Part shown: positions 1 to 64,000 of the stretch, in pieces
Numbering within the stretch: position 1 is the first letter of the stretch
Layout: each line of letters starts with the position of its first letter
Origin: Fibrobacterota bacterium
GTDB taxonomy: Bacteria; Fibrobacterota; Fibrobacteria; UBA11236
Assembly: GCA_019509785.1 (NCBI GenBank)
Contig: JAEKLQ010000040.1
Span: 1 to 64,000, forward strand
Length of the DNA: 64,000 nucleotides
Reading direction: 5' to 3'
Notes under the pieces: model-generated
Told to the model about the DNA's origin: nothing
Databases searched by the model: none
Seen by the model: the letters and a program-made list of their open reading frames with translations, nothing else
Position numbers and translations under genes: made by a program

Positions 1-60
1 TGTGATTGGATCACACTTGAATTGAGTAAGGTGTGATGAATCACATGTGCGCAAGTGTAC
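1..60. repeat. Cluster of TGTGAT/ATCACA inverted repeats
   Basis: Two short palindromes lie side by side: TGTGAT-N3-ATCACA at 1-15 and TGTGAT-N2-ATCACA at 32-45. ATCACAC at 10-16 can also pair with GTGTGAT at 31-37, giving a stem with a 14-nt loop. The half-sites resemble those of CRP/FNR-family regulators, but the spacers (3 and 2 between hexamers) differ from the usual six between TGTGA and TCACA. The cluster lies beyond the 3' end of recJ, so it may belong to a gene left of the window or be an RNA hairpin. Confidence 0.4.
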
Positions 61-111
61 CGGACGTCACACTCACTTACACAAAGTATACTGGTGAGGA
101 ATTACGAGAGA

Positions 112-1833
112 TTATTCCAGCGCTATCACCCGCAACTGGATCCGCCGCTGACCACGGAAAGTATTCCACTCCGGATAGAAAGCAATCTTCGCGAGTCGCG
201 GTTTTTCCATCACGTATTCCCGGAGGTACCCCAGGTTGAACGCGATGGCGTCGAAGAAGGCGCCGCCCGATCCCACCGTGAACTTGAGGTGCTTATCGCC
301 CACCACCTTGGGCGCGGAGCGTAGCTCCACGTCTTCGGCGTAGAACATGGGGCTCTCGTTCAAGGGGCCGAAGGGTTCGAAGCGCTGGATCCACAGCATG
401 TTCTCTTCGTTGAGCACGTCCAGGGCTATCTCCACTGCGGGTTGGATGCGCGGCACGAAGTCGTTGCCGGCCAGGTGCTCGGCGGCGGCGGCGTTCATGA
501 GCGCGCGGAAGCCTTCGATGTTACCCTCCGGGATGGTGAGGCCGCAGGCGTGGTAGTGGCCGCCCCATTTCTCGAGCAGATGGGCCGCGCCCGCCAAGGC
601 CTTGTGCAGGTTGAATCCGGTGAGGGTGCGGCCGCTGCCTTTGGCGGTCCCTTTGCCCACGTCGATGGCGAGCACGAAGCAGGGCCGGCGATAGCGCTCC
701 ACCAGGCGCGCGGCGACGATGCCGATCACGCCTTCGTGCCATTCCGGGGACGCGACGACCAGGCAGCCGGCCTCGAGGAAGGCAGGGTCGCCGTCGATCA
801 TGCGCACGGCCTGTTCGGTGATCAGCTGATCGAGTTTGCGGCGCTTCTGGTTCTCGGCCACCATCAGGTCCAGATAGCCTTCGGCCTCAGCGGGGGAAGC
901 GGAGAGCAGGAGGCGCGCGCTGATTTCGGGGCTGCCCATGCGGCCCATGGCGTTGAGCATGGGCGTGACCTTGAAGAGGATCTCGCCGGAGGAGATGCGG
1001 CCGGGCTCCAGGCCGGCCCGGTCCATGAGGCCGCGCAGGCCTGGGTTTTCGGTGGCGGCCAGGCGGCGTAGGCCCGTCTTCACCAGGCGGCGGTTCTCGC
1101 CGGTCAGGGGGACGTTGTCGGCCAGGCTGCCCAGGGCCAACAGGTCCAGGAAGCGCTCGGCGGTCTCGCCCTTGAGGGAATTGGCCAGGGCGTTCAGTAA
1201 CTTGTAGGCTACCCCGACTCCGGAGAGGCCTTTGTTGGGGAACGGGCATCCGGGTTGGTTGGGATTGAGGATGGCGTCGGCCGGGGGCAATTCCCCCGAG
1301 GCCTGGTGGTGATCGGTGAGGATGACGCCGATCCCCAGTTCCTTGGCTTTCGCGACCTCGGCGTTGGCGGATATGCCGGTGTCCACGGAAATGATCCAGC
1401 GGGCGCCGCGGGCGCGCAGCTTTTCCACGCTGGCGAAGGAGATGCCGTAGCCCTCTTGGAAACGGTTGGGCAGGAACCAGTCCGCGTTGAAGCCCAGCCA
1501 TTTGAGGCCCTGGTAGAGCAGGGCCGTGGCGGTTACCCCGTCCACGTCGTAATCGCCGTGGACGCAAACCAATTCGCCGGCGGCATGGGCCGCGCGCAAG
1601 AGTTCCACCGCGCGCGGGAGGCCCAGCATGCAAGGGTCCTCGGCCAGGGTCTGCGCTCCCAGGGCGGCCAGGAAGAATTCGCGCGCTTGTTCCTTCTCTT
1701 CGATGCCGCGTTGCAAGAGCAGATCGGCGACGAAGGCGGGGCCGTTGATTTCCCGGGATAGCCTTTCGCGCAACGGATGGACGGCCGTCTCGGGTTTCAG
1801 GATGACGGCGGGAACGACGGGCTTCTTCAGCAT
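112..1833 (-). CDS. recJ: Single-stranded-DNA-specific exonuclease RecJ
   Basis: RecJ degrades single-stranded DNA 5' to 3' during recombinational and mismatch repair in the cytoplasm. The 573-residue product has the usual RecJ length and the DHH phosphoesterase motifs: DYDVDG at residues 94-99, DTG near 151 and DHH at 174-176. These are followed by the DHHA1 part (GGH and ACGLTI region) and the C-terminal OB region. The frame stays open far upstream, but the ATG at 1833 gives a normal N-terminus and overlaps the holB stop by seven bases (ATGCTGA), so it was chosen. It is the downstream partner of holB, probably translationally coupled. Confidence 0.93.
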   Translation of the reverse strand: MLKKPVVPAVILKPETAVHPLRERLSREINGPAFVADLLLQRGIEEKEQAREFFLAALGAQTLAEDPCMLGLPRAVELLRAAHAAGELVCVHGDYDVDGVTATALLYQGLKWLGFNADWFLPNRFQEGYGISFASVEKLRARGARWIISVDTGISANAEVAKAKELGIGVILTDHHQASGELPPADAILNPNQPGCPFPNKGLSGVGVAYKLLNALANSLKGETAERFLDLLALGSLADNVPLTGENRRLVKTGLRRLAATENPGLRGLMDRAGLEPGRISSGEILFKVTPMLNAMGRMGSPEISARLLLSASPAEAEGYLDLMVAENQKRRKLDQLITEQAVRMIDGDPAFLEAGCLVVASPEWHEGVIGIVAARLVERYRRPCFVLAIDVGKGTAKGSGRTLTGFNLHKALAGAAHLLEKWGGHYHACGLTIPEGNIEGFRALMNAAAAEHLAGNDFVPRIQPAVEIALDVLNEENMLWIQRFEPFGPLNESPMFYAEDVELRSAPKVVGDKHLKFTVGSGGAFFDAIAFNLGYLREYVMEKPRLAKIAFYPEWNTFRGQRRIQLRVIALE

Positions 1834-3011
1834 ACGGGGGCCAGCTTTTGCAGGTACTCCAAGTACAGCCCGAAAGCGGCGTTCTTGGGTTTGGCGTAAT
1901 CTCGGACGGCCGCCAGCAACTCTTCCAGCCAGGCCGCGAGGGGCCGGAGATCGGCGGCCGCTTCCAGCGGAAGGAGGACTTCGGCCAGGGAAGCGTCGAA
2001 CCCTTGGGCGGAAAGCGCGGCGCGGGTCCAAGCGCCCGGAGCGGCGGCCCCGGGACCATCGGGCGGGGAACCGGCGATGCGCAAGCGCAAGGCGAGGCGG
2101 ATGACGCGAAGGAGAAAGGCCAGCTGCCGCGCGGCGGAGGCCAGATCTTCGAAGGCGGGGGAGGCTTCCAGATAATCGGCGAAGGCCAGGCCGTTCCCGG
2201 AGGCGGTAGAGGGATCGAGGGCGACCGCGAAGAAGCGGGCGGCTTCGGCGATCAGGTCTTCGCCGCCGTTGCGATGGAGGGCCAGCAAGGTCCCCGGCGA
2301 GCCTTCGGCGAAGGGAAGCAAGCGCTCGGGCACGGTGGGCATGTCCCAAGCCGTGGCGCGGTCGGCCGCGGCGGCGCGCAAGGCGGCCGGGCCCATGGGG
2401 AAGAGCGGAAGCTGGGTGCAGCGCGAAACGATGGTAGGGAGGAGCGCGCCGCGGTCTTCGCAGGCGATCAGGAAATAGGTGTCCGACGGGGGCTCTTCCA
2501 GGGTCTTAAGCAGGGCGTTGGCGACCGGGGCCTCCATGCTTTCGGCCTTGATCATGATGGCCACCTTTGATCTGCCGCCCGTCAAGGAGTAGGAGATTTT
2601 GCCCTGCAGGTCGCCGATCTGGGCGATGCGGATGATGGCCTTCTCCGCCGGGGCGAATCCGTACGGGTCCGCGGACAAGGAGGCGATCCCTTCCGTCAAT
2701 TCGTCCACCTGGGACTGGGTCAGGGAACGCGAATCGCCGGCGTCCGATTTCTCCACCAGAGGGAGGACGAAGTGCAGGTTGTCCAGGTTGCCGCGGCGGC
2801 GTCCCAGGCAGCCGGGACAAGCCCCGCAGGGCCGCCGGGCCGCGTCTTCGCAGACCAGCAGATCGGCGATGTCGAGGGCCAAGGCGTTCTGGCCCGCCCC
2901 TTGGGGCCCATGGATAAGCAGGCCGTGGGGGAATTTGCCCGAGGACAAGGCCCGGGACAGGAAAGCCCGGGCATCATCGAGTCCTAAGGTGCGGCTAAAG
3001 GCGATCTCCAT
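1827..3011 (-). CDS. holB: DNA polymerase III delta' subunit
   Basis: This is a clamp-loader subunit of the replicative polymerase. The 394-residue product has an AAA+ N-terminal domain, a four-Cys zinc module (C-x8-C-x2-C-x2-C near residues 53-68), the clamp-loader SRC motif (IVSRC) and a variable helical C-terminus. The P-loop at about 35-43 reads GPQGAGQNA, with Gln where the catalytic Lys of GxxGxGK should be. That suits a delta' subunit, which need not hydrolyse ATP, rather than DnaX. The ATG at 3011 is the only sensible start. The stop overlaps recJ. Confidence 0.85.
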   Translation of the reverse strand: MEIAFSRTLGLDDARAFLSRALSSGKFPHGLLIHGPQGAGQNALALDIADLLVCEDAARRPCGACPGCLGRRRGNLDNLHFVLPLVEKSDAGDSRSLTQSQVDELTEGIASLSADPYGFAPAEKAIIRIAQIGDLQGKISYSLTGGRSKVAIMIKAESMEAPVANALLKTLEEPPSDTYFLIACEDRGALLPTIVSRCTQLPLFPMGPAALRAAAADRATAWDMPTVPERLLPFAEGSPGTLLALHRNGGEDLIAEAARFFAVALDPSTASGNGLAFADYLEASPAFEDLASAARQLAFLLRVIRLALRLRIAGSPPDGPGAAAPGAWTRAALSAQGFDASLAEVLLPLEAAADLRPLAAWLEELLAAVRDYAKPKNAAFGLYLEYLQKLAPVC

Positions 3012-3119
3012 GGGGAAAAGTCAAAATAGCAAACGGTCCGGGCCCGGCCGTCCCGTCCCCGTGCTCGTGGTCCCGAAACCGTAGGGATTCCCGTCACCGG
3101 CTTTCACGCGGATCAGGCA

Positions 3120-4370
3120 CTACTTGCCTCCCGATCGCAGCCATTCGGCCGGATCAAGGGTCTTGGTGCCTTTGCGCACCTCGAAGTAGACCCGGCCGGC
3201 TTCGGTGCTGACCGCGCCCAGTTCCTGGCAGGTCTTGATCTTGTCGCCCTGCCGCACGCGGATGCCCGCGAGATTGGCGTAGATGGTGTAGACGTCCGAG
3301 CCGTTATCGAGGATCACTCCCATCCCGTAGCCGGGGATGCGGCTGATGAGGGCGACCTCGCCGCTTACGGCCGCGTGTACGCTGGCGCCGGGGGCGCCCT
3401 TGATTTCGATACCCAGATTCTTGGTGGTGGTCTTGAGGGTGGCGTGGTATTGCAGGCCGTATTTCGAGACGACCTCGCCTTGCACGGGCAGGCAGTACTT
3501 GGTCCCCGTCTCCAACGTCGTCACGGCCTTTTTGCCGCGGGCCTGTTCTTCCTTGCGGCGCTTCTCCAGGGTGACGATGATCTCGTTGATGAGGCGCGCG
3601 TTCTCTTCCATCTCGGCCAGGGCCTGTTGCTTGGACTTCTCGTCCGATTGCAGGGCGACCAGGCGCTTCTCCTGTTCGCGCCGGGCGCGGGAGAAGGTTT
3701 CCCTTTCCTCCGCCTTGCGCGAACGGAAGCGCGATAGCTCGGCCATGCGGGCATCCAACTTGCCGGCGGCGCGGCGTTTGAGCTCCGCGTCCTCGCGGGA
3801 GGCTTCCACCAGTTCCCGGTCGTAGCGGAGCACGCGCTTCATGAAGAAGACCTTACGCATGAAATCGCCGCTTCCGGTCTCCCATCCCCGCATGACGAAC
3901 CGATCCGGCCCGCCTTCCATGTAAAGCGCCCGGACGCGTTTGGCCATGACCTGGTTCCGCTCGCGGATGCGGGCTTCTATCCCCGCCAAATCCTCCCGCA
4001 CGGCCGACAGCGACTTGCCCAGGGTCCCTTCCGTGGAATCGAGCCGCAGTAGGTATTCCTCGGTGTGGCGGATGTTTCCTTCCAGCTTTTCCAGGGTACC
4101 CAGAGTGGAGACCTTTCGCTCGCGCAAATCGGCCAACTCCCGCTGTTCGCTCTTCAAGCGGTCGCGTAAATCGTCGAGCTCTTGCTTTTGCCGCGCGATT
4201 TCGCGATCGTAGTCGCGCTTCTCCAGGCCGGCGGCCGGCCGCAGGCAGAGCGCCAGCAGCGCGAGCCCGATCGCCGGCCGAAGCGTAAAGCTTGCGCGTC
4301 GCGAGGGCTGCGCCGCCGGCGTATCGGACTTAACGACTGCTGGTTCCATCCGCATCGTACGCCTGGCCAT
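3120..4370 (-). CDS. envC: EnvC-like murein hydrolase activator, degenerate LytM domain
   Basis: The protein has a short basic N-terminus, a membrane or signal segment around residues 29-48 and a long coiled coil (about 50-290, rich in Glu, Lys and Arg). It ends in a C-terminal M23/LytM domain. The zinc ligands of active M23 peptidases are replaced: NLGIEI instead of HxGxD, YANL instead of YxHL, and YFEVR instead of HFE. EnvC-type proteins with such dead LytM domains switch on amidases that split septal peptidoglycan, under control of FtsEX. The gene sits 6 nt downstream of ftsX, which supports that role. Length 416 residues; the exact start is uncertain because several ATGs occur in the first eight codons. 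Confidence 0.8.
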   Translation of the reverse strand: MARRTMRMEPAVVKSDTPAAQPSRRASFTLRPAIGLALLALCLRPAAGLEKRDYDREIARQKQELDDLRDRLKSEQRELADLRERKVSTLGTLEKLEGNIRHTEEYLLRLDSTEGTLGKSLSAVREDLAGIEARIRERNQVMAKRVRALYMEGGPDRFVMRGWETGSGDFMRKVFFMKRVLRYDRELVEASREDAELKRRAAGKLDARMAELSRFRSRKAEERETFSRARREQEKRLVALQSDEKSKQQALAEMEENARLINEIIVTLEKRRKEEQARGKKAVTTLETGTKYCLPVQGEVVSKYGLQYHATLKTTTKNLGIEIKGAPGASVHAAVSGEVALISRIPGYGMGVILDNGSDVYTIYANLAGIRVRQGDKIKTCQELGAVSTEAGRVYFEVRKGTKTLDPAEWLRSGGK

Positions 4371-4376
4371 TTAACC

Positions 4377-5255
4377 TCAGGCCGCGTGCCCGCGCAGGAA
4401 ATCCCGTACGGTGCGCGCGCTCGCGACGGCGGCGATGGCGGCGGTGGCGGCCATCAGTGCCAGCGAGCAGGCCGCGAAGGGAACCCGCGCGGCCAGGCCC
4501 TCGGAAACGATGCGCGCGAGACCCGTCAGGAAGGCCAAGGCGGCGACGCCGATAAGGCTGCCGAGCAGCCCGAGCAGAACGCCTTCGAGCAAGAAAGGGG
4601 CGAGTATGAAGAATTGGCCCGCGCCGCAATATTTCATGTTTTCCACCAGGATGCGGCGGGAGTAGAGGTTGAGCTTTATGGAATTGTGGATGATGAGGGA
4701 GAGCGCGCCCGCCACCAGCAGCATCAAGAGGCTCGCGCCCCATTCCACCGGGGCCCGCCATTTGTCCAGCCACGCCAGGTAGAGGGAGTTGGCTTCGGCT
4801 TCTTCCACCTCCTCGAACTGCCGCGCGCGGTCGAGAAGCAGATGGTTCTGCGCCGACGACCGGAAGCCTTCGGAAGGATAAAGCAGGAAGGAATGGGGGA
4901 GGGGATTCCAATCCAGGGATCGGATCATCTCGTCACCGAAATCACGTTTGAACTCGGCCAGGGCGTCGTCCTTGCTCACGAAGACCACCGAATCCAGGCC
5001 TTGCAGCCGCCGCAGCTTGGACTCCAGCCGATCGAGGGAGGCTTGGTCCTCGTATTTGGCCCCGGGGAAGACGCGCACCACGCTGTCCTTGGCCCCCCCG
5101 CGCCCCAGGGACCAGACCATGGCGAAGGCGAGCAGGAGCCCGGCGAATACCGAAGTGCAAATGCCGATGGTTATGACGGAGGTGATGGAGAGGAACTTGT
5201 CGGAGCGGAACCCGCGGAAGGCTTCTAGGAGCAGGTAGCCGATCTGGTTCTTCAT
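4377..5255 (-). CDS. ftsX: Cell division protein FtsX (ABC-type permease)
   Basis: FtsX is the membrane partner of the FtsE ATPase and passes a signal across the inner membrane to periplasmic activators such as EnvC. The 292-residue protein has the FtsX layout: one membrane segment near residues 22-50, a periplasmic domain (about 55-165), then three more segments near 170-195, 208-240 and 257-282. It begins MKNQIGYLLLEAFRGF, typical of the family. The gene is followed at 6 nt by the EnvC-like gene. No ftsE lies next to it: upstream is the non-coding island, so ftsE must be elsewhere or missing. Confidence 0.88.
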   Translation of the reverse strand: MKNQIGYLLLEAFRGFRSDKFLSITSVITIGICTSVFAGLLLAFAMVWSLGRGGAKDSVVRVFPGAKYEDQASLDRLESKLRRLQGLDSVVFVSKDDALAEFKRDFGDEMIRSLDWNPLPHSFLLYPSEGFRSSAQNHLLLDRARQFEEVEEAEANSLYLAWLDKWRAPVEWGASLLMLLVAGALSLIIHNSIKLNLYSRRILVENMKYCGAGQFFILAPFLLEGVLLGLLGSLIGVAALAFLTGLARIVSEGLAARVPFAACSLALMAATAAIAAVASARTVRDFLRGHAA

Positions 5256-5312
5256 GTGGCTATCCGTAAGGTAGCAAAGCGATTGTGGGAAGATTGGGGG
5301 CGGTCTATGCGC

Positions 5313-5506
5313 GCGGGGGCGGGTCTTCGGTCCGGTTCGGATGCTCGCTTTCGGCGCGATGGGTCTTTACACGGCGCGGGAAGGGTCGCGCCCGCAAATC
5401 GCCCCTGGGATCGTTGCTACGTGTATGCGGGCTTTCCGGACGCGGCATCGAATCCCTTCCCGCGCCTTGAAGCTCGCAACTCACCGGACCGAAGCCCCGC
5501 CCCCGC
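5313..5506. repeat. Nested long inverted repeat (structured element 1)
   Basis: Three concentric helices can form. The outer arms 5313-5336 and 5483-5506 are 24-nt inverted copies with one mismatch. The middle arms 5373-5385 and 5454-5466 are 13 nt and perfect (GGCGCGGGAAGGG with its complement). The inner arms 5390-5396 and 5426-5432 are 7 nt and perfect (GCCCGCA/TGCGGGC). Such stacking over 194 nt in non-coding DNA suggests a structured RNA or a cruciform-forming repeat. No known RNA family was recognised, and the coding strand is unknown. Confidence 0.6.
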
Positions 5507-5945
5507 CCGCGGGCCGCCCCCTTCGTCCCGCGCTTGGCGGCCTTCCGGTTTTGGCGGGCTATGCTGGTCTTATGGCTGTGTCGCTTGTATGCCGCTCTTG
5601 CTCGCGGGGCTCCTTTGGACGGGGTCCTCAATAGCCGCGCTCGGAGGGTTCGGGGAGGTCGTTTCTTCGTCGAAGACCCTGCGGTCGCTGGGACGCTGTC
5701 GGGGTTCCGATCGGGCCTGTCCGTGCGCGCGCAATTCTACGGACCCCGCTCCCGAACCGCTTTACCTCCGCCCCCGCAAGACCGAACGCTACGACGGCCC
5801 CTCGCCCCCGCAAAAACCCATCGCATACACACCTTGCCTCCGCCGCGGCCCCCTTCCACCGCAAATCGCATAGGCGGTGGGCCTCCCCGGCCGCGGTAGG
5901 CGGTGCGGGTCCGGGGCGCGGTTCCGCCGCATCAAGGCGGAGGTA

Positions 5946-6042
5946 GATTCGGGAAGGAGAGCGGACCGCAGCGCTCAGAAAGCCCGCGTGCGCGAAACAT
6001 CGATCGCGAAGGGAGATACGCGGGCGTCCTCCTTCCCGAATC
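5946..6042. repeat. Nested inverted repeat (structured element 2)
   Basis: The arms 5946-5959 and 6029-6042 are perfect 14-nt inverted copies (GATTCGGGAAGGAG and its complement). Inside them, GCCCGCGT at 5982-5989 pairs with ACGCGGGC at 6018-6025, and a short CGCGA/TCGCG helix can close the tip. A local GCGG-A-CCGC sequence lies at 5961-5969. This is a second element in the same island with the same nested design but different sequence. It lies about 90 nt beyond the 3' end of the gene ending at 6134, so on the minus strand it could also be part of that transcript's tail. Confidence 0.55.
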
Positions 6043-6133
6043 GTACGGCGACCTATCTCTTCGTGAAGCCTTGCCCGCGGCGGAACCGCGCCCCGGACCC
6101 GCCCCGCGGAACAGGGGCAGGAAGCCAGCCGGC

Positions 6134-7990
6134 CTATCCCGCCTGCGTCTGCGCCGGCGCGACGGAAGCGCTCGGCTGGGCCTGCGGGTTGATCTCGCGG
6201 AACAAGAAGCTCGGGCGGTGGTACACGTAATAGCCCGGGAAATCCCGATGCGATCCGTGGGCCTGGAAGCGGATCTTCGCTAGGGAAACCTCTTGCAGGA
6301 TTTTCACGGCCGGGAGATCCAACCGGAAAGCGGCCTCCCATTCCGCCGGATTCGCGGGACGGCCGCCCGATTCCCGCGAGCCGTCGTGATCGAATTCCAA
6401 TCGGTAATCCGCCAAACCGAGGCAGGGATCATCCGCCGCCTCGGCGCTACCCGCCAGGCGTACCGTCCAGAGGGAAGCGTTGAAGTCCCGCAGGCGCGTC
6501 TTCATCAGGGCCAGCCCGCGGAAAACGCCTCCCTTATCCGTTCCCGTGAACTCGTCCAGGTTGTCGATCAGGATCACCAGCGGGGCTTGCGCGGTGCCGC
6601 GTTTACGTTGCTTGGGCAGGAAATCATGCTCGATATACTTGAGCAATTGGTCCAGGCCGTCGTCCCGGTTACAGGGGATCAATTGCGGGGGGTTCGGGAA
6701 CAAGGCGTCATAGGCTTTGGCCAGCGATCCCGCCGCCGGCACGCCGCCCGATGGTTTACCCGCCAGCGGGTTGCCGCGGTAATGGCGCGACAAGGAAGCC
6801 AGGGCCAGTTCCCCCAGCGACCGCCGCTTGGAGAATACCAGAACCTGGCCGGTGCCTTCCTTTACGAAACCTTCCGCGCTTTGCAGCAGGAATTGGAAAG
6901 CCGGCTCGCCCGCGAAGGGATCGCAACGCAGCATCAGCAACTCCCCGCATCCCGCGCCCTGATGGATCTTGTTGAAGGTGGAGGAATACAAAGGCCAGCG
7001 CCATTTGCCCCGCAGGTAATCCTGGAACCAGTTTTCCAAGGCGCGCAAATCCTCGCGCGGAGCATGCCCGGAGTGTTCCTGGTTGTCCTCCGCTTGCGCG
7101 GTTTCCCGTTCCATCACCGCGCTCGCCGCGCTCTCGTATTGCGGTTCGCCCGTCTCGCTCCAGCTCTGCGATAGGCCCTGGATGTTGGAGGGCGGCGCGT
7201 AATTTTCGCCGAGCGGCCTCTCCTTGGGGCGCTTGGCTTCGAAGACCTCTTCGAATAAGGCCCCGATGGTCGCCTCCTCGCCCGGTTCCAACTCGCCCGA
7301 AGACGTCACCACCATGCTGTCAGGCGCGTCCGGCACGAAAATGCCCGGCAGGCCCGGCACTGGATCGAAAATCTTCCCCGTCACCGACGAGGTCAGGGCG
7401 AATCGCTTATGATCCTGCGTCGTCATCTTCTTTTCCAAGGCTTCCAAGAGCTTCTTGGTGGCTAATGCCAAGCCCGGTTTCGACAACGGCCTCCGGTGCA
7501 ATGCCGCCGGCGCCCACAAGCGCACCGCCACCCCCGTCAGGAAATAATCCAGGCTATACCGTTTCGCGCCGATGCGCCCTAGGATCGATTCGATCTCATG
7601 CACGAAGTTGACCGCCTCGGAGGGATGCGTGCCGGGCGCCGTCATCTCCTGGATTAGTTCGGGTTTGAACAATAGGCAGAAACTCAAGGAATGCGCCCGC
7701 GCTTGATCCTGCCCGGAGAATTCCGCCAGGCTCCGGTCGAACTGGTTATAGGCCGCGCGCGTCGGGATCTGCGCTTGGTTGTACGCGAAATTGCTCAAGC
7801 AGAAATTGCACCGTCCCACTAACCCGCGACAGGCTTCCAAGAGAAAGTCGGGATCATTGAAGAAGCCGCGGCCCTCGATCTTGTTGGCCTTCGCGTTGAC
7901 GAGCAGGATTTCCAGGTACGCCTTGCCTCCTTCGGAAAGGGGAACGAAGGTCTTGAGCAGATCGGGTTTGCTGAATAAGGATGAGTGCAT
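6134..7990 (-). CDS. Predicted inactive primase-polymerase/DnaB-like fusion protein
   Basis: This 618-residue protein of unknown role seems to combine two replication folds. Residues 38-84 (GRGFFNDPDFLLEA, then CNFC and NQAQIP) resemble the opening of prophage-type archaeo-eukaryotic primase (AEP, PrimPol) domains. The acidic metal site expected next reads LSFCLLFKP (102-110), and the usual SGNGxHL strand reads LTGVAVRLW (151-159), so the catalytic residues look lost. Residues 345-600 follow the DnaB/RecA order: GELLMLRCDPFAGEPAF at the P-loop position without GxxGK[ST], a VLVFSKRRSLGELA strand-helix, Walker-B-like LVILIDNLDEF (471-481), and late strands ending in a YHRPSF-like segment. An acidic linker (about 225-310) joins the halves. 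The ATG at 7990 was chosen; it is divergent from tsaD. The fold assignment is inference. Confidence 0.45.
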   Translation of the reverse strand: MHSSLFSKPDLLKTFVPLSEGGKAYLEILLVNAKANKIEGRGFFNDPDFLLEACRGLVGRCNFCLSNFAYNQAQIPTRAAYNQFDRSLAEFSGQDQARAHSLSFCLLFKPELIQEMTAPGTHPSEAVNFVHEIESILGRIGAKRYSLDYFLTGVAVRLWAPAALHRRPLSKPGLALATKKLLEALEKKMTTQDHKRFALTSSVTGKIFDPVPGLPGIFVPDAPDSMVVTSSGELEPGEEATIGALFEEVFEAKRPKERPLGENYAPPSNIQGLSQSWSETGEPQYESAASAVMERETAQAEDNQEHSGHAPREDLRALENWFQDYLRGKWRWPLYSSTFNKIHQGAGCGELLMLRCDPFAGEPAFQFLLQSAEGFVKEGTGQVLVFSKRRSLGELALASLSRHYRGNPLAGKPSGGVPAAGSLAKAYDALFPNPPQLIPCNRDDGLDQLLKYIEHDFLPKQRKRGTAQAPLVILIDNLDEFTGTDKGGVFRGLALMKTRLRDFNASLWTVRLAGSAEAADDPCLGLADYRLEFDHDGSRESGGRPANPAEWEAAFRLDLPAVKILQEVSLAKIRFQAHGSHRDFPGYYVYHRPSFLFREINPQAQPSASVAPAQTQAG

Positions 7991-8069
7991 GGGTATACCA
8001 TTCTCCCGCCATCCGCGCGTTTTGGGTAGGGGTAGGCTGCGATCAGGCGATTTGGCTATCTTGGGAGCC

Positions 8070-9071
8070 GTGGTAACCCTCGGAATCGAAACCTCTTGCG
8101 ACGAAACCGCCTGCGGCATCGTCGACGACGGCATGCGCGTATTGGCCAACGCCATCCACAGCCAGATCGATCTGCACGCGGTATACGGGGGCGTGGTTCC
8201 CGAAATCGCCGCCCGCGCCCATCTTGAAAAGATCGACCCCATCGTCCGCGCCGCCCTGGAGGCCGCGTCCCTCGATCTTTCCCAAGTCGATCAAATCGCC
8301 TTCACCCGCGGTCCCGGCTTGCTGGGACCGCTCCTGGTCGGCGCCTCTTTCGCCCGCGCCCTCGCGCGTTCCCTGGGCAAGCCCGTCGCCGGCGTCAATC
8401 ATCTCGAAGGCCATCTCGCCTCCGCCTTCCTGGAGGCGCCTGATCTCGCGCCGCCCCTGCTCTGCCTGGTCGTCTCCGGCGGCCATACCGAATTCATCAA
8501 GGTGGATGCCGGGCTCCGCTACACCGTCCTCGGCAAAACCCGCGACGATGCCGCCGGCGAGGCCTTCGACAAGTGCGGCAAAATCCTGGGGCTGGGCTAT
8601 CCCGCCGGCCCGCTGGTCGCCAAGCTGGCCGCCGGCGGCCGTCGCGACTTCCTGGCCCTACCGCGCGCCCTGGATCGGCAGGACAACTTCGAGTTCTCCT
8701 TCAGCGGCCTCAAGACCGCCGTCCTCCGGTACGTCCAATCCGCCGATCCGGACGCCATCCGAAACCAATTGCCCCATATTTGCGCCTCCCTGGAATCGGC
8801 CATCGTCGAGGTGCTGGTGAAGAAAGCGGGGCAGGCGCTGGACTGGGCAGGGTGCGATTCCCTGGCCGTGGTGGGCGGCGTTTCCGCCAATGCCCATTTG
8901 CGCGAACGCATGGCGGAAGCGGGCCGCAAACGCGGATTCCGCGTCGTTTTCCCTTCTCCCTGGCTCTGCGGGGACAACGGCGCCATGATTGCCGCCATCG
9001 CGCAATGGCGCGCCAACCATGGGATCCAGGTGACCGAAACGGCCGTAAACCCTTCCCTGACTTGGGCCTGA
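8070..9071 (+). CDS. tsaD: tRNA N6-adenosine threonylcarbamoyltransferase TsaD
   Basis: TsaD transfers threonylcarbamoyl to A37 of tRNAs that read ANN codons, working with TsaB, TsaE and TsaC in the cytoplasm. The protein starts VTLGIETSCDET, the family's opening motif. It has the metal-binding NHLEGH, the ATP-binding SGGHTE and GEAFDKCGKILGLGYP, and the late GGVSANAHLRE and CGDNGAMIA motifs. The GTG at 8070 gives 333 residues, the normal size. A TTG at 8061 is an alternative, since GGGAG lies only two bases before the GTG. The frame is open further upstream but that part is unrelated. It is divergent from the primase-helicase-like gene, with 79 nt between. Confidence 0.93.
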   Translation: MVTLGIETSCDETACGIVDDGMRVLANAIHSQIDLHAVYGGVVPEIAARAHLEKIDPIVRAALEAASLDLSQVDQIAFTRGPGLLGPLLVGASFARALARSLGKPVAGVNHLEGHLASAFLEAPDLAPPLLCLVVSGGHTEFIKVDAGLRYTVLGKTRDDAAGEAFDKCGKILGLGYPAGPLVAKLAAGGRRDFLALPRALDRQDNFEFSFSGLKTAVLRYVQSADPDAIRNQLPHICASLESAIVEVLVKKAGQALDWAGCDSLAVVGGVSANAHLRERMAEAGRKRGFRVVFPSPWLCGDNGAMIAAIAQWRANHGIQVTETAVNPSLTWA

Positions 9072-9144
9072 TGGCTCTTGGGCGATTGACAATGAGCCCC
9101 CTCCAACCTATAGTATCTGTATCGCCCACCCGCCCGGAGGCCCT

Positions 9145-9504
9145 ATGTCAGCCCTGAAGTTGTTTACCGTCGCCGCCGCTTTGGCCCTGGCCGTCGCCGC
9201 CCGGGCGGATGAGAACGACGTGCGCGCCGCCGCCGACAAGGTGAAGGACGCCAAACTCAAAGCGCACTTGATGGAGAACATCGACATCTTCGGGAAGTCC
9301 GATCTGCCGGCCATCTACATCTTCGCGCCCGGCTCGGACGGTTCCGAAGATCTGAAGGGCTCCATCCTCACGCGCGATTTCTCGCGCGATCCTTTCTTCA
9401 TGCAAAACGTCGACCGGGAAGAGTTCGAATTGAAAGTGACCCTGCGGGAGATTTCCCCGGACGATGACGAGAAGAAAAAGGAAGAACAACAAGCGAAGCG
9501 TTAA
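9145..9504 (+). CDS. Small secreted protein of unknown function
   Basis: The 119-residue product has a clear signal peptide (MSALKLFTVAAALALAVAAR, cut near residue 21) and a short mature part with no recognised domain. Its strands read YIFAP and FELKVTLREI, and the highly charged tail is rich in Asp, Glu and Lys. A good ribosome site (GGAGG) precedes the ATG. It follows tsaD by 73 nt and may be transcribed alone. Location is probably periplasmic; no function can be assigned. Confidence 0.65.
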   Translation: MSALKLFTVAAALALAVAARADENDVRAAADKVKDAKLKAHLMENIDIFGKSDLPAIYIFAPGSDGSEDLKGSILTRDFSRDPFFMQNVDREEFELKVTLREISPDDDEKKKEEQQAKR

Positions 9505-9544
9505 GCGCCCCGCAACCGCGCATCGACCCGTTACTATAGACGCT

Positions 9545-10486
9545 TCACCGGATTTTCTTCCCGTCCTTATCCCACTCTTCGTTTTTGAGTTCCTCGCCTA
9601 GGCGATATTCGATCTTCTGGTTCAGCTTCCCGTCCTCGAACCAGCTTCGATAGGTGCTGTCCAGCTTGGTACCCGCATAAAAGCTCTCAGTCATGGTTTT
9701 CCCGTTCTCGAAAAAATGCCGATGGACCACCCTGCTTCCCACCGGCTTCTGTTCGACGGAAACCTTCCCGGACTCGAACCATTCATTCATCAGCGATGTT
9801 TTGCAACCCGCCCCGAGTTCGGTCTTGCATTCGGTACGGCTTTTGAGATTGCCGTTCTTGTAATAGCTCAGCTGGATGATGGAGTCGGCCTTCTCGACGT
9901 GGCGGAGAAGTAATTTCCCGGTCTCGTGGGAGTAGTCGTCGCGGACGGCGGTATCGTATAAGTAGGGCTTGCCCTGGCTATAGATCATGTAAAATCCGTT
10001 CAGGGTACCGATATAGGTTTCCGAGAAGTTGATGCAGACTTGGCCCCCGAAATCGTCCACATGGAAGACCCGATCCAGGGAATCCAGGAAAACGATGCTG
10101 TCCAGGTTCGCGTACTTGTAGATGTACCGGGTCGAGCGCGTCCCTTTGCCGTGCCCATGGAATTCCGTGAACACGGATCGGGAAGTGTCCGGCGCGATTT
10201 CCCACTTCGAAGCGAAATTCCCGAGCGAATCGTATTTGAATTTCGTGCCGATCAATTCGTATCCGGCCTCCGGAATGCCTTTGCAACCGCCCCTGAAATC
10301 GGAAGAATAAATCTGCCGGCCCGCGAGGTCGAACGCCGTGACGGCTAAATGATCGCCCTTGCTTTCGAATGTCGCCATCCTCTTTCCGTTGATAAGCAAG
10401 GGAACGGTCCTAGGGCCCACCGCGCATCCGGCGAGGAGGATCGTTGCGGCGAGAAACCGGGCGCTTCTTGTCAGTCCTTGCAGCAA
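9545..10486 (-). CDS. YwqK-like repeat lipoprotein
   Basis: The signal peptide ends in a lipobox (LLAGC), so this is a lipoprotein. The C-terminal third has at least four short repeats of the MORN/YwqK type: YYKNGNLKSRTE, WFESGKVSVEQ, FFENGKTMTESF and WFEDGKLNQKIEY. Such repeats form beta-hairpin ladders in many bacterial surface or periplasmic proteins annotated as YwqK-family antitoxins, though that toxin role is doubtful here. The start is a TTG at 10486, preceded at good distance by AAGGAAGGA. It overlaps the end of the thioredoxin-fold lipoprotein by 16 nt, indicating coupled translation. Confidence 0.7.
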   Translation of the reverse strand: MLQGLTRSARFLAATILLAGCAVGPRTVPLLINGKRMATFESKGDHLAVTAFDLAGRQIYSSDFRGGCKGIPEAGYELIGTKFKYDSLGNFASKWEIAPDTSRSVFTEFHGHGKGTRSTRYIYKYANLDSIVFLDSLDRVFHVDDFGGQVCINFSETYIGTLNGFYMIYSQGKPYLYDTAVRDDYSHETGKLLLRHVEKADSIIQLSYYKNGNLKSRTECKTELGAGCKTSLMNEWFESGKVSVEQKPVGSRVVHRHFFENGKTMTESFYAGTKLDSTYRSWFEDGKLNQKIEYRLGEELKNEEWDKDGKKIR

Positions 10487-10986
10487 GGCTTCAATCCTTC
10501 CTTCACCTGTTCGGCCAAGGTATCGCCGACCGAATTATAGCGGGCGACGTCGCCGCTATCGTTGATCACGAAAAACACCGGGACGGATCCGGTGCCGTAC
10601 TTCAAGGCGAAATTCCGATCCGCATCCTTGAAGCAGGCGCCGGTCAGCTTCTCCTCCCGGATGAAACTGGTGAACTGGTCATCCGTATTGAATTTGATGC
10701 AGATGTTTATGCGCTCGTAGCCGAGGGAATCCAGGATTTTCCTGGCCTTTTCGATCTTCGGCATGGCGGCGTGGCAGTGGGGGCATACGGAAGACAGGTA
10801 GTAGATGGAGATGTTCTTGCCGCGGAAATCCGCGAGCCGTTTGGTATTCCCGTTGAAAGGCGTGAGCGCCAAACCGTAGTCGAAGTTCTTCATTTGCGTA
10901 ACGGGTTCGGTCGGGCCCTTCAGGCGGGGAGCCGTCGCGCAACCGGAAAACAAAACGGCGATCATCATGGCTACGAGGATTTTCAC
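10471..10986 (-). CDS. Thioredoxin-fold (TlpA-like) lipoprotein
   Basis: The protein has a short signal peptide with lipobox (LFSGC) and a TlpA/AhpC-type thioredoxin fold. This includes LADFRGKNISIYYLSSVCPHC, with redox-active Cys-Pro-His-Cys, and the cis-Pro segment GTGSVPVFFVI. It probably reduces or carries disulfides on the periplasmic side. The GTG at 10986, eight bases after GAAGGGA, gives 171 residues beginning at the signal peptide; a longer frame upstream lacks one. The C-terminus (CCKD) adds two more cysteines. The next gene overlaps it by 16 nt, so the two lipoproteins form a small operon. Confidence 0.8.
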   Translation of the reverse strand: MKILVAMMIAVLFSGCATAPRLKGPTEPVTQMKNFDYGLALTPFNGNTKRLADFRGKNISIYYLSSVCPHCHAAMPKIEKARKILDSLGYERINICIKFNTDDQFTSFIREEKLTGACFKDADRNFALKYGTGSVPVFFVINDSGDVARYNSVGDTLAEQVKEGLKPCCKD

Positions 10987-11006
10987 AGGCAGGTTCCCTT
11001 CGGATG

Positions 11007-11733
11007 TCACGGTAGTCGGCGGTATACGAGCCTGCAAAAGATAAACCCCGCGGAGGAATTTGCTGTCGTGGCATCCGGCTTGGGGATTTTGCGGATGATT
11101 TGGTCGATGGCATCGTTCAAGGCCAAGGGATTCTCGATCATCGGAAAGTGGGACGTCCCCGGGATGCGGGTGAGTTCGTAGCCGTTGCGCGCTTGCCGGG
11201 CAAGCGCCTCCTCGTTGGTAGGCAGGTATTCCACGTTGATGAGATGCAACATGGGTCCCAGGCGGGGCAGCAGTTCCCGCTCAAGGCGATCCATCTCGAA
11301 AACTTCGGGCATGATCGCCATGCCCATGGGCCTATAGGCGTTCCGATAATCCTCGACCACGCGCGCGGCCAATTCCGGCGGCGTTCGCGGAGTCAGCAGG
11401 GCCATGCGCGCGTACCCTTCGTTGGTCCCGGCGAAATCGGTTTTGAGATTTTCCAGGATGGTTCGGACCTGCTCCCGGTATTGTTCCGGTAAAGGGTTCC
11501 CGGCGTTTTTGAATATGTCGATGCCTATGAATCCGATCACGGATTCCGGATGCAGGGTGGCGGCGATGAGATTGATATGGGCGCCCAGCGAATGCCCGAT
11601 CAGGATGATAGTCCACCTGCTGCTTCCAATAATCCTGATCGATGTAGGATCCATGGACGAAAAGCAAGGTCGGATCCCCTTCGCCCGCCACCCTGTAATC
11701 GATTTCCGCATTTTCCCTGTTTATCCGATTCAT
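11007..11733 (-). pseudogene. Broken alpha/beta hydrolase (internal deletion plus frameshift)
   Basis: The N-terminal piece (ATG at 11733) reads YRVAGEGDPTLLFVHGSY, the HG oxyanion strand of an alpha/beta hydrolase, and continues to YWKQQVDY. At about 11610 the hydrolase reading continues in another frame as IILIGHSLGAH, the nucleophile elbow (GxSxG). That frame then runs through the lid and ends with the GTSHFPMIENP histidine motif. The part normally between these blocks (strand 4, the DxxGxG turn and following helix, some 45 residues) is missing. A deletion with loss of frame is the simplest reading. An assembly error is possible. Confidence 0.7.
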
Positions 11734-11812
11734 GGCGCTCTCCTTCGCTGAGGGCCCTCCACCCCTCTCAGGAAAAACCATTCTCCAGCTTGGCTTGTCG
11801 CGGGAATTTTAG

Positions 11813-13120
11813 CTACGGCTTGCGCGCGTAAACCCGCATCTGATCGCCCCATCCCGGCGCGGTCAGGATGCCCGAAATCGTCTCCGCCACCTTGGTCTTG
11901 AACTTCGACCACTTCGACTCGCGGGAGACGCCGATCAGTTTCTCCTTGCGCGACTTGGCCCTGGCTTCCCGCTCGCGCAAGCTTTCCAGCCATTGGGAGC
12001 GGGCGTCCTGGCCGCGGTCCACCCGGTTGCGGGGCAGGAACCAATCGCGCAGAGGGGCCAATCCCGAAGTGCGGATTTTCACTTCGGTAAAGCCGGCCTT
12101 TTCCAATAAGGCCTTGAGCTGGGGAGGGGTGAAGTAGCAGAGTTGGCGCGCCGGTTCGAAGCCGTACCAACGCTTGCGGGCGATGCGACGCACCAGGCTG
12201 TCGTAGTTGGCGGTGGAGAGGGCCACCAGGCCGCCGGGATTCAGGTGGGCATGGACCCAGCGCAGGAACTCGAGGGGGTGGGGTTCGCGTTGGATCACGT
12301 CCCAGGCGCAGGCGATATCGTAGCGGCCCTCCCAGGGATCGCGGAAGATATCGGTGGCCGAGACTTGCAGGTCGAAGCGTTCGCGGGCGAAGGCGGCCCG
12401 TTCCTTGGACCACTCCAGCCCTTCCACCGCGGCGTAGTGCGGGCGGCAGAGTTGCAGGAAGTGCCCCCAGCGGCAACCGATCTCCAGCAGCGAGGCCGAG
12501 CGTTGGCCCATGCCGCGCAAGGGGGGCATCTCCCGGTGCATGCGTTCCATGCGCTCGGCGGCCCGGTGGCGCAATTGCAGATTGCGTTCCGAGGAGATGG
12601 GAGTGGGTTCGCGCCGCATGATCTCTTCGCGGAGCGAGGTGGCCAGGCGGGGCGAGACGTAGCGCAAGCCGCAATGCTTGCACTGGCGCAAGAGGGTAGG
12701 GCCGAGCCGGCCATGAATGCGGGCCGGCAGGTTGCCGCAAGCGGGGCAAGGGGTCTTTTCCAGGAATTCGTGGCTGCCTTCGTCGCGGATCAGCCGGCTC
12801 CAGAAATCGTCCAGGGGGCGCGGTGCCTGATCTCGATCGCGCCGGCCGTTCTCGCGCGGGCCCCGGTCCGATCGGTTGCCGTCGCGTGGACCGCGATGCC
12901 GATCCCCGCCCTGACGGCCGCGGCCCAGATCGCGCCAACGCCCGCGGCCCCTATCGGGCTTTCCGTCCCGGCCTTGCGCGCGCGGTTCTTGGCTATGCGA
13001 GCGCCCGTCTTGGCTTTGGGGACGGTCGTCCCGGCCCTGGGAGCGGCCCTCCCGGCCGCTGCTATCGCCGCCCCGGGGATCCGATGAGGGACCGTCCCTC
13101 CGTTGGCGTCGTTTGCGCAC
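11813..13120 (-). CDS. Zinc-ribbon class I methyltransferase with RGD-rich N-terminal tail
   Basis: The product of 435 residues has three parts. An Arg/Gly/Asp-rich low-complexity tail covers about 1-100. A CPACG-x16-CKHCG zinc ribbon lies near 127-150. A class I SAM-dependent methyltransferase follows, with LLEIGCRWGHFL as the SAM motif, DIACAWDVIQ and HLNPGGLVALST. This layout is common in family 23 methyltransferases that modify sugars or small molecules; the substrate is unknown. The charged tail resembles RNA-binding RGG tails. No ATG is available at the N-terminus, so the GTG at 13120 (MRKRRQRR) is proposed. It is divergent from the dihydroorotase gene. Confidence 0.75.
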   Translation of the reverse strand: MRKRRQRRDGPSSDPRGGDSSGREGRSQGRDDRPQSQDGRSHSQEPRAQGRDGKPDRGRGRWRDLGRGRQGGDRHRGPRDGNRSDRGPRENGRRDRDQAPRPLDDFWSRLIRDEGSHEFLEKTPCPACGNLPARIHGRLGPTLLRQCKHCGLRYVSPRLATSLREEIMRREPTPISSERNLQLRHRAAERMERMHREMPPLRGMGQRSASLLEIGCRWGHFLQLCRPHYAAVEGLEWSKERAAFARERFDLQVSATDIFRDPWEGRYDIACAWDVIQREPHPLEFLRWVHAHLNPGGLVALSTANYDSLVRRIARKRWYGFEPARQLCYFTPPQLKALLEKAGFTEVKIRTSGLAPLRDWFLPRNRVDRGQDARSQWLESLREREARAKSRKEKLIGVSRESKWSKFKTKVAETISGILTAPGWGDQMRVYARKP

Positions 13121-13204
13121 CTTGAAATAATAACTTCGATCCGACCCGAGGATAAAGGATTCCCTCGCATTTGCTTCGCGGCGAGCAATTGCTACCGTTG
13201 TCCG

Positions 13205-14548
13205 ATGGACGCTCCCCTGCTGATCAAGAACGCCCTCGCCGTGCTGCCGGGCGGAATGGCGCCGGCCGATGTGCTTGTCGTGAATGGCGTTATCAAACAA
13301 GTGGGGGCATCGCTTTCCGCGCCGGGCGCCGAAGTGATCGATGCGACGGGGTTGACCCTCATTCCGGGGGCCATCGACCCCCAGGTGCATTTCCGCGATC
13401 CGGGAATGGAGTGGAAGGAAGATCTGGCCTCCGGTTCCCGCGCCGCCGCCGCGGGCGGGGTCACCGGTTTCCTGGAGATGCCGAATACCCAGCCGCCCAC
13501 GACCACCACCGCCCTCATGGCGGCGAAAAAGGAGATCGCGGCCCGCAAGAGCCTGGTCAATTACAACTTCTTCATCGGGGCCACGCCCGCAGCCCTTCCC
13601 GATCTCGACACCACCCCCAACGTGTGCGGGATCAAGATCTTCATGGGCGCCTCCACGGGAACGCTTCTGGTCGATAAGATGGAGGATTTGGATCGCATCT
13701 TCGCGCGCGGGCGCCGGCTCATCGCCGTACATGCCGAGGACGAAGCGCTCATCCGCGAGAACAAGGCCCGCTACGGAGCCGCGACCAAGCCCGAGGATCA
13801 TGGCCTCATCCGTAGCCCGGAGGTGGCGCTGCGGGCCACGCAGAATGCAGTGGGGCTTTGCCGTAAATACAACCGCCGCCTGCATATCCTGCATCTGACC
13901 ACGCAGGAGGAGGCGGAGTTCCTGGCGAAGGAGAAGGCGGGCCTGCCGCTTTCGTCGGAGGTCTGCCCGCAGCATTTCCTGCTGCCCGCGCCCGATTGCT
14001 ACCGGACCCTGGGCACCTACGCGCAGATGAATCCCCCCTTGCGCGAACGGCGTCATGGCGAAGCCCTGTGGCACGCCCTCAAAACCGGCGTCATCGATTG
14101 CATCGCGACCGATCACGCCCCGCATACCCGCGAAGAGAAGGATAAGGGCTTCCCCCACGCGCCTTCGGGCATGCCCGGCGTGGAGACTTCGCTGCCGCTG
14201 ATGCTGAACCGGGTGAACCAAGGTTTGTGCACCTTGACCGAGGTCGTGGCCTGGATGTGCGCGAATCCCGCGCGGCTCTACGGCCTCAAGGGCAAGGGCC
14301 GCATCGAGGCCGGCTACGATGCCGATCTGGTGCTGATCGATATGGCGCGCGAGAAGATGATCGAGAACGGCAAGCTCCAGACCAAGGTCAACTGGAGCCC
14401 GTACGATGGCTGGAAGGTGAAGGGATGGCCCGTCATCACCATCGTGAACGGCCACGTGGTTTTCCGCGAGGGGCAGTTCTACGAGGATCGCATGGGCCGG
14501 GAGATGCTGATCGACGCGCCTTGGGAGCACGGCCGGGCATTCCCTTGA
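13205..14548 (+). CDS. pyrC: Dihydroorotase-family amidohydrolase
   Basis: Dihydroorotase closes carbamoyl-aspartate to dihydroorotate in pyrimidine synthesis. The 447-residue protein has the amidohydrolase motifs in order: DPQVHFRDPG, EMPNTQPPT, GIKIFMGAS (the Lys that is carboxylated), AVHAEDE, LHILHLTTQEE and ATDHAPHT. The first metal motif is QVH rather than the usual HVH; this variant exists in proteins called dihydroorotase, but activity should be judged with care. The ATG at 13205 was chosen because the longer frame adds unrelated sequence. A small membrane-protein gene overlaps its stop. Confidence 0.82.
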   Translation: MDAPLLIKNALAVLPGGMAPADVLVVNGVIKQVGASLSAPGAEVIDATGLTLIPGAIDPQVHFRDPGMEWKEDLASGSRAAAAGGVTGFLEMPNTQPPTTTTALMAAKKEIAARKSLVNYNFFIGATPAALPDLDTTPNVCGIKIFMGASTGTLLVDKMEDLDRIFARGRRLIAVHAEDEALIRENKARYGAATKPEDHGLIRSPEVALRATQNAVGLCRKYNRRLHILHLTTQEEAEFLAKEKAGLPLSSEVCPQHFLLPAPDCYRTLGTYAQMNPPLRERRHGEALWHALKTGVIDCIATDHAPHTREEKDKGFPHAPSGMPGVETSLPLMLNRVNQGLCTLTEVVAWMCANPARLYGLKGKGRIEAGYDADLVLIDMAREKMIENGKLQTKVNWSPYDGWKVKGWPVITIVNGHVVFREGQFYEDRMGREMLIDAPWEHGRAFP

Positions 14549-14892
14549 TACCGCATACCCTGACCGCGTTGCGGTGGCTGGACGGCAACCCTTTCGCATC
14601 CTTGGCGGTGCCCCCCGTCTTGCTGATAATCCAGTTCCTGGATCTGCTGCTCTTGTTCCGGGTGGGATTGCCGCAATCCATGGCGGATACCCACGGGAAA
14701 GCGGCCTTATGCATCTTGTTCCTGTTCGCGCTTTCGCTGATCAGCATTCCCGCCCTGATGCTCGCGGTGCGCCAGGTTTTCCTGCTACCCAACAAGGTCG
14801 CGCCTTCCCTGGCCATCCTCGCGAACGGCTGTTATTTCGTCGGCTTCGTCTTTTTCTTCGTCCTCTGCTTCGTCGTCCGCACCTTCACCTGA
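14545..14892 (+). CDS. Small integral membrane protein
   Basis: A 115-residue protein with three probable membrane segments: SLAVPPVLLIIQFLDLLLLF, AALCILFLFALSLISIPALM and a final one ending VFFFVLCFVV. No family was recognised. The likely start is a TTG at 14545 that overlaps the dihydroorotase stop (TTGA), typical of coupled genes; the frame is open upstream inside pyrC. Codon use and the hydrophobic pattern support a real gene, but the start and function are uncertain. Confidence 0.6.
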   Translation: MIPHTLTALRWLDGNPFASLAVPPVLLIIQFLDLLLLFRVGLPQSMADTHGKAALCILFLFALSLISIPALMLAVRQVFLLPNKVAPSLAILANGCYFVGFVFFFVLCFVVRTFT

Positions 14893-15071
14893 ACCTTGGT
14901 TGCCCCTAAGCGCCTGCTCCGGGGACCCGGGATCCGCCTCGCCGGCGTTCCAATCCGGCACGCACGTAACCGCCAGGTAACCCCCAGTTCCGCGCGTTCA
15001 GCCGTTTCCGCGCGCTTTCGCGGGATGGCATAAGTGTTGCGGTTTATCCCGGATCCACGGAAGGAAAACCC

Positions 15072-16196
15072 ATGCTTGACAATGCCGCCACCTTGGCCCC
15101 GGTCCCCGATCTCGAGCTGTTCGACGCTTATTCGCGCGCCGTGATAGGCGCAGTCGAAAAGGCCGGCCCCTCGGTGGTTTCCATTTCGGCCTTCCATAAG
15201 AAGCCGGCCCGCCCCGCCGGCCCGGAATCGAAGCGGGGTGGGGGTCCCGAGTCCGAACAGGGCCAAAGTCCCGGAGGCGCTCCCGGACGCTCCGCGCCTA
15301 GCGATCCCGGCCGCTCCCTGCCCGCGCCCCGCGCCGATGCGGAAGAAGCGCCGGACCCCGAACATGCCGGCAGCGGTTCCGGATTCGTCTTCACGCCCGA
15401 CGGTTTCATCCTGACCAATAGCCACGTGGTCCATGGAGCGGCGCGCCTGGAAGTGGGCCTGCCAGACGGGATGCGCCATGAAGCCAGCCTTATCGGGGAC
15501 GATCCGGATACCGATCTCGCCGTCATCCGCATCACGGCCCCGACCTTGAAGGCCGTCGAGCTGGGGGATTCGCAGGACGTGCGCGTTGGCCAATTGCTGA
15601 TCGCTATCGGGAATCCCTTCGGGTTCCAGGCCACGGTGACCGCCGGCGTCGCCAGCGCCTTGGGCCGTTCCATGCGTTCCACCACGGGGCGCCTGATCGA
15701 GAACGTCATCCAGACGGATGCCTCGCTGAATCCCGGCAATTCGGGCGGGCCGCTAGTGGACGCGCGCGGGCGCGTGGTAGGCGTGAACACCGCCATCATC
15801 CGGCCGGCGCAGGGCATCTGCTTCGCCATCGCCGTGAATACCGCCAAGCGGGTGGCCGCGCAGTTGATGCAGAAGGGCCATATAGTCCGGGGTTTCCTCG
15901 GGCTGGGAGGACAGGATATTCCGCTGCCGCGCCGGGTGGTGCGCTTCCACGGACTGGAGCGGGAGGAAGGCATCCTGGTGATCGGCGTGGAGGCGGATAG
16001 CCCAGCCCAACGGGCGGGCCTTAAGGATGGCGACGTGATCGTGGCCATCGGGGGCGAGCCGGTGCGGGGCCTGGACGATTTGCATCGCCTGCTCACCGAG
16101 GAATGCATCGGGGTGGAAACCTCCCTTGCGGTGATCCGGGGCTTTACCGAAAAGTTGCATCTCAAGGTGAAGCCCAGCATGCGTAAAGCGGCCTGA
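15072..16196 (+). CDS. HtrA/DegP-family (S1C) serine protease, no signal peptide
   Basis: This is a trypsin-like protease with one PDZ domain. The catalytic triad is visible: His118 in TNSHVV, Asp148 in DTDLAVI and Ser224 in NPGNSGGPL. The PDZ domain covers about 275-365 (GVEADSPAQRAGLKDGDVIV). The family usually degrades or refolds damaged envelope proteins. Here the N-terminus is not a signal peptide or membrane anchor; instead a short helix (about 15-40) is followed by a Pro/Gly-rich linker (about 45-100). The protein may therefore be cytoplasmic or start further upstream. The ATG has a good AAGGAAA ribosome site, supporting the start given. Confidence 0.88.
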   Translation: MLDNAATLAPVPDLELFDAYSRAVIGAVEKAGPSVVSISAFHKKPARPAGPESKRGGGPESEQGQSPGGAPGRSAPSDPGRSLPAPRADAEEAPDPEHAGSGSGFVFTPDGFILTNSHVVHGAARLEVGLPDGMRHEASLIGDDPDTDLAVIRITAPTLKAVELGDSQDVRVGQLLIAIGNPFGFQATVTAGVASALGRSMRSTTGRLIENVIQTDASLNPGNSGGPLVDARGRVVGVNTAIIRPAQGICFAIAVNTAKRVAAQLMQKGHIVRGFLGLGGQDIPLPRRVVRFHGLEREEGILVIGVEADSPAQRAGLKDGDVIVAIGGEPVRGLDDLHRLLTEECIGVETSLAVIRGFTEKLHLKVKPSMRKAA

Positions 16197-16234
16197 GCGT
16201 GGCGTTCCACCAGGGGAAGTATGCTGCTGGAGCT

Positions 16235-16370
16235 TTGGCGCGCCAATGGCGCGACTTTTGGCGCTCCAATGTCGCTCCCCTGGAACTTGCATTGTGCTGA
16301 GAAGGGCTTGCTAGGGGTGGTTTCTTGGCGCGCCAATGGCGCTCCCGTTGGCGCTCCATTGGCGCGCCCG
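16235..16370. repeat. REP-like GGCGCGCC repeat cluster
   Basis: The gap between the HtrA and SGNH genes (16197-16469) holds four related units: TTGGCGCGCCAATGGCGC at 16235-16252, a variant at 16258-16275, an exact copy of the first at 16325-16342, and a variant at 16348-16370. They form two direct pairs 90 nt apart. Within the second pair the units are inverted and can fold into a strong hairpin (about 16328-16369). TTGGCGCGCCAA is itself a perfect palindrome. This looks like a REP/REPIN-type intergenic element or a double terminator. Nothing else was seen in this gap. Confidence 0.65.
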
Positions 16371-16469
16371 GCCCCGGCACGCCACAGCCGCAGCCCCTTG
16401 CGCGTAACCGCTCCTGCTTGCGGCGTCCTGCTTGCGGCGATTGGAACCCCCATTCCATAATGGAAGGGC

Positions 16470-17579
16470 ATGACCGCTTCCATTCTCCGCTTTCCGGTTG
16501 GGCGCTTCGCTCTCTTGGCCGTTTGCGCCCTGGCCGCCGTGGCCGCGGCGGAAGCCTGGGCCCGGCACCGCACGAGTCATTCCCGCCTCGCCGTCGCATT
16601 CGAGCGTGGCCCATACCGCCGCATCCTGGTGGTGAACCCGCCCACGGGCGACAGCGGGCAAGCGCGCGTCACCACCAATCGCTGGGGCATGCGCGGCGAT
16701 GATCCGCCAGCGGATTGGGAAGCGTGGGACACGTGGATCGCGGTCGGTAGCAGCACCACGCTCTGCCCTTATCAAGACGATGCCCGCGCTTGGCCCTCCC
16801 GGCTGCAAGCGAGGCTGCGCAGCAAACGGCCGCGTACTTGGATCGGGAATGCCGGCATCGACGGTGTCACGGCCATTTCCCTGGAAGCCATGCTCGATCG
16901 AATTGTCCGGGAAGCGCAGCCCCATGGCGTCCTGATCTTGCCTGGCGGGCCGGAGATGGCGGGCGAGCTTTCCGATGCGGGCCGGCGCGGCAATCCTTAC
17001 GACGACGCTTTCTTCCGGAGGTTGGGGCATTTATCGGATCGTCCGCCCTGGCGCCGGCGCTTCGGGCTTGGGCGCCTCTTCGACCCTGGCGATCCGCGCT
17101 TCGTCCCGGACAGCTCGGGGCATAAGCCTTGCGTCCCTTCGCCGCTAAGCGTGCCCGAAGGACCCTTGCCGTCCTTCGATTCGCTGTTGCCGTCCCTGCC
17201 CGCGTATCGGGCCCATCTCCATCGCATGGGGGCGCTGGCCAAGGGCATTGGGCTACGCGCGGTTTTCCTGACCCAGCCCATCGGCTTCGGAACCGATTCC
17301 GCTTGGGCCGGACGCGAAGCGCGCGTGGTACGGCTTTTCGGACGCGAACGGCATTTTTCCTGCGCTACGGAAAGACGCTTACGCGATGCTTATAACGCTT
17401 CCTTACTCCAAGTCTGCGCCTCCGACTCCCTGGAATGCTTCGATTTGGCCGCCCGCATGTCCGGGGACCCCCGCTGGTTCTATGACGGATCCCATTTCAA
17501 CGATGCCGGTTCGGACTTTGCCGCCGCGTCCATCGCCGATTACCTTCTCTCCGCATCGCCGCTCTCCAGGCCCCGCTAA
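16470..17579 (+). CDS. SGNH/GDSL-like hydrolase, membrane-anchored or secreted
   Basis: A 369-residue protein with an N-terminal membrane or signal segment (FALLAVCALAAVAAAEAWA). It carries the SGNH blocks: Ser94 in AVGSSTT, Gly/Asn in IGNAGIDG, and the Asp-x-x-His pair (Asp339, His342) in FYDGSHFNDAG. Such enzymes remove acyl groups from sugars, lipids or cell-wall polymers, usually outside the cytoplasm. The substrate is unknown. It stands alone between the repeat cluster and the metH regulator, with no obvious operon partner. Confidence 0.75.
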   Translation: MTASILRFPVGRFALLAVCALAAVAAAEAWARHRTSHSRLAVAFERGPYRRILVVNPPTGDSGQARVTTNRWGMRGDDPPADWEAWDTWIAVGSSTTLCPYQDDARAWPSRLQARLRSKRPRTWIGNAGIDGVTAISLEAMLDRIVREAQPHGVLILPGGPEMAGELSDAGRRGNPYDDAFFRRLGHLSDRPPWRRRFGLGRLFDPGDPRFVPDSSGHKPCVPSPLSVPEGPLPSFDSLLPSLPAYRAHLHRMGALAKGIGLRAVFLTQPIGFGTDSAWAGREARVVRLFGRERHFSCATERRLRDAYNASLLQVCASDSLECFDLAARMSGDPRWFYDGSHFNDAGSDFAAASIADYLLSASPLSRPR

Positions 17580-17617
17580 AACCCCAATTCAACCCCTTTT
17601 TCCAGGCTAGGGGTAGG

Positions 17618-17648
17618 ATATATCTTCATTTCATGATATATTGATATA
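17618..17648. promoter_or_regulatory. Inverted ATATATC/GATATAT operator-like site
   Basis: ATATATC at 17618-17624 and GATATAT at 17635-17641 form a perfect inverted repeat with a 10-nt spacer. A third GATATA half-site lies at 17643-17648. The site ends just upstream of the ArsR-methyltransferase start (17654). AT-rich imperfect palindromes of this kind are typical binding sites of ArsR-family repressors, so autoregulation, and possibly control of metH, is likely. It stands out sharply from the GC-rich surroundings. Confidence 0.55.
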
Positions 17649-17653
17649 CGGTC

Positions 17654-18610
17654 ATGGGGGACATCCTGCATATCGAGGAATTGACGGAAGTTTTCCGTCT
17701 GCTCAGTGACGAGACGCGGCTACGCATCCTTTCCGCACTACGCGAAGCCGAACTGGCCGTGGGGGAACTGCAAAAAATCCTCGGGTTAGGCCAAAGCACC
17801 TTGAGCACCCAATTAGGACTGTTAAAAGAACAGGATCTGGTGGCCAGCCGCAAAGAGGGGCAGAAGGTCCTGTACCGCATCCCCCGCAACGGCCATGTGG
17901 ACGCCAAGCTCGGCATCGTGGAGAACGCGCTGCAAAGCGCGCCGGCGGCGAAGTGGTATGCCCGCGACATCCGCGCCCTCAAGAAGGCGCTCGAGGAGCG
18001 CAGCGAGCGCTCGCGGGAATTCTTCAACAGCCAGGCCGTGCAGAACATGCCCTCGCCGGGGCAGACCTGGAGCGCCTTATGCCATGGCCTCATCCGCCTC
18101 ATCCGCGGGCAGCGCATCCTGGACCTGGGCTGCGGCAACGGGCGCTTGGCCATCCTGCTTGCGCAATCCGGCAATTCCGTCATCGGTATCGATAGCAGCG
18201 AAGAGCAAATCCGGCTGGCGCGCGCCAACTGGGCTTCGGCCAGCCTCGCTCCGGGAGGATCCCTGGAATTTCGCCACGCGCCCATGGAAGCCACCGGCCT
18301 GCCGGACGCGGGCTTCGATTCCGTCATCCTATCGCAGTCCCTCCATCATGCGGCCAAGCCCAAGGAAGCCCTCGCCGAATCGCGGCGGCTGCTGGCCTCC
18401 GATGGCCGTATCCTAATCCTCGATCTCCTGGCGCACGGGGAAGAATGGATGCGCACCAAGTTCGGGGATTTCTGGTTGGGCTTCTCCCAGGCCGACCTGG
18501 AAGGCTGGCTCAAGGAAAGCGGTTTCACCGGGCTGCATTCCGAAATCACCGGACCGGGGAAGGATTACCCTGAGATCGAAGGCCTGATGGTGCAGGCCAC
18601 CAAGAAATAA
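17654..18610 (+). CDS. ArsR-family regulator fused to SAM-dependent methyltransferase
   Basis: Residues 1-90 form an ArsR winged helix-turn-helix ([15 protein letters not shown], then [19 protein letters not shown] and a wing KVLYRI). Residues 140-300 form a class I methyltransferase with SAM motif [12 protein letters not shown] and [11 protein letters not shown]. Fusions of this type occur next to methionine-cycle genes, where they are thought to sense SAM or S-adenosylhomocysteine. Here the gene lies 35 nt before metH on the same strand and has a palindromic site at its start, so it probably controls itself and metH. Whether the methyltransferase half is catalytic or only a sensor cannot be told from sequence. 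Confidence 0.82.
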
Positions 18611-18645
18611 GCGAATTTCAAACCGACCTCCGCAAAGGATCCGAG

Positions 18646-22377
<3,732 letters not shown>

Positions 22378-22415
22378 GGCTCACCGGCAAAATCGGAAAC
22401 TTTTTTCCCGTTCAT

Positions 22416-22443
22416 GCTCCCATTCGCGCTCCCATTAATGGGA
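22416..22443. repeat. GCTCCCATT direct repeat and TCCCATTAATGGGA palindrome
   Basis: Just after metH, GCTCCCATT occurs at 22416-22424 and again at 22428-22436. The second copy runs into a perfect 14-nt palindrome, TCCCATTAATGGGA, at 22430-22443. A near-palindrome CCGAATTTTCGG follows within 10 nt. No T-run follows, so this is not a standard terminator. It may be an operator for the small secreted-protein genes at 22570. The rest of the 190-nt gap shows only the ribosome site. Confidence 0.4.
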
Positions 22444-22569
22444 AGCTTGCCGAATTTTCGGATTGTATTAGTACATTTCACCCGTCTTTCGGACACCACA
22501 ACCAGGGGTCTTTTGCGCCCCATCCAGGATAGCGTGCCTATTCCGGAGATTTCAGGAAGGAAAATGATC

Positions 22570-22857
22570 ATGTTTAAGAAGACCCTTGCTCTCGCCGTCG
22601 TTGGTATGATTGGTCTCGCCCAGGTTCACGCTGCGGACGCCGCTGCCGCCGCTCCGGCCGCCAAGCCCGCCGCCGCTGAGGCCGCCCCGGCCGCCGCCGC
22701 CGCTCCCGCCGCCGATGCTTCGGCCCCGGCCGCCCCCGCGACCGCCGCCGTCAAGCCCGCCAAGAAGAAGGGCCACCACAAGGCGAAGAAGGCCGCCGCC
22801 GATTCTTCGGCCACCGCCGCCCCGGCCGCTCCCGCCGCCGAAGGAGCCGCCAAGTGA
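22570..22857 (+). CDS. Ala/Pro/Lys-rich small secreted protein, Cys-less sister of next gene
   Basis: A 95-residue protein with a good signal peptide (FKKTLALAVVGMIGLAQVHA) followed by Ala/Pro-rich sequence and a basic block KKKGHHKAKKAAADSSATA. An AGGAAGGA ribosome site is placed better for the ATG at 22570 than for the one at 22564. The mature part resembles the first half of the following protein (ADASAPAA and the KHHHKKMAAKDSTAS-like block), but it has no cysteines. It overlaps the next start by four bases (GTGA), so both are made together. It may be a leader-only paralogue, a chaperone-like partner or a decoy. Confidence 0.65.
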   Translation: MFKKTLALAVVGMIGLAQVHAADAAAAAPAAKPAAAEAAPAAAAAPAADASAPAAPATAAVKPAKKKGHHKAKKAAADSSATAAPAAPAAEGAAK

Positions 22858-23360
22858 GCAAATCCAGCTACTTGTCCACCCTGGCCTTGGCCGGCATCGC
22901 CGCGGGCATGATCTCGACGGCTTCCGCCGCCGATGCATCGGCTCCCGCTGCGGGCGGTGCTCCTGCTCCCACGGCGCAGGATACCTCCAAGCATGCCGCC
23001 AAGCATCATCATAAGAAGATGGCCGCCAAGGACTCGACCGCCTCCGCAGCGGCTGCCGCTCCCGCGGCTCCTGCCGGCGCTCCCGCCGCGGCCCAGCCGA
23101 AGGCGACCGCTCCGGTCCAGGTGCCCACGACCGCCGCCACCCCCGCGATGGATTCTTCGCACCATACCGCCATGGCTACCGACAAGCATGGCTGTAAGGG
23201 CATGAACTCCTGCAAGGGCAAGGGTGGATGCAAGATGTCCCAAGCCGATCTCGATGGCGCCGCCAAGAAGATGGGCATGGACGCCGCCAAAATGGGCAAG
23301 GCCCACGACTGCAAAGGCAAGAACGAATGCAAGGGCCTGGGCGGCTGCAAAGGAGCATAA
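22854..23360 (+). CDS. Cys-rich small secreted protein, candidate bufferin/RiPP precursor
   Basis: A 168-residue protein starting with GTG inside the previous stop. It has a signal peptide (ending ISTASA), an Ala/Pro-rich spacer with a His/Lys block (KHAAKHHHKKMAAKD), and a C-terminal repeat: HGCKGMNSCKGKGGCK and HDCKGKNECKGLGGCK, six cysteines in all. Proteins with CKGxNxCKGxGGCK tails often lie beside DUF692 enzymes, and some related families are copper-binding modified peptides (bufferins) made by DUF692 and partner proteins. A DUF692 gene lies just downstream, but convergent. A role in metal binding in the periplasm is inferred. Confidence 0.72.
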   Translation: MSKSSYLSTLALAGIAAGMISTASAADASAPAAGGAPAPTAQDTSKHAAKHHHKKMAAKDSTASAAAAAPAAPAGAPAAAQPKATAPVQVPTTAATPAMDSSHHTAMATDKHGCKGMNSCKGKGGCKMSQADLDGAAKKMGMDAAKMGKAHDCKGKNECKGLGGCKGA

Positions 23361-23440
23361 GCTCCCCGGGCGCGCAAGCGCCCCGCCACCTGACTCACGC
23401 ATAACTTCCCTCCCGGTTCACGCCGGGATCAGGGCCTAAG

Positions 23441-23476
23441 GGACCCGCCTCCGCAAAGGGGCGGGTCCTTTTTTTT
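23441..23476 (+). terminator. Rho-independent terminator after the Cys-rich gene
   Basis: The inverted copies GGACCCGCC (23441-23449) and GGCGGGTCC (23460-23468) form a 9-bp stem with a 10-nt loop, followed directly by eight Ts. This is the strongest terminator in the window. It ends transcription of the metH or small-protein transcript before it meets the convergent DUF692 gene. Confidence 0.88.
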
Positions 23477-23719
23477 CGGGGCCAATTTTTTCACCGGACC
23501 GATTATTTCCACGAAGTAAAGACCCCACTTCCGTAATAAGCAACCACCTTCGACTTCAAGGCGACCATAGGGTCTTTTCCAAAGAAGGGCCCCACCCTGA
23601 ACCCCTCGAGCGCGGCTGTAGGGCCCGGTCTACCGAGCCCCGCGAGAGGGAGAGGCGCGCAGCGCCGACCGAGCGGAGCCGTGCGACCGCACACGCGAGA
23701 CGGAGAGGCGCTAGGAACT
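23477..23719. other. Non-coding gap between convergent Cys-rich and DUF692 genes
   Basis: No credible gene. The gap contains two near-identical 18-nt words (CGCGAGAGGGAGAGGCGC at 23641-23658 and CGCGAGACGGAGAGGCGC at 23694-23711), spaced 53 nt from start to start. Short complementary G/C words between them suggest local folding. A 95-codon minus-strand frame covers this region, but its composition and lack of a ribosome site argue against a gene. Confidence 0.5.
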
Positions 23720-24601
23720 CTAAGCAGGTGCACTACCGGTTCGCGCCGACACGTTGACCCCGCCCCCCGAGGGAAAGAGGCGCATATCACTCACCAACCT
23801 CTTCGCTTTTAGCGCCTCGGCATGGGTTTCTGCGAAAGGGAGGAAGTTGTCGTCCCACTCCAACAGGGTGGATGCGCCTCCGCAGCCTTGGTACACGGCC
23901 CGATAAATGTCCCACACCTCTTCCCGCACGGGATGATCGTGGGTATCCAGCACGTACGAACCCTTGTCGTTATGCCCGGCGATATGGATCTGGCAGACGC
24001 GGGACAGGTCCAGGCCCCGCACGTATTCCATGGGATCGAAATGATGGTTGCGCGAAGAGACGTAGATGTTATTCGCGTCCAGCATCATCTTGCAATCGGC
24101 CTTCTCGACCACGGCGCGGTAGAACTCCCATTCGGGCATGGTTCCCGCGGACCATTCGGCCACGGCGGATAGATTCTCGATGCCGAACGGGATCTCCAGG
24201 TAGTCCTGGGCGATGCGCGCCTTTTCGGCCACGTGGTTGAGCGCCTCATCCGTGTAAGGCAGGGGCAGGAGATCGTGGAAATGATGCGCGCCGGTCCGCG
24301 TCCAGCAAAGATGATCGCTGAACCAGGGCGTGCGCGTCCGCTGGGCCAAGGCCTTCAGCTTCTTCAGATAATCGAAATCGAGAGGGCCCGGCGAACCCAG
24401 GGACATGCATACTCCGTGCAGCACCACGGGATAGGTTTCCAGGATGCGGTCGAGATTGTAGCTGGGGACGCCGCCGGCGATCATGAAGTTCTCCGAGATG
24501 ATCTCGAAGAAATCCACGGGCGGGCGTTCGGCGAAGATGGCGGCGTAATGGGGGATGCGCAGGCCGAGGCCGAAGCCGAGGTGGGGAAGTCGCGGATTCA
24601 T
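23720..24601 (-). CDS. DUF692 family protein (MbnB/TglH/ChrH-type iron oxygenase)
   Basis: DUF692 proteins are TIM-barrel, multi-iron enzymes that oxidise cysteines in ribosomal peptides (methanobactin, thiaglutamate and bufferin pathways). The 293-residue protein starts PHLGFGLGLRIPHYAAI. It keeps the metal-ligand motifs: His62 in LHGVCMSLGS, Asp96/His97 in FSDH, Glu142/Asn143 in GIENL, LDANNIYVSS, HIAGH, DTHDHP and TLLEWD. The ATG at 24601 was taken. The Cys-rich protein encoded convergently 360 nt away is the obvious substrate candidate. The usual partner (DUF2063, BufC-like) is not visible nearby, so substrate delivery is unknown. Confidence 0.85.
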   Translation of the reverse strand: MNPRLPHLGFGLGLRIPHYAAIFAERPPVDFFEIISENFMIAGGVPSYNLDRILETYPVVLHGVCMSLGSPGPLDFDYLKKLKALAQRTRTPWFSDHLCWTRTGAHHFHDLLPLPYTDEALNHVAEKARIAQDYLEIPFGIENLSAVAEWSAGTMPEWEFYRAVVEKADCKMMLDANNIYVSSRNHHFDPMEYVRGLDLSRVCQIHIAGHNDKGSYVLDTHDHPVREEVWDIYRAVYQGCGGASTLLEWDDNFLPFAETHAEALKAKRLVSDMRLFPSGGGVNVSARTGSAPA

Positions 24602-24894
24602 TAATCCCAAATCTAGTTGGCTGCGTTCCGGTTTCCAGGTATGCGGATGGTAACCTTGCGAGTTCGGAACGGATGGCCCGGAATCCCCATCCTCGGGGCG
24701 CGGGATCCGGCCGGCATCCGGTCAACAAGGTATCAAGGCCGGATCGGGTTCCTGAATGAGAGTGAAATATTCCTTGGCATCGGGGCCATTCTGATTATTC
24801 TTTTGTCGGGAATTGACAATCGACTCGGCTCCCTCGGGGCGCCATCCAACCCTGTTTCGGATCGACTGACCAACCCTGCAAGGAGGAAATCGTA

Positions 24895-25371
24895 ATGATG
24901 AACAAGTTCGCAAAGGCCCTGATTGTGGTGGCCGGATTGGCCTTGGGCGCCAAGGCCCAATTGGCCGGCCTCGGTTGGGATAACAATTGGCAGGAAATCC
25001 AGGCCCGCTTGGGGCTAGGCCGCAATTTCATCGACGTGGGCGCGGGAATGGCCTTGGATCCGGGCAACGACAACCACGACGCCCGCTTCACGATGTCGGC
25101 TTCGGGCCTGTTCCTCGGCCATCTGCACGATTGGGGCCCGGTGGACACCTATTTCGCCGCCGGCGCGCGTTTCCAGAAAACCGCGGCCGCGACGGACAAT
25201 CTGGGCTTCAGCGGCGTGGTGGGCTTCCAGCCCGAAGTGACCCTGCTGGACCACATCGTCGTCTCCACCCGGTTCGGCTTCGAAATCCCGTTCATTCCTA
25301 ACTTCATCATCCGGACCGGAGGGAATGCCATCAGCATCGTGGATGGCCTCAACTTCAAGATCCTGTTCTGA
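24895..25371 (+). CDS. Small outer-membrane beta-barrel-like protein
   Basis: A 158-residue protein with a signal peptide (FAKALIVVAGLALGAKAQ). The mature part has alternating strand patterns (FTMSASGLFLG, VDTYFAAGARF, GVVGFQPEVTLL, VVSTRFGFEI) and ends in an aromatic residue (FKILF), as outer-membrane barrels do. No family was recognised. AGGAGG precedes the ATG. The 293 nt upstream, shared with the divergent DUF692 gene, contains TTGACA at 24813 but no matching -10 box. A terminator follows. Confidence 0.65.
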   Translation: MMNKFAKALIVVAGLALGAKAQLAGLGWDNNWQEIQARLGLGRNFIDVGAGMALDPGNDNHDARFTMSASGLFLGHLHDWGPVDTYFAAGARFQKTAAATDNLGFSGVVGFQPEVTLLDHIVVSTRFGFEIPFIPNFIIRTGGNAISIVDGLNFKILF

Positions 25372-25425
25372 TTCGCGTTCCCGCCTGCCCTTGACGAAAG
25401 GGTACGGCGCGATGGGGAAGAGGAG

Positions 25426-25459
25426 GCCGTCCGCGCGAGCGGGCGGCTTCTGCTTTTTT
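25426..25459 (+). terminator. Terminator after the barrel-like protein
   Basis: GCCGTCCGC (25426-25434) and GCGGGCGGC (25439-25447) form a 9-bp stem with one G-T pair and a GCGA loop. Six Ts follow at 25454-25459. It lies between two convergent genes. Confidence 0.7.
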
Positions 25460-25479
25460 AGGGAATCGGAGCGACGGGG

Positions 25480-26556
25480 CTAGGCCAGCCCTTCCAGGCC
25501 TCCGAGATCGCGGATCTCCTGATCGGAGTATCCCGCCGCCCGCAGCGGCGCGTAGATCTCTTCGCCGACAATCGGCAGCCAGCTCACCAGCATTTCGGCG
25601 CCGCTTTGCGTTTCCCGCAAACGCGGACGTTCGCAAGCCGCGGGAACCAGCACCGTATCGCCTTTGCCGATGGCCAAGGCGCCGCCGTCCCAGCCCAGCT
25701 CGAAGGCTCCCGCCACGCAGGTCAGCACCCGGAAGCGGCCCCGGTTCTCCAGCGCGGCCGCGCCCTGCAAACGGGACCAGCGGGCCATCGCGAAGTATTC
25801 GCATGCCACGCGGTATTCCTCTTCATGGGTCGCGCGCTTGACGCGCAGGGGAGGGATGCGATGCTTGGAGTGGCGGCGCAGATCGATCACCTGCTCGGCT
25901 TCGGCGATATGCAAGGCGCGCGGCTTGCCCGCGGCGTCTACGCGATCCCAATCGTAAAGGCGGAAGGTGGTGTCCGAATTCTGCTGCACCTCGTAGAGCA
26001 GGAGCCCCGCGGTGATGGCATGCACGGTGCCGGCGGGGATGAAGAACAGATCGCCAGCATGGACCGGCACCCGGTTCAGCACTTCACGGCAGGTGCTGCT
26101 GCGCAGGGCCGCCAAGGTGCGGCTGCGATCGCCGTCGCCGGCGATGCCCAGAATCAGCTCGGCGCCCGCGGGCGCCTCCAGGATGTACCAGGTTTCCGTC
26201 TTGGCGTCGCCCAAGGGCGAACCCTTCCCGGGGTGGACTTGCACGGAGAGGTTTTCCCGGGCGTAAATGAATTTGTAAAGCAGCGGGAAGCGGGACAGGG
26301 AAGGGGAGTACTGGCTTCCCAGGATATCCCGCGCGTGTACGGAAAAAATCTCGCGCAAGTTGGCGCCCGCGAAGGTCCCCGCGGCGATCACGCTGGCATT
26401 GTCGTCGCGATCGGAAAGCTCCCAGGATTCGCCCACGTCGGCGACTTCGGCCGAGCCTTTGCCCAGCACCCGGTACAATCCATCGCCGCCCCAGAGCTTG
26501 GACTGGAGGATGGGCCGGAACTTGAGGGGTTCGCGTACGACGGCGGGCTGGACCAT
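25480..26556 (-). CDS. manA: Mannose-6-phosphate isomerase, class I
   Basis: The enzyme interconverts mannose 6-phosphate and fructose 6-phosphate, feeding GDP-mannose or mannose use. The 358-residue cupin protein begins FRPILQSKLWGG and has the zinc-site motifs of the family: SVQVHPGK, KTETWYILEA and FIPAGTVHAI, followed by LLYEVQQNSDTTFRLYDWDR. The ATG at 26556 gives a normal start. It seems to be a single gene, ending close to the convergent terminator. Confidence 0.92.
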   Translation of the reverse strand: MVQPAVVREPLKFRPILQSKLWGGDGLYRVLGKGSAEVADVGESWELSDRDDNASVIAAGTFAGANLREIFSVHARDILGSQYSPSLSRFPLLYKFIYARENLSVQVHPGKGSPLGDAKTETWYILEAPAGAELILGIAGDGDRSRTLAALRSSTCREVLNRVPVHAGDLFFIPAGTVHAITAGLLLYEVQQNSDTTFRLYDWDRVDAAGKPRALHIAEAEQVIDLRRHSKHRIPPLRVKRATHEEEYRVACEYFAMARWSRLQGAAALENRGRFRVLTCVAGAFELGWDGGALAIGKGDTVLVPAACERPRLRETQSGAEMLVSWLPIVGEEIYAPLRAAGYSDQEIRDLGGLEGLA

Positions 26557-26643
26557 GCCTTAAGAATAGCTTTTTCGGGGAGGCGGGCCCCGCGATCGAT
26601 CTTCAGGCGGCCGGCTTGGGCCTAGGCCGGAGCCGGCTCGGTC

Positions 26644-27084
26644 TTAGGCGGCCGACTTCGCGGCGCCGTCCTGGAAACGATGCTCGCCCGTGTTGATCAC
26701 GGAGGACTCGGAGTTTTCCAGGTTGAGGGTCAGGCCCTTCGGCTGGAGGACGCGATCGTCGAACTCTTCGAAGGAGTTGAAGATGCGTCCGCTGAAGATC
26801 AGGTTGAAGCCGATGGTGGCGAAGAGGAATTGGATGTAGTCGGAGCTGGAGACGATGTAGATGTCGCCTCCGCCTCCTTGGACCTTCTTCATGTTGTACA
26901 TCAGCGCGCCGATGCCGCCGCTGCACAGGAAGGTGACTTCGTCCAGGTTGAAGATGATGTGCGAGCACCCTTTCTCCACCATCTTGTGGATCTGGGCGTC
27001 GAGGATGCGGGAGTTGTCCCAGCCGATCTTCCCCTTCACGATGAAGAGGGCGATCGATTCATTGCTCGTGATTCTCACTTCCAT
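26644..27084 (-). CDS. STAS-domain anti-sigma-factor antagonist-like protein
   Basis: The 146-residue product has a STAS fold over about 1-115: VRITSNESIALFIVKGKIGWDN, then the conserved turn FNLDEVTFLCSGGIGALM (Ser/Gly site as in SpoIIAA), and strand IYIVSSSDYIQFLFATIGF. Such proteins relieve anti-sigma factors or act in signalling complexes; the phosphorylatable Ser would be in LCSGG. A poorly conserved tail follows. The ATG at 27084 lies 26 nt inside the end of the upstream DUF5610-like gene, so the two are translationally coupled. Confidence 0.82.
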   Translation of the reverse strand: MEVRITSNESIALFIVKGKIGWDNSRILDAQIHKMVEKGCSHIIFNLDEVTFLCSGGIGALMYNMKKVQGGGGDIYIVSSSDYIQFLFATIGFNLIFSGRIFNSFEEFDDRVLQPKGLTLNLENSESSVINTGEHRFQDGAAKSAA

Positions 27085-27940
27085 GCGTGGTATCCGGGTT
27101 CGGGATTTCTTCGGTTCGGGCCACCTGATTGTATCCCATGGATTTGCGATCATCAAGCCATTTGGAAAGCTTGGCGAACGTGAGTTCGCGCGTCTTCTTG
27201 TTGAGTTCGCCGGCGGCGCCCGGCATCGGGCCGGTCATGGCGTTGGCCTGATCGAAACCGTCGGCGACGGCCTTGATGATTGTTTTCGCGAAATCGGAGT
27301 CCTTGCCCGCGATTTCAGCCATTTGCGTGGCAAATTTCACGATACGATCCGAGGTATTCTCCGCGTTCCAATATTCCGGGATGCCCTTCTCCGCGTCTGC
27401 GGAAGCCCCATTGGCATTGCCGGCCGCGTCGGGAGCGCCGTAGATCACGATGAAACGGCCATCGGAACCCGGCATGAACTTGCCGGATTGCTTTAAGGTT
27501 TCCTCGAGGATCCGCTTCTGCTGCTTGCGCACTTCCTCCGCCACCTGGGCGGCCCAATCGCGCAGGCGGGACAACTGCTGCAAGCGCGCATCGGGGCTCG
27601 TCGCATCGGCGCCGGTCGCGGAGGGCTGGGCCGCTTCCGAGTTGGCCCCAGCCAATTTAGCCGCGTCCCCCGCCGAAGCCTTCTGGCCGGGCCGCGCGGG
27701 CCCGCCACTGAAGGTCACGCCCGCGAAAGTCTCTTCGCGATGTTCCCAATCCAGCTCCACCACGTCGCCGTCTTTGCTCGAGATCTTCACATGCAACGAT
27801 TCGGTCTCGATGGATTCGTATGCCGCAGTGAAGGTGGCGCCATCGCCGCTCCCTGCCAGGCTTCCGTTGTTGGCGGGATTGGGTTCGATCTTCTTCGGGA
27901 TCACCGCATCCGTAACCGCTGCCGTCGTCGCGCCGATCAT
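27059..27940 (-). CDS. DUF5610-like protein of unknown function
   Basis: A 293-residue soluble protein. An Ala/Ser-rich N-terminal half with a short beta-rich stretch (SLHVKISSKDGDVVELDW) is followed by a helical C-terminal half. That half contains EYWNAENTSDRIVKFATQMAE and GELNKKTRELTFAKLSKWLDD, which resemble DUF5610 proteins. The assignment is by eye and uncertain. The ATG at 27940 has a GGGGAG ribosome site; the longer frame upstream is unrelated. It forms an operon with the STAS gene, hinting at a role in signalling or motility control. A sigma-28-like promoter lies 67 nt upstream. Confidence 0.6.
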   Translation of the reverse strand: MIGATTAAVTDAVIPKKIEPNPANNGSLAGSGDGATFTAAYESIETESLHVKISSKDGDVVELDWEHREETFAGVTFSGGPARPGQKASAGDAAKLAGANSEAAQPSATGADATSPDARLQQLSRLRDWAAQVAEEVRKQQKRILEETLKQSGKFMPGSDGRFIVIYGAPDAAGNANGASADAEKGIPEYWNAENTSDRIVKFATQMAEIAGKDSDFAKTIIKAVADGFDQANAMTGPMPGAAGELNKKTRELTFAKLSKWLDDRKSMGYNQVARTEEIPNPDTTHGSENHEQ

Positions 27941-28006
27941 GTGCTCTCCCCGCGCGGACCAACCATAAGAACCCAAATAGGCCGGGTCCCCTTACCACGC
28001 CTTACT

Positions 28007-28034
28007 TCATCGGAAAAGTTGCCGTCCTACTTTA
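28007..28034 (-). promoter_or_regulatory. Possible sigma-28 (FliA)-type promoter
   Basis: On the minus strand, TAAAGTAG (28034-28027) and TCCGATGA (28014-28007) are separated by 12 nt. They resemble the FliA consensus TAAAGTTT-N11-GCCGATAA at most positions. The expected transcript start near 28000 lies about 60 nt before the DUF5610-like ATG. This would place that gene and the STAS gene under motility control. A chance match is possible. Confidence 0.3.
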
Positions 28035-28248
28035 ACTTTGGCTCTAACCTCCTGCGGCTTGGGCGCGCGATCGGCGCCGGCTTGGGCTCTTAGAGGCTTT
28101 GAGGGATGGGGTGGGAGGGTCGAAGGCCGCGGGGTCAAGCGCCATCGGGTTTCCCGGGCGCCGTTCCGGCTAGTCTATGGAGTCGGAAAATAGGCCGGAA
28201 ATTCTAGGATGATTTCGGGCGGAGGATCAACCATAACGGAATTTTTTT

Positions 28249-28279
28249 TGTGCATAGGCTGTTGACAGCGAGTGGACAA
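28249..28279. promoter_or_regulatory. Two near-consensus DnaA boxes upstream of dnaA
   Basis: Reading the minus strand, CTATGCACA (28257-28249) differs from the DnaA box TTATNCACA at one position and TTGTCCACT (28279-28271) at two. Both face the same way, 13 nt apart. An AT-rich stretch (28350-28380, AAATATTCTTAAATTAAC) follows. This could be DnaA autoregulation or part of an origin, but a dense box cluster is absent. The remaining 27941-28453 gap shows no gene. Confidence 0.35.
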
Positions 28280-28453
28280 GGATGGAAAGGCCGAAAACTT
28301 CCGGAAAGCGAGGTCGGAAAATATCCGTATCGCCTCGCCCTGGGAAAACCAAATATTCTTAAATTAACTCGCCTGTATTTACCGCCAGCTCTCTCGAGGG
28401 CGACTCGGAAGGGTCTAGGGCGGTCGAAGCGGACGGACAAGGCGGGAGGCGTA

Positions 28454-29896
28454 GTGCAAGGCATGATGGGAAAGCAGACCTTGATCGAAGCCGAAGAAAG
28501 TTCCCTGTGGGCCCGCTGCCTCACCGCCCTGCGCACCCAGATTTCGGAGTCCGCCTTGAACACCTGGTTCTCCGCCCTGGAGATCCAGGAGTCCGCGGGT
28601 CCGGACATGCTCATCACGGTCCCCAACGGTTTCGTGCTCGAATACGTCTCCCATCATTACCGGACCGTCATCGAGAAGGCGCTGGAGGATATCCTCGGCC
28701 ATATCGTGCATGTCTCCTTCACCGTGCCGCAGCGCTCGCCGCACCTGGAAGTCTTCGGAGCCGAATCCGCCCGGGCCGAGGGTTTCCCGTCCTCGCCCGC
28801 CGCGACCGGCCTGGGGCAAAGCGACTCCGAGTCCCTATGGATCAAGACCCGCGGCCCGGTGCGCATCGAAGTCACCGTCCCCTTGAATCCCCGCTACACC
28901 TTCGATGAGTTCGTGATCGGGGACTGCAACCAATTGGCCCATGCGGCCTGCAAAGCCGTGGCCGAGGCCCCCAGCCATAACAACTTCAATCCGCTGGTTC
29001 TGTACGGCGGCACGGGCATGGGCAAGACCCATCTGGTGCAGGCCATCGCCCACTTCTGCATCGAGAACGAGACCGTGCGCAAGGTGGTGTACCGCACCTC
29101 GGAAGAGTTCACCCGCGAGTACATCGAGTACGTGCAGAAGAACAAGGACTCCCGCACCTTCTACCAGGTCTATAAGGACGCGGATATCCTGCTCATCGAC
29201 GATATCCAATTCCTGGCCGGCAAGCAGTCGACGCAGGACGAGTTCTTCAACATCTTCAGCATCCTGCAATCGCTGAACAAGCAAATCGTCATCACCTCGG
29301 ATCGGCCGCCGGCGGAAATCAAGGGCCTGCACACGCGCCTCCTCTCCCGCTTCGACACCGGCCTCTTGGCCGACTTGCAGCCGCCCAACCTGGAAACCCG
29401 CCTGGCCATCCTCCAGAAGAAGAGCGAAGACGGAAGCGATAGCCCCATCACCGGGGACGTGCTCACCTATGTCGCCAACCAGGTGACCTCCAACATCCGC
29501 GAGCTGGAAGGCACCCTGATCAAGCTGTCCGCCTACGCCAGCTTCACCCATATCCCCATCACGGTGGAGATCGCCAAACAGATCCTGGGCGATACCCTCC
29601 GCAACGTGAACCAGCCGGTGACCATCAAACGTGTGCTGGACCAGGTGGCCCTGGAGTACGGGACCACGGTTTCCCTCCTCACTTCCCAGACCCGCAAGAA
29701 GAACGTGGCCGAGCCCCGGCAGATCGCCATGTACCTGGCCCGCCAGTTGACCGACAACTCCCTGCATACCATCGGCCTGGCTTTCGGCCGGGACTATTCC
29801 ACCGTCATCCATTCCATCAAGAAGGTGGAGCAATGCATGGAGAAGGACGCGCAGGTGAAGCGGCAAGTGGACCGCATGCTGGAGTCGCTCGGTTAA
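28454..29896 (+). CDS. dnaA: Chromosomal replication initiator DnaA
   Basis: DnaA binds origin boxes and melts DNA to start replication. The protein has an N-terminal domain I (SLWARCLTALRTQISESALNTWF), a linker, the AAA+ domain with Walker A GGTGMGKTHL and Walker B ILLIDDIQFL, and the C-terminal DNA-binding domain with the DnaA signature (AFGRDYSTVIHSIKKV). The GTG at 28454, five bases after GGGAGG, gives 480 residues; ATGs at 28463 and 28466 are alternatives. The open frame further upstream is unrelated. Unlike most bacteria, dnaN does not follow; the Tol operon does. Confidence 0.95.
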   Translation: MQGMMGKQTLIEAEESSLWARCLTALRTQISESALNTWFSALEIQESAGPDMLITVPNGFVLEYVSHHYRTVIEKALEDILGHIVHVSFTVPQRSPHLEVFGAESARAEGFPSSPAATGLGQSDSESLWIKTRGPVRIEVTVPLNPRYTFDEFVIGDCNQLAHAACKAVAEAPSHNNFNPLVLYGGTGMGKTHLVQAIAHFCIENETVRKVVYRTSEEFTREYIEYVQKNKDSRTFYQVYKDADILLIDDIQFLAGKQSTQDEFFNIFSILQSLNKQIVITSDRPPAEIKGLHTRLLSRFDTGLLADLQPPNLETRLAILQKKSEDGSDSPITGDVLTYVANQVTSNIRELEGTLIKLSAYASFTHIPITVEIAKQILGDTLRNVNQPVTIKRVLDQVALEYGTTVSLLTSQTRKKNVAEPRQIAMYLARQLTDNSLHTIGLAFGRDYSTVIHSIKKVEQCMEKDAQVKRQVDRMLESLG

Positions 29897-29914
29897 GACC
29901 GGGCGCGGTCTTTT
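29897..29914 (+). terminator. Short hairpin terminator after dnaA
   Basis: GACCG (29897-29901) pairs with CGGTC (29906-29910) around a 4-nt loop, followed by four Ts. It starts right after the dnaA stop codon. Short but well placed. Confidence 0.5.
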
Positions 29915-29934
29915 CCCGTTATAAGAATTGAGAA

Positions 29935-30023
29935 GGGTAAAGGGTACAGGGTAAAGGGTATAGGAAAGCCAAAGACGGCTCAGATCTTCACCCTTAACCC
30001 TTAACCCTTTACCCTAAACCCTC
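29935..30023. repeat. Inverted pair of heptamer (GGGTAAA-type) arrays
   Basis: Between dnaA and tolQ, four heptamers read GGGTAAA, GGGTACA, GGGTAAA, GGGTATA (29935-29962). After a 28-nt loop come CCCTTAA, CCCTTAA, CCCTTTA, CCCTAAA and CCCT (29991-30022). The two arrays are inverse-complementary and can fold into a long imperfect stem; the loop holds its own AGCC/GGCT hairpin. Short heptameric tandem repeats of this kind occur in several bacterial genomes, often in intergenic sites. The rest of the 29897-30117 gap shows nothing else clear. Confidence 0.7.
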
Positions 30024-30117
30024 TCCTTCGGTTCCCTACTCCCGCCCAAATTTCTAATTTCTCCACGGTTTCTCCGCGGTCCCCTCCGCGATCTTTCACC
30101 ATTAACCGGGCAGTTGC

Positions 30118-30813
30118 ATGCATTCGGTCACCCTGGAAATCCTCAAAGGCGCCACCGGTTCCACCTATGCCATCGTGGCGGTCATGTTCCTCTTGTCCAT
30201 CGGCGTATGGGCGGTGCTGATCCAGAAATGGCTGGCCAACGGCGGGCGCAAACGCTCTTTCGGGAAGTGGCGGCAAATGATGGGAGAGCGTCCCAGCTTC
30301 CAGGATCTGCTCAAGGTTTCCAAAAGCATGCCCAACACCCCCATGGGGGCCATCGCACGGTCGGCCCTGGCCGAGATGGAAGGCCTGTCCGCCTATGTCA
30401 GCTACGATTCCCTGGAGCATCGCGGCGAACTGGTGCGCGAATCGGTGGAGCGATCCATCGACACGGAAAAGGATAAGAACGAGCGCGGCCTCGTCTATCT
30501 GGCTTTCTGCTCGGCGACGGGCCCGCTCATCGGCCTGTTGGGCACGGTGTGGGGCATCATGGACTCGTTCTACCAAATCGGCAAGCAGGGTTCGGGCAAC
30601 ATCACCGTGGTGGCTCCCGGCATCGCGGAGGCCCTGCTCGCCACCATGGCGGGCTTACTTGTCGCCATCCCCTCGTCGGTGGGATACAACGCCTTCACGG
30701 GATTCAACCGCAAAGCCGAGGCCATCATGCTCAATTTCGGATCGGAATTGGTCAGCTTGTTCAAGCGCGGGGATCTTTCGGCCTTGGAACGCTCCACCAG
30801 CAAGAAGCCTTAA
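30118..30813 (+). CDS. tolQ: TolQ/ExbB-family proton channel subunit
   Basis: TolQ forms, with TolR, the inner-membrane motor that uses proton flow to drive TolA. The 231-residue protein has a first membrane segment ([18 protein letters not shown]), a cytoplasmic loop, and the paired C-terminal segments of the MotA/TolQ/ExbB family ([21 protein letters not shown] and [21 protein letters not shown]). It is the first gene of the tol cluster; tolR follows after 6 nt. Confidence 0.93.
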
Positions 30814-30819
30814 GCCGCG

Positions 30820-31242
30820 ATGCGTAAGCGCGATTCGCTGCGGCCCAATCCCGAACTGAACCTCGTCAACCTCATCGACGTTCTGTTCGCCATCCTCATC
30901 GTCTTCATGATCACCGCGCCGCTCATGTCCCAGGGCGTCAAGGTCGAGTTGCCCAAGGCCCAGGCCGCCAGCCTGGACGAGAAGAAGGCCATCCAAGTGA
31001 CGGTGACCAAGGAGCGGGAGATCCTCATCAACGAGACGCCCTCCGATCAGTCCAGCTTCGAGAAGGATTTCCGGCAAGTCTGGACCGGTGACGACGAGAC
31101 CGCCATCGTCATCAACAGCGATCAGAGCGTCCCTTACGGCTACGTGATGGAACTGGTGGCGGCCATCCAGCGGCAGGGCGGGAAGCGTCTGGGCTTCCTC
31201 ACGGATCCGGGCGCGCCTCCTCCGAGGAATAAGCACCGCTAG
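30820..31242 (+). CDS. tolR: TolR/ExbD-family protein
   Basis: The stator partner of TolQ. The 140-residue protein has one membrane segment (VLFAILIVFMITAPLM) preceded by the family motif LNLVNLIDV, whose Asp takes part in proton conduction. The periplasmic domain ends with VMELVAAIQRQGGKRLGFLTD, as in ExbD/TolR. It sits between tolQ and the TolA-like gene with only a few bases between. Confidence 0.93.
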   Translation: MRKRDSLRPNPELNLVNLIDVLFAILIVFMITAPLMSQGVKVELPKAQAASLDEKKAIQVTVTKEREILINETPSDQSSFEKDFRQVWTGDDETAIVINSDQSVPYGYVMELVAAIQRQGGKRLGFLTDPGAPPPRNKHR

Positions 31243-31249
31243 GCGGCCC

Positions 31250-32020
31250 ATGTCGGCAATCTCCAAGGACATCGTTCCCTCGCCCATCCCCCGCGACGAT
31301 GGTACGCCCATCGATCCCAAGGACCATGCCAAGGGCAACGAACCCGTCACCCGGAACATCGCCATGCTCATCTCCGTGCTCGTGCACGGGTTCGCCATGC
31401 TGATGCTCGGCCTTTCGGCCTTGCTCGCGCCCCATCGGCAGTCCGCGGTGCCCATCTTCGAACTGGTCAGCCTGGAGCCGCCCAAGCTGCGGCCCCTGGC
31501 CCCCAAGGTGCAGCCTCCGCCGGAGCCCCCGAAACCCGAGCCCGAACCGCCGCCCCCCCCGCCCGAAGCGCCCAAGCTGACCCCCAAGCCCACCAAGGCC
31601 GTGGCCGTCAAGAAGCCCGAACCCAAGGTGACCAAGCCGCGCGAACCGGAAGACAAGACCCCGCCCAAGGAGGTGGTGCCGGAACAACAGGTGCTGACGC
31701 CCCAGATCGTCTCTCACGTGCCGGAGGATCCGCGTCTTGCCGGCTGGGCCAGCCGCGTAAAGAAGAGGGCGGAAGGTTTATGGAAACCGCCCGCGGGAAT
31801 TGATATCTTGGGGACGGTCAAAACCGTGGTCAGCTTCAAGGTTACCCGCGAAGGAACAATCCAGGACGTGCAAGTGACTTCATCCAGCGGTAACGCCGAT
31901 TTGGATCAACTGGCGCAGCAGACCATTCAGCGCATGGATCATACTCCCCCTATTCCCGAGAATTTTCCCGACGATCAGATCCAGGTCAGCTATGAGTTCG
32001 TCTACAGCGGGCAGCAGTAA
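31250..32020 (+). CDS. TolA/TonB-like energy-transducing protein
   Basis: The 256-residue protein has an N-terminal cytoplasmic part, one membrane segment (NIAMLISVLVHGFAMLMLGLS), a Pro/Glu/Lys-rich stretch about 90 residues long that can span the periplasm, and a TonB-type C-terminal domain (TVVSFKVTREGTIQDVQVTSSSG). By position it should act as TolA, linking the TolQR motor to TolB and Pal. The rigid proline-rich spacer is more like TonB than the helical spacer of E. coli TolA. Confidence 0.87.
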   Translation: MSAISKDIVPSPIPRDDGTPIDPKDHAKGNEPVTRNIAMLISVLVHGFAMLMLGLSALLAPHRQSAVPIFELVSLEPPKLRPLAPKVQPPPEPPKPEPEPPPPPPEAPKLTPKPTKAVAVKKPEPKVTKPREPEDKTPPKEVVPEQQVLTPQIVSHVPEDPRLAGWASRVKKRAEGLWKPPAGIDILGTVKTVVSFKVTREGTIQDVQVTSSSGNADLDQLAQQTIQRMDHTPPIPENFPDDQIQVSYEFVYSGQQ

Positions 32021-32021
32021 C

Positions 32022-33293
32022 ATGCGTGTTACCCTCGCCGCCCGCCTCCTGGCCATCCTCGTATTGATCGTAGCCGTCCTTCCCGGCCGCGCCGCCGACG
32101 TGGTCATCACCTCGGAGCAGAAGGGCGCCGAGACCATCGCCCTGGGTTTCATCGATTTCAAGTGCACCAAGGGCGATCCCAACTCCGTCGCCTTCACTCC
32201 CCATGGCGTGATCGCCTGGGACCTGGATTTCAGCGGCCGCTTCAAGGTCAAGACGGCGACCCAGTTCGACAGCGCCTCTAAGTTGGATTTCAAGACCTCG
32301 GGGGCCTTGGCCTACGTGCGCGGCGAGTACGCCTTGTCCGGCGATGAATTCAGCCTGCAATGCGAACTCATCGACATCGATTCCCAGGAAAAAATCATCG
32401 CGAAGAAGTATTCCGGCAAGAAGGCGGAACTGCGCCAGGCTGCCCACAAGTTCTCCGACGAGCTTGTCTACCAGCTGTTCGGGGACAAAGGCATCGCCCA
32501 ATCGCGCATCGCCTACGTGACCAAGCATTCGGGCAACAAGGAAATCGCGGTGATGGATTACGATGGCGCCAACGTCATCGAGGTCACCCGTAACAAGTCC
32601 ATCAACCTCCAGCCCTGTTGGGTGGAAGGCAAAGCGAAAATCATCTATACGAGCTACGCGGGAGGCCAGCCCCAGTTCTACCAGAAGGATTTCGAGTCCG
32701 GCAAGAACGGGCTGCTCTTCGCCTCCAAAGGCATGAATACCTCGGCTTCCTGGAACAAGATGGATAAGGAAATCGCCTACGCCTCGACCATCGACGGCAA
32801 CGCCGAAATCTACCGGCGCGCCTTTCCGGACGGAAAGCCCCAGCGGCTCACCTTCTTCGGTTCCATCGAGACTTCCCCCAGCTGGTCCCCCAACGGCTAC
32901 GAAATCGCCTTCGTCTCCGACCGGGGGGGCAAACCGATGATCTACGTGATGGACCGGGACGGGTCGAACCTGCGCGCCCTGACCCACGAAGGCGATTATT
33001 ACGGATCGCCCGCCTGGTCGCCCAAAGGGGACCGCATCGCCTTTACCGCCATGGACGAAGGCAACAACATGAATATCATGACCATCACGCCGGATGGGAA
33101 GGATCAGGCCAAATTGACCACCGGGGCGGGGAGCAATGAGAATCCCAGTTGGAGCCCGGACGGCCGGCACCTTGTCTTTATGTCCACCCGGACGGGAAGC
33201 CCGGAGATTTTCATGATGAACGCCGACGGGAGCAACCCCAAGCGGATCAGTTTCTCCGGCGCCAACAGCATGCCGAAGTGGTCGGATTACTGA
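32022..33293 (+). CDS. tolB: Tol-Pal system beta-propeller protein TolB
   Basis: A periplasmic protein that binds Pal and TolA. The signal peptide (LAARLLAILVLIVAVLPGRA) is followed by the TolB N-terminal domain (about 25-165) and a six-bladed propeller. The blade repeats are easy to see: PSWSPNGYEIAFVSDRGGKP, PAWSPKGDRIAFTA, PSWSPDGRHLVFMS. The ATG at 32022, one base after the previous stop, gives 423 residues and starts at the signal peptide; the frame is open slightly upstream inside the TolA-like gene. Confidence 0.95.
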   Translation: MRVTLAARLLAILVLIVAVLPGRAADVVITSEQKGAETIALGFIDFKCTKGDPNSVAFTPHGVIAWDLDFSGRFKVKTATQFDSASKLDFKTSGALAYVRGEYALSGDEFSLQCELIDIDSQEKIIAKKYSGKKAELRQAAHKFSDELVYQLFGDKGIAQSRIAYVTKHSGNKEIAVMDYDGANVIEVTRNKSINLQPCWVEGKAKIIYTSYAGGQPQFYQKDFESGKNGLLFASKGMNTSASWNKMDKEIAYASTIDGNAEIYRRAFPDGKPQRLTFFGSIETSPSWSPNGYEIAFVSDRGGKPMIYVMDRDGSNLRALTHEGDYYGSPAWSPKGDRIAFTAMDEGNNMNIMTITPDGKDQAKLTTGAGSNENPSWSPDGRHLVFMSTRTGSPEIFMMNADGSNPKRISFSGANSMPKWSDY

Positions 33294-33413
33294 CGCGCGT
33301 CGTCCCCCGCGCCAAGTTGCCGGGTCTTTTTTCCGGCGGGGGATCGGAAATTCGGTTCGGAAATCTTAGATTTTGCCGCACCGTATGCTAATTTTCGGAA
33401 AAAGGAGATGGAT

Positions 33414-33950
33414 ATGAACCTGAAGCGCTTGACCCTCGCGGGCCTGCTTGGCCTGGGTGCCTTCGCCATGAGCAATTGCACCAAGCCCCCGCCCCCCGCC
33501 CCCAAGGAGGCGCCCCCGCCTCCCAAGATGGAGGAGGCGCCCCCTCCGCCTAAGGTGGAAGCGCCCAAGGTCGACGAGGAAGCCCTGCGCCGCCAGCGCA
33601 TCCAGGCGCGCATCGCCGAAGTGTTCAAGCCCGTCTACTTCGCCTATGATCAGAGCACCATCTCCGCCGAGGGCCAATCGACCCTGCAGGAGATCGGCAA
33701 GCTGATGAAGGAAGTGCCGGAGATCACCGCCCGCGTCGAAGGACATTCGGATGAGCGCGGCAGCAACGATTACAACATGGCCCTGGGCGAGCGCCGCGCG
33801 AAGTCGGTAAACGATTACCTGGCCAGCTACGGCATCCAGGCTTCCCGTTTGTCGACCATCAGCTATGGCGAAGAGAAGCCGGCGATGGAAGGCCATGACG
33901 AATCGTCCTGGGCGAAGAACCGCCGCGTCGAGTTCACGACCACCTTCTAA
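33414..33950 (+). CDS. pal: Peptidoglycan-associated lipoprotein Pal
   Basis: Pal anchors the outer membrane to peptidoglycan. It has a lipoprotein signal (MSNC lipobox at about residue 21), a Pro-rich tether (PPPPAPKEAPPPPK type) and an OmpA C-terminal domain. That domain reads PVYFAYDQSTIS, then RVEGHSDERGSNDYNMALGERRA, with the Asp and Arg that hold diaminopimelate. AAGGAG is placed for the ATG at 33414 rather than the one at 33408. Length 178 residues. Confidence 0.95.
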   Translation: MNLKRLTLAGLLGLGAFAMSNCTKPPPPAPKEAPPPPKMEEAPPPPKVEAPKVDEEALRRQRIQARIAEVFKPVYFAYDQSTISAEGQSTLQEIGKLMKEVPEITARVEGHSDERGSNDYNMALGERRAKSVNDYLASYGIQASRLSTISYGEEKPAMEGHDESSWAKNRRVEFTTTF

Positions 33951-33956
33951 AGCCCC

Positions 33957-34865
33957 GTGTTCGGCTTTCCGGTCCAAACTTCAGGCCTGAGCCCGCTCCC
34001 CTCCGGGGGGCGGGCCGCGGGTTTCCGTTCGTTCCATCGGCGCGTCCTGCGTCTCTGCGTCCTCACGGCCTTGGCTGTCATCTCCGGCCAAGCCTTAAGC
34101 GGATGCGGAGCCTTCGAGGTTCTGCGTACGCAGAACGAGAAGACCCAGTCGGACGTCAAGGCCCTGTCCAAGCAGGTGGAAGCGGTGCAGAAGTCGGTCG
34201 ATGAGCTGAACCTGGCCCAAGGCGGTTCGACGAGCAAGATGAAAGCCGATCTGACCATGATGCTGACCCAGCTCGAAGGCCAGATCACTCGCCTGCATGC
34301 GGAAATCGATGAGACCCAATACCGGCTCACCCAGTTGAGCGCCAAGATCGAGAAGCTCGATCAGAAGAAGATCGTGGTGGGCGGCGGCGCGTCCGCGGCC
34401 CCTTCCGGATCGGCTATGGCCGCGCCCGGATCGCCCGTAGGCACGCCCGGGGCGACCGCGCCGGGCAACGGCGAAGCGGTGCGCGTGGTGGAAGGCCTGG
34501 ACCTGGAGGCCCTCTTCAACCAGGCCCGGGACGATTATATCCGGGGCAAGTACGATTTGGCCCTGTCCGGATTCAAGACCGTGTACGAGAAGGATGCCGG
34601 GGGCACCTGGCGCGAACTGGCCATGTTCTGGCTGGGGGAAACCTTGCTGAAGCAGGACAAAGCCGATAAGGCCTTGGAGGCCTACGCGCGCGTGGTCCGC
34701 GAGTTCCCCCGCGGGACCAAGGCCTGCTCGGCCCATTTCAAGATCGGCCTTATCTACAACGATAAGAAGGAGAAGGCGAAACGCGACGAGGAGTGGGGCA
34801 AGCTAATCGCCGAATGCGCCGGGACCAACGAAGCCCAACGCGCCCAAGAGATCCAAAAGGAATAG
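33957..34865 (+). CDS. cpoB: CpoB/YbgF-like Tol-Pal accessory protein
   Basis: CpoB coordinates peptidoglycan synthesis with outer-membrane constriction. The protein has a signal peptide with lipobox (ALSGC), a coiled coil (about 60-140) and three TPR-like repeats at the C-terminus (YIRGKYDLALSGFKTVY, FWLGETLLKQDKADKALEAY, CSAHFKIGLIYNDKKEK). The start is a GTG at 33957; a later start nearer the signal peptide is possible. It directly follows pal, the usual place for this gene. The lipobox is unusual for CpoB, which is normally soluble. Confidence 0.88.
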   Translation: MFGFPVQTSGLSPLPSGGRAAGFRSFHRRVLRLCVLTALAVISGQALSGCGAFEVLRTQNEKTQSDVKALSKQVEAVQKSVDELNLAQGGSTSKMKADLTMMLTQLEGQITRLHAEIDETQYRLTQLSAKIEKLDQKKIVVGGGASAAPSGSAMAAPGSPVGTPGATAPGNGEAVRVVEGLDLEALFNQARDDYIRGKYDLALSGFKTVYEKDAGGTWRELAMFWLGETLLKQDKADKALEAYARVVREFPRGTKACSAHFKIGLIYNDKKEKAKRDEEWGKLIAECAGTNEAQRAQEIQKE

Positions 34866-34869
34866 GCGC

Positions 34870-35565
34870 ATGCGCCGGTTCCTGCTGGTCTTAGGCATCC
34901 TCCTGGCCGGTTGCCGCAAAGAACCCGCTCCCAATCCCGTCCCCAAGGCCGACGCCACGGCCGCGGAAAGGCCTTCATCGGATTCCGTCCCGGCGGGCAC
35001 CTTGGCCGTCAAGCTCCTCTGCGGCAAGGACAGTTCCGTAGCCTTCTATGACGATACGGCCGGGGACGACGCCAATTACGTCCGGAACCGGCGCGCGGAT
35101 AGCGTCTTTTCCGATTCCGGTTATTTCGTGGAGAGGACTTTCTACGAAGGCGGCGACTGGGTGTACGTCTCCAAGCGCAATTGCGCTGAGCTGATGCTCT
35201 ACGGACGGCCCGTCATCAATCCCGCCCGCACGCGCTTCGCGTCGGTCAACGAGGATCTGGAGGCCGGATTCATGGCCAACGGGGTGCAGATCGTGTCGTT
35301 GGAAGCGGGCCTCCCGCAGGTGAAGCTGGAGGACAAGTTGGACGGCTGGGGGCCGTACTCCGGGGCCTGGACCGATGACTCCACCTTCGTGGCCGATCTC
35401 GAAGATGGCGAAGGCCATCGGCGGCCGCGTACCTACGCCCTGCGCGGCGGGACCTGGGCCATCCGCGAGGACGCGGTGAAAAACGCGCCTGCGGCGAGCG
35501 GTGGACGCGGGCCCGATGCGCCTCCTTATCCGGAAGTCGCCAACGATAGCGGGCCTGCGAAGTAG
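34870..35565 (+). CDS. Lipoprotein of unknown function
   Basis: A 231-residue protein with a short lipoprotein signal (FLLVLGILLAGC). The mature part has a low-complexity start and end and a beta-rich middle (GDWVYVSKRNCAELMLYGR, DDSTFVADLEDG) with two further cysteines. No family was recognised. It begins 4 nt after the cpoB stop, so it belongs to the tol operon, and an envelope role is likely. Confidence 0.65.
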   Translation: MRRFLLVLGILLAGCRKEPAPNPVPKADATAAERPSSDSVPAGTLAVKLLCGKDSSVAFYDDTAGDDANYVRNRRADSVFSDSGYFVERTFYEGGDWVYVSKRNCAELMLYGRPVINPARTRFASVNEDLEAGFMANGVQIVSLEAGLPQVKLEDKLDGWGPYSGAWTDDSTFVADLEDGEGHRRPRTYALRGGTWAIREDAVKNAPAASGGRGPDAPPYPEVANDSGPAK

Positions 35566-35619
35566 CCAGGTCCGCCTTTAGCAGGCTGTTGAAAATGTCC
35601 GCGCCGGTGTCATTACCGG

Positions 35620-35988
35620 TTACTCGGAGGTCAAGTAACGGATGGCCTCTTCCCGCGAGGCGAAGATCCTCAAGTCATAGCCGCGGTTGCGGTACACGGT
35701 TTCCATGAACGCGTATTTGTCCCATTCCCCCGCGGGTACCCAAGCCGCCGTGTGGTTCACGCGCGGGATACCAATCCCAGCCGTCTTTGCCGGGCGGCCG
35801 TATATCTCGAAGATGCGCAGGGAATTGACCGCATCGATGAAGTTGAAGAGGATCTTCCGCCATCCGAGCTTTTGCAGGAGCGCCCATCTCTCGGAGGCCA
35901 TCTTGGTAAGCCCTTCATCGGTGAGCTCCCCGGACACCTTGGCTTCGAGATACTGATTCTGCGGGTGGTATAGGAACTCCCAAAGCAT
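35620..35988 (-). CDS. SpoIIAA/STAS-like small protein
   Basis: A 122-residue protein with the order of the SpoIIAA-like fold: first strand FLYHPQNQYLEAKVSGEL, helix EGLTKMASERWALLQKLG, strand KILFNFIDAVNS, and a late helix with the sequence FASREEAIRYL. The likely active-site turn reads DAVNSL. AGGAGA precedes the ATG at 35988; the longer frame is not credible. Function is unknown; proteins of this kind can bind small molecules or act in signalling. It stands alone, convergent with the tol operon. Confidence 0.6.
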   Translation of the reverse strand: MLWEFLYHPQNQYLEAKVSGELTDEGLTKMASERWALLQKLGWRKILFNFIDAVNSLRIFEIYGRPAKTAGIGIPRVNHTAAWVPAGEWDKYAFMETVYRNRGYDLRIFASREEAIRYLTSE

Positions 35989-36116
35989 ACCGACTCTCCT
36001 TTGGGCCGAGGCCCGAGCCCCTAAAAAGATAGCAGACGGCGAAGGCGGCGGCCGGGCTGCGACCCTGACCGAGGCCGCGCTTCGGCCCCTGCCCGGGGGC
36101 ACGCTCCAGCCCTGAT

Positions 36117-39100
36117 TCAGCCCTGGATGGCCGAAAAGTCGGCGATCTCGCCCACCAGATCGCGCACTTTGCGGAGCAATAGATGCCGCTGCCGCCGCAA
36201 AAGCGGATCGGGATCGTTCACCATGGTGGCGTCGAACAGCGCCGCCACGTCGCCCCGCAACGCGCCTACCGCGTCCAGCACGTCGCCATAGCGCTGCGCT
36301 TCCAAGTGCCTGCGCACCTCGCCTTCGGCGCGGATGACGCCTTTGAGCAATTGCCCTTCGGCGGGCACCTTGAGAGAGGCCGGATCGAGATCGCCCTGCA
36401 CGTTCGCGTCCAGGATGTTGGACACGCGCTTGAAGGTTTCCGCGGCCTGGGCGAAGGTGGGCCGGGTGCGGAAATCCTGCAAGGCATGGAGCCGCGCCAC
36501 GTAGTCGGTGAAATCGTGCCAGCCGGCCTTGGCCTGCGCGGCCGCGTCCAGCGTGTCCTTGGCGAACCCGCCCGGCAGGCCGGGGCGGGCTTCTTCCTGG
36601 AACAGGTTCTTGGCCCGGTTGAGGAAGAATTCCAGGAGCTTCTCGAGCAAACCTTCCGTCTCCGCGGGCTTCAGGATCGGCTTGTACACCTCCTCGAGGG
36701 CCCAGCGCAAGGCCGCGCGCAGATCCAGGCGGAAGCCGCGGTTCACGATGAGCGCCACCGTGGACCAGCAGGCCCGCCGCAAGGCGTATGGATCGGAGGA
36801 GCCGGTGGGCGCCTTGCCCTTGGCGAAAAGCGTGATCAAGGTATCCAAGCGATCGGCTATGCCGGCCAGGGCGGCCTCGTCGTTCCCGGGGAAGGTATCT
36901 TCGGCGTTACGGGGGCGGTATTGGTCGCGGATGCCGTCGGCCACCACCGGATCGGCGCCTTCGCCCAAGGCATAATAGCGGCCCATGATGCCCTGCAATT
37001 CGGGGAATTCCCCCACCATATTGCTGGTGAGATCGCATTTGGCCAGGCGCAAGATCCGGCGCAACTTCTCCAGGCGGCCCGCATCGAACGCGGGCTTACC
37101 CTGCGCGTCCTTCAAGAGGCCGGCCAGATGCGCGGCCAGCCTTCCGGCGCGCTCCGCCTTCTTCGCGATGGAACCTTCCGGGCCCAGGTCCGCGGAGAAG
37201 GTGACCTTTTCCAGGTCCGCGAAGCGCGATTCCAGGGTCCGCTGGCGATCCTCCTTGAGGAAGAACTCGGCGTCCGCGAAGCGCGCGCGCAGCACCTTCT
37301 CGTTTCCCTTCCGTACCAGGGCGAAATCCCCGCAATGCATGTTGGAGATGGTGATGAAGCGGTTGGCCAGGCGCCCGTCCGGCTTCTCCAGGGCGAAGTA
37401 TTTCTGGTGCTCGCGCATCTCCGATACGAGGACCTCTTCGGGCACTTGCAACAATTGCTCGGCGAAACCGCCCACCACCGGCTCGGCGTATTCCACCAGG
37501 AAGGTCACCGTATCCAGCAGCTCCTCGTCCTTTCGCCACTTGAGGCCTGCCTGCGCGGCCGCGGCTTCGGTCTGCTTGCGGATGATCGCCTTGCGCTCGA
37601 CCTGATCGGCGAAGACCTTGGCGGCGCGCAGGGCCGAAAGGTAATCCTCGCGGCCGGCCTTGACCGCCAGGGTACGGTTGTGCAGGAACCGGTGGCCGCG
37701 GGTTTCGTTGCCGGCGCGCACCCCGGCGAAGGCCATGGGGATGACGCGCTCGCCGAGCAGGGCCACCAGCCAGATCACCGGGCGGACGAAGGGCGTTACG
37801 TTGCCGTCTCCCCAACGCATGGTCTTATACCAATGGATCTCGGAAAGGACCTTGGGGACGATTTCGGATAGGATGGCCAGGGCGCCTTGGCCCTTCTTTT
37901 CGGCCTGGGCGAAAAGGTATTGGCTGCCGCCGATTTCGCGGAGCTGCAATTGGTCCGGGTTCAGTCCCGCTTTCTGGGCGAAGGCGAGCGCCGCCTTGGA
38001 CCAGTTTCCCTGGTTGTCCTTGGCGAGATGGGCGGGCGGCCCCTTGAGCTCGAGCTTCAGATCGGGTTGGCGGGTGAGGATGGAACCGATGGAAATGGCG
38101 ATGCGCCGCGGGGTGACGAAGATTTTCACGTCCTGCGGCTGCAATTGGGCCGGGGCCAGATGCTTTTCCAGGAGGGCCGGCAGCTCCCGGAGCAGCGGGC
38201 CGAATACGCGGGCGGGCATTTCCTCCACGCCGAGTTCGATGAGGAACGGGGCCCGTTCGGGCATACCGGCGGTGTCGAAGGCGGGATCGGCGGCGGCGCC
38301 TTTGGCGGCCTCGGTGGCGATCGGTACGGCGACCCCGGAACCGGGCTTGGCGCGGGCCAACAGCGGGTAGCCGAGTTCCTCGCGGTTCTTCACCCATGCT
38401 TCGGCCACCATCTTGGCCAAGGTGCGCACCTTCAGGATATAACCCTGGCGCTCGTTCACGGAAATGGCGCCGCGGGCGTCCAGCAGGTTGAAGGCGTGGC
38501 TGGCCTTGAGGCAATAGTCCAGGGCCGGCGCGGGCACGCCCGCCTCGCAGAGGCGTTTGCATTCGGCCGCGTAGCTTTCGAACAGCTTCAGGTGCATGCT
38601 CACGTCGGCCAGCTCGAAGTTGTGCTTGGAGTATTGGATCTCGTTCTGCTTGAAGATATCCCCGTAGGTGAAACGATCGTTGTACTTCAGGTCGAAGACG
38701 TTGTCCACGTTCTGGAGATACATGCAGATGCGCTCTAAGCCGTAGGTGATCTCGCCCATGATGGGGGAAAGATCGAAGCCGCCCACCTGTTGGAAGTAAG
38801 TGAACTGGGTGATTTCCATCCCGTCCAGCCACACTTCCCAGCCCAGGCCCCAGGCCCCCAAGGTGGGAGATTCCCAATCGTCGTGGACGAAGCGGATGTC
38901 ATGCTCTTCGGGCTTGATCCCGATTTCGATCAAGGAGCCGATATAGAGATCGAGGATGTCGAGAGGGCTGGGTTTCAGCACCACCTGGTATTGGTAATAG
39001 TGCTGCATGCGATTGGGGTTTTCGCCGTAGCGGCCGTCCTTGGGGCGGCGGCAGGGCTCGGCCCAAGCGGCGTCGAAAGGTTCCGGGCCCAAGGAGCGGA

Positions 39101-39218
39101 GGAAGGTGGAGGGATTGAAGGTGGCCGCGCCCTTTTCCATGTCATAGGCCTGCGTCAACAAACAGCCGCGCTTGTTCCAATAATTGTTGAGCGTCAGGAT
39201 CAATTGTTGGAAATGCAT
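36117..39218 (-). CDS. glyQS: Fused glycyl-tRNA synthetase, alpha plus beta
   Basis: This charges tRNA-Gly. Residues 1-290 are the alpha subunit (catalytic class II core: [48 protein letters not shown]). A linker of about 35 residues (Pro/Ala-rich) leads to the beta subunit ([13 protein letters not shown] to the C-terminal helical anticodon-binding part). In most bacteria these are two genes, glyQ and glyS. Fused forms are known in chlamydiae and some other groups. The 1033-residue length equals the sum of both. It is a single-gene transcript; a GC hairpin (39251-39274) lies upstream. Confidence 0.95.
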
Positions 39219-39360
39219 CCATCCTCCGGGGCCGGGAATAGCCGGCAGGTCCGCGCCCGGGGAGCCCGGCGCGGGGCCTTGAAATTTGGAATATTTCGGG
39301 GGAAAGGTCTAGGGCCATGAAGGCCCGGCAGGCCCCGAAGGCGCTCCCTGTCAGGTCCGG

Positions 39361-40356
39361 CTATTTAGCGGCGGCGGAGCAGGAGGCGTCCGGATATTTC
39401 GGGATCCAGGAGCCGCATACCACGCTGCTCATGGTCCAGATCCCTTTCTTTCCGGAAGGGAACCTTTGGTAGGTGCCTTTAGCCATGGTGCCGCCGACGC
39501 CCATATAGCCTTGCAGGGACAGGGTATCGCCCAATAGCGTCAGTCCGTTCTCGTTGATGCCGTAGAACGAGATGGAAGCCGGATCATAGCTTCCATGTAC
39601 GTCCGAATACCCGATGAACGGATTGTCCGCCACCATCATGTTCCCGAACAGGATTTTCCCGTCCAGGAAATCCATCTTGGCGAATCCCTGGGTTTCGCAA
39701 GCGCTGTCTGCGTAGTCGAAACGCATTTCGAAGCAGAGCGTGGCCCCCTTGGCGCCGGAGCCGGGCATGGGAATCGAACCGCCCATCTCGGGCCCCGGTT
39801 TGGGTGTGGTATCGACCGGCACCTTGCCCGAATCCACCGCGCAAGCGGGAAGCTTTTGGCCCTCGATCAGGACGCAAATCCCGGCCGATCCGCCGGCTTT
39901 GGCCAGGTACAACCGGACATCCGTGAGGACGCCGCCTTGGATGTCGGCCAAGGTGGTGCCTTCATGCGTCATGACGCCGCTCCCGTTCAACAGGATGCCA
40001 TGGAAGCTGCGCTTTTTCCCCGCGGGAATGCCCGTGATCTCAATGGGTGAGGCGCTTTGATTCGGGATGGGAAAGCGATAGATCAACTGCTTCATGTTAT
40101 CGCCGGTGATGTCGAGCTGGAACCACGCTTGCGCGGCGGTATCGGAAACCGCGGTATCCTTCCCCACCTTGTTAAGGGAGGCCGGGTCGATTTGCGGCAG
40201 CGCGATGCGGACGCCGCCGTGATCGGCGTCCAGGATCGTTGAAGGCTCCTGGCGAACGCCGGTCGTATCCTGGCCGGGCTTAATGCAGCCGGTCAGGAGG
40301 AGGGAGAGCGAGAGGGAGAGATAGGCGGAGGCCCAGAGAGGGGATTGTTTCGGCAT
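39361..40356 (-). CDS. Lipoprotein of unknown function
   Basis: A 331-residue lipoprotein (signal with lipobox LLTGC; GAGGAG before the ATG at 40356). The first part (about 40-150) looks like an immunoglobulin-like or fimbrillin-type strand domain. A Pro/Gly linker (PVDTTPKPGPEMGG) leads to a second beta-rich domain with three cysteines near its end (VVCGSW, DASCSA). No family was recognised. It sits between the RIO kinase and glyQS. Confidence 0.65.
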   Translation of the reverse strand: MPKQSPLWASAYLSLSLSLLLTGCIKPGQDTTGVRQEPSTILDADHGGVRIALPQIDPASLNKVGKDTAVSDTAAQAWFQLDITGDNMKQLIYRFPIPNQSASPIEITGIPAGKKRSFHGILLNGSGVMTHEGTTLADIQGGVLTDVRLYLAKAGGSAGICVLIEGQKLPACAVDSGKVPVDTTPKPGPEMGGSIPMPGSGAKGATLCFEMRFDYADSACETQGFAKMDFLDGKILFGNMMVADNPFIGYSDVHGSYDPASISFYGINENGLTLLGDTLSLQGYMGVGGTMAKGTYQRFPSGKKGIWTMSSVVCGSWIPKYPDASCSAAAK

Positions 40357-40480
40357 GTCTGCTCCTCGGGGGAATGACGATAAGGTAAGATCGAAACGCG
40401 GAAAAAAAAGGAAAAGATCCCGTGGGCAGAGTCTACCACGCTTAGGGCGCCAGGATCCGCCCCGCCGCCGTTTTCCGACG

Positions 40481-41623
40481 TTAGCGTCGGCCCCACTCCC
40501 GCGGCGGTTTGGCAGGCGGCGGAACCGGGGGTCGTGGCGATTGCGGCGGAGGTGGCTGCGAGGACGGCCGCGAGGGCGGCCGCGAAGATGGCGGCGGCGG
40601 ATTCGCTTGCGGCCGTTGCGATTGCCCATGGGGACGGCCGCGCTGCGGATCTTGCCGATTGGTTCGCGGAGGCCGATTGCCTTGCGGCTTTCCCCGTTCG
40701 GACCCGGGCCCCGGATTCCCGAAACCCGGGTTTCGGTCTTGCGGTTTCCCCGCCTCCCGATCCCAGGCCCTCGGCACCCGCTCGCCCGCCTTCCTCAGGA
40801 GCTTATCTTCATGCTCCTTGCGCGCATCCCCGATCGCATCCAGTACCCCGCCCACGTCCGCCGCGCGGGTCGGTTCCGTGAAGCGACCGGTCAATTCGGT
40901 TTCCGGGGTGAGCTTGCGCTTTTCGTAGAGGGCCCAGATTTCCTTCGCGTACTTGAGCCCCAGGATGCCGGGCTCGAAGCGGCCGAACCAGCGGGCCATG
41001 TTGTCGACGTCGCGGGCGAAGAGCATGGCGGCGCTATTGTTGCCGGCCGCGTTGACGGCCTGGGGCAGATCGATGATGACGGGCCCTTCCGTATCGACGA
41101 GGACGTTGAATTCCGAGAGGTCGCCGTGGATGATGCCGGCGCAGAGCATGCGCACGATCTGGGAGATCAACTCCTCATGGTAGAGGAGCGCGGTCTCGGC
41201 CGAGAGCGTCAGATCGTTCAGGCGCGGGGCGGGCAGGCCGTCCTCCCCCAGGATCAATTCCATGATGAGGACGCCGTCGAAGAAGCCGTAGGGCGTGGGC
41301 ACGCGGATGCCCGCGGCGCTCAGGGTGTTGAGGGCGGCGACCTCGGCGCTGATCCACGAGTTCTCGGCTTCCTTCTTACCGAAGCGGGTGCTCTTGGCGA
41401 TGGCGCGCGCGCTGCGGCTGTTCTGCACCTTGCGGCCCTCCTGGTAGACGGCGGCCTGGCGGAAGCTGCGCTGGTTGGCTTCCTTATAGACCTTGGCGCA
41501 GCGGACCTCATCGCCGACCTGCACGATGAAAACATCCGCTTCCTTGCCGCTCTTCACCTGGCCCAGTACGTCGTCGATGATGCCGTCTTCGACGAGGGGG
41601 ATGAGGCGGGAGGGGATCTTCAT
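40481..41623 (-). CDS. RIO-family serine protein kinase with Pro-rich tail
   Basis: The first 260 residues form a RIO1-type kinase: GKEADVFIVQVGDEVRCAKVY (nucleotide loop and catalytic Lys), LIMELILGEDG (hinge), HGDLSEFNVLV (catalytic loop) and IIDLPQAV (metal-binding Asp). Bacterial RIO kinases are known but little studied. The last 110 residues are Pro/Arg/Gln/Gly-rich and look disordered, perhaps RNA- or protein-binding. ATG at 41623. It seems to be a single gene. Confidence 0.88.
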   Translation of the reverse strand: MKIPSRLIPLVEDGIIDDVLGQVKSGKEADVFIVQVGDEVRCAKVYKEANQRSFRQAAVYQEGRKVQNSRSARAIAKSTRFGKKEAENSWISAEVAALNTLSAAGIRVPTPYGFFDGVLIMELILGEDGLPAPRLNDLTLSAETALLYHEELISQIVRMLCAGIIHGDLSEFNVLVDTEGPVIIDLPQAVNAAGNNSAAMLFARDVDNMARWFGRFEPGILGLKYAKEIWALYEKRKLTPETELTGRFTEPTRAADVGGVLDAIGDARKEHEDKLLRKAGERVPRAWDREAGKPQDRNPGFGNPGPGSERGKPQGNRPPRTNRQDPQRGRPHGQSQRPQANPPPPSSRPPSRPSSQPPPPQSPRPPVPPPAKPPREWGRR

Positions 41624-41726
41624 GCGCTTTCCGGGCTGGAGGTAGGACCGAGGCCCAAAGATACCACCGTTCGGATGGGGAACGGGCCGGGTCTCCCGAT
41701 AAAAAGACCGGGGATGCTATGGGATC

Positions 41727-43127
41727 CTATAAGGACGATAAGAACGCGAGCAGGGACTCGCGATCCGCGGGGGCCATGGCGCGCACGGTCTCACGCGCCC
41801 GTTCCGCCTCGCCTCCGTGCCAGAGGACCGCTTCCAAGGGATCGCGCGCCCGCCCGTCGTGGAGCAGGTAGGAGTGGCCGTTGACGAGACGCGTAAGGCC
41901 CAGGCCCCACAAAGGCGCGGTCCGCCATTCCCGTCCGTCGGCATCGAAATCGGGACGGCCGTCGGCGAGCCCCGGGCCTAGATCGTGCAGAAGCAAATCC
42001 GTATACGCGTGGATGATCTGCCCGGACAACTCGGGCCGGCCGGGAACGGTTCCCGTGGTTTGGGCGGGGATATGGCAGGCCGCGCAGCCGGCGGAGGCGA
42101 AGAGTCGCTCGCCCCGCGCCACCTGGGATTGGTCCCAATCCCGGCGGGCCGGCACCGCCAAGGTCTCGAGGTAATAAGCCACCTTTGCCAGGCCGGCGCT
42201 GTCGAGATCGGGACCTTGGCCCGCGCAGTCGGGGCGGTCGCCGGCGCAATTCTCCTCCGGAAACACGGGCGTGGTGACTCCCATGTCTTGGTTGAACGCC
42301 GCCGCGATTTGCTGTTGGAGGCCCGCGCTATTGGCCTTCCATCCGAAGCGGCCCAGCGCCATGGCGCCACGCGCGGGATCATAGACCCGGTTAGGGCGGC
42401 CGGAGATGCCGTCCCCGTCGCGGTCCTCGGGATCGGCCCGGGCCAGCAGCGAGTCTTCATCCAGGGCTTGCAGTAGTCCCATGCCGAGGAGGGGAGGGGC
42501 CAGGCGCGGCGATAGCATCGCCGCGGCCGGAAGGGGCGTCCAGGGATCGCTAAGGGCATAGGCGGGGATGCGCAAGGTCGCGCTGCCGCCGCCACCGAGG
42601 GCGACGGACGAATCCCGATAGGCGATATCGAGCGTCGCCTCCGCGGCTTGGCCGGCAACGGCCCGGGTCTGGATTTGGATGCCGAACCCGGCGACGGGCG
42701 CGGGACCGCCATGGGCGTCGCTTCCGGGGACGCTGACTCGGAACAACATGCCCAGCATGGGCTCGCCTCCTTCCGGCGGCCGGCCGCGGCCGTCCCGCAA
42801 ATGGCAAGCGACGCAGGAAACGTCGTTGTACAGGGGCCCCAGGCCCGGTTGCACGGGCGACGGGGAAGTCACGAAGGTCGCGGAAAAAAGCGCATCGCCG
42901 TCCTCGTGGCGCCTGAGTTCAAGCTCCGAGAGGCCGGGGGCCGGATTCGAGAAGGCGCTCCCGGTCGCATCGAAGGCGGTCAGGGCTCCGCCGGCGCGGG
43001 GCGGCTCGGGCGCGGGCCCATCCCCGTCCCCGTTCCCGGCCATGCAGCCCGCCAACGCAATGGCCGTACAACCCGCCAGCGCGAAGGCCAAGAAGCCGGC
43101 GCGCAACACGGCCGCGGTCGGATGCAT
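41727..43127 (-). CDS. Di-haem oxidoreductase-like lipoprotein (DUF1111)
   Basis: A 466-residue secreted protein (signal with LAGC). It has two c-type haem sites, CVACH (about residue 105) and CAACH (about 349), in the layout of DUF1111 thiol-oxidoreductase-like proteins, which are related to di-haem peroxidases. The conserved ends FGWKANSAGLQQQIAAAFNQDMG and LLHDGRARDPLEAVLWHGGEA are present. It begins 3 nt after the imelysin gene stops. DUF1111 and imelysin genes are often paired in iron-uptake clusters, so a role in iron or redox chemistry in the periplasm is inferred. Confidence 0.9.
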   Translation of the reverse strand: MHPTAAVLRAGFLAFALAGCTAIALAGCMAGNGDGDGPAPEPPRAGGALTAFDATGSAFSNPAPGLSELELRRHEDGDALFSATFVTSPSPVQPGLGPLYNDVSCVACHLRDGRGRPPEGGEPMLGMLFRVSVPGSDAHGGPAPVAGFGIQIQTRAVAGQAAEATLDIAYRDSSVALGGGGSATLRIPAYALSDPWTPLPAAAMLSPRLAPPLLGMGLLQALDEDSLLARADPEDRDGDGISGRPNRVYDPARGAMALGRFGWKANSAGLQQQIAAAFNQDMGVTTPVFPEENCAGDRPDCAGQGPDLDSAGLAKVAYYLETLAVPARRDWDQSQVARGERLFASAGCAACHIPAQTTGTVPGRPELSGQIIHAYTDLLLHDLGPGLADGRPDFDADGREWRTAPLWGLGLTRLVNGHSYLLHDGRARDPLEAVLWHGGEAERARETVRAMAPADRESLLAFLSSL

Positions 43128-43130
43128 GGA

Positions 43131-44240
43131 TCAGAATTCCACGCCCAAGGCGGGGGCCGCCTCCAGGATGAGGGCCGCCCGCAAGGCGCGGATGGCGCTC
43201 GAAGCGCTATCGACGCGATCGCGATGCGCGGTCGCCGCTTCGCCGAAGACCCCCATCGCCTCGATCTTGGCGATGGAGGAATCGAGCATGCCTGAGATGC
43301 GCCGGTCCAGGGCGGGATCCTTGGCCCGGAGCAAGGCGCCGATGCCCTGCCCGCTTTCGCCGAGGTAGCTCCCCCGGTAGACGTCCCGGGCGCTGCGCAG
43401 ATTGTCCGCGAAATCGGCGGTGGAATTGCCGCTGAAGCGCGATTCCTCCTGGATGAGATCAGGAGGCGTTACCCTGATCACATTATAGATTTTCTCGTTC
43501 GCCACCTCCTGGCAGATGGAAGCCATCGCGAAGAGGATCTCCCGTAGTCCCTGCGTTTCGCTCTCGTACACGGCGCTGCCGTGGCCGGCATCGGCCAGAG
43601 CGTCCAGGTAATCCCCTTTGCCCGGATCCCAGGCGTCCTTGAGCCGATGGACCTCGCCTGCCAGGCTGGCGGCGGCGGCCTGCAGGTATTGCCTCGCCCG
43701 CAGGTCCAGGCTTTCGGGAGTCCGAGGGGTCGCGCTGTCCCCGAAGAGCAGGTATTCCAGGGTGTGGAAGCCTTTCAGGTTCACGTCCAAGCTATCGAGG
43801 TAGGCCTTGGTCAGCGCCGCGTTCCCCGACAACACGGCTTGCAGATCGATCTGGTTGACCGGCCAACTGTCGATGGGCGCGTCGATGGGCAAGGTCACGA
43901 CGGGCCCGAAGAGGAAGCCTTCCCCTTTTTCCCAGGGCGAGCGCGCGGCGCGCCAAGCCTGACGGGCCGCTTCCAAACGCCCGGAGTCGGGGGCCGCGGC
44001 CAATCGATCCGCGGCGGCCGCCAAGGAGTCGGCCCGTTCCGCCAGATCGACATAAGTCGGGTAGATCACGTCGGCGGCGATGCTTTTCAGGACGGCGGAC
44101 GGTTCGGGAGGATCGGCGCCGGGGCCGGAGGCGTTGTCGCAGGCGATGAGTCCTACGAGGGCGATGCAGGCCACCGCCCGCCCTGCGGCGGACGGCCATG
44201 CCGTACGGCCCGGGCCGGCGGCGAAAAGGCGAAGAGGCAT
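43131..44240 (-). CDS. Imelysin-family (M75) lipoprotein
   Basis: A 369-residue lipoprotein (ALVGLIAC lipobox) with the imelysin/ICMP fold. Its key GxHxxE motif is present as LKGFHTLEYLLFG, with the companion PWEKGEGFLFGPV. Imelysins of this kind (EfeO/IrpA type) help bind or take up iron; peptidase activity is doubtful. The ATG at 44240 overlaps the stop of the kelch gene by one base (TGATG), and the di-haem gene follows after 3 nt. The three are clearly one operon. Confidence 0.88.
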   Translation of the reverse strand: MPLRLFAAGPGRTAWPSAAGRAVACIALVGLIACDNASGPGADPPEPSAVLKSIAADVIYPTYVDLAERADSLAAAADRLAAAPDSGRLEAARQAWRAARSPWEKGEGFLFGPVVTLPIDAPIDSWPVNQIDLQAVLSGNAALTKAYLDSLDVNLKGFHTLEYLLFGDSATPRTPESLDLRARQYLQAAAASLAGEVHRLKDAWDPGKGDYLDALADAGHGSAVYESETQGLREILFAMASICQEVANEKIYNVIRVTPPDLIQEESRFSGNSTADFADNLRSARDVYRGSYLGESGQGIGALLRAKDPALDRRISGMLDSSIAKIEAMGVFGEAATAHRDRVDSASSAIRALRAALILEAAPALGVEF

Positions 44241-45979
44241 CACGGCGCCGCTAGCTTTCGCGTCTGCGTGCGGAGGCCATCCGTCCACTGCACCAGCAGG
44301 AGGTCGCGGCGGCCGGCCGCGAGAGGCACGCGCACCTCGGCGTCCCCGGCGGGCACGCGGGTATCGAGGACCACGGCGCCATTGGCTCGCATCGCGCGTA
44401 CGCGGACAGAAGCGGCCTTCGGCCCCGCGTCCCAATGGAAGGATAGCTGAATGCCGCCCGCTACCGACGCCATGCGCAAGGCGCCCAGCCCCGCCGGAGA
44501 CGGAACGGTCGCATCGGCCAAGCCCACCGCGCAGGACGTGTTCAGCTTGATGGGATCGGACACGATGCCGTTGGCGCTGATGGCCAGATCGTAAACGGCT
44601 TCGGGCAGGCCCGCGGGCAGGGTGAGCGAAACCGTATCCTGCTTCCCGTAGCGCTGCACCCCGGTGCTGTTCCAATCATGGGTGCGGCCGTAGCGGACGG
44701 TTCCGTCCGCCGCGGTGAGGCGCGCGATGGGGTAATTGGTGTTCATCTGCACGTCGTCGCCGTAGACGGCGCCCTCGGAGATGCCGTTGAAGAGGGTGCC
44801 GGTGAGCGTGTACTCCTTGCAGGCGACCTTCGCGGCGGCCTTCCCGATCACCGCCTTGCCCGAATCCAGCTGCGCGCCGTCGGGGGTATAGACGAAGACC
44901 TGCGAGGAATTCTGCTGGGTGTAGAGGATGGTCCCGTCGGGCAGGTCCACGCCTTGGGTCACGTAGGCGGGGCTGCGCGTGGACGTGCCGCCCCCGGGCG
45001 CGTTCACTTGCTCGTAGCCGCCGGTCCGGTAGTCGTACTCGTAATAGTACATGGGGCTGGGGAAATGCTCGTCGGAGGTGGGCGGCGGGGTCACGGCCAG
45101 CAGGATTTTCCCGTTGACCAGCATGAACCCGATGGCGTCGGGCTGCCCATAGCCGTTGGGGACGGGCGTCCCGGCCGTCCAGGTCCCGGGGGCCTCGCTC
45201 CCCGAAGGCGTATACAGGGCGGTGACCCCGCTCGAACCGAAGTAGATCGCCTTCCCGTTGGGAAGCAGGAAGCCGGGGCCGGTCTCGGTTCCGTAAGGGT
45301 CGAAGAGGGAAACCGGAACCTTGGCGTCGGCCACCCACTTGCCCAGGGACGGGATATAGCGCTCCGAGGTGGTCGACCCCGTGTTGACCGTAAGGACGCT
45401 GTTGTCCCGCAGCTTGACCCAGGTGGCTTCGCTGTACCGCCCGTTCACCAGGCCGGACCCCTTGGTGAAGGTATTGGCGGCGGGATCGAAGAGCCACATG
45501 GCGGTTCCGCTGCCCACCGCGCTTTGCATCACGCGCCCGTCGTCCATGATCTCGAGATTGGCGTCGCTGATGGAGCCGTTGCTCCACGGGATCGAGGTCC
45601 ACGCGTTGGCGAGGGGATCATAGACCTCCACCTTCGAGCCTCCCGTGCCGTATTCCCCGCCGGCCACGTAGACCCGGCCGTCCCTCAGTAGCTGGGAGCT
45701 GAAATCGATGCGCGTGCTGGCCATGGGCGCCGGCGTCTTATCCCAGGTTCCATTGACGTAATGCCCCTTGTCGTCGGGGATGAGCCGGATCCATTGGTTG
45801 CCGTATTGATCGGGGCCATGGTTGGTCTTGAAGAAGACGGATCCGTCGGACAACAGGATCTGGGCGCCGTAGGCGGGATAGGGCGGAGCGGTTTTCAACG
45901 GGGTCCATTTCCCCGCGGCGGATGCGAGGGAAACGATTAACGCGATGCTGGCCGCGGGCCCCGATCCAAAGCGGTTCAT
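44240..45979 (-). CDS. Secreted kelch/galactose-oxidase-like protein
   Basis: A 579-residue secreted protein with a signal peptide. A seven-bladed kelch-type propeller covers about 25-400 (repeats such as SSQLLRDGRVYVAGGEYGTGG and EVYDPLANAW). It is followed by a galactose-oxidase-type C-terminal domain (YGDDVQMNTNYPIARLT) and a last beta-sandwich (about 490-579) ending TQTRKLAAP. The copper-site Cys-Tyr of true galactose oxidase was not identified, so oxidase activity is uncertain. First gene of the operon with imelysin and DUF1111. Confidence 0.82.
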   Translation of the reverse strand: MNRFGSGPAASIALIVSLASAAGKWTPLKTAPPYPAYGAQILLSDGSVFFKTNHGPDQYGNQWIRLIPDDKGHYVNGTWDKTPAPMASTRIDFSSQLLRDGRVYVAGGEYGTGGSKVEVYDPLANAWTSIPWSNGSISDANLEIMDDGRVMQSAVGSGTAMWLFDPAANTFTKGSGLVNGRYSEATWVKLRDNSVLTVNTGSTTSERYIPSLGKWVADAKVPVSLFDPYGTETGPGFLLPNGKAIYFGSSGVTALYTPSGSEAPGTWTAGTPVPNGYGQPDAIGFMLVNGKILLAVTPPPTSDEHFPSPMYYYEYDYRTGGYEQVNAPGGGTSTRSPAYVTQGVDLPDGTILYTQQNSSQVFVYTPDGAQLDSGKAVIGKAAAKVACKEYTLTGTLFNGISEGAVYGDDVQMNTNYPIARLTAADGTVRYGRTHDWNSTGVQRYGKQDTVSLTLPAGLPEAVYDLAISANGIVSDPIKLNTSCAVGLADATVPSPAGLGALRMASVAGGIQLSFHWDAGPKAASVRVRAMRANGAVVLDTRVPAGDAEVRVPLAAGRRDLLLVQWTDGLRTQTRKLAAP

Positions 45980-46092
45980 GACGACTCCTAAGGCAAGGCG
46001 CCGGCTGGCGACGGCTTACCCGGAAGTCTATCTCCTCCGGCCCGATCGTGTTGGTCGAATCCTGCCGCGGAAGCGGGATCCCGCCGCCGCGA

Positions 46093-47322
46093 TTATCCCA
46101 AGGCCTGCCCGAAATCCTCTACCAGGTCTTCCGGATCCTCGATGCCCACCGATAGCCGGATCATGCCGTCCTCGATGCCCATGCTGGCGCGCCGCGCCGG
46201 GCCCATCTCGAAATAAATGGTGTGTGCCACCGGGATGATGAGGGTGCGGTTGTCGCCCAGGTTGCTGGAACAGATGGCGATCTTCAGGCGGTTGAGGAAG
46301 GCGAAGGGCTCGACGCCGTCGGCGAGGACGAAGCTCAGGAGCGCTCCGGGCCGCTTAAAAAGTTCCTTGGACAGGGCGTGCTGGGGATGGCCGGGCAGGC
46401 CGGGATAAAAGACGGCCTTCACCTTGGGATGGCCCGCGAGGTACATCGCCAAGCGGCCGGCATTGCCGCAAGAGCGATCCATGCGCAGGGCCAGGGTTTC
46501 CGAGCCCACCGAAAGGACATGGGCGGCTTCCGGCGCGAGGGTGCCGCCGAAATCGCGCAGGCCCTTCTTGCGTATTTGCAGAAGGGCCCATAGCTTCTCA
46601 TCCCCGGTCTTGTAGATGTCGAGGAGATTCGGATAGGCGGGCCAGGCGAAGAGGCCCAGATCGGTGACGGCCCCGCCCAAGGCGTTTCCGTGGCCGCCGA
46701 AGTATTTCGACAGGCTGTTGATGGAGAAGGTGGCCTTCACCATCTTGGGGAGGAACAGGTAAGGCGAGGTGAGGGTGTTGTCCACCGCGTAGATGATCTT
46801 CTTCGCCTCGCACAGCGTGCCGATGCGGGCGAGATCGGCCACTTGCGTGGCCGGGTTGGCGATGGTCTCGACCAGCACCATGCGCGTGGACGGCTTCAGC
46901 GCCTCCTCGACGTTGCGTACGTCGGTTGCATCCACGAAGGAGACCTCGATGCCGATGCCGGCCAAGGTATTCAAAAGGCTGTTGGTATTGCCGAACAGGA
47001 AGGAACTGGAAACGACGTGATCGCCCTTGCGCAGCAAGGTGGTCAACACCGCCGCCAAGGCCGCCATGCCCGTGGAGAAGGCCACCGTCCCCACGCCTTG
47101 TTCCATCATCGTGACCTTGGCTTCCACCGCCGAAACGGTGGGATTGGCCTGGCGCGCGTAGGCGTAGCCCTTGGCCGTCCCCTGGAAGACGGCGGCCAGA
47201 TCCTCGGCCTTCTCGTAGCCGAAGGCGATGGACGTGTGGATGGGTTTATGCAAGGAACCATGCTCAGGCTTGCCGAGCCGATCCGAGTGCAGGATGCTGG
47301 TAGTGAATCCTTTTGTCTTCAA
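46093..47322 (-). CDS. Cys/Met-metabolism PLP-dependent enzyme
   Basis: A fold-type I PLP enzyme of 409 residues in the cystathionine gamma-synthase, O-acetylhomoserine sulfhydrylase and methionine gamma-lyase family. It has YARQANPTVSAVE, FSTGMAAL, the PLP Asp in YAVDNTLTSPYLF, and the PLP Lys in SINSLSKYFGGHG. Which reaction it performs cannot be decided by eye; homocysteine production for the nearby metH is plausible. The start is a TTG that overlaps the upstream stop (TTGA), so it is coupled to the large protease gene. Confidence 0.88.
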   Translation of the reverse strand: MKTKGFTTSILHSDRLGKPEHGSLHKPIHTSIAFGYEKAEDLAAVFQGTAKGYAYARQANPTVSAVEAKVTMMEQGVGTVAFSTGMAALAAVLTTLLRKGDHVVSSSFLFGNTNSLLNTLAGIGIEVSFVDATDVRNVEEALKPSTRMVLVETIANPATQVADLARIGTLCEAKKIIYAVDNTLTSPYLFLPKMVKATFSINSLSKYFGGHGNALGGAVTDLGLFAWPAYPNLLDIYKTGDEKLWALLQIRKKGLRDFGGTLAPEAAHVLSVGSETLALRMDRSCGNAGRLAMYLAGHPKVKAVFYPGLPGHPQHALSKELFKRPGALLSFVLADGVEPFAFLNRLKIAICSSNLGDNRTLIIPVAHTIYFEMGPARRASMGIEDGMIRLSVGIEDPEDLVEDFGQALG

Positions 47323-50300
47323 AATAGCCCCAGATTGAATCCCACGTAGAAGCGGGGTTTCTTTACCACGTTAATGTAATCCCTGCGCGCCTGCGCGTCC
47401 CGGGCCGCCACGAGATTGCCGTTCGCGTCGACCATGCCTTTGGGATCGTTGCCGTAATCGCTCCCGTACAGGTTGTCGGCCTTGAGGTTATTGATGGGCT
47501 GGAAAACCTGCACGTAGGCGGTGAAGGGGTATTGGTGGTAAAGCCGGAAATTCGCCGACAAACGCACGCCTACGTCCAGCAGCAGATGGTATTGATGGAT
47601 CCAAAGGGAATCCCCCACGGCGTCCGGGGTGCTGAGCAGGGTGGTGCCCCATTCGCATAGGCCGGTCAGCATGAATTGCTTCAGCGAAGTGGTCGGCAGA
47701 TCGGGGATGAAGGCGCCGGCCTTGAGGGGGATGGAGGCCCCGGCCTGCCCGAAAGCGTAGAAGGTGCCTTCCATGATATCCCGGCCGCGGTAATAGAAGT
47801 TGTACGGGTAGCCCGACATGCGGTAATAGCCCAGGCGATAGGTGATGGGCCATAGGTAGGGCTGCGGCTGCCGCACGAAGACGGTATCGTTGCCGCTGAC
47901 ATGGCCCGGCGCGGAAACCGTTGGGAAGGTATTCAGGAATTCCCCGGCTTCGGCATTGGCGAACAATGACAAGCGCCGGCCGAAGGAATACATCCCTCCC
48001 ACGCCGCCTTCCACCGACCAAGGATCGTATTCCGACTGCACGGGGACGACGAGGGGGGCCGCCGCGTTGGAGCCGGAAATGCGGATGAGGCTGGCCGTAT
48101 CCACGGAAAGGACGTTGGTCTGGTAGGTGGCCCAATACTTGTGGACGAGGCCGTAGAGGCCGCCCCCCGTGGGGAGGAAGGTCGCCAGCATGGATTTCGA
48201 CCAGCTCCATCCCATGTTGGCTTCGTAATGCTTATGCTCGGAAGCGTCGCGCAGGAAGTCCGTGCGGGGCTGGGTGGCGGCGTTCACGATGGAATCGTTC
48301 TTCAGCAGCCGGATGGTCGATTGCTGGGTGAAATCCTGGGTGATGAATTGCTGCCAATAACTTCCGCCTAAGGTGAAGTCGTACGGCAAGGGGGCGACGG
48401 CGGACACCGCCCAGCGCGACCATTCCGTCGAAAAATTCGTTTGCGTGATCTGTTCCGCCTCATCGGCGCCGATGTTACCGCGTAGGACGTCGTTCGCCAC
48501 GTCGTTATTGCCGATGATGTCGTGGTAAACGGAATAATAGAGCGCCGGGGTCCATTCGAAACGCGTATGGCGGATGGTGGTGCCCGCGATCATGCCGTCG
48601 TAGGTGAACAGGTAGTCGAGCGGCGCGTCCAGCCGGGTCCGCTTGGTGAAGGCTCCCGAAAGCGATTGGTAAAGGCCGCCATAGGCTTCCCCGAAAGCCA
48701 GGTTCAGGCCCGCCACGACGTCGGTATAAGAGGTATTGCCGGAGAGGAAGACCGGCGAGAGCGCCACGAAAGGGGTGATGTCGGCCGCTACCTTGGTGCC
48801 GTGATAGTCCCCCGTCTCGAAAATAGAATCGTATTGGAGCTTATTCGGTTTCACCGCCGGAAGGGTGTCCCGCGCCGGACCCATGTTCCGGGCGGTGCGG
48901 ACCAGGTTCAGGGGTTCGCGGAAGATGCGGAACTGCTGCTGCTGGAAGCCTTGGTAGTACAAGGTCCCGTCATGCGGCAGGGGCTCCAGCGCCTGGCTGG
49001 CCACGTGGGTCGCCCTATAGAGTGTGGAGTCGCCGGGCAAGCGCGCGTATACATCGTAGACGCTGTACACGCTGTCCTCGGCGTTGGAGGAGAAGAAAAG
49101 CGTATCGCCGGAAAAGCGCAGATTGCGAAGCGCGCCTTTGCGCCAGTCCACCACGAAAGCCAGCTTCTGGCCCCGGGCTACGGGGAGGGAATCAGGGAAA
49201 AGGGATGAATCCTTGAGGGCCAGGAAGGGATTGAAGGCCGGGGCGTCCGCGTTGATGGCGACGATGGCCTCCTTGTTCTCCAGCCCCAAGGTGAAGTAGA
49301 TGGAGTCGCCTTTGGGGGTGAAGCGCGGATTATAGACTTGCTCGCCGTTGGAGAAGTTGGTCAACTGGTGGGTGCGGCCGGAAGAATCGAGGATGGCCAG
49401 ATTGCTGGAGCCGTTGTCCTTACGCGAATACACGATGAGCCCCTTGGAGGGATGGTAGCTCGGGTAAGCGGCGCGTTCCTCCCAGGTGAGGCGATGCCAT
49501 TTCTCGCTTTCGCTCTTGTCGGAGCGGAATTCGTATTCCCAAAGGTCGGTGTGTTCCGCGTGGCGGTCCTGGCGCGCGGTCAGGAGGCGGGTCCCTTCCC
49601 GGTTGAACTCCAGCCCCGCGGAACCGTATTCCTCGCTACGCTGGGGCCCATCGGAGAACGCATGCACGCGCGCCGCCGGCAGCGCGCGCGGCGCGGTCCC
49701 GCGCAGGGAGCGCAATCCGCCCGAACCCGCGGTGGCGCGTTTCATCAGGGCCATGGCCGGATTGGGCGCGCGCATGGGCGGCATCACCCCGGCAGGGCCG
49801 GCCACGGGGCCTTCCCCCGGAAGGAAGCCGTCGCGGGCGGGAGCCGGCGAAGGGGCGGGAACGGGATCGGGCGCGGGCGACGGGCCGGAAGAGGCGGGGG
49901 CGCCGGAGGACCCGGCCGAGGGCTTACCCGATTTCGTGGTCTTTCCGCCCACGGGCTTCCAGTAGATCCAATTGAGGGGAGCGCGCCGTTCCTCGTCGTT
50001 GCCGAGCCAGGCCATGTACTTGCCGTCCGGGGAGAAGGCGAGGTTCTGCTGGTAGCCGCCCCGCATATCCGGGTCGGCCACGCTGTCGCGGGGGATATCC
50101 TTGAAGTCGGCATAGCGATCGGAGAGGGAACGCTTGAAATCCTCGAACAGATCGGGCAGGCCCTTCCCGAAAGCCTTCTCCACCGACCAGGAGAAATTGA
50201 AAAGCGGCTTGGCGAAGGCCAGCTTCCGCACCTTGTCCGCGCCGAAGCGATCCTTCAGGTAGATGAGGAAGCCGTAGCCCGTGTTATAGGTGCGCTCGGC

Positions 50301-50960
50301 CTGGGTCCAATCCTCGTCATCGTCGAAGGTTTCGATGAAGTCCAAGGAGGGGAGGGTGCCAGTGAGATAGGCGTCGCGCAATACCATGTCGCGTTGCGAA
50401 TCCCAGCTATCGTTGCCGTTCATGTAGGCTTCGAATTGGGCGATGCCTTCCACGTACCAGGTGGGCGCGATCAAGGGCACCCAGGGATAATGGAACGAGT
50501 AATTCACGTTGGCGTTGTAATTGTAGGTGCTTCCGTACAAATCCACCGCGTCCACCGGGGACAGCCAGGCCGCGCGGCGGAGCGAGAAAACGTGGGCCAG
50601 CTCGTGGGTCACCACGTTCTGGATCCACAATTGGCGGTTGCGCATCACCCAGTCCATATGCGAAGGGAAGATCTCGATGCTGGAAAAGTTGTAGATGGCG
50701 AACCCGTTGGCTTCGTCGCCTTCGTCCACGATGCGGATGGTGATCTTCTCGTAGCGATCGTAACTCTCGTAAGCCTTGGCCAAGGTGGGCCAAACCGATT
50801 CGGCCACGCCCAGCACTTCGCCCGCGAGCTGTTGGTATTTCTTCTCGTAGGCCACGCGGTAATGCGGCGATTCCATGGTGGTAATCTTTTCGGCCCGGGC
50901 GGGAGCGGCCAAGGCGAGGGCGATGAGCAGGGGCGCGAGGATGGCAAGGGGTTTTCGCAT
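47319..50960 (-). CDS. Giant metalloprotease, propeller and beta-barrel protein
   Basis: A 1213-residue envelope protein. After a signal peptide comes a gluzincin-type metalloprotease domain (about 25-290) with HELAH at 119-123 and a likely third ligand Glu171 in WYVEG. A TolB-like WD40 propeller (about 300-640) follows, broken by a Pro/Ala/Gly-rich insert (about 335-400). The C-terminal half (about 720-1213) looks like a surface-antigen-type outer-membrane barrel ending FYVGFNLGLF. It may be a surface protease displayed by its own barrel. The PLP-enzyme gene overlaps its stop by four bases. Confidence 0.8.
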   Translation of the reverse strand: MRKPLAILAPLLIALALAAPARAEKITTMESPHYRVAYEKKYQQLAGEVLGVAESVWPTLAKAYESYDRYEKITIRIVDEGDEANGFAIYNFSSIEIFPSHMDWVMRNRQLWIQNVVTHELAHVFSLRRAAWLSPVDAVDLYGSTYNYNANVNYSFHYPWVPLIAPTWYVEGIAQFEAYMNGNDSWDSQRDMVLRDAYLTGTLPSLDFIETFDDDEDWTQAERTYNTGYGFLIYLKDRFGADKVRKLAFAKPLFNFSWSVEKAFGKGLPDLFEDFKRSLSDRYADFKDIPRDSVADPDMRGGYQQNLAFSPDGKYMAWLGNDEERRAPLNWIYWKPVGGKTTKSGKPSAGSSGAPASSGPSPAPDPVPAPSPAPARDGFLPGEGPVAGPAGVMPPMRAPNPAMALMKRATAGSGGLRSLRGTAPRALPAARVHAFSDGPQRSEEYGSAGLEFNREGTRLLTARQDRHAEHTDLWEYEFRSDKSESEKWHRLTWEERAAYPSYHPSKGLIVYSRKDNGSSNLAILDSSGRTHQLTNFSNGEQVYNPRFTPKGDSIYFTLGLENKEAIVAINADAPAFNPFLALKDSSLFPDSLPVARGQKLAFVVDWRKGALRNLRFSGDTLFFSSNAEDSVYSVYDVYARLPGDSTLYRATHVASQALEPLPHDGTLYYQGFQQQQFRIFREPLNLVRTARNMGPARDTLPAVKPNKLQYDSIFETGDYHGTKVAADITPFVALSPVFLSGNTSYTDVVAGLNLAFGEAYGGLYQSLSGAFTKRTRLDAPLDYLFTYDGMIAGTTIRHTRFEWTPALYYSVYHDIIGNNDVANDVLRGNIGADEAEQITQTNFSTEWSRWAVSAVAPLPYDFTLGGSYWQQFITQDFTQQSTIRLLKNDSIVNAATQPRTDFLRDASEHKHYEANMGWSWSKSMLATFLPTGGGLYGLVHKYWATYQTNVLSVDTASLIRISGSNAAAPLVVPVQSEYDPWSVEGGVGGMYSFGRRLSLFANAEAGEFLNTFPTVSAPGHVSGNDTVFVRQPQPYLWPITYRLGYYRMSGYPYNFYYRGRDIMEGTFYAFGQAGASIPLKAGAFIPDLPTTSLKQFMLTGLCEWGTTLLSTPDAVGDSLWIHQYHLLLDVGVRLSANFRLYHQYPFTAYVQVFQPINNLKADNLYGSDYGNDPKGMVDANGNLVAARDAQARRDYINVVKKPRFYVGFNLGLF

Positions 50961-51004
50961 AGCCCCCTAATGTAGGTTTAGGATTATCAAGCCACAACGG
51001 ATGG

Positions 51005-51502
51005 CTAGGGCCGGGGCGCGCTTTCGAGTTGGTCCAACAATCTTTCGCAGCAACGCCGGAGCATTTCGTAAACGGCATCGAACTCGTAGGGGCCGCCGTA
51101 ATAGGGATCGGGAACGTCCGCGCCCTTCTCTTCGGCGGACCCGAAATCGCGCATCAGCCTGATCTTGCCGCCTTGGCCGGCGGGGGCCAACGCTTCCAGG
51201 TCGCTGCGGTTGTTGCGGTCCATGGCGACGATGAGATCGAATTCCCCGAAATCGCTACGCCGCACCTGGCGGCCCTGGCTGGGCAGGGCCACCCCGCGCT
51301 GCTTCGCCGCCGAGATGGCGCGGCGATCGGGAGGCTGGCCTACGTGCCAATCGCCGGTGCCCGCCGAATCGATAAGGTAGCGTTCCGCCAAACCCCGCTC
51401 CCGCACCAAATGGGCGAAGATGCCCTCGGCCAAGGGGGAACGGCAGATGTTGCCGAGGCAAACGAAGAGGACCTTCTTGGGCATGGGATCGGGACCGGCC
51501 AT
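51005..51502 (-). CDS. Low-molecular-weight protein tyrosine phosphatase
   Basis: A 165-residue phosphatase with the P-loop CLGNICRSPLAEG (Cys-x5-Arg-Ser), the LIVAMDRNN strand and the general-acid Asp in VPDPYYGG. Such enzymes dephosphorylate tyrosine kinases of capsule synthesis or arsenate. An internal Met at residue 7 is an alternative start. It directly follows trpC (4 nt between), so it is probably carried on the trp transcript, though a functional link is not evident. Confidence 0.9.
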   Translation of the reverse strand: MAGPDPMPKKVLFVCLGNICRSPLAEGIFAHLVRERGLAERYLIDSAGTGDWHVGQPPDRRAISAAKQRGVALPSQGRQVRRSDFGEFDLIVAMDRNNRSDLEALAPAGQGGKIRLMRDFGSAEEKGADVPDPYYGGPYEFDAVYEMLRRCCERLLDQLESAPRP

Positions 51503-51506
51503 GCGA

Positions 51507-52316
51507 TCAGAAGGCGAGCAGATCCGCGAGGGCCCGGGCCACGTCCTTTTGCTTCATCAGGCTTTCGCCCACCAGGGCGGCCTGGACCTTCGCGTCCGCC
51601 AGGGATTTGAGATCGGCGGGCTTGAAGATACCCGACTCCGAGATGACGGGCACGGAATCGGGTACCAGAGGACGTAACTTGAAGGTGACCTGGAGATCGG
51701 TATGGAAAGTCTTGAGATCGCGGTTGTTGATGCCGATCAGGGGGGCGCCCGCGTCCACGGCGGCCTTCACCTCTTCCTCGGTATGGGCTTCCACCAGGGG
51801 CGTAAGGCCTAAGCCGGCGCCCAGCTCGATCAGGTCCTTCAACTGCTTTGGAGTGAGGCAAGCCACGATGAGCAGGTAAGCGCTGGCCCCCAGCACCTTG
51901 GCTTCGAACACCTGGTAGGCGTCGGTGATGAAGTCCTTGCGCAAGGTGGGGAGTTCCACGTTGCGGGAGATGTCGCGCAGGTAGCGATCGTGCCCCTGGA
52001 AGAAATCCTCTTCGGTCAATACCGACAAGGCGGACGCGCCGCCGGCCTGGTAAGCCTGGGCTATTTCCAAGGGCTTGAAATCCTGGCGGATGACGCCGCG
52101 CGAAGGCGAGGCCTTCTTGACCTCGGCGATGACGTGGACGCCCGGGCCGCCGGAGGCGCTTTGGATCGGGGCCTTTAGGGCTTCCAGGAAATTGCGAGCG
52201 GGCGGCGGCAGGGAACGGGCCTTGGCTTCCATGTCCGCCGTCGAAACCTGCAGTTTGATCTCGGCCAGTCGCACCGCCTTGGCCTGCAGGATCTTATCGA
52301 GAATGGTATTGGCCAT
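51507..52316 (-). CDS. trpC: Indole-3-glycerol-phosphate synthase
   Basis: Fourth step of tryptophan synthesis, closing the indole ring. A 269-residue TIM barrel with the family motifs: VIAEVKKASPSRGVIR, LSVLTEEDFFQGH, LRKDFITDAYQV, LIGINNRDLKTF and SESGIFKPADL. The catalytic Lys in EVKKASPS and Glu/Asn of the later strands are kept. It follows trpD by 22 nt. It is not fused to trpF, and trpF and trpBA are not in this window. Confidence 0.95.
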   Translation of the reverse strand: MANTILDKILQAKAVRLAEIKLQVSTADMEAKARSLPPPARNFLEALKAPIQSASGGPGVHVIAEVKKASPSRGVIRQDFKPLEIAQAYQAGGASALSVLTEEDFFQGHDRYLRDISRNVELPTLRKDFITDAYQVFEAKVLGASAYLLIVACLTPKQLKDLIELGAGLGLTPLVEAHTEEEVKAAVDAGAPLIGINNRDLKTFHTDLQVTFKLRPLVPDSVPVISESGIFKPADLKSLADAKVQAALVGESLMKQKDVARALADLLAF

Positions 52317-52338
52317 AAGGATGCGTGCGCCGATTATA

Positions 52339-53361
52339 TCATGCGGAAGGGAAAGACCGCGAGCGGGAGACCCAGCTTTCCAGGACGCGTTTGGCCGCGC
52401 CCGATTCGATCGACTTGCGGGCCAAGGCTACGCCGCCCTTGAGATTCGGGGCCAGGCCCGCCACGTAGAGCGCCGCCCCGGCGTTCAAGAGCACGATGTC
52501 GAGAGGCGCGCCCCGCTTCCCATCCAGTATTCCCCGGATGATTCCCGCATTGCGGACGGCGTCCCCGCCCATCAGATCGGCCTTGGAAGAAAGGGAAAAT
52601 CCCAGGTCCTCGGGATTGAGGATGTACTCCGTTACCTCGCCGCCCTTCAGCTCGGCCACCTTGGTGGGGGCGGTGAGGCTGATCTCGTCCAAGCCGTCGG
52701 TGCCCGCTACGATCATCACGTGGTCGGAACGTAACTCGCGTAATACCTCCGCCAAGGTGCGGGTCAGGTTCATGTCGTAGACGCCGATGAGCTGGCGCTT
52801 GGCGCGCGCGGGATTGAGCATGGGCCCGAGCAGGTTGAACAGGGTGCGCTGGCCCAGTTCGGCGCGTACGGGGGCCACGTGCTTGAAGGACCCATGCAGC
52901 TTGGGCGCGAACAGGAATCCGATGCGGCACTCGTCGATGCAGGCGCCCACCTGCTCGGGGGCCAGATCGAGCTTCACGCCCAGCTCTTCCAGCACGTTGG
53001 CGCTGCCGCAAGCGCTGCTGACGGCGCGATTGCCGTGCTTGGCCACCGCCGCGCCGCCGCCGGCCGCCACCAGGGCCGCCGCCGTGGAGATGTTGAAGGT
53101 GCCGCTATGATCGCCGCCCGTGCCGCAGGTATCCACCAAGGGCTGCGCCGAAGTCGGTACCAGGGTCGCCTTCTCGCGCAGTACGGTGACCGCGGCGGCG
53201 ATTTCGCCGGGGGTTTCGCCCTTGATGCGCAAGGCCACCAGGAAGCCGGCGATCTGGGCCGGGGTCCATTGGCCTTCCAGGATGCCGCCCATGGCGCCCT
53301 GCATTTCCGCGAAGGCGAGGTTCTCGCCCTTGATGAGCTTGCCCAAAAGCGGCGCGATCAT
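52339..53361 (-). CDS. trpD: Anthranilate phosphoribosyltransferase
   Basis: Second step of tryptophan synthesis: anthranilate plus PRPP. The 340-residue protein has the family motifs DTCGTGGDHSGTFNISTAAA (PRPP binding), AKHGNRAVSSACGSANVLE and LFNLLGPMLNPA. Its ATG overlaps the trpG stop (ATGA, 53358-53361), so the two are coupled. Confidence 0.96.
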   Translation of the reverse strand: MIAPLLGKLIKGENLAFAEMQGAMGGILEGQWTPAQIAGFLVALRIKGETPGEIAAAVTVLREKATLVPTSAQPLVDTCGTGGDHSGTFNISTAAALVAAGGGAAVAKHGNRAVSSACGSANVLEELGVKLDLAPEQVGACIDECRIGFLFAPKLHGSFKHVAPVRAELGQRTLFNLLGPMLNPARAKRQLIGVYDMNLTRTLAEVLRELRSDHVMIVAGTDGLDEISLTAPTKVAELKGGEVTEYILNPEDLGFSLSSKADLMGGDAVRNAGIIRGILDGKRGAPLDIVLLNAGAALYVAGLAPNLKGGVALARKSIESGAAKRVLESWVSRSRSFPSA

Positions 53362-53963
53362 GGATTCCCCTTCATGGACAGGAAATTCCGGATCATGTCC
53401 TTGCCATGCTCGGTGAGGATGGATTCGGGATGGAACTGCACGCCGAAGAGGGGCCGGGCCTTATGCCGCATGGCCATTATTAATGGTCCTTGGCCCGCGG
53501 CCTCGGAGGCGGGGTCGATGCAGGTGGCGGTGACCTCGAGTTCGGCCGAAGGGAAACCCTGGCGCGAGACGATCAGGGAATGGTAGCGGGTGGCCTGGAA
53601 GGACTTGGGCATGCCCGCGAAGATGTCCTTGCCGTCGCATTCGATGGTGGAAAGCTTCCCGTGCATGGGCGCCGGGGCGCGCACCACCTTGCCGCCGAAG
53701 GCCTCGCCCATGGACTGATGCCCCAGGCAGACTCCCAACAGCGGGATGGAAGCGGGAACCCGTTTGATCAGTTCGACGGAGATGCCGGCTTCGGCCGGGG
53801 TGCAGGGGCCGGGGGAGACCACGATATGGGTGGGCTTCAGGGCGAGCGCTTGCTCGACCGTCATCTCATCGTTGCGGATCACCTTCAGATCGGGATTGAG
53901 TTCCCCGATGTATTGCATCAGGTTGAAAGTGAAGGAATCGTAATTGTCGATGATGAGGATCAT
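53358..53963 (-). CDS. trpG: Anthranilate synthase glutamine amidotransferase (TrpG/PabA)
   Basis: Supplies ammonia from glutamine to TrpE. The 201-residue class I amidotransferase has the nucleophile Cys in LLGVCLGHQSMGEAFGG, the His in FGVQFHPESILTEHG, and the start ILIIDNYDSFTFNLMQY. Such proteins often also serve PabB in folate synthesis. It lies 3 nt after trpE. Confidence 0.95.
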   Translation of the reverse strand: MILIIDNYDSFTFNLMQYIGELNPDLKVIRNDEMTVEQALALKPTHIVVSPGPCTPAEAGISVELIKRVPASIPLLGVCLGHQSMGEAFGGKVVRAPAPMHGKLSTIECDGKDIFAGMPKSFQATRYHSLIVSRQGFPSAELEVTATCIDPASEAAGQGPLIMAMRHKARPLFGVQFHPESILTEHGKDMIRNFLSMKGNP

Positions 53964-53966
53964 GGC

Positions 53967-55424
53967 TCAAATCCCCGCCGCCGCATCGACCGCGCGCATC
54001 AGGGCCCGGGCCTTATGCCGCGTCTCCTCGTACTCCATCTGCGGATCGGAATCGGCCACGATGCCGCCGCCGGCCTGCACGTAGGCCACGCCGTCCTTCA
54101 CCAGCATGGTGCGGATGGCGATGCAGGAATCCAGGTTCCCGCGGAAGTCCATATAGCAGATGGCGCCGCCGTACAGGCCGCGCCGGTTGGGCTCCAGCGA
54201 ATCGATGATTTCCATGGCGCGGATCTTGGGGGCCCCCGAAAGGGTGCCCGCGGGCAAGCAAGACATCAGCGCCCTTAAGGGATGGTATTCCCGCTTCAGC
54301 TTCCCTTGCACCACCGACACGATGTGCATGACGTTGCTGAAGCGTTCCACCTGCATGAATTGGGTCACCTTCACGCTGCCGAACTCGGACACGCGGCCGA
54401 TATCGTTGCGTCCCAGGTCCACCAGCATCAGGTGCTCGGCGCGTTCCTTGGGATCGGCCATCAGATCCTTTTCCAACGCCCTATCCTCGGCATCGTCCTT
54501 GCCGCGCGGTCGCGTGCCGGCCACGGGCTTGGTCTCGCAGAGTCCGTTCTGCACCTTGACCAGGGTCTCCGGCGAAGCGCCCACGATCTCGAAGTCGCCG
54601 TAGTCGAGATAATACATGTAGGGCGAAGGGTTGATGGATCGCAGCGCCCGGTAGATGGAAAGCGACGAGGCCGTCGGCTTGGTGGTGAAGCGCTGCGAGA
54701 GGACGATCTGGAAGGCGTCCCCGGCGCGGATGTATTCCTTGCACTTTTCCACCCCGGCCTTGAAGCCCTCGGGGGTGAAATTGGATTCCCACTGCGCTTC
54801 GCCGCTTTCGGATTTGGGCTGGGGCGGTACGGGCCTGGCGAGTTCGGTTTCGAGCTGGGCGATCTTCGCCACGGCCGAGGCATAGGCCTCTTCCAAGGTC
54901 GGGAACTCGCCGGTCAGCACGTTGGAAACGATGCTGAGCTTGTGCTTGATATGATCGAAAACCAGGAAGGATTCGTAGATGCCGAAGTGGAGATCCGGCA
55001 AATGGAAATCGTCCCGGCCCGTGGCGGGGATGTCCTCCACCAGGCGGATGGCATCGTAGCAGACGAAGCCGACGGCCCCGCCGGAGAAGGGAGGCAAATC
55101 GGGCGCGCCTACCCCGCGGAAGCGGGCCATGAAGGCTTGCAGCTCCGCCAACGGGTCGCCTTCCAGATCGCGGCGTTCTTTCCCGCGGATCTGGATATGC
55201 CGGCCCTTGGAGGAAAAGGTGTAGAGGGGATCGCGCCCCAGGAAGGAGAAGCGCGCCAGCTTTTCGCCCACTTCCACGCTTTCCAACAGGAACACCCGGT
55301 GGCCCGGACGCTTGAGCTTAAGCAAAGCGGTAATGGGCGTCTCCAGATCCGGCAGGAATTCCTTATGCAGCGGGATGACGTTTCCCTGGGCGGCGAGGGG
55401 CCTGATTTCTTCCAATGACTTCAT
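53967..55424 (-). CDS. trpE: Anthranilate synthase component I
   Basis: Converts chorismate to anthranilate using ammonia from TrpG. The 485-residue protein has the chorismate-binding core: FQIVLSQRF, PVAGTRPRG, LMVDLGRNDIGRV, GTLSGAPKIRAMEIID and YVQAGGGIVADSDPQMEYEE. The N-terminal regulatory motif that binds tryptophan is present in part (LLESVEVGEKLARFSFLG). First gene of a trpEGDC operon. A GC hairpin lies right before its ATG. Confidence 0.95.
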   Translation of the reverse strand: MKSLEEIRPLAAQGNVIPLHKEFLPDLETPITALLKLKRPGHRVFLLESVEVGEKLARFSFLGRDPLYTFSSKGRHIQIRGKERRDLEGDPLAELQAFMARFRGVGAPDLPPFSGGAVGFVCYDAIRLVEDIPATGRDDFHLPDLHFGIYESFLVFDHIKHKLSIVSNVLTGEFPTLEEAYASAVAKIAQLETELARPVPPQPKSESGEAQWESNFTPEGFKAGVEKCKEYIRAGDAFQIVLSQRFTTKPTASSLSIYRALRSINPSPYMYYLDYGDFEIVGASPETLVKVQNGLCETKPVAGTRPRGKDDAEDRALEKDLMADPKERAEHLMLVDLGRNDIGRVSEFGSVKVTQFMQVERFSNVMHIVSVVQGKLKREYHPLRALMSCLPAGTLSGAPKIRAMEIIDSLEPNRRGLYGGAICYMDFRGNLDSCIAIRTMLVKDGVAYVQAGGGIVADSDPQMEYEETRHKARALMRAVDAAAGI

Positions 55425-55430
55425 GCCGAT

Positions 55431-55448
55431 GCCGCGCTAAAACGCGGC
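55431..55448 (-). promoter_or_regulatory. Hairpin in the trpE leader
   Basis: GCCGCG and CGCGGC (55431-55436 and 55443-55448) form a 6-bp GC stem with a 6-nt loop, ending 6 nt before the trpE ATG at 55424, where the ribosome site should be. No good Shine-Dalgarno word is seen outside it. It could control translation of the operon. No leader peptide with Trp codons was found in the short space to the divergent gene. Confidence 0.4.
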
Positions 55449-55502
55449 CTCCAATGGGTTTATGTTGCTAATATAGTAACGGGTTATTGAGGGGAGCCTA
55501 TC

Positions 55503-57113
55503 TTGTCCGCCATGCCGCCCATGCTGCGCAGCGCGCTATCGCTTCTGGTATTGGCTAGTACGCTTTCCGCCCAGCCGGCGTCGGTCAAGGTATGGGTAAA
55601 CCTCGCCGACAAGGGCCCGGACTTCCGCGCGCCCGCTGCCGCGGCCTCGGCGGCATCCCGGCGCGCTTACGAAAACCGGCCCGTATACGCGCCCTATCTG
55701 GATTCCCTGGCACGCTCCGGTTTCGCCCTCGCGGCCGCCCTCAAATGGCAGAACCGCGTCTCTGGGAAAATCGAGGCATCCCGCCTGCCCGCCTTGCGAG
55801 CCCTCTCCTTCGTCACCGCGGTGGAACCTCTGCTCCGCCGCAAACGCCGCGCCGCCGTCCCGCCGCCGTCGCCCCTGCCCAATTGGCCCTTGGCCAAACG
55901 GGCCGCCGCCATCGATTACGGGGCCGAGACCGCCTTGTTCGATTCCTTGGGCATCGCGCGCCTCCATCGCTGGATGGACGCCAATGAAATGCGGCCGGGA
56001 GCGGGCATGCGGGTGGCCGTCATCGACGCGGACTTCCATCTGGGCAGCGCCATTTATACCGATCTCAAGACCCGCATCCGGGATCAATGGGATTTCGCGG
56101 GACATCGCCCGCAAGCGGTGGACGATAGCCTGGAAGACAGCCACGGGGCCGAATGCCTTTCCCTGATCGGGGGTAACGCGCCGGGTACCTTGGTCGGGGC
56201 CGCGCCAGCGGCCGAGTTCATGCTCTACCGTGCGGAGATCAACGACAGCGAGCTCTATGCCGAGGAAGATTACGTGGCCGCCGCGATCGAACGCGCCGTC
56301 GATTCCGGCGCCCAGGTAATCAGCATCAGCCTGGGCTACCGCTGGGATTTCGACCTGGGCGAACCGGACATCCCTTACTCCCAACTGGACGGGCGGACCC
56401 GGCCCGCCTCCCTGGCGGCCCTGGGGGCGGCCCGCCGCAACGTGGTCGTGTCGGTCGCCATGGGCAACGAAGCGGAATCCCATCCCGAGGGCCCAAATCT
56501 GGGGACGCCCGCCGACGCCGACAGCATCCTTTCCCTCGGCATCGTGAACTCGGATCGCGCCCGCTGCGGTTATTCCTCCATCGGTCCCTCCGCCGACGGC
56601 CGCATCAAGCCGGAGATCGTCTCCATGGGCCTCATCGGCGGTTGCGCCGTGGCGGTCGCTTATCCGGATACGGCCCCGCCCCATGCGGTCGCCTATTCCG
56701 GTACCAGCTTCGCCACGCCGGTGGCCGCGGCCGCGGCGGCCTTGCTGCGGCAAGCCCGGCCGGAGGCTTCCGCCGAGCAAATACGCCAAGCCCTCCTGCG
56801 CACGGCCGATCACGCGGATCATCCCGATAACCAGACGGGCTATGGCGTAATGGACGTGGCCGCCGCGGCCATAAGCCTGGGCGTCCCTTTGAAGATCGAA
56901 TTAATCGAAAAGGGGCACGCCCGACTCTTCCATCCCGGCGGCGAGGGCCCGATCTTCGTGGCCTGGGATCCGCATCGGGCGCAGCCTCCCCTGGAATTGA
57001 CCGATCTCTCGGGCCGCCGCGTTCCGATTTCGGTCAACCTGTCCGGTTCGGTGTTGGCCCTGAAGCCCGCCCGCAACCTGCCTACCGGGGTCTACATGGC
57101 CCGCATTCCTTGA
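55503..57113 (+). CDS. Secreted subtilisin-like (S8) serine protease
   Basis: A 536-residue protein with signal peptide (ALSLLVLASTLSAQ), an inhibitor-like pro-region (about 25-115) and a subtilase domain. The catalytic triad is Asp175 in AVIDADF, His214 in DSHGAECLS and Ser402 in YSGTSFATPV. The C-terminus (LELTDLSGRRVPISVNL, then LPTGVYMARIP) resembles the small sorting-type domain of type IX-like secretion seen in Bacteroidota and Fibrobacterota, but the match is by eye. The TTG at 55503 lies after GAGGGGAG; the ATG at 55512 is an alternative. Divergent from trpE. Confidence 0.88.
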   Translation: MSAMPPMLRSALSLLVLASTLSAQPASVKVWVNLADKGPDFRAPAAAASAASRRAYENRPVYAPYLDSLARSGFALAAALKWQNRVSGKIEASRLPALRALSFVTAVEPLLRRKRRAAVPPPSPLPNWPLAKRAAAIDYGAETALFDSLGIARLHRWMDANEMRPGAGMRVAVIDADFHLGSAIYTDLKTRIRDQWDFAGHRPQAVDDSLEDSHGAECLSLIGGNAPGTLVGAAPAAEFMLYRAEINDSELYAEEDYVAAAIERAVDSGAQVISISLGYRWDFDLGEPDIPYSQLDGRTRPASLAALGAARRNVVVSVAMGNEAESHPEGPNLGTPADADSILSLGIVNSDRARCGYSSIGPSADGRIKPEIVSMGLIGGCAVAVAYPDTAPPHAVAYSGTSFATPVAAAAAALLRQARPEASAEQIRQALLRTADHADHPDNQTGYGVMDVAAAAISLGVPLKIELIEKGHARLFHPGGEGPIFVAWDPHRAQPPLELTDLSGRRVPISVNLSGSVLALKPARNLPTGVYMARIP

Positions 57114-57241
57114 TCCGGCCAGCGTTCTTCAACGCATCCCTATATTCAAAAAGGCAGTCCTGCCTCTTCGTTCTTACCCGGAAACGGATACTCCTGGATA
57201 GCGCACGCGAAAAAAAAGAGCACGCCTTAGATTGGAAACGG

Positions 57242-57270
57242 GATTTTCCGGACCCCGATTTTCCGGACCC
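57242..57270. repeat. Tandem GATTTTCCGGACCC repeat
   Basis: GATTTTCCGGACCC occurs twice, at 57242-57255 and 57257-57270, a 15-nt period. It lies 30 nt before the glycosidase start. An AGGCAG/CTGCCT hairpin lies about 90 nt before it, in the same 190-nt gap (57114-57300). It may be an operator or a small expansion. Confidence 0.5.
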
Positions 57271-57300
57271 AACGTGTAGTCAGAGCGGAGAGGAGGCGTC

Positions 57301-59220
57301 GTGGATATTCGCATCGCAGCGGGAATCGTGCTCGCCTTCGGATTGTCGGCCAATGCCCAGACCATCAGCGTGCATGGCAAGGTGACGGATGCCGCCGGTA
57401 AGCCGCTCGCGAACGCGGTCGTGGAACTGACGCACGCGAAGCTGAAGGATACCACCGGAATCGACGGCGCCTATGCCTTGGGGGCGGGCATCATCGCGGT
57501 GCGGCCTATCGGAAACCCGTTCGCCGATGGATCGGTAAATCCCTCGGCCGCGGACATGCGGCTGGACCAGGGAGCTTTGATGCTCGCGGTGGCTGAAGAC
57601 GCGCCTATCCGGATCGGGGTCTTCGACCTCCGGGGGAATCTCCTGGAAAGGACGGTTCTGGATCGGGCCAAGGCGGGAAGTTATCGCTTAAACCTGGCCG
57701 GACGTTTTCCGGCGGATAACCTGCTGATCGTAAAGGCTTCCATCGGAGGACGGGCCAAGGCCTTCGCCTATTTCCCGCTGGGCCGTTCCGCCGGCGCGGA
57801 CGCGGATCTGGAGTACCTCGGCCCTTCGAGCGCGGTCCTGGCGAAGGAGGCCGCCTTCGTGGATACCCTCAAGGCCACGGCCGCCGGGTACCAGGCGAAA
57901 TCGTTCGCACTCAACTCCTATGCGGTGACCCAGGATATCCTGCTGGAGGCCAACGCCTCTTGTACCGCGCCTACGCCGCCGACGGCCAAGGACGCGGTCA
58001 CCCTCGACATGGCGGCGACCGAGGGCCCGCCCACCTATTCCGCTTCCGGTTTCATCTACGGCATCGCCGCGGACGGCCTGCAGCCGCCGGACTCCCTTTT
58101 AAGCGCCATCAAAGTGAAGACGTTCCGCGCCGGGCGGGGAACCTCGGGAGGCTGCGGAGAGGTGAATTGGAAAATCCATTGGGCCGTGATGAAGGCCTAC
58201 TACGCCAAGGCGAAGGCGATGGGCGGGACCATGCTCATGTTGATGAGCGATGATTACCAGTATTCTTGCTCCCTTCCCGGCGATGGCGGGGATTGGACGA
58301 CCTTCGACGCCTTTCTGGATCAACTCATCGACAGCGTGAAGGCCAACGGCATGACCGGTCCCGACGTGCGCTGGGAGCTCTGGAACGAGTCCGATTACGC
58401 TCCCACCTTCTGGAGCGGTACGCAGGCGCAGTGGTTGGATACCTGGAAACACGAATACCAGCATGTCCGCGCCGCGCTTCCGTCCGCCGTCATCGAGGGG
58501 CCGAGCTTCGCGACGGGCTCGGCCGGATCCTCCATGAGCGCCTTCCTCGATTACGCCAAGACCAACAATGTCGTCCCGGATATCCTCAACTGGCACGAAG
58601 CCGGCGGAGGCAGCGATCCGCAGGCCGACCTGGCCACGGCCACCCGTGGGCTTTCGACCCGCGGGATCACGGGCGTGAAGGGCTTCGACATCAACGAATA
58701 CGGGAGCAAAGCCGAGCAGAACCCGGGGCACTCCGCCTGGTTCCTGGCGCGCTTCGATCGGGCGGGACTGCAAGGCCTACGTTCCAACTGGGCCGGGGGA
58801 GCGACTTTCTTCTCGAACATGGGCGACCTGGTGACCACCAACTGGCAGCCCAATAGCCAGTACTGGATCTATAAGCGCTACGCGGACCAGACCGGTCTGC
58901 GCATCAATACCACAGCCGGTACCCAGGTAGATGCGGTGGGCTATGCGGATATGGCCGCGGCCAAGTCCATCATCGTGGTGGGCAACCGGGGGGGATCGAC
59001 CGGATCGGTCAACGTCGTCATCAAGAACGTCCCGTCCTGGTTGCAAAGCGGCGGGACGACAAAGGTGCTGGTGGAAAAGATGCTTACGGGCACGGGAGCG
59101 TCGAGCGGACCCACCGTCGTCTCGAACGCATCCGTGGCCGTGACTTGCAATACGGTCATCGTGACCCTCGATTGGGCCACGGCGACCGATGGTTACGCGC
59201 TCACCTTGAGCCCGAACTGA
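57301..59220 (+). CDS. Secreted clan GH-A glycoside hydrolase with N-terminal beta domains
   Basis: A 639-residue secreted protein. Signal peptide (to about 20), a carboxypeptidase-regulatory-like domain (VHGKVTDAAGKPLANAVVEL, 22-60), a FlgD-like beta segment (IRIGVFDLRGNLLERTVLD), then a TIM-barrel hydrolase (about 230-530). The acid/base Glu363 lies in WELWNESD and the nucleophile Glu466 in GFDINEYGS, about 100 residues apart as in clan A (GH39-like). A small beta domain ends the protein. The substrate is unknown; a plant or microbial polysaccharide is likely. The start is a GTG after GGAGAGGAGG. Confidence 0.82.
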   Translation: MDIRIAAGIVLAFGLSANAQTISVHGKVTDAAGKPLANAVVELTHAKLKDTTGIDGAYALGAGIIAVRPIGNPFADGSVNPSAADMRLDQGALMLAVAEDAPIRIGVFDLRGNLLERTVLDRAKAGSYRLNLAGRFPADNLLIVKASIGGRAKAFAYFPLGRSAGADADLEYLGPSSAVLAKEAAFVDTLKATAAGYQAKSFALNSYAVTQDILLEANASCTAPTPPTAKDAVTLDMAATEGPPTYSASGFIYGIAADGLQPPDSLLSAIKVKTFRAGRGTSGGCGEVNWKIHWAVMKAYYAKAKAMGGTMLMLMSDDYQYSCSLPGDGGDWTTFDAFLDQLIDSVKANGMTGPDVRWELWNESDYAPTFWSGTQAQWLDTWKHEYQHVRAALPSAVIEGPSFATGSAGSSMSAFLDYAKTNNVVPDILNWHEAGGGSDPQADLATATRGLSTRGITGVKGFDINEYGSKAEQNPGHSAWFLARFDRAGLQGLRSNWAGGATFFSNMGDLVTTNWQPNSQYWIYKRYADQTGLRINTTAGTQVDAVGYADMAAAKSIIVVGNRGGSTGSVNVVIKNVPSWLQSGGTTKVLVEKMLTGTGASSGPTVVSNASVAVTCNTVIVTLDWATATDGYALTLSPN

Positions 59221-59232
59221 TCCTACGCCGGC

Positions 59233-60783
59233 TCAGATAGGCCAGTTGTTACGGGCCAAGTACAAGACCTGGTTGGTGGGATTGTTCAGGGAGGCGCATG
59301 GCTTGAGGACGACATTGGCCGGAGTGCCGCTGCCGTTGAGATCGAGGCATTGCCCGTTGGCTACGTTCTTCAATTGGAATACCGACTGGCCCGTGGCGGC
59401 GCCGATGAAGGTCCACTTGTATTCGTTCCCGGTCCCGCAGGCATTGACCCGCACGTTGGAGGTCGAACCGTCGCGGTAGGCGCATTCCGTGCCCCCGTCC
59501 GGGTTCCCGTTCCGCAGCCGGAAGACGCCCGACCCGACGGCTTCCATCCACCAGTGGGTCGCAGCCTGATCGCCGGGGGCATAGGCGGCTTGCAATTGGG
59601 GGTTCGTCCCCGAAGGGCGGTTCAGGATGGCGGCGTCTCCTCCTCGCGAAAAGAAAACGTTGTTGTAGGTGTACAGCCCGAAGGTCTGGCCGAACACCAA
59701 GGTGGAACCGATGGTTTGCCCGGAGCCCCCGGTGCCGACGCCCTTACTGCGCACGATGAAGCCTTTCGTGGTTCCGTTCAAGGGGATGAGATCGGCGAGG
59801 TAACGGGCGCCCGAATTCGTGGTGGGGGTATAGCCGCCCACGCCCGAGCTAACCCAGGAAGGGCTGACGTTATAGGCCGCGGTGCCGTACCCGGTGGTCG
59901 CCGCCGCGGTGATTTCCTTGATCATGGGGTAGGTGAAGCAACGGCCGCCCCACTGGGAAGGGCAGGACTCGACCCCGATCGCGTACGATTTAAGAGGTTC
60001 GTTCTGGGCCGGGTTGCTTCTGGCCCGCGCGCTGGCCTTCCAGGCCCTTTCCCCCGCGCTGTCTACCGCTCGCGATTCCACCAGGTATCCATCGGTGGCG
60101 GCGGTGATGCTATTACCCACATTGTAGTTGAGGATATCCGCGCCTCCGCCTATCAGGAAATAGTCGGAAGGAAACCAGTTTTCCGGAGTCTCGACGGAGT
60201 AATTGGCGGGAGGATTGACGGATGCCGTCACGTTGTCGGTGCCAATCGTGGTCACAGGCGTGAAGGTATTTCCGTTTGCGTCGACAAGCTGCATTTCGAC
60301 GATATAGGCTTGTAATTGATGGGTCGCGCCGGAAGCCCGGACGACCCAGGTCGATTTGTCATCGGTCCCGAGGCGCGCTGGCGTATGGCCCGCCGGGCCC
60401 GTGCAACCGAAGGAGTTGGCGGTCGTGAAGAAGTTCGGGCTTGGGAAGGACGCTTGCAGCATGGCGCCGGGGGTGTTTTCACCCATGATGTCGCCGCCGC
60501 CCCCGATGCGCACCCAGCCCTCATCGGCGGTGCAATAAGCGCAATTGGTGGTAGCCGAGCCGGTGAAACCGCAGTACTTCACCCGGATGTGGATTTTCGC
60601 GCTCCCATCGATGAGGTCCGTGTTTGTAATGGAAGCCGCGGTGGCGAGGCTGTTCTTGTTATCGGCCGAAGCGCCGGTTTGGTCGGTGACCTGGCAGCCG
60701 GACAGCAGGCCGCCGGCCAACAAGGAGCCGAAAAGGGCGATGCGGCTGGCGCGTCTCCCGGAAAAAATCGAAGCGTGCAACAT
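59233..60783 (-). CDS. Lectin-like lipoprotein with duplicated module and ricin-type end
   Basis: A 516-residue lipoprotein (LLSGC; AGGGAGA before the ATG at 60783). Two similar modules of about 85 residues are visible: one around VRIGGGGDIM to LQAYIVEMQ and one around FLIGGGADIL to LKSYAIGVE. A possible third starts near SSGVGGYTPTT. The last 120 residues look like half of a ricin-type beta-trefoil (GSGVFRLRNGN, YKWTFIG, VANGQCLDLNG), with cysteines in pairs. It is probably a cell-surface or secreted carbohydrate-binding protein. It is convergent with the glycosidase gene, only 12 nt away. Confidence 0.72.
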   Translation of the reverse strand: MLHASIFSGRRASRIALFGSLLAGGLLSGCQVTDQTGASADNKNSLATAASITNTDLIDGSAKIHIRVKYCGFTGSATTNCAYCTADEGWVRIGGGGDIMGENTPGAMLQASFPSPNFFTTANSFGCTGPAGHTPARLGTDDKSTWVVRASGATHQLQAYIVEMQLVDANGNTFTPVTTIGTDNVTASVNPPANYSVETPENWFPSDYFLIGGGADILNYNVGNSITAATDGYLVESRAVDSAGERAWKASARARSNPAQNEPLKSYAIGVESCPSQWGGRCFTYPMIKEITAAATTGYGTAAYNVSPSWVSSGVGGYTPTTNSGARYLADLIPLNGTTKGFIVRSKGVGTGGSGQTIGSTLVFGQTFGLYTYNNVFFSRGGDAAILNRPSGTNPQLQAAYAPGDQAATHWWMEAVGSGVFRLRNGNPDGGTECAYRDGSTSNVRVNACGTGNEYKWTFIGAATGQSVFQLKNVANGQCLDLNGSGTPANVVLKPCASLNNPTNQVLYLARNNWPI

Positions 60784-61116
60784 TGGCGTGTCTCCCTGGG
60801 AAGTTCTGGGCCGGCGTTGCGGAATGCAGCCGCCGCGGCAATCCGCCTTGAATAGCGGGGCGCCGTGCATAGGATGCGGGACGCCCCGGATTTGTTCCAG
60901 GACGGGAAATTCATACTAATCTCCCGTTCCTCCATTTCCAGACCCTCGCGTAGGATTGGCTGATAACCCGGGAGTTCCCCGCCGAATTCATAACCTGCAA
61001 GGTACGTACCATTTGTGTTACCTTTCGCCGGACTTCGATCCCCACCGCCGGGCTTACTTGTTGCCGCCCGCGAACGTCGAATACCCATCCCCCCGAACCT
61101 GAACCGCGGAGAAACC
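60784..61116. other. Divergent intergenic region with hairpins
   Basis: No gene is seen in these 333 nt. GGGGCG (60857-60862) can pair with CGCCCC (60882-60887), and ACGGGA (60902-60907) with TCCCGT (60921-60926). The second stem encloses the AT-rich AATTCATACTAATC. It should contain the promoters of both divergent genes, but no standard pair of boxes was clear. Confidence 0.4.
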
Positions 61117-61896
61117 ATGGCGCGCGCTACCGAAATCCATTCCCACGAAGTCTTCAAGCTGGGCAAGGCCGACGCGAAGCGGGATGATCGCAACCTCCTG
61201 TTCGCGACCCTGCTACGCGCGCCCGCCAAGCTTCCGGACGAATACGACTTCGATCTCCGGCATACCGGCATCCCCATGCCCATGTTCGCGAACGACAAGT
61301 ACGGCTGCTGCGTGATCGCGGGGCGGGCGCATCAGACCTTGCGCTTCGAATTGCTCGAAGCCAAGAGCAAGCTGGCCATCACCGATAAGCAGGTGCTGGC
61401 CGAATATCTCAAGGAAAGCGGCGGGAAGGATTCGGGTTTGGTGGTGCTGGATTCGCTGAAAGCCTGGCGCAGCCATGGCTGGAAGGCGGCCGGTAGCACC
61501 TATAAGATCCAGGCCTTTTCCGAAGTCGCGCCCAAGCAGCACAACCTCGTGAAGCAGGCCGTCTACATGGACGTAGGCGTGGGGTTGGGCCTGAGCCTCC
61601 CCGTATCCGCCCAGGCCCAGATGCAGTCGGGCAAACCCTGGGATGTCGTTGGCGGCAAGAACGGCGCGCGCGGATCCTGGGGCGGCCACTACGTATTCGT
61701 GCCCGGTTACACCAAGAAGGGCCCGGTCTGCGTAACCTGGGGCGCCAAGCGGCAAATGACCTGGGCCTTCTTCGACAAGTATTGCGACGAAGCCTATGCC
61801 ATCATCGATGCCGTGGATACGGCCAAGAAGAAAGCGGCTCTGGATACGGCCAAGTTGAAGGCCTTCCTCGCGGGGCTGAAGAAAAAGAAGAAGTAG
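61117..61896 (+). CDS. Papain-like (C39-type fold) hypothetical protein
   Basis: A 259-residue protein with no signal peptide. The motifs MFANDKYGCCVIAGRAHQTL (Cys), GGHYVFVPGYTKKG (His) and CVTWGAKRQMTWAFFDKYCDEAYAI give the order of a papain-like cysteine peptidase or its inactive relatives. Similar proteins occur in phages and scattered bacteria, without known function. The tail is Lys-rich. GGAG precedes the ATG at 61117. It stands alone. Confidence 0.62.
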   Translation: MARATEIHSHEVFKLGKADAKRDDRNLLFATLLRAPAKLPDEYDFDLRHTGIPMPMFANDKYGCCVIAGRAHQTLRFELLEAKSKLAITDKQVLAEYLKESGGKDSGLVVLDSLKAWRSHGWKAAGSTYKIQAFSEVAPKQHNLVKQAVYMDVGVGLGLSLPVSAQAQMQSGKPWDVVGGKNGARGSWGGHYVFVPGYTKKGPVCVTWGAKRQMTWAFFDKYCDEAYAIIDAVDTAKKKAALDTAKLKAFLAGLKKKKK

Positions 61897-61960
61897 GCGT
61901 TTCGAAGCCGAACCAGGCCGAAGCAACCGGCCATAGGTAACTCAGGTGTTACGGGAGGCG

Positions 61961-62635
61961 CTACGGAGGGCCGCCGCGGCCCCGATCCTTCTCTCCCGAT
62001 TCCCACGGCAGCCGCGCCGCCGAAGACGGTACCTGGGCGAAGAAGACTTCCAGGGAATCGCCCCGGCCGGGGCCGGTAAAACGCAGGGCGGCCCGATCCG
62101 AAAGCTGATCCGTACCGCTGCGCCAGGAAAGCCCCAGGCTCCCGATGGCCTTACGGGTAAGCCCGTGACGTAAGGTGAAAGATACCGGTATCCCGCGCGC
62201 GCCTTCGGGTTGGCGGTAGGCGATCGATCCCCGGAAGGGGGCGGCGGGCCAAAAATCGACGTCGCGCCGGAAGAAGGTGAACCACAGGGCGGCCACGCGG
62301 GGGGCGCTGTCCGGGAAGGGATACCGCATGGTGGCGACGATGCCCAGGCTATCCCACACCGCCATGCCCCCGGCCCTATCGATCCTGCGCGACGGCGGCC
62401 CCAGCCGCCGCGTCCATTCGGAAAGCGGTCCTCCCAGGCGCGCGCCTTCGCCGTTGACGATGAGGCTGTCGCCGAGCATGCGGATTTCCAGGGCCTTCGG
62501 GGCCGGCGCGGCCGCGCCGGCAGGGGAACCTGCGGAAGCGCCTGCGGATGGAAAAGCCAGCGCGATCAAACCGATCAAACCCGTCAAGCCGGCCGCCAAG
62601 GACCGGGACGCGCGCGAGCCCATGCTTAACGCCAT
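61961..62635 (-). CDS. Secreted protein of unknown function, paralogue of upstream gene
   Basis: A 224-residue protein with a signal or membrane segment (GLTGLIGLIALAFPSAGASA). The middle has LGGPLSEWTRRLGPPSRR, then GMAVWDSLGIVATM, which matches the upstream protein's WLAVLGTPDRKRDN and VYAWDSVGLELSAI. They resemble proteins called DUF7738 by some databases, but this was not checked. The start at 62635 overlaps the previous stop by 10 nt; an ATG at 62623 is an alternative. Confidence 0.6.
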   Translation of the reverse strand: MALSMGSRASRSLAAGLTGLIGLIALAFPSAGASAGSPAGAAAPAPKALEIRMLGDSLIVNGEGARLGGPLSEWTRRLGPPSRRIDRAGGMAVWDSLGIVATMRYPFPDSAPRVAALWFTFFRRDVDFWPAAPFRGSIAYRQPEGARGIPVSFTLRHGLTRKAIGSLGLSWRSGTDQLSDRAALRFTGPGRGDSLEVFFAQVPSSAARLPWESGEKDRGRGGPP

Positions 62636-63297
62636 TCCGGGTACCCGGAAGCGGAGATTTCCATCTCCTCGAAGTAGAACGCGCAAGGGTCGCCTTTGCC
62701 CGCGCGCGGGAGCGGGATATGGCCGAAGTAGCGCACCCGCCCGGTGCGGGCCGAATCGGATTCGGAGCAGCGCAGGGGCGCCGTGAGCCAGACCTGGAAT
62801 CCATCCGGGGCCGGCAGGGCCATGTCCCCGAAAGCGAGATCGCGCCCGGGGCGGTCGGCGAAAGTCCCCCGCGGGGCCACGGCCTTTTGAACCTCGCGAT
62901 AGCGGGGCATGGATCCCAGGGCCACGCCCATCAGCCCCACGGCGCATCGATCCAGCCTGATGCGGAGATTAGCGGCATAGGCCCTGCCGTCGGGCGTGCC
63001 GATGGCGGACAACTCCAGTCCGACGGAGTCCCAAGCGTAAACGGGACCCGTTCCGTTATCGCGCTTGCGGTCGGGCGTTCCCAGGACGGCCAGCCAGGTC
63101 TCGGCGCGATCGAAGAAGCGCAAGGGTTTCCCGCGGAAGCGGAGGATGTTTCCGTCGATTTCGAGATCCATGCGCCCGGGAGCCGCCGGGGAGGCCGCCG
63201 CGCGCGGGGCTTCCGCCGCGAAGGACGTTTTCGCCATGGACAAGCATAGGCAAGCGGCCATCGGCCCGAGCAGAGCGAACCGGCGGAGCGGGCGCAT
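62626..63297 (-). CDS. Secreted protein of unknown function, paralogue of downstream gene
   Basis: A 223-residue protein with a signal peptide (LGPMAACLCLSMAKTSFAAE). The mature part holds LEIDGNILRFRGKPLRFFDR, WLAVLGTPDRKRDN and YAWDSVGLELSAIGTPDGR, shared in outline with the next protein. Two cysteines lie in the second half. Function unknown. It overlaps the downstream paralogue and follows the edge gene by 1 nt, so the three form an operon. Confidence 0.62.
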   Translation of the reverse strand: MRPLRRFALLGPMAACLCLSMAKTSFAAEAPRAAASPAAPGRMDLEIDGNILRFRGKPLRFFDRAETWLAVLGTPDRKRDNGTGPVYAWDSVGLELSAIGTPDGRAYAANLRIRLDRCAVGLMGVALGSMPRYREVQKAVAPRGTFADRPGRDLAFGDMALPAPDGFQVWLTAPLRCSESDSARTGRVRYFGHIPLPRAGKGDPCAFYFEEMEISASGYPEWR

Positions 63298-63298
63298 A

Positions 63299-64000
63299 TC
63301 AGGCCGTTTCCAACTTCATCAGTACCATGATGCGATCCGCATTGGTATCGTCCTGGGCGTACATATCCTTCGCCGTCTTGAAGGCTTCGGCGTGCTCCTC
63401 CTTGGCTTGCCGCAGGAAGCGGGCCACCGAGTTGGCCCGGTTCAATTGCAGGATCACGGCGGGATGGGTGTCGCCGAAGGCTTTGATCTTCGCGAGGATG
63501 GGGGACGCCGCGGTGCTCGCGACCACGTCGATGTCGTTGGGGTGCACGAAGAATTGCTTCATCAAGGCGATCACGTCGTCGGGCGACTTGACGCCGTTCC
63601 ATGCGTCCCGCATGACGGCGCCTATCTGCTTCACGGCTTCGCGGGCGCATTGGGCGGCGATGGCGTGCAAGGGGTGGTCGTCGTGGTCCTTGGCCAGCAT
63701 GCTATGCGAGGGGGCCGTTTGGGTGGGATCGTTAACCACCGCCTTTTCGTATTGATCGACGCGCGTCACTTGCGCGCGCATCATGGAACCCAGCACCGCG
63801 CTCAGCTTGTCGAGCAAAGGCGCGGTGGTGCGGCAGAGGAGCTCCGTGAACTCCGGGTATTTGGCTTCCAGCTTCTTCACCCGCGCGAACAGGCTTTCCA
63901 AAGCCTTGCCGCCGTCATCCGTCAAGAGTTTGACGAGCTCGATCCCTACCACCGATTTCTTGCTGAACACCCCCGCCTCGCAAACGGTCTTCTCTTGCAG
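63299..64000 (-). CDS. Helical protein of unknown function, 5' end beyond the window
   Basis: Mostly helical, soluble, no signal peptide seen. A GTG at 63970 could start it, but the ten codons upstream (LQEKTVCEAG) stay open to the edge and look coding, and no ribosome site precedes the GTG. The true start is probably outside the window. Visible motifs: ELVKLLTDDGGKALESLFAR, HSMLAKDHDDHPLHAIAAQC and a C-terminal helix rich in Asp/Ala. No family was recognised. Confidence 0.55.
   Translation of the reverse strand: MQEKTVCEAGVFSKKSVVGIELVKLLTDDGGKALESLFARVKKLEAKYPEFTELLCRTTAPLLDKLSAVLGSMMRAQVTRVDQYEKAVVNDPTQTAPSHSMLAKDHDDHPLHAIAAQCAREAVKQIGAVMRDAWNGVKSPDDVIALMKQFFVHPNDIDVVASTAASPILAKIKAFGDTHPAVILQLNRANSVARFLRQAKEEHAEAFKTAKDMYAQDDTNADRIMVLMKLETA

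Follow-up and report, generated by a model that had tools for sequence, protein, structure and literature searches.

Gene X and its genomic setting

The window, meaning the whole stretch of 64,000 nucleotides analysed here, carries on its minus strand, at positions 6134 to 7990, a gene which we name X. It encodes a protein of 618 amino acids that combines an AEP-like half with a DnaB-like half and that appears to be a pseudoenzyme. The start codon was placed at 7990, and not at the longer mechanical start at 8242, because the first methionine (M1) is invariant in the alignment of all eight orthologues. On the same strand, X is followed by ftsX (4377 to 5255), an envC-like gene (3120 to 4370), a holB-like gene for the clamp-loader delta' subunit (1827 to 3011) and recJ (112 to 1860, 5' end approximate). 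The divergent neighbour of X in the genus is tsaD, located 79 bp away on the plus strand (8070 to 9071).

Orthologues of X were found in all five other genomes of the genus that were searched (52–74% identity) and, at about 20–23% identity, in two genomes from a second family in the class. The set of eight used throughout this work thus consists of six species of the genus, the window included, and two of the distant family; the public records carrying X are MAGs. The reading frame is intact in all eight species. In the other family, X again stands directly before the ftsX-envC-holB-recJ run, with ftsX as the next gene downstream, while the divergent neighbour differs. No phage genes were recognised in the neighbourhood examined (recJ, holB, envC, ftsX, tsaD, pyrC), in agreement with what had been claimed from the window.

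Neither X nor its family matches any entry of Pfam, PHROGs, NCBIfam or PADLOC in single-sequence and family-wise scans of all eight members, and direct sequence relatives were not found among viral contigs, plasmids and phages. The only matches by sequence among solved structures were designed helical bundles (4e-4 to 0.4), which were judged to be a composition effect and set aside.

The gap between X and ftsX measures about 12–75 bp in relatives and 878 bp in the window (5256 to 6133). This spacer is missing in relatives; pieces of about 30–200 bp recur on other contigs of the genome with 67–90% identity, and short internal inverted repeats are present. Dispersed repeats seem to have accumulated here.

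The N-terminal half resembles AEP/PrimPol domains

An AEP/PrimPol-like domain was assigned to about residues 25–200 (7391 to 7918, minus strand) by HH comparison with a viral AEP profile and by the order of secondary structure elements. The AEP comparison family was gathered from viral contigs and is characterised by the motifs GYFDD, TLNPVNPALLARA-NR, hhhDhDP and SGNGxHLLY. Its first query was a hand-written consensus and the later profiles contain retrieved sequences only; the retrieved matches show that this viral mobile-element family is real.

Against 84 viral AEP domains, the N half of X reached an HH score of 27.9, compared with a mean of 14.2 and a maximum of 19.9 in the column-shuffle null (0/120 shuffles, z 5.6). 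The two distant orthologues alone scored 32.0 (0/120), and the genus-only profile, not significant at first, gave a modest 24.3 (1/120) with the deep template. Unrelated decoy families did not exceed 20.2. GGDEF, another palm-fold family that was considered in place of AEP, scored only 15.0 and is unsupported by the profile. In the profile register, GFFND falls on GYFDD, CRNPRP of the distant family on TLNPVNP and NQF on NR; the strands of motifs I and II align in place, and the predicted strand–helix order fits the AEP core.

A model of the N half alone has a pLDDT of 50. Its best PDB matches in Foldseek, the top three, are to the human primase PriS with weak E-values of 0.06–0.1, and LigD polymerase and other palm folds rank behind. 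Because of the low confidence of this model, the case for the AEP half is built on profiles and not on a fold match. The sequence-only reading had recognised an AEP/PrimPol pattern from GFFNDPDFL and NQAQIP, both present in the protein (NQF being the counterpart of the latter), and the profile comparison bears it out. The N half is very probably AEP-like, and AEP ancestry is likely.

The C-terminal half has the DnaB fold

The second domain, DnaB-like with a RecA fold, spans about residues 335–602 (6185 to 6988, minus strand) and was assigned by Foldseek and HH. AlphaFold2, given the alignment of the eight sequences, produced a full-length model whose pLDDT averages 56 overall and lies at about 70–90 over most of the core (residues 350–520). 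In a Foldseek search of the PDB with this model, Thermus aquaticus DnaB (2q6t) came first (E 1.4e-9, probability 1.0), and the first 50 matches are nearly all DnaB, G40P, T7 gp4 or Twinkle, apart from isolated chains of KaiC and BCDX2. A search of a viral library agrees with DnaB; there, the alignments of a few primase-helicases extend across 630–780 columns and span both halves. A structure resembling neither fold had been named beforehand as the result that would speak against the assignment; what prediction returned is a match to DnaB.

Profile comparison points in the same direction. The C half scored HH 28.7 against a profile of phage and Fibrobacterota DnaB (z 5.8, 0/100 shuffles), the column-shuffle null having a mean of 14.2, a standard deviation of 2.5 and a maximum of 20.5, and decoy families staying at or below 23.4. 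The score was not significant against chromosomal DnaB alone (6/100) and not convincing against phage DnaB alone (2/100), and the genus-only C profile was insignificant throughout. Given the genus-only and chromosomal-only results, the case for this half is mainly structural.

In the alignment, DPFAGE lies opposite the P-loop, LVFSKRR opposite the strand bearing the catalytic Glu at its end, and VILIDNLDEF opposite Walker B. In the Walker-B-like strand (LIDNLDEF, 6548 to 6571, minus strand), D476, D479 and F481 are invariant in all eight orthologues; D476 is the retained Walker-B Asp and aligns with LDN/IDN of phage DnaB. The sequence AKIR (6269 to 6280, minus strand), with Arg in 7/8 orthologues, would correspond to the KxR arginine-finger position of DnaB, judging by sequence pattern and strand order. 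The DnaB order proposed earlier for this half therefore holds, and we regard its DnaB likeness as almost certain.

Loss of both active sites

In AEPs, motif I (hhhDhD) provides metal ligands. The equivalent strand of X (7661 to 7684, minus strand) reads CLLFKP, or LLWR in the distant family, and contains none; the motif I acids (hhhDhD/E) are replaced in all eight orthologues. The motif II hairpin (SGNGxH in AEPs; 7517 to 7549, minus strand) reads DYFLTGVAVRL in X and ETSGxFVxVRI in the distant family, and the His of sxH is lost in every copy (FLTGVAV / SGxFVxV). The acidic residue of motif III is likewise replaced in 8/8, with this motif aligned by eye and less certain. An AEP that has been characterised cannot do without its motif I acids: changing them to Leu abolishes its activity (PMC5862659).

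The ATPase site of the C half is similarly affected. A degenerate P-loop, DPFAGE (6905 to 6922, minus strand), replaces GxxxxGKT/S in the profile alignments, and Walker A GK[ST] is missing in all eight (DPFAGE / GNSFRA). The catalytic Glu of DnaB after strand 2 is replaced by Lys, Arg or Ser in 8/8 (FSKRR / WTSSR versus FSLEM / YSGEL).

The absence of the acidic metal site and the SGNG motif, and that of the P-loop Lys beside a Walker-B-like strand, had first been noticed in the window's copy; the profile alignments extend both observations to all eight orthologues. Homologues with intact sites, which would make this copy just a decayed gene, were not found: a profile search of the phylum recovered X in 8/168 Fibrobacterota genomes and in no others, and every copy is dead at both sites. 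From the alignments, both active sites are almost certainly inactive.

Purifying selection and the linker

The dN/dS ratio of X (Nei–Gojobori) is about 0.12–0.16 in both halves for most species pairs within the genus. It rises to 0.26 in the C half of the most distant genus pair, and is higher in the linker than in both halves. Residues are invariant between the families despite an identity of about 20%. Since both halves are under purifying selection (dN/dS mostly 0.1–0.2), X is not a decaying gene, and there is little room for doubt that it has a selected function.

Within the acidic and otherwise variable linker, the best-kept stretch across both families is GLxxxWxE (GLSQxWxE, or GLxNDWxE in the distant family; residues 272–278; 7157 to 7177, minus strand). 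It is a candidate docking motif.

Relation to known AEP–helicase fusions

AEPs fused to helicases are a familiar feature of mobile elements. In phages and integrated elements the partner is a RecA-type helicase of the DnaB/RepA families, as in the PrimQH and all3500-like families, and in bacterial genomes such fusions are described as associated nearly exclusively with mobile elements (PMC5862659). Four viral contigs (L164, L177, L202, L211) encode AEP-Zn-DnaB fusions of 670–750 residues with complete AEP motifs, after which come a stretch resembling a Zn-binding site and a DnaB-like domain whose P-loop is intact. When the full-length X profile was compared with these intact fusions, the two best pieces, individually weak, were collinear, one per domain. 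The AEP consensus of the viral fusion family itself gives only sub-threshold Pfam matches.

Like the fusions of phages and integrated elements, X places an AEP-like domain before a DnaB-like one and shares with them the GxFxD and N-R/NQF motifs, the strand order and the position of the Walker-B strand. Unlike them, it lacks the metal site, the motif II His, the P-loop Lys, the catalytic Glu and the Zn-binding stretch (CPF...HCFHNGC) between the two domains, and it has a constant place in the chromosome, upstream of ftsX. With DnaB, Twinkle and T7 gp4 it has in common the RecA fold, the Walker-B Asp and a residue at the KxR position; in contrast to DnaB, its ATPase site is destroyed and the DnaB N-terminal domain is absent.

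Distribution and history of the locus

Most Fibrobacterota have no X, including close relatives that have the ftsX-envC-holB-recJ run as well. X is therefore no general need of FtsEX. In the nearest relatives without X, ftsX faces tsaD directly or across other small genes. A diverged and undetected X in relatives without a match was ruled out at the locus, where ftsX faces tsaD or another gene. In two sister-genus genomes (L071, L072), the slot of X between ftsX and tsaD is occupied by a MarR-type regulator and a nitroreductase-like gene.

In a tree of FtsX, EnvC and RecJ, the X-bearing genus groups with an X-less genus (genus 2) and an X-less family (family 2), whereas the second family that carries X falls with the X-less families 3 and 5. 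Because X-bearing groups cluster with X-less ones, two histories come into consideration: either X was ancestral and has been lost at least three times, or it was transferred between lineages, arriving at the same site. No intact member of the viral AEP comparison family was detected in the X-bearing genomes with a query that finds 5/5 known positives in a control.

Possible function

X is a conserved pseudoenzyme whose origin was most likely a mobile-element primase-helicase. We propose that it is related to the AEP(PrimPol)-DnaB fusions of mobile elements, has been domesticated and has lost catalysis, so that it would neither prime nor unwind DNA. Both folds would survive as binding surfaces, namely the AEP-like palm, the DnaB-like subunit face with its Arg-finger-like residue and the GLxxxWxE linker motif, and X would act as a non-catalytic scaffold or regulator. 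A domesticated scaffold or regulator is also what the sequence-only reading had suggested; purifying selection argues for the domestication, and the role as scaffold or regulator keeps the standing of a proposal. The site of action would most likely be cell division: X would be co-produced with FtsX and EnvC, and its target would be FtsEX or the DNA close to where the cell divides. Taken as a whole, this explanation has, in our estimation, slightly less than an even chance of being correct, and the division link is its likeliest but least secure step.

In E. coli, FtsX is described as driving septal peptidoglycan splitting with FtsE and EnvC (PMC11139282, PMC7668044). As ftsX is the conserved genomic partner of X, a division-linked regulator is put first among the possible functions; that X acts with FtsX-EnvC, a suggestion drawn from gene neighbourhood, is tentative. 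A more specific variant, in which X reads the state of DNA or forks near the division plane and signals to FtsEX-EnvC, so that a captured viral primase-helicase would serve as a checkpoint between replication and peptidoglycan splitting, is a long shot.

In the main rival reading, X would be a scaffold for DNA damage or replication forks in the manner of ImuA/ImuB, a pair that organises an active polymerase, and would act with HolB, RecJ or the replisome. DNA repair offers a precedent for a polymerase and a RecA fold that have lost catalysis and act as scaffolds: ImuA, which is homologous to RecA but has neither Walker A nor Walker B, and ImuB, a polymerase without catalytic activity (PMC6511836). 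They differ from X in belonging to other families (RecA for ImuA, Y-family polymerases for ImuB), in being two separate proteins and in being LexA-regulated with dnaE2. The downstream position of holB and recJ in the same orientation fits such a role; however, both genes follow ftsX-envC in the same order in X-less genomes too, so they are no special partners of X, and we consider this role rather unlikely.

A dead co-assembling subunit could act dominant-negatively. X might in this way join or poison the AEP-DnaB replisomes of invading phages and plasmids, as its likely ancestry from mobile-element replication proteins and its patchy distribution would allow. A defence decoy of this kind is nevertheless improbable, with all eight members lacking a PADLOC match, a locus that is a fixed housekeeping site in two families and not a defence island, and divergence within the genus that is not accelerated.

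It is very improbable that X still binds nucleotide or catalyses a reaction through the non-canonical but invariant residues D46, D48, D209, D476 and D479. Several acidic residues are invariant across the two families and known active AEPs vary in motif II (PMC5862659), but every copy has other residues in place of the motif I acids and the P-loop Lys, on which the characterised relatives depend. Finally, the reading of X as a pseudogene in decay, the remnant of an element integrated long ago, for which the loss of both active sites and the many relatives without X might speak, is hardly credible and is refuted by the intact frames, the purifying selection on both halves and the residues kept between families.

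No description of a doubly inactivated AEP-helicase at a housekeeping locus was found in the open-access literature, nor anything relevant there on inactive primases or DnaB-like proteins. If the proposed domestication is correct, X would clearly exemplify how replication machinery, after losing both catalytic centres, took on a structural or regulatory role and was retained at a housekeeping locus. Its place in front of ftsX allows a link between replication and cell division to be put directly to the test. Even short of this, X represents a Fibrobacterota protein family that lacks annotation.

The possibility that X is a displaced or mis-called ftsE was rejected: X folds as DnaB, shows neither the ABC fold nor a match to the FtsE profile, and a canonical ftsE lies away from the X locus (G000:C61). 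Directly downstream of the canonical ftsE, both X-bearing families encode a proline-rich, probably disordered protein (L236:4817-5650, L238:5771-6538).
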